Source: an uncultured Chlorobiales bacterium (GTDB lineage Bacteria > Bacteroidota > Chlorobiia > Chlorobiales > Chlorobiaceae). From it: a DNA stretch of 23,402 nt. This document shows, in pieces, positions 1-23,402 of the stretch. A program made the position numbers and the translations under genes. The notes beneath the pieces were generated by a model. That model was not told the DNA's origin. It made no database searches and was given only the letters and a program-made list of their open reading frames with translations. Each line of letters begins with the position of its first letter. Position 1 is the first letter of the stretch. The stretch covers positions 1-23,402 of the forward strand of contig CAIUQW010000059.1 of the NCBI GenBank assembly GCA_903901395.1. Reading direction: 5' to 3'.

Positions 1-24
1 CCCGATTTATTAATGCTTCATCAA

Positions 25-183
25 CCCCGGACTGAAGTCCGGGGCAATGGTTGAAGAGGGCGATGGACTCTGTCATATTCAGGAGGGATTTATCCCGACG
101 GATATTCATCTCTCTTCCATTCATATTGCCCCGGCTTTCAAGCCGGGATGAGTCAATCAGAAAAACACCTGGACTTCAGTCCA
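25..183. repeat. Cluster of short palindromes (REP-like)
   Basis: Four small inverted repeats follow each other. At 25-44 the arms ccccggact and agtccgggg flank a 2-nt loop. At 85-96 gggat/atccc flank tt. At 130-147 cccggctt/aagccggg flank tc. At 170-183 tggact/agtcca flank tc. The first, third and fourth share a related core (GGACT or GGCTT arms around a tiny TC or GA loop), as expected of repetitive extragenic palindromes mobilised by IS200-like REP transposases. No transposase is in the window. No gene in 1-572 is convincing; short open frames there have no Shine-Dalgarno and run through these repeats. Confidence 0.7.
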
Positions 184-319
184 ATCTTTTGCTGTTACGA
201 ACAAAGTGATTTGTCAGAACAATCAACCATGTTCATGCAAAGCAACCCGTATCCGTCCCTATACCGCACATGGACACTGAACATGATTATCCGCAAAAAC
301 CAATCATTCTCAATTGCAG

Positions 320-340
320 GGATGGGTCTTGTGCCCGTCC
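320..340 (+). repeat. TCTTGTG-loop hairpin repeat, copy 1
   Basis: Arms ggatggg (320-326) and cccgtcc (334-340) pair, with one G-T, around the loop tcttgtg (327-333). The same loop and stem layout recurs at 510-530 (opposite strand) and 9099-9119. It is followed at about 368-392 by the tract ggagcgacgcgacgtggcaa, which also follows the 9099 copy, so a composite repeat has been copied to both places. Confidence 0.75.
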
Positions 341-367
341 TCTTTCTCTGTCTGTTTGTTTATGGAA

Positions 368-470
368 AGGAGCGACGCGACGTGGCAATCCACGAGATCG
401 TCGATGTTAGTAAAGAGAGATCGCCACGTTCCGACCCGTCGGGCCTCGCGATGAGGGATTGTGTGTTTGC
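368..470. repeat. Diverged copy of GACGTGGCAATCC intergenic repeat
   Basis: The tract ending in gacgtggcaatcca is shared with the repeat at 9168-9245. Further on, gatcgccacg and cctcgcgatgag look like the degenerate second arm of the same imperfect palindrome. Both copies sit a short distance downstream of a TCTTGTG-loop hairpin. This is non-coding repeat debris downstream of the cysN operon. Confidence 0.5.
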
Positions 471-509
471 AAGTGGAGCCGAAAAAATGTTCAGGTAAAG
501 CACGCAAGA

Positions 510-530
510 GGGCGGCCACAAGAGCCGCCC
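510..530 (-). repeat. TCTTGTG-loop hairpin repeat, copy 2
   Basis: On the minus strand arms gggcggc and gccgccc pair perfectly around tcttgtg, and the element is preceded by gtag as in the copy at 9095. It begins about 40 nt past the cysN stop codon on the transcribed strand, so it would be in the operon's 3' trailer. It lacks a clear T-run, so I do not call it an intrinsic terminator. Confidence 0.75.
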
Positions 531-572
531 CTACAGTTGATTAATGGAATCCGACAGACTACCAGTGAAAAC

Positions 573-2396
573 TCAAATCTGGTAATCCACGATGATCTCT
601 CGCAAGGTCAAGAGGTTGGCGATGCGTTCGATGGCTTCCACGATGTCCGAAATCTCTTCGAGATGCAGGTCGGGCGCGGCGTTCTGCAGATCATTCCGCC
701 CGACGGTGACGACAAGAATCTCATGCGGATCGTTCAGCAGCTTGAGCGTCGCGATGTCGTAATCGTCCGCGTCGTCGATGGCCGTGATGAAGATCATGCC
801 AGCATCGGTCATGATGCGGGCCAGTTCGCCAAGGCGGCGCAGGCGCTCCTCGACGTTTTTCTCGTTCACCCGGAGATCGGAATCGATCCCGTGCTCCATC
901 GTGGCCATGCCGAGATAATAGGTGCTGCAACCGTTTCTGAACAGCATGTTTTCAAGCTCCCGTGAAAGCGCGCGTTTTCCTGTACCGGGCGGGCCGGTGA
1001 TAACGATGAACTTCGAGCGGTGACGATTCACGCGCTCCCGCTCGACTGTCGGCACGGAGCCGGTCTCCCAGTGACGTTCGCGCTCGCGGATGTGGCGCTC
1101 CAGAAGCGTTTCGCCGCCGGAGAGGTTCTCAAGCACGATGCCGCCACCGGCGATTTCGTAGTTATCGACGATGACGAACCGGCCTGTCGTCTCGTTGCGC
1201 GAGGCGAGGTCGAAGGCGATGGGGCGCGTCGTTTCAAAAATGCACTCACCCACGTCACGGCAATCGAGCTGCTGCTTGCCCTGGCTGAGATTCAGCTCGG
1301 CGGCGTCGAGCGTATTGACGATCTCCGCCAGCCTGACCGTGGCGCGAGCCGTGCCGAGCTTGAGCTTGTACTCCTTCTCCTTCGACATCGGCACGCGACC
1401 CACCCAGAAGATGTTCGCCCTGAAGCGCGTGCCGACCTCGGGCAACAAATCGCCGGGGCGCACCATGATCTCGCCGGGTCGGATGTAAATCTGCGTCGAA
1501 AGCGTAAATCCGGCCGGCTCGCCCGCCGAAACCGCCTCCTTTCGCTCGGTGTTGAAGGATTCGATTGATTCGATCACCGACCGTTTGCCGGAGGGCAGAA
1601 ACAGCACCTCCTCGCTTTTGCGGATCGTGCCCGCCTCGATGGTTCCTGCCACGATCCGGCGGTCGTCGCCGGAGCCGGTGAACTTGTAGATGTCCTGCAC
1701 GGGAAGGCGGAACGGCTTTTCGTGCAGCTCGCGTCCGGTCGTGAAAAGATCGAGCTGGCCGAGCACCGTCGGCCCGTCATGCCACGGCATCGAGGCCGAG
1801 CGCTCCGCGATGTTGTCCCCCTCGCGCGCGCTGACGGGGATGAAGCTGACCGGTTCTACGTCAATCTGCCGGAGATACGCGGTGTATTCCGCCTTGAGCT
1901 TTTCGAACGCCTCCTCGCTGTAGCCGACCAGATCCATCTTGTTGACCAGCACCGTCACCTGCCGCACGCCAAGCATCGCGACCATGTGGCCGTGCCGCTT
2001 CGAGTTCTCGCGGATGCCCTCGTGGGCGTCGATGACGAGAAGGGCGGCTTCGGCCCGCGCCGCGCCGCTGATCATGTTCTTGAGGAACTCGATGTGGCCC
2101 GGCGCGTCGATGATGATGTAGTCGCGCGACGCGGTCTTGAAAAAGCAGCGAGCTGTGTCGATGGTGATCCCCTGCGCCTGCTCGTCCTTGAGCGCGTCGA
2201 GCAGAAAGGCGTATTCAAACGGGCGCGAGTTGCGCAGGCACGACTCGCGTACCGCTTCGAGCCGCCCCTCGGGCAGCGAGCCAGTGTCGGCAAGCAATCG
2301 CCCGATAACCGTGCTTTTGCCATGATCGACATGGCCGACGATGACGATATTCATTCTGGATCGCGACAGCACCCTGTCAATGGTTTCCGTACTCAT
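573..2396 (-). CDS. cysN: Sulfate adenylyltransferase large subunit CysN fused to a degenerate APS-kinase (CysC-like) domain
   Basis: CysN is the GTPase subunit that drives ATP sulfurylase (sulfate + ATP to APS) with CysD. The 607-residue protein shows the GTPase signatures GHVDHGKST (21-29), DAPGH (98-102) and NKMD (152-155), then elongation-factor-like beta domains to about residue 440. Residues 460-607 align with APS kinase: a P-loop GPPGTGK (468-474), HGIDSDL (502-508, resembling the family's HGLNRDL) and [14 protein letters not shown]. Key kinase residues are altered. The P-loop lysine is followed by Arg-Ala instead of Ser/Thr, and the family's DGD motif reads LGM (495-497). PAPS synthesis is therefore doubtful, which fits the APS-type CysH encoded nearby. 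It is the last gene of the operon, 95 bp after cysD. No strong Shine-Dalgarno precedes the ATG, but the start fits the family N-terminus. Confidence 0.93.
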
Positions 2397-2460
2397 CTGG
2401 TGTAAAGTGGTAAGTAATTCTTGATCGACAAACGACGTACTGTCCTGACGCGAAACGAGC

Positions 2461-2481
2461 CAGGCGAACGTCGTTTGCCTG
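2461..2481. other. Hairpin in the cysD-cysN gap
   Basis: Arms caggcgaac and gtttgcctg form a 9-bp stem (one G-T) with loop gtc, about 10 nt past the cysD stop. No T-run follows on the minus strand, so it looks like an intercistronic mRNA hairpin, perhaps affecting stability or partial termination, rather than a full terminator. The rest of the 95-bp gap shows nothing else. Confidence 0.4.
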
Positions 2482-2491
2482 ATGGGGATTT

Positions 2492-3370
2492 TTACATATA
2501 GCCGTCGCGGCGGAGGGTTTCCAGGCCGCCATCCTCCTTGTCCTGCGCTCTGCCGGAGCGCTCGGCGACATTGGCAAGCAGGCCGCTTTCAAGCTCCTCG
2601 ATGATCTCGCGCACGGTGCGTGACGGCGACTCGATCGGGTTGGTGCAGGGGGCGCAGCCAAGAGAGCGGTAGCGCGTGCCGCCGCCCTGGTTGAAGTAGA
2701 GCGAGACGATTGGAATATTCTCGCGTTCGATGTACTCCCAGATGTTCAGCTCCGTCCAGTCGAGCAGCGGGTGGATGCGCACGTGCGTGCCCGGCGCGAA
2801 GTCAGTTTTGAACTGGTTCCAGAACTCGGGCGGCTGGTCGCCCACATCCCAACTGTTCGCGCTGTCGCGCGGCGAGAAGTAGCGCTCCTTCGAGCGGCTC
2901 CCCTCCTCGTCCGCGCGAACGCCGACAATAACGCCCGTGAACGGCTCGCGCTTGTCGTCCGGCACGTAGCGCTTCAGCTCGTGATCCATCCGGTAGCGCG
3001 GCCACTCGCCCGAAAGCGTGCGCTTGAGCGCCTCGCTTTTGAGGTGACGGCAGCAGACGATCCGGTCGGTGTTGCCGTCGGGAAAGGTCTGCCGGGCATC
3101 GAGCGCCGCGCGGTTTTCGCCGTAGATCATGTTCAGATTCCACTCCAGCGCCACCCGATCGCGATAAGCGATCATCTCCGGAATCTTGTAGTGGGTGTCA
3201 ATGTGCACCAGCGGAATCGGCACGTGGCCGAAAAATGCCTTGCGGGCAAGCCAGAGCAGCACCGTGCTGTCCTTGCCGATAGACCACAACATGCAGAGAT
3301 TTTTAAACTCCCGGTACGCCTCCCTCAATATGTAAACGCTTTGTGCTTCGAGTTTGTCGAGATGGTTCAT
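2492..3370 (-). CDS. cysD: Sulfate adenylyltransferase small subunit CysD
   Basis: CysD is the catalytic subunit of ATP sulfurylase and makes APS from ATP and sulfate together with CysN. The protein has the PP-loop SIGKDS (residues 30-35 from the chosen start), the adjacent [12 protein letters not shown] helix, [11 protein letters not shown], and the C-terminal [14 protein letters not shown] stretch typical of CysD. The chosen ATG (3370-3368) gives 292 residues beginning [10 protein letters not shown] and has a good ribosome-binding site (aagga, about 9 nt upstream). An upstream start would overlap cysH and adds non-conserved residues. It starts 11 bp after the cysH stop, consistent with one transcript. 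Confidence 0.96.
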
Positions 3371-3381
3371 ACATCGGTTCC

Positions 3382-4104
3382 TTATCGTTGATGAGCGTGA
3401 GCGCTGTGCAGGCCGCACTCCTTGAGTTCAGGCTGTTCCCACCACCAGCGCCCGGCCCGGATATCCTCGCCCGGCTCGACAGCCCTGGTGCACGGCGCGC
3501 AGCCGATGCTCGGGTAGCCCTTGTCGTGCAGCTCGTTGTAAGGAACGTCGTGCTCCCGGATGTACTCCCAGATCCACTCTTCGCTCGCAAGCACCAGCGG
3601 GTTGAGCTTGAAGAGGCCGAAGGTTTCGTCCCACTCGACCAGTTCGAGCTGCTTGCGCGTCACCGACTGGCTCCGGCGCAAACCGCAAATCCACGCCGAG
3701 AGCGTCGAGAGCTTGCGCGACAGCGGTTCGACTTTGCGGGCGCGGCAGCACAACCGGCGGTTTTCGATGCTTTCGTAGAAGAGGTTCGGCCCGTGCTCGC
3801 TCTGCATCTTCTGAACCGTTTCGGCCTCGGGGAAGAGCACCTCGATTGAAATTCCGTAGCGGCGTCTCGTGTCATCGAGCACACGGTAGGTCTCTTCTGG
3901 AAGCCGCCCCGTGTCGAGGGTAAAGACAGGCACTGGAAGGCCCTGCTGCCAGAGAATGTCGGTGATGACCTGATCCTCCGCGCCAAGACTTGTCGAGAAG
4001 GCGATATTTTCTTCGCCGAAATAGGTCAATGCAAGGTTGATCGCCTCCGCGGGTGACGCTCCGGCCCATGCAGCGTTGAGTGTTTGCGCTCTTTCTATGC
4101 TCAT
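3382..4104 (-). CDS. cysH: Adenylylsulfate (APS) reductase CysH, [4Fe-4S] type
   Basis: It reduces activated sulfate to sulfite using thioredoxin- or glutathione-type thiols. The 240-residue protein has a PP-loop-like STSLGAEDQ (37-45), the Cys pair CC at 119-120 and GCAPC (Cys202, Cys205). These four cysteines form the [4Fe-4S] site that marks APS-using reductases; enzymes that require PAPS usually lack them. The catalytic KECGLH motif (Cys230) lies near the C-terminus. The substrate is therefore most likely APS itself. This matches the crippled APS-kinase domain on CysN. The gene lies 39 bp after the sulfite reductase stop and 11 bp before cysD. The Shine-Dalgarno is weak (aaag). Confidence 0.95.
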
Positions 4105-4143
4105 AATACTTTGATGGTTGCTGGTTTTGTGATGGTTGATTCA

Positions 4144-5055
4144 CTATTTCTCGACGCGCTGCAACGCGCCTTCAAGAATCTCCTCCCTGACGATGTCGAG
4201 TCCGAGCCGGTCGATCGTGTGGCCGAAACGCTCTTTTTTCCGCCCATGCTCGCAATAGAAGGCAATCGCGCTTTCGACAAGCGCCAGCACCTCAGCCTCC
4301 GTTTCGACGAGCGGGTTCAGCACCGAGGCGAAGCGCGGAATTTTGCCCATCGTGCCGCCGATCAGCACCGAATAGCCGCTCCGGGCCGCAATCCACGAGC
4401 CTGTCGGGCACATCGAGGTGCAGACGCTGCAATTGATGCAACGCTCCTCGTCCACTTCGTACCGGAATCCCTCCGCCGCCTGCTGGTCATCCCGGCGCTC
4501 GATCACTTTCACCGGGCAGAACGAGAGACAGTGGCCGCAATCGGTGCAGCCCGCCGCTTCCCAGCGCGGCTCTATAGCTCCGCGAATGCCGATGTCGTTC
4601 TCGTTGGCCTTGGTGCAGTTATGGGCGCAACCGGTGACGGAAATCTTGAACTTCGATGGCGTCTCCCGCTTGAAGTGGCGCTCGTCGAGTTCACGCGCAA
4701 GCTGCTTGGTATCGATGACGCCCCACTTGCAGGTCTCCGCGCCGGGGCAGGCAAGGATGCCCCGGACGCGCGGCCCGCAAGCGCCCATCTCCACGCCCGC
4801 TTCCGCAAGCGCGAGTTTGGCGTCGTCGAGATCATCCTTGTGGACATGGTGAATTTCAACCCCCTGACGGGTGGAGAGGTGCACGACTCCTTTGCCGTAC
4901 CGCTCGGCAACCTCGGCTATCGCGGCAAGCTGAAAGGAGGAGAGATCGCCCGCAAGCGCTTTGAGGCGCATCACATACAGCTCCGGCTGCGTCAGTTTCA
5001 TCATCCCGATCCGGTCGGGCGCAGGCTGCTTCACGTTGTTTACTTGTTCTGACAT
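4144..5055 (-). CDS. Siroheme sulfite reductase with fused 2x[4Fe-4S] ferredoxin domain (AsrC/Dsr-like)
   Basis: It is predicted to reduce sulfite to sulfide with six electrons in the cytoplasm. From the chosen ATG (5055-5053) it has 303 residues. Siroheme/[4Fe-4S] ligands are CPGAETC (Cys103, Cys109) and CAHNC (Cys143, Cys147). An inserted ferredoxin module carries CTDCGHCLSFCP (170-181) and CINCSVCTSMCP (206-217). This layout matches AsrC and small dissimilatory-type reductases, not the large CysI. No asrA, asrB, cysI or cysJ is nearby, so electrons probably come from reduced ferredoxin. I chose this start because MSEQVNNVK is preceded by a purine-rich aagagag; extending further upstream would translate the tRNA-Cys gene. 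It is the first protein gene of the operon, 57 bp after the tRNA. Confidence 0.88.
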   Translation of the reverse strand: MSEQVNNVKQPAPDRIGMMKLTQPELYVMRLKALAGDLSSFQLAAIAEVAERYGKGVVHLSTRQGVEIHHVHKDDLDDAKLALAEAGVEMGACGPRVRGILACPGAETCKWGVIDTKQLARELDERHFKRETPSKFKISVTGCAHNCTKANENDIGIRGAIEPRWEAAGCTDCGHCLSFCPVKVIERRDDQQAAEGFRYEVDEERCINCSVCTSMCPTGSWIAARSGYSVLIGGTMGKIPRFASVLNPLVETEAEVLALVESAIAFYCEHGRKKERFGHTIDRLGLDIVREEILEGALQRVEK

Positions 5056-5112
5056 GGCATTGCTCTCTTTTCGATTCTGTGATTCCCATTTCATCAGCGT
5101 TTCTCGCTTTGC

Positions 5113-5187
5113 GGCGACGGCAAGATTCGAACTTGCGACAATCAAAGGTTTTGCAGACCCTGGTTTCAACCCCTCACCCACGTCGCC
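5113..5187 (-). tRNA. tRNA-Cys (anticodon GCA), atypical
   Basis: A cloverleaf can be drawn on the minus strand. The acceptor is GGCGACG/CGTCGCC (7 bp), followed by T8 G9. The D-stem is GGT/ACC with A14 and GG. The anticodon stem AGGGT/ACCTT encloses loop CTGCAAA, with GCA at 5154-5152. The T-stem GCAAG/CTTGC encloses loop TTCGAAT. Oddities are no spare base 26 if a 5-bp anticodon stem is drawn, an 8-nt variable region (normally 4-5), a G at the discriminator position where tRNA-Cys normally has U, and no encoded CCA. It faces the same way as the sulfite reductase and cysHDN genes and is the first element of that cluster. It could be a specialised or decaying tRNA-Cys. Confidence 0.82.
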
Positions 5188-5238
5188 CTATTTGTTGTGC
5201 GTTATCAACGACGATCAACGCGCCCAATAAAACACGAA

Positions 5239-5263
5239 AACCGCTGCAAAGAGCGGTTCCTAC
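5239..5263 (-). repeat. Hairpin repeat related to the TCTTGTG-loop family
   Basis: Arms aaccgct (5239-5245) and agcggtt (5252-5258) pair perfectly around gcaaag. Read on the minus strand it begins gtagga, and the loop side reads tcttt. This parallels the gtag + stem + tcttgtg layout of the copies at 510-530 and 9099-9119. It abuts the 35-bp repeat at 5259-5293 and lies upstream of the tRNA-Cys operon. Confidence 0.6.
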
Positions 5264-5293
5264 CATACAAATACCGTAAAGATGGTACGCGGG
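5259..5293 (-). repeat. 35-bp intergenic repeat, copy A
   Basis: This tract matches 6874-6908 at 30 of 35 positions without gaps, both containing ataccg, ggtacgcggg and cctacca. A small hairpin (tacc...ggta) lies within it. It sits immediately beside a TCTTGTG-family hairpin. The remaining spacer from 5294 to 5478 is AT-rich and shows no gene. Confidence 0.75.
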
Positions 5294-5478
5294 TGAGGTG
5301 GAGGTGTCTTGTCTGAAAATTATATGAGAAAGTACCTACAGAACATGGGGGCTTTAATTTGTACTGTGCGGAGATGAATTTAGTGACTGTTTAGGGGGAA
5401 AAATGGGCTACTGAGCGATGTTATGACAATAAGAATAAAGCGACCTAGACTTCATATCCTTCGCAAGGGATTATCCTT

Positions 5479-6063
5479 TCATTTCCAAGCATTGTGTCTT
5501 CTTAAGAAAGCAAGAGCATTTTCATATCCAAGCCATTTAAGATATTTTTCTACAACATCTTGATACAATGCTAACCTCCTCACATAATATAACGCATGAG
5601 GATCAAAGTCTTCACCCAGTGCCACACCAATTTTTATCGAATGACCTGCTCGCTCAAAATAATAGAATAAGTTATCAAAACATCTACGCACAAAAACATC
5701 TTTCGGTTCATGGCTTTCTTCAGTAATCTCATTTCCAACAACGACTAATCGCAACGCATTCGGAATATCTTCACTCCCATTAATATCATATTGTGGACCG
5801 TCCCCTAATTTATATACGCCTTTCCCCTCATCGATTAACATCATTGCTATACCAGATGGCTTCCAATCGAACCATTCATCTGTCAATCGACGAGCAAGTT
5901 CCGCTTGCTTCCAGCGACGTTCATCCCGCTGTTGTTTTAATGCAGTATTCCATTGCAAAAGCGCAACAACTGCCGTAATAAAACCAGCCAGAACAACAAC
6001 AGTTGAAGATATTTCTTGCCATTGGTATGCTGCGATTGCATTTGATTCAAGGGAAAATAACAT
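5479..6063 (-). CDS. Membrane-anchored hypothetical protein
   Basis: A 194-residue protein of unknown function. Residues 18-38 (STVVVLAGFITAVVALLQW region) form one clear transmembrane helix. It is followed by a charged, probably helical stretch (KQQRDERRWKQAELARRLTDEW), a layout common in single-pass anchors with a cytoplasmic helical domain. The C-terminal half is soluble and alpha-rich. The gene is markedly AT-richer than the sulfur genes on either side, and its start has no Shine-Dalgarno, both consistent with recent acquisition. It stands alone between repeats and gene debris. I do not recognise the family with certainty. Confidence 0.65.
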   Translation of the reverse strand: MLFSLESNAIAAYQWQEISSTVVVLAGFITAVVALLQWNTALKQQRDERRWKQAELARRLTDEWFDWKPSGIAMMLIDEGKGVYKLGDGPQYDINGSEDIPNALRLVVVGNEITEESHEPKDVFVRRCFDNLFYYFERAGHSIKIGVALGEDFDPHALYYVRRLALYQDVVEKYLKWLGYENALAFLRRHNAWK

Positions 6064-6111
6064 GAGAAAAAATATAATTAATGTGACAAGAAGAATTATC
6101 TAAACAACGTT

Positions 6112-6180
6112 TTACACCCCCGACTTCAAATCCCGCAAAGACTTCTCGAACGCCGACTTGTATGCATTGTGATCCTTCAA
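6112..6180 (-). pseudogene. Possible C-terminal gene fragment
   Basis: On the minus strand 22 sense codons (LKDHNAYKSAFEKSLRDLKS...) end in TAA at 6114-6112 and are cut off upstream by TGA at 6183-6181. The amphipathic composition and codon use look protein-like, and the piece has no start. The rest of 6064-6381 holds other short protein-like snippets on both strands but no complete gene, so the stretch reads as debris of one or more lost genes. Confidence 0.25.
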
Positions 6181-6381
6181 TCAGTTAAAACCGCCAATGT
6201 CGCTGGCGCTTGACGTTATCGGCCCAGCCGCTGGTGCTGTCCATTACAGCTTCATTCAACTATACGGAGAAGATACGGAAATAGTGCGCATTCAGCAAAG
6301 AACGCATTCGATGAAAAGCTCAAAGCGTTCGCCGATGTAACCCGGCAAACGTCCTAAAACAGCGCTCACTTCAACACCGAT

Positions 6382-6708
6382 TCATGCATCGGCGGATTTG
6401 CGTTTCGGCTCCAGCTTGATCACCAAATCGCAGCCAACGGCTTCGGCGTATTTTCTCAGCGTGGCGATGGATGGCGCGTGCTGGCTGCCGCCTTCGAGTC
6501 TGGAGATCGCGCTTTTGGTCGTGCCGATTTTGCTGGCAACCGCTTCCTGCGTCATGCCGGACTTCTTTCGCGCTTCAAGCAGCTCCCGGATCAGCGCATA
6601 CTTTGGCTCAAGCGCTTCATATTCCCTGCGGAACTCCTCATCCTCAAGATCCTTCTGGATCTCTGCCTTAACATCATATCGTACCGGCTGATAAGTCAGG
6701 TCATCCAT
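6382..6708 (-). CDS. XRE-family helix-turn-helix protein, HigA/RelB-like orphan antitoxin
   Basis: A 108-residue DNA-binding protein. The acidic N-terminal half (KAEIQKDLEDEEFRREYEALEP) resembles toxin-binding tails. It is followed by a classic HTH_3 domain (RKKSGMTQEAVASKIGTTKS, about residues 48-67, then AISRLEGG...PSIATLRKYAEAVG). Such proteins repress their own operon and neutralise RelE/HigB mRNA-cleaving toxins. A strong Shine-Dalgarno (aggagg, 7 nt before ATG) fixes the start. In this family the toxin gene lies just upstream and often overlaps; here only a 23-codon stump remains at 6701-6772, so the antitoxin appears orphaned. Confidence 0.85.
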   Translation of the reverse strand: MDDLTYQPVRYDVKAEIQKDLEDEEFRREYEALEPKYALIRELLEARKKSGMTQEAVASKIGTTKSAISRLEGGSQHAPSIATLRKYAEAVGCDLVIKLEPKRKSADA

Positions 6709-6772
6709 TATTGAACCTCCTGCAATCTTTCCTCAGAATGCGAGGATGAAAATATTCGATTTCATAGCTCAT
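6701..6772 (-). pseudogene. Stump of RelE/HigB-type toxin gene
   Basis: A minus-strand frame of 23 codons, MSYEIEYFHPRIL followed by RKDCRRFNNG, overlaps the antitoxin start by 8 bp. The first 13 residues match the usual beginning of Gp49/HigB-like toxins (xxxVEYFHxxVL). The short basic tail could be the original C-terminus, which suggests loss of the catalytic core by internal deletion. A full toxin would be about 100-120 residues. The overlap with the antitoxin ATG is the normal operon junction. Confidence 0.55.
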
Positions 6773-6873
6773 GGCAAAAGTTAGCAAATATGCGAACCAA
6801 CTAAAAGCAAGCGTCGAAGAAAAATGCGGAAAATCCCGCCGGTAAATCCAACCCAAACCATTCTCGATTCTCC

Positions 6874-6908
6874 CCTACCACAGAAATACCGGAAACACGG
6901 TACGCGGG
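6874..6908 (-). repeat. 35-bp intergenic repeat, copy B
   Basis: Ungapped match to 5259-5293 at 30 of 35 positions. Here the internal hairpin is perfect (taccg/cggta). It lies 59 bp ahead of the trans-sulfuration gene and 100 bp past the toxin stump. The two copies bracket the accessory patch 5294-6873. Confidence 0.75.
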
Positions 6909-6967
6909 AAACGTGAATTCTGCTTACCTTGTTGTCAATCCGCTAACACGAACGAGCATTACAGCCT

Positions 6968-8110
6968 ATGCATTTTGAAACGCTTGCCATCCATGACGGA
7001 AATACGCCTGAAAAGAGCGCCGGATCGGTGACTCCGCCGGTTTACCAGACTTCGACCTTTGCGCGGCCCAGCCTCGACGAGCGGGGGGAGTTCTTCTATT
7101 CGCGCATCGGCAACCCGACGCGCTCGGCGCTCGAAACGACGCTCGCGCTACTTGAAAACGGCAGACACGCAACGACCTTCGCCTCCGGCGTGGCGGCGAT
7201 GATGGCCGCGATGCAGGTGCTCAGGCCGGGCGATCATGTCGTCTCCAGCCTCGACGTGTATGGCGGCAGCTATCGCATTTTCGAGCAGCTCATGCGCCCG
7301 TGGGGTGTCGAAACCTCATACGCTGCGAGCGAGGCGACGGAGAGCTATGTGGCGTGCATCCGCCCGGAGACCCGCATGATCTGGGTCGAAACGCCATCGA
7401 ATCCGCTCCTGCAACTCTGCGACCTCCGCGCCCTTGCCGCAATCGCCAGCGAGCGAGGCATCGTGCTCGCCGTGGACAACACCTTCGCCAGCCCCTACTT
7501 CCAGAGGCCGCTCGACCTCGGGGCGCACCTCGTCGTGCACAGCACCACCAAGTACCTCGGCGGCCACAGCGACGTCATCGGCGGCGCGGTCATCGCGACG
7601 GACGACAAGCTGCACCACGCCGTCCGGAACTACCAGGGCGCGGCGGGGGCGATTCCCGGCCCGTGGGATTGCTGGCTCGTCTCTCGCGGCATCAAGACGC
7701 TGAAGATCCGCATGGAGGAGCACCAGAAAAACGCGCTGCATCTGGCCCGAGCGCTCGAAAAGCATCCGGCGGTGAGCCGCGTGCTCTACCCCGGACTGGA
7801 GTCGCACCCACAGCACGAGCTGGCAAAATCGCAGATGAGCGGCTTCGGCGGAATGCTCACCATCGCGCTCCGGGGCGGACTTCCGGCGGTTCGGAAGATG
7901 CTCGGCGCCCTGAAGCTCTTCGTCATCGCCGACAGCCTCGGCGGCGTGGAGTCGCTCGTCGCCTCCCCGGCGCTCATGACGCTTGGCCCATTGAGCCGGG
8001 AGGAGAAGCTGCGGCGCGGCTGCACCGACGACTTGGTGCGGCTCTCGATTGGCCTCGAAAACGCGGAGGATCTCGAAGCGGACCTCATGCAGGCACTTGC
8101 AACTATCTAA
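6968..8110 (+). CDS. PLP-dependent trans-sulfuration enzyme (cystathionine gamma-synthase/lyase family)
   Basis: The 380-residue protein belongs to the Cys/Met metabolism PLP-enzyme family. It shows the N-terminal signature AIHDGN...PPVYQTSTF, the YSRIGNPTR segment, [10 protein letters not shown], and the PLP-binding lysine in [12 protein letters not shown] (Lys195). Length is typical. Members interconvert cystathionine, homoserine esters, cysteine and homocysteine. Sequence reading alone does not settle synthase (MetB) versus lyase (MccB). The cysK gene 11 bp downstream supports a role in cysteine/methionine sulfur exchange. Start chosen at the family N-terminus; the Shine-Dalgarno is poor. 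Confidence 0.92.
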
Positions 8111-8121
8111 ACTGTAACGAC

Positions 8122-9054
8122 ATGGCCATCATCCCGAACATCACGAGCACTATCGGACGCACGCCGCTGGTGCGGCTCAACAAGCTCTCTGCGGGCCTCG
8201 ACGCAGATATTCTGCTCAAGCTCGAATTCTTCAATCCGCTCGGCAGCGTGAAGGATCGCATCGGGCGGGCCATGATCGAAGCCGCCGAAGCGGAGGGGAA
8301 AATCGACGCGAAAACGCTCATCGTCGAGCCGACCAGCGGCAACACCGGCATCGCGCTCGCCTTCGTCTGCGCCGAGCGCGGCTACCGGCTGCTGCTCACC
8401 ATGCCCGAAACCATGAGCGTAGAGCGGCGCAAACTGCTGCGCTACCTCGGCGCGGAGCTGGTGCTCACCCCCGGCTCGAAAGGGATGAAGGGGGCCATCG
8501 AGGAGGCGGCGCGGATCGTTGAGGCTGAAAAGAACAGCTTCAACCCCGGCCAGTTCAGCAATCCGGCCAACCCCCGTATACATCAGGCGACCACCGGCCC
8601 CGAAATCTGGAACGATACCGAAGGCCGGGTGGATATGCTCGTCTCAGGCGTTGGCACGGGCGGCACTATCACCGGAACCTCGCGCTTCATCAAGGCGCTG
8701 AAGCCCGGCTTCAAAAGCATCGCCGTGGAACCAGCAGCATCGCCGGTGCTCTCGGGCGGACAGCCGGGTCCGCACAAAATCCAGGGGATCGGCGCGGGCT
8801 TCGTGCCAGAGGTGCTCGACGTGTCGCTGATTGACGAAGTGGCGGCGGTGAGCAACGAAGACGCCATCTCGACCGCCCGGGCGCTCGCCGTTGAGGAGGG
8901 CATCCTTTGCGGGATCTCCTCCGGCGCGGCGGTTCACGCGGCCATTGAGGTTGCCAGGCGCTCCTCGTCGGCAGGCAAAACCATCGTCGCCATCATCCCG
9001 AGCACCGGCGAACGCTACCTCAGCACCGACCTGTTCGCGGGCATAGAGGCGTGA
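8122..9054 (+). CDS. cysK: Cysteine synthase (O-acetylserine sulfhydrylase)
   Basis: It makes cysteine from O-acetylserine and sulfide. The 310-residue protein has the PLP lysine in [11 protein letters not shown] (Lys44), the PTSGNTG substrate loop (70-76), [10 protein letters not shown] (176-185) and GISSGAA near the C-terminus, all in family positions and at family length. The ATG 11 bp after the preceding stop gives [17 protein letters not shown], the usual start; the same frame stays open further upstream but only inside the previous gene. It is co-directional with the trans-sulfuration gene. It is the natural sink for sulfide made by the divergent sulfate operon. Confidence 0.96.
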
Positions 9055-9098
9055 TAATGGATAATTGAGAATGGACAATTGACAATTGAATACTGTAG

Positions 9099-9119
9099 GG
9101 ACGGGTCTTGTGCCCGTCC
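9099..9119 (+). repeat. TCTTGTG-loop hairpin repeat, copy 3
   Basis: Arms ggacggg and cccgtcc pair perfectly around tcttgtg, preceded by gtag. Compared with the 510-530 copy, stem positions 3 and 7 differ on both arms so that pairing is kept (A-T versus G-C, G-C versus C-G). It is located 45 bp after cysK and preceded by an AT-rich tract containing acaattgacaattga. Confidence 0.75.
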
Positions 9120-9167
9120 TCTTCGCCTTTTCGAAATCGTCCTGTCGGACTGGATGCTCTCTTCTCT

Positions 9168-9245
9168 GTCATTGCGAGGAGCGAAACGACGTGGCAATCC
9201 AGCGTTCTTATCTAATATGGATTGCTTCGCGATGCTCGCAATGAC
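9168..9245. repeat. Imperfect-palindrome intergenic repeat (gtcattgcgag...ctcgcaatgac)
   Basis: The ends gtcattgcgag (9168-9178) and ctcgcaatgac (9235-9245) are exact inverted repeats. Inner arms carry ggcaatcc and ggattgc. Elements of this form (cattgcgaggagcgaaacgacgtggcaatcc-like) are widespread in bacterial intergenic DNA. A diverged relative lies at 368-470. The rest of 9246-9363 shows no TPP riboswitch and no clear gene. Confidence 0.7.
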
Positions 9246-9363
9246 GATGGCCGGGTGTCTGTGGAGATTGTTGCCTGCAAGTCCAGGCGTTCACAATTCG
9301 TTTTGAGGCCAGTGCGTAACGTGTATATTTGTCGTCAGTCACAAAACCAGAGGTTTAATTCCC

Positions 9364-9573
9364 ATGTCCACAATCGTTATCACTCTGAACGGCGAGCGTA
9401 AGAATGTTCCGGCGGGCGCATCGGTTGCCGACCTGCTGAACACCGTGGGCGCGGAATCGCAAAATGTGGCCGTCGTCGTCAATGAGAACATCGTACGCCC
9501 GGATGCGCGTGCGTCGGTATTGTTGCAGGAAAACGACCAGGTTGAAATCCTTGTTTTCGCTGGAGGCGGCTGA
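9364..9573 (+). CDS. thiS: ThiS sulfur-carrier protein
   Basis: A 69-residue ubiquitin-like carrier that is adenylated by ThiF, thiocarboxylated at its C-terminus, and hands sulfur to ThiG for thiazole formation. It starts MSTIVITLNGE and ends ENDQVEILVFAGGG, carrying the required Gly-Gly end with one extra Gly. An agagg Shine-Dalgarno lies upstream. It heads the thiSGHF block but is separated from thiG by 147 bp of non-coding sequence. Confidence 0.95.
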   Translation: MSTIVITLNGERKNVPAGASVADLLNTVGAESQNVAVVVNENIVRPDARASVLLQENDQVEILVFAGGG

Positions 9574-9584
9574 AATAAAACACA

Positions 9585-9718
9585 CTGTAAAAAGCGTCAT
9601 GAGCGAGTCGAGTGCAAGGCGGACGGAGCGGAAAAACCGGAGTGTACACGGAGTACATGAGGATTTTGAGCACCGCCCAACGCAGCAATCGGCTCGCGCA
9701 ATAGGTTTTTATCTAACT
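9585..9718 (+). repeat. Probable intergenic element between thiS and thiG
   Basis: This spacer lacks a Shine-Dalgarno-led frame and contains cggagtgtacacggagtaca, then gaggattttgagcaccgccc and a tail ggtttttatctaac. I recognise the gtgtac...gtacatgaggattttgag...caacgcag pattern as resembling an intergenic repeat found in various bacteria, but cannot verify that here. It separates thiS from the otherwise tightly overlapping thiGHF genes. Confidence 0.35.
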
Positions 9719-9720
9719 CC

Positions 9721-10500
9721 ATGGATTCACTTCGCTTAGGCTCATATACCTTCTCATCGCGCCTGATTCTCGGCACCGGCAAATTCAGCAGCGCTTCGGC
9801 GATGATCGAAGCCGTCCGCGCTTCGGGCACGCAGCTCGTGACGGTCGCCCTGCGGCGCTTCAATCGCGAACAGCTGGAGGATGATCTTTTCGGCCCGCTG
9901 TCGGAAATCGAGGGGCTGACGCTGATGCCCAACACCTCCGGCGCTGCCACGGCGCGTGAAGCCGTCAAGGCGGCTCGCATCTCGCGCGAGCTTTCCGGCA
10001 GCCCCTTCATCAAGGTGGAGATTCATCCGAATCCGCACCACCTTATGCCCGACCCCATCGAGACCTACGAGGCGTGCAAGATTCTCGCCGCTGAAGGGTT
10101 CATCGTCATGCCTTACATCCCGGCTGACCCGGTGCTCGCCAAGCGGCTCGAAGAGGTAGGATGCAGCTCGGTGATGCCGCTCGGCTCAGCCATCGGCAGC
10201 GGGCAGGGTCTGTCGACCGCCGAGATGGTGAAGCTGATCATCCGCGAAAGCAACATTCCGGTGATTGTCGATGCGGGATTGCGCTCCCCGTCGGAAGCGT
10301 GCGCGGCGATGGAGATGGGGTGCGAGGCGGTGCTGGTCAACAGCGCAGTGGCGGTGGCCCGCAATCCGGCGGCGATGGCAAGCGCTTTCGCCAAGGCGGT
10401 CGAGGCGGGATTCGAGGCGCGCAACGCCGGTTTGATGCCCCGCTCGGGCGCGGCGGTCGCGACAAGCCCGCTCACCTCGTTCCTCGGAGCGGCCTCATGA
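9721..10500 (+). CDS. thiG: Thiazole synthase ThiG
   Basis: It condenses 1-deoxyxylulose-5-phosphate, dehydroglycine and the ThiS thiocarboxylate into the thiazole phosphate of thiamin. The 259-residue TIM-barrel protein has [16 protein letters not shown], the Schiff-base lysine in [10 protein letters not shown] (Lys98), [11 protein letters not shown] and [29 protein letters not shown]. Length is normal. The stop overlaps the thiH start (ATGA). The Shine-Dalgarno is weak, so the true start is set by homology. Confidence 0.96.
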
Positions 10501-11564
10501 GTTCGCTGCCCGCATGGCTGACGGACGAACGGCTCTCGGCGGACATCGAGCCGCTGCTCCGGCAAACGGACGCTGAATCGCTCGAACGGCTCGCCGCCGA
10601 AGCGCAGGCGGTCACGTTGCGGCGTTTCGGGCGCATCATTTCGCTCTACGCGCCGCTCTACCTCTCCAACTTCTGTTCGAGCGGCTGCGTCTATTGCGGC
10701 TTCGCGTCGGACAGAAAGTCGCCGCGCCGCAAGCTCGATGTCGGCGAGATCGAAAAGGAGCTGATGGCGATGAAAGTGCTCGGCATCGGCGACGTGCTGC
10801 TTTTGACCGGCGAGCGCACCGCGGCGGTGGGATTCGACTATCTGCGCCGCGCCGTCGAAATCGCCGCCCGGCACATGCCGCGCGTGGCGGTCGAGGCGTT
10901 TCCGATGAGCGTCGCCGAGTATCGCGGCTTGGCCGAGTGCGGCTGCACCGGCATCACGATCTACCAGGAGACCTACGACCCCGCCAATTATCGCGATCTG
11001 CACCGCTGGGGGCCGAAGCAGGATTTCCTCGAAAGGCTCGAAACGCCGGAACGCGCCATCTCAGGCGGCATTCGCAGCGTCGGCATCGGGGCGCTCCTCG
11101 GCCTTTCGGAGCCGGTCGGCGAAGCGCTCGCCGTGTTGCGTCACGCGCGGCATCTGTGCAAGACGTACTGGAAGGCGGGCGTCTCGGTCTCGTTCCCGCG
11201 CATCCGCCCGCAGGAGGGCGGCTTTCAGCCCAGCTTCACGGTGTCGGATCGATTCCTCGCGCGGATGATCTTCGCCTTCCGCGTCGGAATGCCGGATGTC
11301 GATCTGGTGCTTTCGACTCGCGAGAGTTCGGCGTTTCGGGACGGCATGGCGGGCCTCGGCATCACCCGCATGAGCATCGCCAGCCGCACGACCGTGGGCG
11401 GCTACGTCGCGGCGGACGCCACGAGCGCGAGCCAGTTCGAGGTGTGCGACGGCCGGAGCGCCGAAGCCTTCTGCGCCGCGTTGCGAGCCAAAAATCTCGA
11501 CCCGGTCTTCAAGAACTGGGACGCTGCCTACAACAACCCGCTCGCCTCGGAGGCGTCGGCATGA
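10497..11564 (+). CDS. thiH: 2-iminoacetate synthase ThiH (radical SAM)
   Basis: A radical-SAM tyrosine lyase that makes dehydroglycine for ThiG. The 355-residue protein has the cluster motif CSSGCVYC (Cys60, Cys64, Cys67; CX3CX2C), [22 protein letters not shown] and [11 protein letters not shown], which are diagnostic of ThiH. The start ATG overlaps the thiG stop and its own stop overlaps thiF in the same ATGA fashion, so the three genes are probably translationally coupled. Confidence 0.96.
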
Positions 11565-12310
11565 GCCTCGGCGACGAGCAGCGCCAGCGCTACGCCCGCC
11601 ACCTCGCGCTGCCGGAAATCAGTGAGGCCGGGCAGGAGAAGCTGCTCCGCTCGAAGGTGCTGGTGATCGGCGCGGGCGGCCTCGGCTCCCCGGTGGCCTT
11701 CTACCTCGCGGCGGCAGGCGTCGGCACGATTGGCATTATGGACGGCGACACAGTCGATCTCTCCAACCTGCAACGCCAGATTCTGCACACCACCGCCTCG
11801 GTCGGCGCGAACAAAACCGCCTCGGCGCAAGAGCGCCTCGAAGCGCTCGATCCCGCAATCCGCATCGAGCCATACCCGTTCCGCCTGAGCGCCGACAACG
11901 CGCCGGAGATTCTCGCCGGATACGACTTCGTCATCGACGCCACGGACAATTTCGACTCGAAATTCCTCATCGCCCGCGCCTGCCACGAAGCGAAAAAACC
12001 TTACTCCCACGCCGGCATCCGCAACTTCCACGGCCAGACCATGACTGTCCTCCCCGGCCAAACCGCCTGCTACCGCTGCATCTTCCACGAAGACGGCGCA
12101 CCGAAAAACGCCATTCCACAAGGCCCAATCGGCGCACTCCCCGGCATCATCGGCTCCATTCAGGCCATCGAAGCGATCAAATACTTGCTCGGTATTGGAA
12201 CGCTGTTGACCGACGCGCTTCTGACGTTCGACGCGCTTGCGATGAACTTCCGCAAAGTCGCGGTGAGGCGCGATCCTGGGTGTGCGTTGTGCGGGGTGAG
12301 AAGCGATTGA
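11561..12310 (+). CDS. thiF: ThiF/MoeB-family adenylyltransferase
   Basis: An E1-like enzyme that adenylates the C-terminus of ThiS. The 249-residue protein has VIGAGGLGSPVA (nucleotide loop), DGDTVDLSNLQRQ, and a zinc site CYRC (170, 173) plus CALC (241, 244). The conserved cysteine found in many homologues before AGxxGxxPG is missing: the region reads NAIPQGPIGALPG, with Ala at the expected place. This residue is dispensable in some family members. Context (thiSGH) favours ThiF over MoeB, though one protein may serve both. Degenerate copies of its 3' end occur downstream at 13381-13450, 13471-13526 and 18432-18540. Confidence 0.92.
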   Translation: MSLGDEQRQRYARHLALPEISEAGQEKLLRSKVLVIGAGGLGSPVAFYLAAAGVGTIGIMDGDTVDLSNLQRQILHTTASVGANKTASAQERLEALDPAIRIEPYPFRLSADNAPEILAGYDFVIDATDNFDSKFLIARACHEAKKPYSHAGIRNFHGQTMTVLPGQTACYRCIFHEDGAPKNAIPQGPIGALPGIIGSIQAIEAIKYLLGIGTLLTDALLTFDALAMNFRKVAVRRDPGCALCGVRSD

Positions 12311-12312
12311 CG

Positions 12313-12534
12313 CGAGAGGATTTCTTTGAAAATCCGGCGTATTCTTCGTACATAGAGCTTTAAGCCTCCCCTACAGGCTTGTGCACATCATGCCGATCAG
12401 CATAATTGATCCTGTACCCCATGACTGACCTGTCAAAGATATATCCGCGCCTTCTGGCTAAGATCAAGGAGCGCGTTCGATCCGCGCAGTACGAAGCTCT
12501 CAAGTCCGTCAACAAGGAGCTTGTCGGACTGTAT
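12313..12534 (+). repeat. Duplicated segment, copy 1 (5' flank and first codons of DUF1016 gene)
   Basis: Aligns nearly without gaps with 14952-15169, at roughly 85 percent by eye. It begins 2 bp after the thiF stop. Before the DUF1016 start it contains a frame ending DFFENPAYSSYIEL-stop; the other copy has DLLENRAYSSPIEL-stop at the same place, so the tail of another coding sequence was probably duplicated too. Confidence 0.75.
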
Positions 12535-13339
12535 TGGGATATTGGACGGATGATCGTAGAACGGCAAGCTGATGCCGAGCATGGATCGTCCATTGCCGAA
12601 CAACTGTCCTGTGATCTCAGGCAGGTGTTTCCCGGAATCACTGGCTTTTCGCGTAGGAACATCTATCTTTTATATGCGGGAGTTTTACCTGCGCATGACC
12701 CGCAAGTTTGGCTGGTCGAAGAACGTGTTCATTCATCAGATCGGCAACCTGAGCTACGAAAAGTCTCTGCTGGGGCAGAGCAATTTCGACAAGGCCCTCA
12801 CGCCGGAACTTCGCGCGCAGGCAAAGCTTGCGGTGAAAGATGAATACACATTCGATTTTCTGGAGTTGGCCGAAGAGCACAGCGAGCGCGAGCTGGAGCG
12901 GGCGCTGATTGGAAAGGTAGAGGAGTTCCTGCGTGCAATGGGTGGCGCGTTCGCCTTCATGGGCAGCCAGTACCTGCTCGAAGTGGATGGCGATGAGTAC
13001 AGTATCGATCTGCTTCTTTTTCACCGGCGGCTCAGGGCGCTGGTCGCTATCGAGCTGAAGATCGGCAAATTCATGCCGGAGTTCGTCGGTAAAATGCAGT
13101 TTTACCTGACAGCACTTGACCGGCAGGTTCGTCAGGAGGACGAAAATCCGTCCATTGGCATCATCCTGTGCAAGGATAAAAACCGCACTGTGGTGGAATA
13201 CGCTCTGCACGATACCGGAAAGCCGATCGGCGTGGCGACCTACGAAATTACCAGAACGCTTCCCAAGGAGCTTCACGGCCAATTGCCTACGCCACAAGAG
13301 ATTGCGCGTCTGCTGGAGGGAATTGAGGGGAAAGGGTGA
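12421..13339 (+). pseudogene. Disrupted DUF1016 (YhcG-type) PD-(D/E)XK nuclease gene
   Basis: Begins MTDLSKIYPRLLAKIKERVR and follows the DUF1016 N-terminal domain to GFSRRNI. A frameshift near 12661-12670 then moves coding to the frame reading FYMREFYLRMTRKFGW, which continues through the PD-(D/E)XK domain to the stop at 13339. The nuclease core looks intact: EYSIDLLLF (catalytic Asp) and AIELKIG (Glu-x-Lys), then ILCKDKNRTVVEYAL. About 45 codons normally between REFYL and the RMTRKFGW segment appear missing, probably deleted across a repeated REFY(L/M) motif. Family members are nucleases linked to recombination, restriction or toxin-like loci. Confidence 0.8.
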
Positions 13340-13380
13340 GTGCGTTTATTTCTGCTCAATGGAGGAAATATTTGTTATCC

Positions 13381-13450
13381 GCTCACGATGAATTCCGCAA
13401 AGTGAAGGTGCGGCGGAATCCGGAGTGCGCGCTGTGCGGGGCAAAGTGAG
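13381..13450 (+). pseudogene. thiF 3'-end remnant A
   Basis: Aligns with thiF 12235-12304. It encodes EFRKVKVRRNPECALCGAK-stop against thiF NFRKVAVRRDPGCALCGVRSD-stop, retaining the second zinc-binding CxxC. A single base is missing next to the FRK codons. Nothing upstream of this piece resembles the body of thiF; the DUF1016 pseudogene lies there instead. Confidence 0.7.
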
Positions 13451-13470
13451 AATAAAGGCGACTTGTTCTT

Positions 13471-13526
13471 TTTCGCGAATCGCATTGCGACAAGCTGCCT
13501 TGAAAGTTGTTTTTTATTAGAAACGA
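13471..13526 (+). pseudogene. thiF 3'-end remnant B
   Basis: Matches remnant C at 18488-18534 at about three quarters of positions. Allowing one base deletion it reads FR-IALRQAALKVVFY-stop beside FRKIALRQADSKIDF in C. It is preceded by ggcgacttgttc (13458-13469), a 12-mer that also occurs just after remnant C (18563-18574). It probably comes from a different, more diverged thiF-like tail than remnant A. Confidence 0.5.
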
Positions 13527-13577
13527 CTAACGGATATGGTTCATCTGCCGCCGGTGTGGGGCCGCCTTCAGTATGGG

Positions 13578-13601
13578 CCCGAACAATCTTAACTGTTCGG
13601 G
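13578..13601. other. Perfect 8-bp inverted repeat
   Basis: Arms cccgaaca and tgttcggg enclose the 8-nt loop atcttaac. It lies about 70 nt beyond the stop of the caspase-like gene on the minus strand. There is no T-run on either side, so a terminator role is only possible. Otherwise 13527-13672 shows no gene. Confidence 0.4.
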
Positions 13602-13672
13602 TTCACACTGAAAGAATAAGATTCGCTTATCGATACTCGTACCAGAATCGATCCATAGCCATTTGTGTAGCG

Positions 13673-14446
13673 TTATGGCTTTCTCACAGTACCAAGCCCG
13701 CCGACGACAAGGCGAGAGTCTAGTATTCTCTGATCAGTAATCATCACTGTGCCCGGCACTTTTACTGTCTTTGTCTTTCCAGGATGAAGCGGATCTGGAA
13801 CTTTTTTATCTACAAAACATGGTTGCGGCTTATCGGGAAATATCGGCTTGTAGAATGGAACGGTTCGATTATATGCATCTTGGGCCGCATCGGATGCCGT
13901 TCTGTGATTCAACCAATTTTGGATAAAGAAAGTAGTCATTGGTTCGGGCATCCAGTCATTTTTATCCGATCCTATTGAAACTTTAGCCCCAATGGAAAGC
14001 CAGTCGTCGTTGGAACATGAGCCATAACAGTTGCACATATACACCATCGATAGATTAAAAGAAGTGCTATTGTATCCATGTGTTCGTGCTTCTGTTATTA
14101 AGCTACGAATATTACCATTCACCCCTGTAGTTAGATTAGGCCCTGATTTCAAAGCTAACTCTTGTTCGTTACCGTGGCCAAGGATTATGAGATCAAATTC
14201 TAGGTTTTGTGTGTTTCCAAGCATTAATTTACCAAGTAATTGATCACGTGTACAAGCGTTGTCAGTTAGAAGATAAACAACATCGTAGCGCCCAGATGCT
14301 TGCAGCGTTGTCTTAATGTCCTCGAAGTTTTCTGCTAGCTGATCCACCATAGCAAATATGGTATCACGGACGGGACCAGAAACGCCATCGGGTAATGAAA
14401 CGCGCCCTGAGTTTTCTTGTAAGACAATCAAAGCTCTGTGTGGCAT
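13673..14446 (-). CDS. Caspase-like (clan CD peptidase fold) protein, candidate
   Basis: From the ATG at 14446-14444, chosen for its strong Shine-Dalgarno (aaggaga, 6 nt upstream), the protein has 257 residues. The layout matches clan CD peptidases: VVYLLTDNACTRDQLLGKL (strand, then ATRxxIxxxL-like helix), a strand ending in His (FDLIILGHGN, His91), and a later strand ending in Cys (SMVYMCNCYGS, Cys138 or Cys140). His-Gly and Cys would form the catalytic dyad. No signal peptide or membrane segment is visible. The gene is AT-richer than its surroundings and stands alone. Bacterial caspase-like proteins act in programmed death, defence and protein processing; the role here is unknown. Confidence 0.55.
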   Translation of the reverse strand: MPHRALIVLQENSGRVSLPDGVSGPVRDTIFAMVDQLAENFEDIKTTLQASGRYDVVYLLTDNACTRDQLLGKLMLGNTQNLEFDLIILGHGNEQELALKSGPNLTTGVNGNIRSLITEARTHGYNSTSFNLSMVYMCNCYGSCSNDDWLSIGAKVSIGSDKNDWMPEPMTTFFIQNWLNHRTASDAAQDAYNRTVPFYKPIFPDKPQPCFVDKKVPDPLHPGKTKTVKVPGTVMITDQRILDSRLVVGGLGTVRKP

Positions 14447-14951
14447 ATGTATTCTCCTTTTTGGCTTGTTTATTCTATTTTTCGAAATCCATTTATAGTT
14501 AAATTTCAATTAATTTGGCATATAAGCATTCACCTCCCTTCTAATCTGCAAGTCATCAATTTATATGCAGCCCAACAATGTTTAGACTGACCTATCTAAT
14601 TCTGAAAAAGCAGAAAGCTTCTTTCTGTATAAGACAACTTTAAAATCTTAATCACAGACAAATCAATTGATGGTTTATAAACAACTTTTATAAAAAACTA
14701 ACAATATTAATAGCTCTTTAACCTGCCGGTTTATACAGATCGACCTAAACCGGAAACAAACATGTCAACAGGGCTTTTCACTCCATGGCCACCCTTATGT
14801 AAGACATGTGTACAAATCATTTTTGTACTAACATCATTATGCCTTGTAAAAAATTTATTTGAAAGATAAATAACAGCAGCCAGCATTCAAAAATATTTTT
14901 CGGCAAAACAATCACACTATCGACAACAAGCTACCTCACAAGTCGATTTAT
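14447..14951. other. AT-rich spacer with inverted repeats
   Basis: No gene is seen. The spacer holds three clean inverted repeats: cagaaag/ctttctg at 14611-14627 (loop ctt; on the minus strand followed by ctttttc, a weak terminator-like layout), ccggttta/taaaccgg at 14726-14753 (8-bp arms, 12-nt loop), and gtacaaa/tttgtac at 14810-14828 (7-bp arms, 5-nt loop). The stretch upstream of the caspase-like gene is a plausible place for its promoter, but I cannot point to one. Confidence 0.5.
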
Positions 14952-15178
14952 GTTAAAGATTTACTTGAAAATCGGGCTTACTCTTCTCCCATAGAGTTAT
15001 GAACCTCCCCTGCGGCTTGCGCACATCACACCGATCAGCATAATCGATCCTGTACCCCATGACTGACCTGTAAAAGATATATACGCGCCTTCTGGCCGAA
15101 ATCAAGGAGCGCGTTCGATCCGCGCAGTACGAGGCTCTCAAGTCTGTCAACAAGGAGCTTGTCGGGCTGTGCGACTGA
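14952..15178 (+). pseudogene. Truncated second copy of the DUF1016 gene start
   Basis: Matches 12313-12534, including the upstream tail reading LLENRAYSSPIEL-stop and the codons from ATG at 15059. Here codon 5 is TAA (tca to taa), so the copy is dead from the start. Similarity stops at about 15169 within the codons for LVGL, after which the frame ends in TGA at 15178. Nothing of the nuclease domain follows. The remaining bases to 15261 show no gene. Confidence 0.8.
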
Positions 15179-15261
15179 AAAACGCGGATCGGACAATCAC
15201 TCCAGTCGAATTTGTTTCGATTGTCCTGCCTCTCCTACTCTTCCAGCCACCCCGCCGTCAA

Positions 15262-18192
15262 TCAATGCTTCTCTGTCCCCCTCCGTCCTCGCAGCACTTC
15301 ATGAACCTTGTTGGCTAACGCTTCGCGGGCGAAGGGTTTGGGGAGGAAGTGGATGCCCTCTTCCAGTATGCCGTGATGGGCGATGACGTCGGCGGTGTAG
15401 CCGGAAACGTACAGGCAGAGCAATCCTGGTTGCATCTCGGAGAGCTTCGTGGCGAGGTCTCGACCGTTCATGCCGGGCATGATCACGTCGGTGATCAAGA
15501 GGTGGATCACGCCGGGATAGTCGGCGGCCTGACGCAAGGCGTCCTCCGGGGTTGCGGCGCTCAGGACGTTGTAGCCGAAAGATTGCAGAAGCAGAGCTGT
15601 AGCCGAACGGACGCTCTGCTCATCCTCGACGAGCAGGATGGTTTCGCTCCCGCCCGGCAGCGCCTGCGAACCGGCGGCGTCCTTCTCCTCTTCCGAATCC
15701 TGAACATGATGCGGAAGGTAGATGCGGAAGGTCGTTCCGTCGCCCGGTTCGCTGCACACTTCGACGTAGCCTTCATTTTGCTTGACGATTCCGTAAATCG
15801 TCGCCAGCCCCAGTCCGGTGCCCTTGCCCACCGGTTTGGTGGTGAAGAAAGGCTCGAAGATGTGATCCAGCGTTTCCTGATCCATGCCGCAACCGGAGTC
15901 GCTGACCGCCAGCATCACGTAGTCGCCGAGGGTGGCGCCCTCGTGCTCGGCGCAATAGGCGGCATCGAAGGTGACGTTTCCGGTCTCGACGTTGAGTTTC
16001 CCCACGCCAGCAATGGCGTCGCGAGCGTTGACCGCAAGATTGGCGAGAATCTGATCGACCTGAGATGGATCCATCTTCACCCGCGCGTCCTGCGCCTGCG
16101 GCTTCCAGGCCAATTCGATCTCCTCGCCGACCAACCGTCGAAGCAGCTTGAGCGTCGCATCCACATGTTCGTTCAGATCGATCAGCACCGGCGCGATGGC
16201 CTGCTTGCGGGCAAAGGCGAGCAACTGGCGCGTGATGCCGGCGGAGCGCTCTGCGGCGTTCATGATCTCATCCAGGTAGGGGCTGACCCGGTGCTCGCTC
16301 CCCACCGCATTCCGGCACAGCTCCGTATAGCCCATGATGCACATCAGCAGGTGGTTGAAGTCGTGCGCCACGCCACCGGCCAGCCGTCCGACCGATTCCA
16401 TCTTCTGCGCCTGCTGCAATTGAACTTCGAGGTTCATCCGCTCTTTCTCCGCCTCCCGCCGCCTCGTGATGTCGCGAACGATGACCAGGCTTCCGTCCTC
16501 CCCCTCGAAGCGGATGGAAACAGCGGTTGTTTCGACAGGAACCGGCGTGCCATCGAGGCGCAGATACTCCTGCTCCATCGGCGGAGACGGAACTCCTGTT
16601 TCGCGCTGGGTCTGGATGCGTGCCCGGATGACCTCATAATACTCCGGCAAAATACGGTCGAGGAAGGGCTGGCCCAGCAGCTCTTCGGCCTGTTCAGCAC
16701 CCATGAGTTTCACCATGGCCTGGTTGGCATACCGGAAGATGCCCGCGCATTGGACGTAAACCGCCTCGGGCGCCGCCTCGATCAACGAACGGAACCGCTC
16801 CTCGCTCTCGCGCAGCGCCATCGCCGCCAGCTTGCGCTCGGTGATGTTCTCCGTGAAGATGACGATGCCGCCAATCGCGCCGACGCTGTCACGCCAGGGA
16901 TGCATCTCCCATCGCGCGTACTGGATGGAACCGTCGGCCCGTTCGAAACGATAGTCGTCGCCACGCACCGTCTCGCCCGCCAGCCCGCGTTGATGGATAT
17001 GCTTCAGATCATCGCCAATCTCGGGAAATATTTCATAGTGCGAGCGCCCGAGAATCTCCCGGCCTTCGAGGCTGTAGTCAGCGATCCAGCGCTGGCTGAC
17101 GGCCATGTAGCGCATGTCGCGGTCGAACATGGCGAGCGCGGCGGGCGCATGATCGATGAACAACTGCAAGCGCTCCTCGCTCTCGCGCAATGCCGCTTCC
17201 GCTTGCTTGCGTTCGGTGATATCCTGCACGATCCCGGCCAGATGCCGATTCTTACCGTCGGCCTCTACCCGGTAGCGACCCGCAACCCATATCCAGCGAA
17301 CTTCTCCATCCAACCGCCGGATGCGGCACTCAAAACTTATGGCGCTTTGATGCTCTATTGCGTGCTGCGTTTTTTCTTTTACCAACTCCCGGTATTCAGG
17401 CAGGACGTGTTCTATGAACATGTCACGGGTCCAGACCTCAAGGGGATTATCATGGCCGAAGATACGGGCATGTTCCAGGGAGCGAAAAGCGGTTTGGTCC
17501 GCCAGATTCAAATCCCACGTGCCGATGAAACAGCTTTCCAGGGCGAAGCGCAAGCGCTCCTCGCTCTCGCGCAACGCCTCTTCAGCCTCCTTGCGCTCCG
17601 TGACATCCACCAACGTTCCGAGGATGCACGGCTCGCCGTCCAGTTCGATCAGTTGCAGGTGGGCGGACAAGTCGCGGATATCGCCATTCTTGCGGCGCAC
17701 CTCCATCGTGATGACAACATGCGCTTTCAGGCGCAGTTCCGCGATCACCTGCGCGCGATTGACGGAATGCCACAGTTGCAGCTGTTCCGCGGTGCGGCCA
17801 ATGAGCTCCTCCTGCGGGTAGCCGGTAAGCTGGCTAAAAGCTTCGTTAAAGTCCACAATCGCGCCATCGCGCAGCCGACTGATGACGATCGCGACAGGGC
17901 TGTCATTGAAAATCGTCGAAAAGCGGGTTTCGCTTTTGCGGAGCAGTTCGGTCGCCCCACGGATCTGGCGGAAATACCGATCCAGCCACCAGCCCAGCAG
18001 CGTTGCCGTGACGAGCACATAAAACCACCCCTTGACGTTTTCCAGCGCCTCAGCCAGAACCCGCTCATGCACCAGGTAGTGCAACAGCCAGCCGGACCAG
18101 AAGATCCATACCGCGCCCACGAAAGCATAACCCGCTGCAATCTTCAGGGCCGCGGACCGCGTCGGCACGCGGTCATGATTCGGTTTCATCAC
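15262..18192 (-). CDS. Multi-PAS hybrid sensor histidine kinase with C-terminal receiver
   Basis: The 976-residue protein is a two-component sensor. Two membrane helices (about 18-40 and 55-70) have only a short loop between them, so there is no extracytoplasmic sensor domain. Four PAS/PAC units follow (about 85-205, 210-335, 340-458, 463-580), each ending in the usual xITERKxAExALRESEER linker. Next come HisKA (GGVAHDFNHLL, phosphoacceptor His610), HATPase with N-box NLAVNARDA, DSGCGM (765-770) and GKGTGLGL (789-796), and a receiver with LLVEDE, phospho-Asp in LLITDVIMPG (Asp902) and KPF. The start is GTG 18192 or ATG 18189. No response regulator gene is adjacent. It sits inside the region flanked by thiF remnants. 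A long open frame on the opposite strand is a codon-bias shadow. Confidence 0.93.
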   Translation of the reverse strand: MMKPNHDRVPTRSAALKIAAGYAFVGAVWIFWSGWLLHYLVHERVLAEALENVKGWFYVLVTATLLGWWLDRYFRQIRGATELLRKSETRFSTIFNDSPVAIVISRLRDGAIVDFNEAFSQLTGYPQEELIGRTAEQLQLWHSVNRAQVIAELRLKAHVVITMEVRRKNGDIRDLSAHLQLIELDGEPCILGTLVDVTERKEAEEALRESEERLRFALESCFIGTWDLNLADQTAFRSLEHARIFGHDNPLEVWTRDMFIEHVLPEYRELVKEKTQHAIEHQSAISFECRIRRLDGEVRWIWVAGRYRVEADGKNRHLAGIVQDITERKQAEAALRESEERLQLFIDHAPAALAMFDRDMRYMAVSQRWIADYSLEGREILGRSHYEIFPEIGDDLKHIHQRGLAGETVRGDDYRFERADGSIQYARWEMHPWRDSVGAIGGIVIFTENITERKLAAMALRESEERFRSLIEAAPEAVYVQCAGIFRYANQAMVKLMGAEQAEELLGQPFLDRILPEYYEVIRARIQTQRETGVPSPPMEQEYLRLDGTPVPVETTAVSIRFEGEDGSLVIVRDITRRREAEKERMNLEVQLQQAQKMESVGRLAGGVAHDFNHLLMCIMGYTELCRNAVGSEHRVSPYLDEIMNAAERSAGITRQLLAFARKQAIAPVLIDLNEHVDATLKLLRRLVGEEIELAWKPQAQDARVKMDPSQVDQILANLAVNARDAIAGVGKLNVETGNVTFDAAYCAEHEGATLGDYVMLAVSDSGCGMDQETLDHIFEPFFTTKPVGKGTGLGLATIYGIVKQNEGYVEVCSEPGDGTTFRIYLPHHVQDSEEEKDAAGSQALPGGSETILLVEDEQSVRSATALLLQSFGYNVLSAATPEDALRQAADYPGVIHLLITDVIMPGMNGRDLATKLSEMQPGLLCLYVSGYTADVIAHHGILEEGIHFLPKPFAREALANKVHEVLRGRRGTEKH

Positions 18193-18431
18193 GCCTCATC
18201 TCGTTTGTCTCCCTTCTGTTTCGCATGGGATCAACGCCGTTTTCAAGCCAATAGAACAACCTCTTGAAAGTTAGATAACGTCATACCGACATCAAAATAT
18301 ATATTACGCAAATTATATCAATACTATCGGGAACAAGCTGAAACGACCCAGCTCAATGCGGATTTTTCTCCTCGCCCACCGTCGGGCTGGTATCGAATTC
18401 ATCGAGCAGGCAGATCAGCAGTGCAGGGATC

Positions 18432-18540
18432 GTCATTGGCTCAACTCTGACTTTTGCGTTACTGACTTTGACGTGCTGGCGATGAAGTTTCGCAAAATCG
18501 CGTTACGACAAGCCGACTCGAAAATTGATTTTTCAGGAAG
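18432..18540 (+). pseudogene. thiF 3'-end remnant C
   Basis: Nucleotides 18455-18518 align with thiF 12214-12278 at about 73 percent by eye. Allowing one lost base it reads VIGSTLTFALLTFDVLAMKF then RKIALRQADSK, against thiF GIGTLLTDALLTFDALAMNF then RKVAVRRD. No start or body remains. It lies upstream of the histidine kinase, about 6.2 kb from the intact gene. The flanks 18193-18431 and 18541-18659 show no other gene. Confidence 0.7.
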
Positions 18541-18659
18541 GACAAACGACAACGTCCCTTTTGGCGACTTGTTCATTTGCAGGTTTCATATTTGAGCCAG
18601 GCCTGTTTTGCGCTGAACTCCGATATTTTACAAAATCGCTCCTCGCCATCCCGTAACTC

Positions 18660-19079
18660 TTACATGAAAAGCGGAAACACAAGATACGCGATAAGCATCA
18701 GGAATAAGCCGACAAACACCAGACAACCAATACCTGCGCAACCGTAGAGTTTCTCTTGCTCTTTTTGAATTTGATGGTAGTACTCGAGACTAATAGTAAA
18801 TCGCTTTAAATAGTGCTCATTGTTTACGCTCTTCGCGATTGCAATTCCTTCAACGCACCGGTTATACAACTCATGCATATCATTGTGCTCGAAATGCAGA
18901 TCAAGCAGCATCGACAATATCTTCAGCACCTGATCGGCTTTGCCGTATGCCTCACACTGGCGCAATAAATCGTATAGCTCCGATTCACTGTCAGGCATGT
19001 AGTATCCATGTGCTGCTATAGCCTTCTCCAGACGTTCAATTTCGTCGTCGAACATGGTGGAGGCGGGTAGATCGTTCAT
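18660..19079 (-). CDS. Small tail-anchored helical protein, hypothetical
   Basis: From the ATG at 19079 the protein has 139 residues. The N-terminal about 110 residues are charged and helical (DDEIERLEKAIAAHG, LYDLLRQCEAYGKADQVLKI, LHFEHNDMHELYNRCVEG), a spacing that could fold as TPR-like hairpins. The C-terminal 25 residues (GCLVFVGLFLMLIAYLVFPLF) form one membrane helix right at the end, so it is probably tail-anchored in the cytoplasmic membrane. A TTG two codons upstream is an alternative start. It is divergent from the MACPF-like gene, 740 bp away. The function is unknown. Confidence 0.6.
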   Translation of the reverse strand: MNDLPASTMFDDEIERLEKAIAAHGYYMPDSESELYDLLRQCEAYGKADQVLKILSMLLDLHFEHNDMHELYNRCVEGIAIAKSVNNEHYLKRFTISLEYYHQIQKEQEKLYGCAGIGCLVFVGLFLMLIAYLVFPLFM

Positions 19080-19376
19080 CGGCAATATCGATAATGATTG
19101 GCAGTATCTTCTTGAGTTGATTTGGTGGCGGGTTGAATAAGGCTCACTTTTACGCCAATTTACCTGTTAACCGCTTCTCTTCCACGATGTTGCGCGAGGA
19201 ACCAGGCAAAAAGGTACGTGCCTGCTCTTCGGCGAGAATGTTTTGGCACTCTTTTCAGCGTTTTGCCTGTCCGGTTTTCGGTCGCTGGCCGCTCCGTCTG
19301 GCTACGACGCGGTCGAACTCAGCGTTCTGCAAGGCGCAAGATTTGAAAGGTTTTTCTCGAAATTTGATTCCCGAAG

Positions 19377-19466
19377 GACAAGCTGGAAGGGGAGCTTCGG
19401 GGAGCAGCCGTCGAGCTGATTGCAAGAAAGAGAATTGCTATTAGTCAGATTGTAAAAATTACGTAA
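19377..19466 (+). pseudogene. Possible Rpn/transposase-nuclease C-terminal fragment
   Basis: The 29 codons DKLEGELRGAAVELIARKR then IAISQIVKIT-stop resemble the C-terminal helices of Rpn-family (PD-(D/E)XK) transposase-like proteins, which typically end in ...LIxxMTxLS. No start or body is present in this frame. The surrounding 19080-19819 spacer otherwise holds no convincing gene. Confidence 0.3.
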
Positions 19467-19559
19467 AATCCGCCGATCAGTTTACCCCTTAACCGGAACC
19501 GGTTTTCAGTGGATTTCTCATCGCCTTTGCGATTTTATCCGGAAATTGCGGTTCATTTT

Positions 19560-19588
19560 TTAATTATCTCTTTATTTTTCTTTACTAT
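19560..19588 (+). promoter_or_regulatory. Candidate promoter for the MACPF-like gene
   Basis: Within an AT-rich tract, ttaatt (19560-19565) and tactat (19583-19588) are separated by 17 bp, a sigma70-like spacing with a good -10 and a poor -35. The transcript would carry a leader of roughly 220 nt. A weak hairpin with atcgc/gcgat (19520-19533) followed by tttt lies just upstream. This rests on motif reading only. Confidence 0.3.
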
Positions 19589-19819
19589 AGGGTGATTTCA
19601 CGCCGTGTTGCACGACCAATCAAAATCCTCTCTTCAGCATATGCCGGTCACTGTTTTTCATCTCCATCCGTTTTTCTTCATCGTCCTGACATCGCCAACA
19701 AGCTCACGGCTGTCGCTGTCCGGGTGGCAAATCCGGCCGGAGATGCTTCCTGATTGATCTCAAAGAACCATACATGGCTTCAGTCACTCTTTGTCCATCT
19801 AACCAAAAAGTAGTATCAG

Positions 19820-22375
19820 ATGTGTCCTCCCGATCCGACGAACCCACTCGCCCCGCAAACAGAAACCAAGGCCCCTATTGCCCAAACAGACGCCAAGGAT
19901 ACCGGTGCGCAAGCATCGAACTCAGGAAATGCCACAGCGCCACCAAAAGCTGCATCTCAGACAACGGCAGGCGCTTGGCTGAGTAAAAATCAGGCGGCCA
20001 CTTACATCCAGCGTTTTCAGGATGCCGGGTATGATGATCTGTCGGATATGCTTCCCGACGTGATCAGAACCGTGCTTCAGGGCGAGAAGCCGGGCGTTGT
20101 CGATCGCCTGGTTCGCATTCGCACCGAGGAGCTTCGCCAGCCGCAGCCGCTTCCGCCGCCGGCGCTGAAACCGGGAATGGAAATGGATCTTTCCGCTCCC
20201 GTTCTGAAAGGCATGGATGGCGTATCCATCAAGCTGCCCGATCTCGGCGTCGCGCCTGATGCGCAGCAACGTCAGCCGGTCGTCTCCGCCGCTTCCCTGA
20301 CCAATGAAGAGTGGTTGGCGCTGGCGATAAACAGCGATATGCTCATGGGTCTCGATCTCGAAAATTTTTTTGAGGGAGCATCGAGTACGCCGCAGGAGTG
20401 CTTCGCGCCTGCATTGTGGTGGAAGGTGCCGGATTCGAGAGAGTTCTTCAACTGCGAGCATCTCTCCGCGAAAATCAATACCGAAATCACCTACACCTCG
20501 AAATCGGCCACCATGGTTTCGGCGGGCTTCACGGCCGTTACGGCGAGCGTTTCCACCCCGTGGGTGAGCGCTTCGGTCTCGCACGAGCGAAGCTACAAGG
20601 AGGCGCAGTCGAGCAAGAAAAGCACGCTCTATATTGTCGGAACGTACGATCTTGACCGCGTCAGGGTTGACCTCGATCAGTGCACCGTCGTGTCGCCGAG
20701 ATTCGTGAGCGCAGTTGAAAACGCTCTTGCCGATACCAATCCCAAGGAGGCGCTGACTCAGGTTTTTCAGAAATACGGGCAGATCATCGGAAAGCAGGTC
20801 ACGCTTGGCGGACGCCTCTTTTTTATACAGGCAAAAGAGGAGATGGAGAGTTCAAAAGTCGAAACGCTGAAGAGCACCACTTCGGCGGCCATTGCCGGGG
20901 CATACGGAGCCTTCGGCGGGTCGGCAAGCGCTTCGTTCGGCTCTTCGTCGGAAAAGCAGGAGAGCAGCATGAACATGAATGAACGGATCGCTTTCCAGGC
21001 GGTCGGCGGAGATGTCACGCTTGCCAACAAGCCCGAAGAGTGGAAGGACACCATCAAATCTCCAGCCATGTGGGAGGTCATCCGTTACGACAGGATTCGC
21101 TATACCTATGAGCTTCTGAGTCCGGAATTGCAGGAACTCGTTCTGTTATACTGGGAACGCCCGATGGGCAATGACGAAGGGCCGATTGTGCTACCGGTCA
21201 TCAAGATGGAGATGACGAAGGCGGCGGATGGCGTTGCCATAACCGGCTTCAAGCTCAGTTTCGGACAGAAAGTGGCCGGTCTTTCCATGCAATACTGGGC
21301 AACGTCGCAGGACGGCAGCGTCAAGTCCGACTGGATCAAGGAGGGAAAACTCTGCGGCACGCAGAACAGCGGCTCATCGCCGATTCAGGAGTTTCTCATC
21401 GAGCTGACCGGCGGCCTTTCCAAACGATACGAACTGCACTATCGCGCCCTTCGTGCCGACAACAATACCTATACCGACTGGGTGAGCGGCAAAGAAGTCT
21501 GCGGTGTCAAAGGTATGAAAATCAAGGATATACAGGCGGTGCTCTCTCCATTGGGAGGTGGCGTGCTGCGGATTCCCGCTGAATCGTTCATCCCGAGCGA
21601 GAGCAAAGGGACGTTCGACATCGGCAAGTACGGCCCTGGTATCGTCTGCGCGAACATTCCGGGCGAGTGGGCATTGACCTACCAGTGCCAGTACACCGGC
21701 TCCAAACCGGTAAGGCGGCGGCTCGAAGCGCTCTTCACATCGGCTGAAAACCGCCCTGTCAAGGTCGAGTTCAACGGGGAGATCGTCAATGGCGCGGCGC
21801 TTGAATACGCCACGGGAGCGTGGGATACCAGCGGTCTGCGCACAGCGAGAATCGGAACCGTCTCTCTGCAACCGGGCATGAACACCCTGAAGATCAGCAG
21901 GCCCGGCCCCTGGTCGCCGCATATGAAAGAGTTCAGGCTGATTGCCGAAGTGGTCGATATTCCGGCGACATCGTTCATCGGAAATCCTCCGATCAACAAG
22001 AATGGCAGCTATGGCGCTGGCGTCATCATCAGCAGCAGTGTTCCTCTTTCGGCGGATTATGAGTTCACCTTCACAGGGAAAAAACCGACAACGTTACTGC
22101 TTGAAGGCGTTTACACGGCAGCAGACAAGCGCCCGGTGGAAATCGTCATCAACCCCGACGATGCGGTGCCGCAAACATTTTCCAACGTTTTGGCCACGGT
22201 CACCGGAAGCTGGTATAAAGACAGGCAGACTGTGGAATCCATCGGCGAGGTGGTCGTTCGTCCGGGCAAGAACACGCTCAGGCTCCGCAAGAAGGATGGG
22301 CCTATTCCTCATATCCAGGAGTTCCGTCTGGTATCGAAAGAGCCGTTCTTCGATTTCGATCCTGACGCTAACTGA
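19820..22375 (+). CDS. MACPF/perforin-like protein with SAM-like N-terminal domain and two C-terminal repeat domains
   Basis: The protein has 851 residues. Residues 1-50 are a Pro/Thr/Ala/Gln-rich linker without a signal peptide. About 52-104 (WLSKNQAATYIQRFQDAGYD onward) look like a SAM-type helical domain. About 180-435 fit a MACPF domain: the signature-like YGQIIGKQVTLGG (319-331), flanked by two Ser/Ala/Gly/Thr-rich amphipathic stretches (about 228-262 and 350-385) where membrane-inserting hairpins are expected. About 457-565 is a beta-rich domain with evenly spaced Trp and Cys. Residues 584-709 and 713-839 are repeats of each other (IPAxSFI..., ENRPVKVEF/DKRPVEIVI, LQPGMNTLKI/VRPGKNTLRL, KEFRLIAE/QEFRLVSK), probably carbohydrate-binding-like jelly rolls. 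The likely role is a pore-forming effector or adhesin-type toxin. The start has no strong Shine-Dalgarno, but a TAG lies three codons upstream. Confidence 0.8.
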   Translation: MCPPDPTNPLAPQTETKAPIAQTDAKDTGAQASNSGNATAPPKAASQTTAGAWLSKNQAATYIQRFQDAGYDDLSDMLPDVIRTVLQGEKPGVVDRLVRIRTEELRQPQPLPPPALKPGMEMDLSAPVLKGMDGVSIKLPDLGVAPDAQQRQPVVSAASLTNEEWLALAINSDMLMGLDLENFFEGASSTPQECFAPALWWKVPDSREFFNCEHLSAKINTEITYTSKSATMVSAGFTAVTASVSTPWVSASVSHERSYKEAQSSKKSTLYIVGTYDLDRVRVDLDQCTVVSPRFVSAVENALADTNPKEALTQVFQKYGQIIGKQVTLGGRLFFIQAKEEMESSKVETLKSTTSAAIAGAYGAFGGSASASFGSSSEKQESSMNMNERIAFQAVGGDVTLANKPEEWKDTIKSPAMWEVIRYDRIRYTYELLSPELQELVLLYWERPMGNDEGPIVLPVIKMEMTKAADGVAITGFKLSFGQKVAGLSMQYWATSQDGSVKSDWIKEGKLCGTQNSGSSPIQEFLIELTGGLSKRYELHYRALRADNNTYTDWVSGKEVCGVKGMKIKDIQAVLSPLGGGVLRIPAESFIPSESKGTFDIGKYGPGIVCANIPGEWALTYQCQYTGSKPVRRRLEALFTSAENRPVKVEFNGEIVNGAALEYATGAWDTSGLRTARIGTVSLQPGMNTLKISRPGPWSPHMKEFRLIAEVVDIPATSFIGNPPINKNGSYGAGVIISSSVPLSADYEFTFTGKKPTTLLLEGVYTAADKRPVEIVINPDDAVPQTFSNVLATVTGSWYKDRQTVESIGEVVVRPGKNTLRLRKKDGPIPHIQEFRLVSKEPFFDFDPDAN

Positions 22376-22436
22376 GGATTGTGCGCAACCTTGCCGGTAA
22401 CGGCATGTGAATGAATACGTCACGCCCGGATGCGGA

Positions 22437-22472
22437 TGGCGCCTGAACTGTCAGAAAATAGTTCAAGCGCCA
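22437..22472 (+). terminator. Intrinsic terminator after the MACPF-like gene
   Basis: Arms tggcgcctgaact and agttcaagcgcca form a 13-bp stem with one mismatch around a 10-nt loop, followed by tttcg. It lies about 60 nt past the stop codon. A smaller hairpin tgccg/cggca precedes it (22392-22405). The T-run is short, so efficiency is uncertain. The remaining spacer to 22677 has a GC-rich part and an AT-rich part and no gene. Confidence 0.65.
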
Positions 22473-22677
22473 TTTCGCATTATCGGCGCAACCCGGTACG
22501 CGCCGCGCGAGCGCTGCTGAGCGTCGTCGCCTGCGAGCGCGAAGACGGGTATGGGCGGGAGGAGGAGATGATTGTAGATAAGTTTTGATACTCTAACAAT
22601 GATGAATAATTGCTGTTGAGTGAGAGAATAATGTTGTTATCTGTGTCTGCATGGTGGTTTGGTGATAATTGCTCGTG

Positions 22678-23402
22678 TTAGGATCCAATTACATTTTTCT
22701 CAAATTCCTGATCTACTTCTCGTCTGAGGGATAGTATATATTCCTGATCTCCATTATATTGAACAATATTTCTTTCTTCATGTGTTTTAGGATTATGAAA
22801 ATTCATTAGCTTGTCTAATAGTTTGCTTCCATACTGATTCTTTTTACCCCACATATTTGCATATAGTGTTTTAAGTCGTAAATGGTAATCATCAATTGAT
22901 TCCCCAGGTTTGGTGAATATGTAATCAATAGTACTTTTTATTGCAAGATCAAACGTGCTTAATAACCAGCGAATATTTGTATTGTTTTCTTGTTCCTGAT
23001 TTGTACGTGTTATTAATTGTTGTATAAGGCATAAATCCCAAGTAGCATTACGTATTCCTTCAATAGAAGAAGACTTTAGCATATTTGAGATTCTTTTTGA
23101 GCTAAAGTAAATTGATAAAAAATGGAACGCAGGGGCGGAAAAGAGGTAGTATTTGTGCATCCAGTCGATGAGTTCAAGCATAACATGATAATCTGTATTC
23201 CCTTTTGATTTTAAGGTGAGCGCTTTCTTGAGAAAAACTATATTTGTTTCAAAATGACGAAGCTTTGCGGGAATAACGGCATTTATTAACTCGCCGGCAT
23301 CATGAGGTTTAATCTCGTGATTTTGTATGGACGATCTTACGCCTGTCGCAATATCCAGATAAATATTTGCATCTAAATTATCTGCTGCCCTGAAAATAGA
23401 AA
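22678..23402 (-). CDS. Hypothetical protein, 5' end outside the window
   Basis: The minus-strand frame is open from the window edge to TAG/TAA-type termination at 22678, giving at least 241 residues. An internal Met at 23181 is not the start, since 73 more sense codons precede it (SIFRAADNLDANIYLDIATG and on). The protein is helical, rich in Asn, Lys and Ile, with no membrane segment or motif that I recognise. Its low GC content contrasts with the MACPF-like gene, suggesting separate acquisition. It converges with that gene. Confidence 0.7.
   Translation of the reverse strand, partial: SIFRAADNLDANIYLDIATGVRSSIQNHEIKPHDAGELINAVIPAKLRHFETNIVFLKKALTLKSKGNTDYHVMLELIDWMHKYYLFSAPAFHFLSIYFSSKRISNMLKSSSIEGIRNATWDLCLIQQLITRTNQEQENNTNIRWLLSTFDLAIKSTIDYIFTKPGESIDDYHLRLKTLYANMWGKKNQYGSKLLDKLMNFHNPKTHEERNIVQYNGDQEYILSLRREVDQEFEKNVIGS

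Follow-up and report, generated by a model that had tools for sequence, protein, structure and literature searches.

The window, a 23,402-nt stretch of DNA from an uncultured Chlorobiales bacterium, carries a second tRNA-Cys gene directly ahead of its genes for sulfate assimilation. The interpretation that we prefer, with somewhat more belief than doubt, is that this is a conditional tRNA-Cys of green sulfur bacteria that assimilate sulfate, that it comes first in a transcript driven by an operator-like site, and that it acts in trans during cysteine synthesis from sulfate. The transcript would start at a promoter marked by the palindrome TACC-N8-GGTA, with the tRNA as its first gene; RNase P and 3' processing would free the tRNA and leave a reductase-cysHDN mRNA with a short leader. 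The freed tRNA could then work in trans, either as a dedicated Cys isoacceptor or as a tRNA-Cys-like RNA, and would be of use when reduced sulfur is scarce and cysteine is built from sulfate. Joint transcription, processing, regulation and charging are what we infer; the placement beside sulfate-assimilation genes is not chance.

ARAGORN and Rfam both place a tRNA-Cys(GCA) at 5111..5187 on the minus strand, in agreement with the earlier note, which had put a tRNA with this anticodon ahead of the reductase. Its claim that the following genes share the tRNA's strand is confirmed by the coordinates: the order on the minus strand is tRNA-Cys, a siroheme sulfite reductase (4144..5055) with NIR_SIR and Fer4 domains, cysH (3382..4104), cysD (2492..3418, probable start 3370) and cysN(C) (573..2396). 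The reductase scores 126 bits against an AsrC cut-off of 324, so we call it AsrC-like and not AsrC. The cysH product passes as APS reductase (253.5 bits, cut-off 235.3) and that of cysD as the sulfate adenylyltransferase small subunit (NF003587), while that of cysN(C) does not reach the CysN cut-offs and carries an APS-kinase-like stretch at its C-terminus. The plus strand holds, divergent from the tRNA operon, a gene for a metB-type cystathionine synthase/lyase (6968..8110), with a cysK-type PALP enzyme (8122..9054) behind it. The reductase ATG is at 5055, which leaves a gap of 55 nt to the tRNA (56 from the discriminator); the close proximity reported earlier therefore stands, although the figure of 57 bp does not. 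By itself, this spacing is not rare in the same genome: of 28 other tRNAs tested, 4 are likewise followed on their own strand, at no more than 70 nt, by an ORF of 120 aa or longer. The terminator scan listed no terminator-like site between the tRNA and the reductase.

Upstream of the tRNA lies an operator-like palindrome, TACC-N8-GGTATTT (5266..5289, minus strand, 31.4 bits), and a second copy (6881..6904, minus strand, 27.0 bits) is found 63 nt before metB; allowing up to one mismatch, these are the only two matches in the genome. A TTTTATT sequence 38 nt before the tRNA (5226..5232, minus strand) is a putative -10 box, and under strict patterns the position of this T-rich box relative to the site is kept in only 21 of 42 loci. 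Both this and a generic sigma-70 scan, which listed no promoter here, count against our reading. A terminator-like hairpin at 5260-5237 was considered as an attenuator and rejected: among the leaders compared it was seen, by eye, only in L081 and L120, and its location between the site and the putative -10 box weighs against that role.

After removal of loci with less than 250 nt upstream and of repeated upstream stretches, 45 distinct reductase upstream regions were kept. TACC-N8-GGTA is present in 42 of them, in 13 of which a tRNA lies between the site and the start codon; in reductase leaders without the tRNA, the site is approximately 80 nt closer to the reductase. This shift, together with the position of the site upstream of the tRNA, makes it very probable that a predicted sulfur-regulated transcript begins with the tRNA gene. 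Since the site matrix was built on the reductase upstream regions, its reductase count (39/42) is circular, but its matches at porin-like, cysK, metB and binding-protein genes are not. Of 33 porin-like genes, 30 are preceded by a matrix match, as are 30 of 36 cysK genes; the neighbours of the site in six relatives include sulfate-binding proteins scoring over the curated cut-off. The matrix rows MetY (10/50), MetBwin (10/49) and CysKwin (29/40) include homologue cross-hits and are not used as counts. No matches were obtained before cysH (0/41), cysD (0/37), cysN (0/21) or response regulator genes (0/34), and no site of at least 15 bits occurs around other tRNAs in 164.6 kb. The tRNA thus has upstream of it a site that it shares with sulfur genes, as a member of a sulfur regulon should, and TACC-N8-GGTA may well be the operator for a sulfur or cysteine regulator. 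Because the tRNA shares its predicted switch with the cysteine genes, it is probably made mainly when the cell must build its own cysteine. Against our reading, it may be the divergent metB that the site serves in G008, G016 and other genomes.

Conserved pairing was sought in relatives, and throughout the family the tRNA is found repeatedly next to sulfur genes. Within the genus (21 genomes), the tRNA lies directly upstream of the reductase in all 11 genomes that have the enzyme, intact in 10 and as a deleted relic in G022; 2 of the 10 genomes without a reductase retain the tRNA. Family-wide, 67 distinct tRNA loci fall into three contexts, namely the reductase leader, a metY-cysK-cysE cluster and a position behind a porin-like gene, and two of these three are either further sulfur units or genes that also carry the site. 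This second tRNA-Cys family was found only in Chlorobiaceae, and sulfate assimilation is patchy within the family. Counting against our reading, co-occurrence at the genome level is not significant after phylogenetic control (8 independent pairs: 3.3 same, 0 opposite, 4.7 no difference). In the metY cluster, just 2 of 33 cases have the site before DUF4395, so the metY-context tRNA copies may fall outside the regulon. Among type C tRNAs, 19 of 39 begin no more than 3 nt from the T-run of a preceding terminator. Neither of the two observations that the earlier note had named as speaking against a link, an intervening terminator or transcription start and absence of conservation, was made at the sequence level: no terminator is listed, and the pairing is kept.

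The window tRNA folds into a cloverleaf with a GCA anticodon, as in ordinary bacterial tRNA-Cys, with an acceptor stem of 7 bp and a T stem of 5 bp. Both G2-C71 and C3-G70, listed as Cys elements in Table 1 of PMC9976931, are present. The same table gives U73 as the main Cys determinant; U73 is found in 15 distinct relatives, and the window tRNA and all 24 distinct sequences of its class have G73. Nucleotide 26 is absent, leaving the D region 1 nucleotide short in 24/24 of the G73 class, and the variable loop, enlarged to 5-9 nt in the class, has 8 nt in the window tRNA. C74 is encoded without CCA, which we had considered a peculiarity until we saw an N73-C end in roughly two thirds of the tRNAs listed for this genome (33 distinct ones). 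At 47.7 bits, the window tRNA scores lowest among the 38 tRNA matches of its genome (assembly 77.8% complete, 457 contigs). The check for further tRNA-Cys genes proposed earlier found an ordinary one, with U73, besides this divergent copy. Given G73 and the missing nucleotide 26, either a tolerant CysRS charges the tRNA or normal Cys acceptor status has been lost, and with G73 a simple role in tRNA-Cys supply is uncertain. Of the earlier proposal of co-transcription with the pathway, the proposed joint transcript is supported by the conserved pairing, the lack of a listed terminator and the upstream site, while G73 puts its simple link to Cys supply in question. No second CysRS over the cut-off was found except in G040. 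In G018, neither a DNA search nor the set of 30 tRNA loci retrieved from it gave a canonical tRNA-Cys, but other tRNAs, such as Gln(CTG) and Gly(GCC), are absent from that set as well, so that an assembly gap is as likely an explanation; we therefore dropped this genome as proof that the special tRNA suffices. RNA-dependent cysteine synthesis was considered and set aside, as none of 61 family genomes has a match over the cut-off for either SepRS or SepCysS (2 of 14 control genomes do).

A role in trans is suggested by the shared site, the copies in other sulfur units and retention of the tRNA without the reductase. The last is seen in G008 and G016, which have no reductase and keep an intact site-tRNA unit. 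Their tRNAs are 100% identical over 76 nt, compared to 87.4% identity (12.6% divergence) upstream, and the sequences downstream of the tRNA are unalignable (45.5% versus 46.3% for shuffled sequence). The tRNA of G008 is followed by a strong hairpin and T-tract, read by eye and then folded; it is missing from the terminator scan of L061, probably because the T-tract pairs with an A-tract. It is possible, if rather unlikely, that the tRNA is instead a cis-acting tRNA-like leader that controls the operon, for instance as a CysRS-binding mimic or as an RNase P/RNase Z cut site setting mRNA stability. Consistent with this, 12 G73 loci lie 45-80 nt before the reductase and 11 loci 53-63 nt before metY, all in the same orientation; the acceptor and T arm are near-invariant while the upper anticodon stem is variable, and in the G045 relic it is the anticodon arm that is gone, whereas acceptor and T arm are still present. 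However, the anticodon loop is near-invariant too (23/24), tRNA-less leaders are common, and the tRNA does not occur solely in cis to a gene that it could control: for copies behind the porin-like gene, the reductase's own site lies downstream of the tRNA, and in G008 and G016 the reductase is missing altogether. The idea that the tRNA is a cis sensor of this operon, raised in the earlier note, is disfavoured by the tRNA-less leaders, by the copies in the metY cluster and behind the porin-like gene, and by the units in G008 and G016, all of which point to trans.

We also consider it unlikely that a spare tRNA-Cys was copied with the operon, was retained by chance and is partly a pseudogene. 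G73, the loss of nucleotide 26 and the weak anticodon stem of the class would fit such decay, as would relics in G022 and G045 and more doubtful ones in the leaders of the reductase in G042, G027, G039 and G055. Counting against our preferred reading as well, several reductase genomes (G005, G021, G046, G022 and G045) have no intact tRNA of the family, so the tRNA is dispensable, and in the metY context decay takes the form of a deletion (G045), a changed anticodon loop (G063) and acceptor or T-loop changes (G064 and G009). Yet across the 24 distinct sequences the acceptor, T arm, D region and anticodon loop are near-invariant where flanks and variable loop vary freely, the G008 and G016 tRNAs are identical despite their upstream divergence, and the tRNA recurs in three contexts.

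Two further possibilities start from the discriminator. That the tRNA was recruited to the sulfur regulon and the G73 class lost its Cys identity, yielding a regulated GCA tRNA, either uncharged or with a different charge, that would adjust how Cys codons are read or sense the supply of cysteine on sulfate, seems to us quite improbable. Very improbable indeed is that the G73 class carries another amino acid, placed at Cys codons when sulfur is short. Serine would be the most obvious candidate, because G73, C72, G2-C71, R4-Y69 and G30-C40 are listed Ser elements; the G73 and acceptor pairs match the Ser list in Table 1 of PMC9976931, and the variable loop is enlarged. However, that list also has a large variable arm and C11-G24, while here no variable-arm stem is recognised and position 11-24 is G-C. 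A chance neighbour, the earlier null hypothesis, has next to nothing in its favour beyond the unremarkable spacing and is contradicted by the family-wide sulfur-gene linkage and the shared upstream site.

If our preferred reading of a conditional tRNA acting in trans is right, it bears on how tRNA genes are seen: they are usually regarded as housekeeping, and here the anticodon matches the end product of the pathway behind the same predicted switch. Two questions become testable: does a cell match one tRNA to how much of a single amino acid is available, and can a CysRS accept a tRNA without U73? According to PMC5498476, photoferrotrophic Chlorobi generally have no tRNAs close to these cassettes, a remark now supplemented by the family member that C. 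ferrooxidans DSM 13031 has approximately 360 nt upstream of the reductase start. A literature search, which mostly did not cover subscription journals, found nothing on an association of tRNA-Cys with sulfate assimilation.

Among known systems, the E. coli tRNA-tufB operon has tRNA genes co-transcribed with a protein gene, and the order proposed here is similar, with tRNA first and protein gene second in one transcript; there, however, the tRNAs do not match the pathway product, whereas here the anticodon fits the pathway and the two have a nutrient-type site in common. T-box leaders and the thrS operator, an example of a synthetase-binding tRNA mimic, likewise couple a tRNA or tRNA shape to the control of amino acid genes, but they are cis elements and not tRNA genes, in contrast to the whole tRNA gene seen here, which recurs outside the reductase leader. 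The pseudo-tRNA "tRNA-Other" of Bacillus cereus, as described in the part of PMC3399842 used here, also stands outside normal translation, is iron-responsive and lies within longer transcripts; unlike the present family, it occurs as one element in the B. cereus group, next to a genomic island, and is unrelated to the amino-acid pathway of its anticodon. The selC* tRNA-Cys and allo-tRNAs, in the passages of PMC7609411 consulted, are additional, structurally odd tRNA-Cys besides the ordinary gene, some with their own SelB or CysRS copy. Those have a tRNA-Sec-like 8/4 shape (8 bp acceptor, 4 bp T stem) and U73, both absent from the window tRNA, with its 7/5 shape and G73. Finally, the SepRS/SepCysS-linked tRNA-Cys genes of Mukai et al. 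2017 (PMC5424206, in the portion drawn on) are located within or close to an operon whose products form cysteine, at times with sulfur metabolism genes, but there cysteine is made on the tRNA, whereas the genes linked here make free sulfide and cysteine.

The locus holds a sole tRNA gene, a tRNA-Cys(GCA) at 5187-5111 on the minus strand, 55 nt upstream of the ATG of a siroheme sulfite reductase gene of AsrC-like type; cysH, cysD and cysN(C) come next in this orientation. In its own genome (2.53 Mb in 457 contigs, 77.8% complete), this tRNA has the lowest score among 38 tRNA matches. The count of other tRNA-Cys genes proposed in the earlier note gave one ordinary gene, with U73 and an encoded CCA, besides that of the window; near-copies of the ordinary gene are present in 60 of 61 family genomes, the miss being G018. 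The divergent family splits by discriminator base. The G73 class, to which the window's tRNA belongs, comprises 24 distinct sequences (two of them degenerate), lacks nucleotide 26 and has a variable loop of 5-9 nt (8 nt in 12 of the 24); almost no variation is seen in its acceptor stem, T arm and anticodon loop, and the upper anticodon stem varies, mostly in the metY context. By our own parse, the 15 distinct U73 sequences have nucleotide 26 and a variable loop of 5, with locus L131 as the exception to this split. At the level of sequence, the gene, its status as a second copy and its odd structure are established.

The window's tRNA DNA was matched in 41 of 61 family genomes, two of which hold only relics with the middle of the tRNA deleted. 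Class-wide, matches were obtained in 58 of 98 genomes, all from one family (58/86, versus 0/12 outside it), and a pattern scan of genome contigs returned 63 stretches, all titled within Chlorobiota and nearly all Chlorobiaceae or Chlorobiales. After removal of duplicates, 67 loci were left. The tRNA precedes the reductase-cysHDN operon in 12 G73 loci, at a distance of 45-80 nt, and in 3 U73 loci, at 94-99 nt, both distances being measured to the point at which the aligned stretch begins. Another 11 G73 loci sit between DUF4395 and metY, 53-63 nt before the latter, in a cluster with a response regulator and, further on, cysK and cysE; some contigs end early. In the third context, 39 loci (38 U73 and L131, the one G73) have GGCGATG- or GGCGGTG-type acceptors; a porin-like gene lies upstream in 34 of these, with its end some 100-120, 180-260 or 290-300 nt from the tRNA, and the reductase lies downstream in 14 within the stretch seen, at no more than 1 kb in 12 of these. 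The last 2 loci are those of genomes G008 and G016. O-acetylhomoserine sulfhydrylase and cysteine synthase A from these contexts pass their cut-offs, the serine acetyltransferase is under that of CysE and just above that of EpsC, and the porin-like protein, labelled by sequence appearance, has no Pfam or NCBIfam match. In this third context, 19 of the 39 tRNAs begin at most 3 nt from a T-run, apparently the preceding gene's terminator, and tandem second copies behind the porin-like gene occur in L075 (5489-5564), L076 (2801-2877) and L074, two of which are given other anticodons, CTA and AAA, by ARAGORN. The literature searched yielded no description of an association between tRNA-Cys and sulfur genes. 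PMC5498476 describes tRNAs as generally lacking near these cassettes, in contrast to Chlorobium ferrooxidans DSM 13031 (L123), in which the reductase has a family tRNA about 360 nt upstream.

The conserved pairing with asrC-like genes for which the earlier note suggested a search is borne out in the window's own genus: the reductase is present in 11 of 21 genomes, and the tRNA lies directly upstream in all 11 (10 intact, and a relic in G022) and is kept in 2 of the 10 genomes without reductase. Over 61 genomes, which are related, the tRNA occurs in 36/39 with the reductase versus 5/22 without (Fisher p = 3.9e-8), or in 34/39 versus 5/22 (p = 7.1e-7) when the two relics are scored as absent. 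When phylogeny was controlled for with a CysRS tree covering 59 genomes, 8 independent reductase differences were accompanied by a tRNA difference in the same direction in 3.3 pairs on average, in the opposite direction in 0 and by no difference in 4.7; the co-occurrence is then suggestive and not significant. An essential role is disfavoured by three genomes that have the reductase and no family tRNA (G005, G021, G046), by the relics in G022 and G045, and by changes in the anticodon loop (G063) and in the acceptor or T-loop (G064, G009). In two relatives (L101 and L104, from G050 and G049), a single TGA is reported inside the reductase match.

An operator-like palindrome, TACC-N8-GGTATTT, precedes the reductase in 42 of the 45 distinct upstream regions and is absent from L058, L035 and L132. 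In 13 of the 42 (10 G73, 3 U73), the site is at -220 to -278, with the tRNA between it and the start codon; the other 29 have it at -106 to -210, most of them close to -150, so that tRNA-bearing leaders are longer by about one tRNA. Four of these 29, with the site at -187 to -210, hold possible tRNA remnants, and one, in G022, holds a clear relic. At 11 loci of the porin-like context, the tRNA lies upstream of the reductase's own site. A matrix derived from the reductase sites (threshold at least 9 bits, 400 nt upstream scanned) finds the site before 30/33 porin-like genes, 30/36 cysK and 2/33 DUF4395 genes, and before 0/41 cysH, 0/37 cysD, 0/21 cysN, 0/34 response regulators and 0/14 cysE; no site reaches 15 bits in the 164.6 kb surrounding other tRNAs in two genomes. 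Searched for in the own genome at up to one mismatch, the pattern has two matches, both exact and both in the window, one ahead of the tRNA (5269-5287) and one ahead of metB-cysK (6884-6902), versus one for the reversed control pattern. A shorter pattern gave 29 matches in six relatives versus 8 for the control, next to sulfate-binding proteins above the curated cut-off, an SsuA-like protein just under it, cysK, the porin-like gene, metB and the reductase, and also next to some genes without evident sulfur role. Judged from the DNA, the family-wide linkage of the tRNA to sulfur units is established, as is the sharing of a site that the tRNA lies behind; we take this site as the putative operator for a sulfur regulon.

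Between the tRNA operon and metB, the window encodes on the minus strand a protein without family match (5479-6063) and an XRE-type HTH protein (6382-6708); metB is much nearer to the tRNA at the relatives' loci seen. On the plus strand, behind metB-cysK, follow thiG-like, radical SAM/BATS (thiH-like) and ThiF/MoeB adenylyltransferase-like genes (9721-12310), a YhcG-type PDDEXK nuclease protein as two overlapping ORFs in different frames, perhaps a frameshift (12406-13339), and an 851-aa protein with Pfam MACPF and fungal MACPF-like domain matches (19820-22375).

A T-rich box is present at +54 to +56 from the site start in 21/42 loci by strict patterns (background 0.06 per comparable stretch). 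In the window it reads TTTTATT (5232-5226), 38 nt before the tRNA, and if this is a -10 box, the reductase transcript has the tRNA as its first gene. A generic sigma-70 scan lists no promoter at this locus. The earlier note had suggested co-transcription, with a terminator between tRNA and reductase as part of its refutation; the window scan lists none there, and places a single terminator-like hairpin (5260-5237) on the upstream side of the tRNA. On our reading, there would be a joint transcript, probably induced on sulfate, from which the tRNA would be processed. Some relatives' asrC leaders, e.g., L210 and L212, have a second palindrome, TTAACGATYGTTAA, just behind the T-rich box.

We lean towards the window's tRNA being a regulated second tRNA-Cys that acts in trans. 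Its place in the leader, and an acceptor and T arm that hardly vary, would also suit an element working in cis within the operon. Family copies are also located away from the reductase leader, and site and tRNA are retained in G008 and G016, which lack the reductase; both points favour action in trans and make the cis alternative doubtful. Between these two genomes, the upstream 175 nt are 87.4% identical and the downstream 150 nt 45.5% (46.3% for shuffled sequence), and the tRNA is 100% identical over 76 nt. At the upstream divergence, we estimate the chance of zero changes at 0.874^76, about 4e-5, so that this identity is unlikely without selection on the tRNA, which also argues against a relic hitch-hiking with its neighbours, a reading we consider improbable. 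About 20 nt behind the G008 tRNA is a hairpin, AGCCTCC-TAATTC-GGAGGCT, with a T-tract, and the 55-nt stretch folds at -26.6 kcal/mol.

Decay is seen elsewhere. The G042 reductase leader holds a tRNA remnant scoring above all 100 shuffles, those in G027, G039 and G055 are weaker and under the best shuffle, and all four genomes have family copies elsewhere; L053 also exceeds its shuffles, with a poor alignment. With the middle deleted, the G045 relic (L235/L215, metY leader) keeps acceptor and T arm, and the G022 relic (L098/L213, reductase leader) the acceptor stem.

Bacterial Cys identity elements include U73, G2-C71, C3-G70 and GCA (PMC9976931, Table 1), of which the window's tRNA has all except U73. 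CysRS is single above the cut-off in 58/61 genomes (G040 has two, G030 and G058 have none), which leaves G73 without a second CysRS to account for it, and SepRS and SepCysS are above the cut-off in 0/61 family genomes. A changed tRNA identity seems very unlikely to us, and a chance neighbour of the operon is scarcely credible. The closest precedents found are the tRNA-Cys of SepCysS operons and the pseudo-tRNA of B. cereus, and the window's tRNA matches neither.
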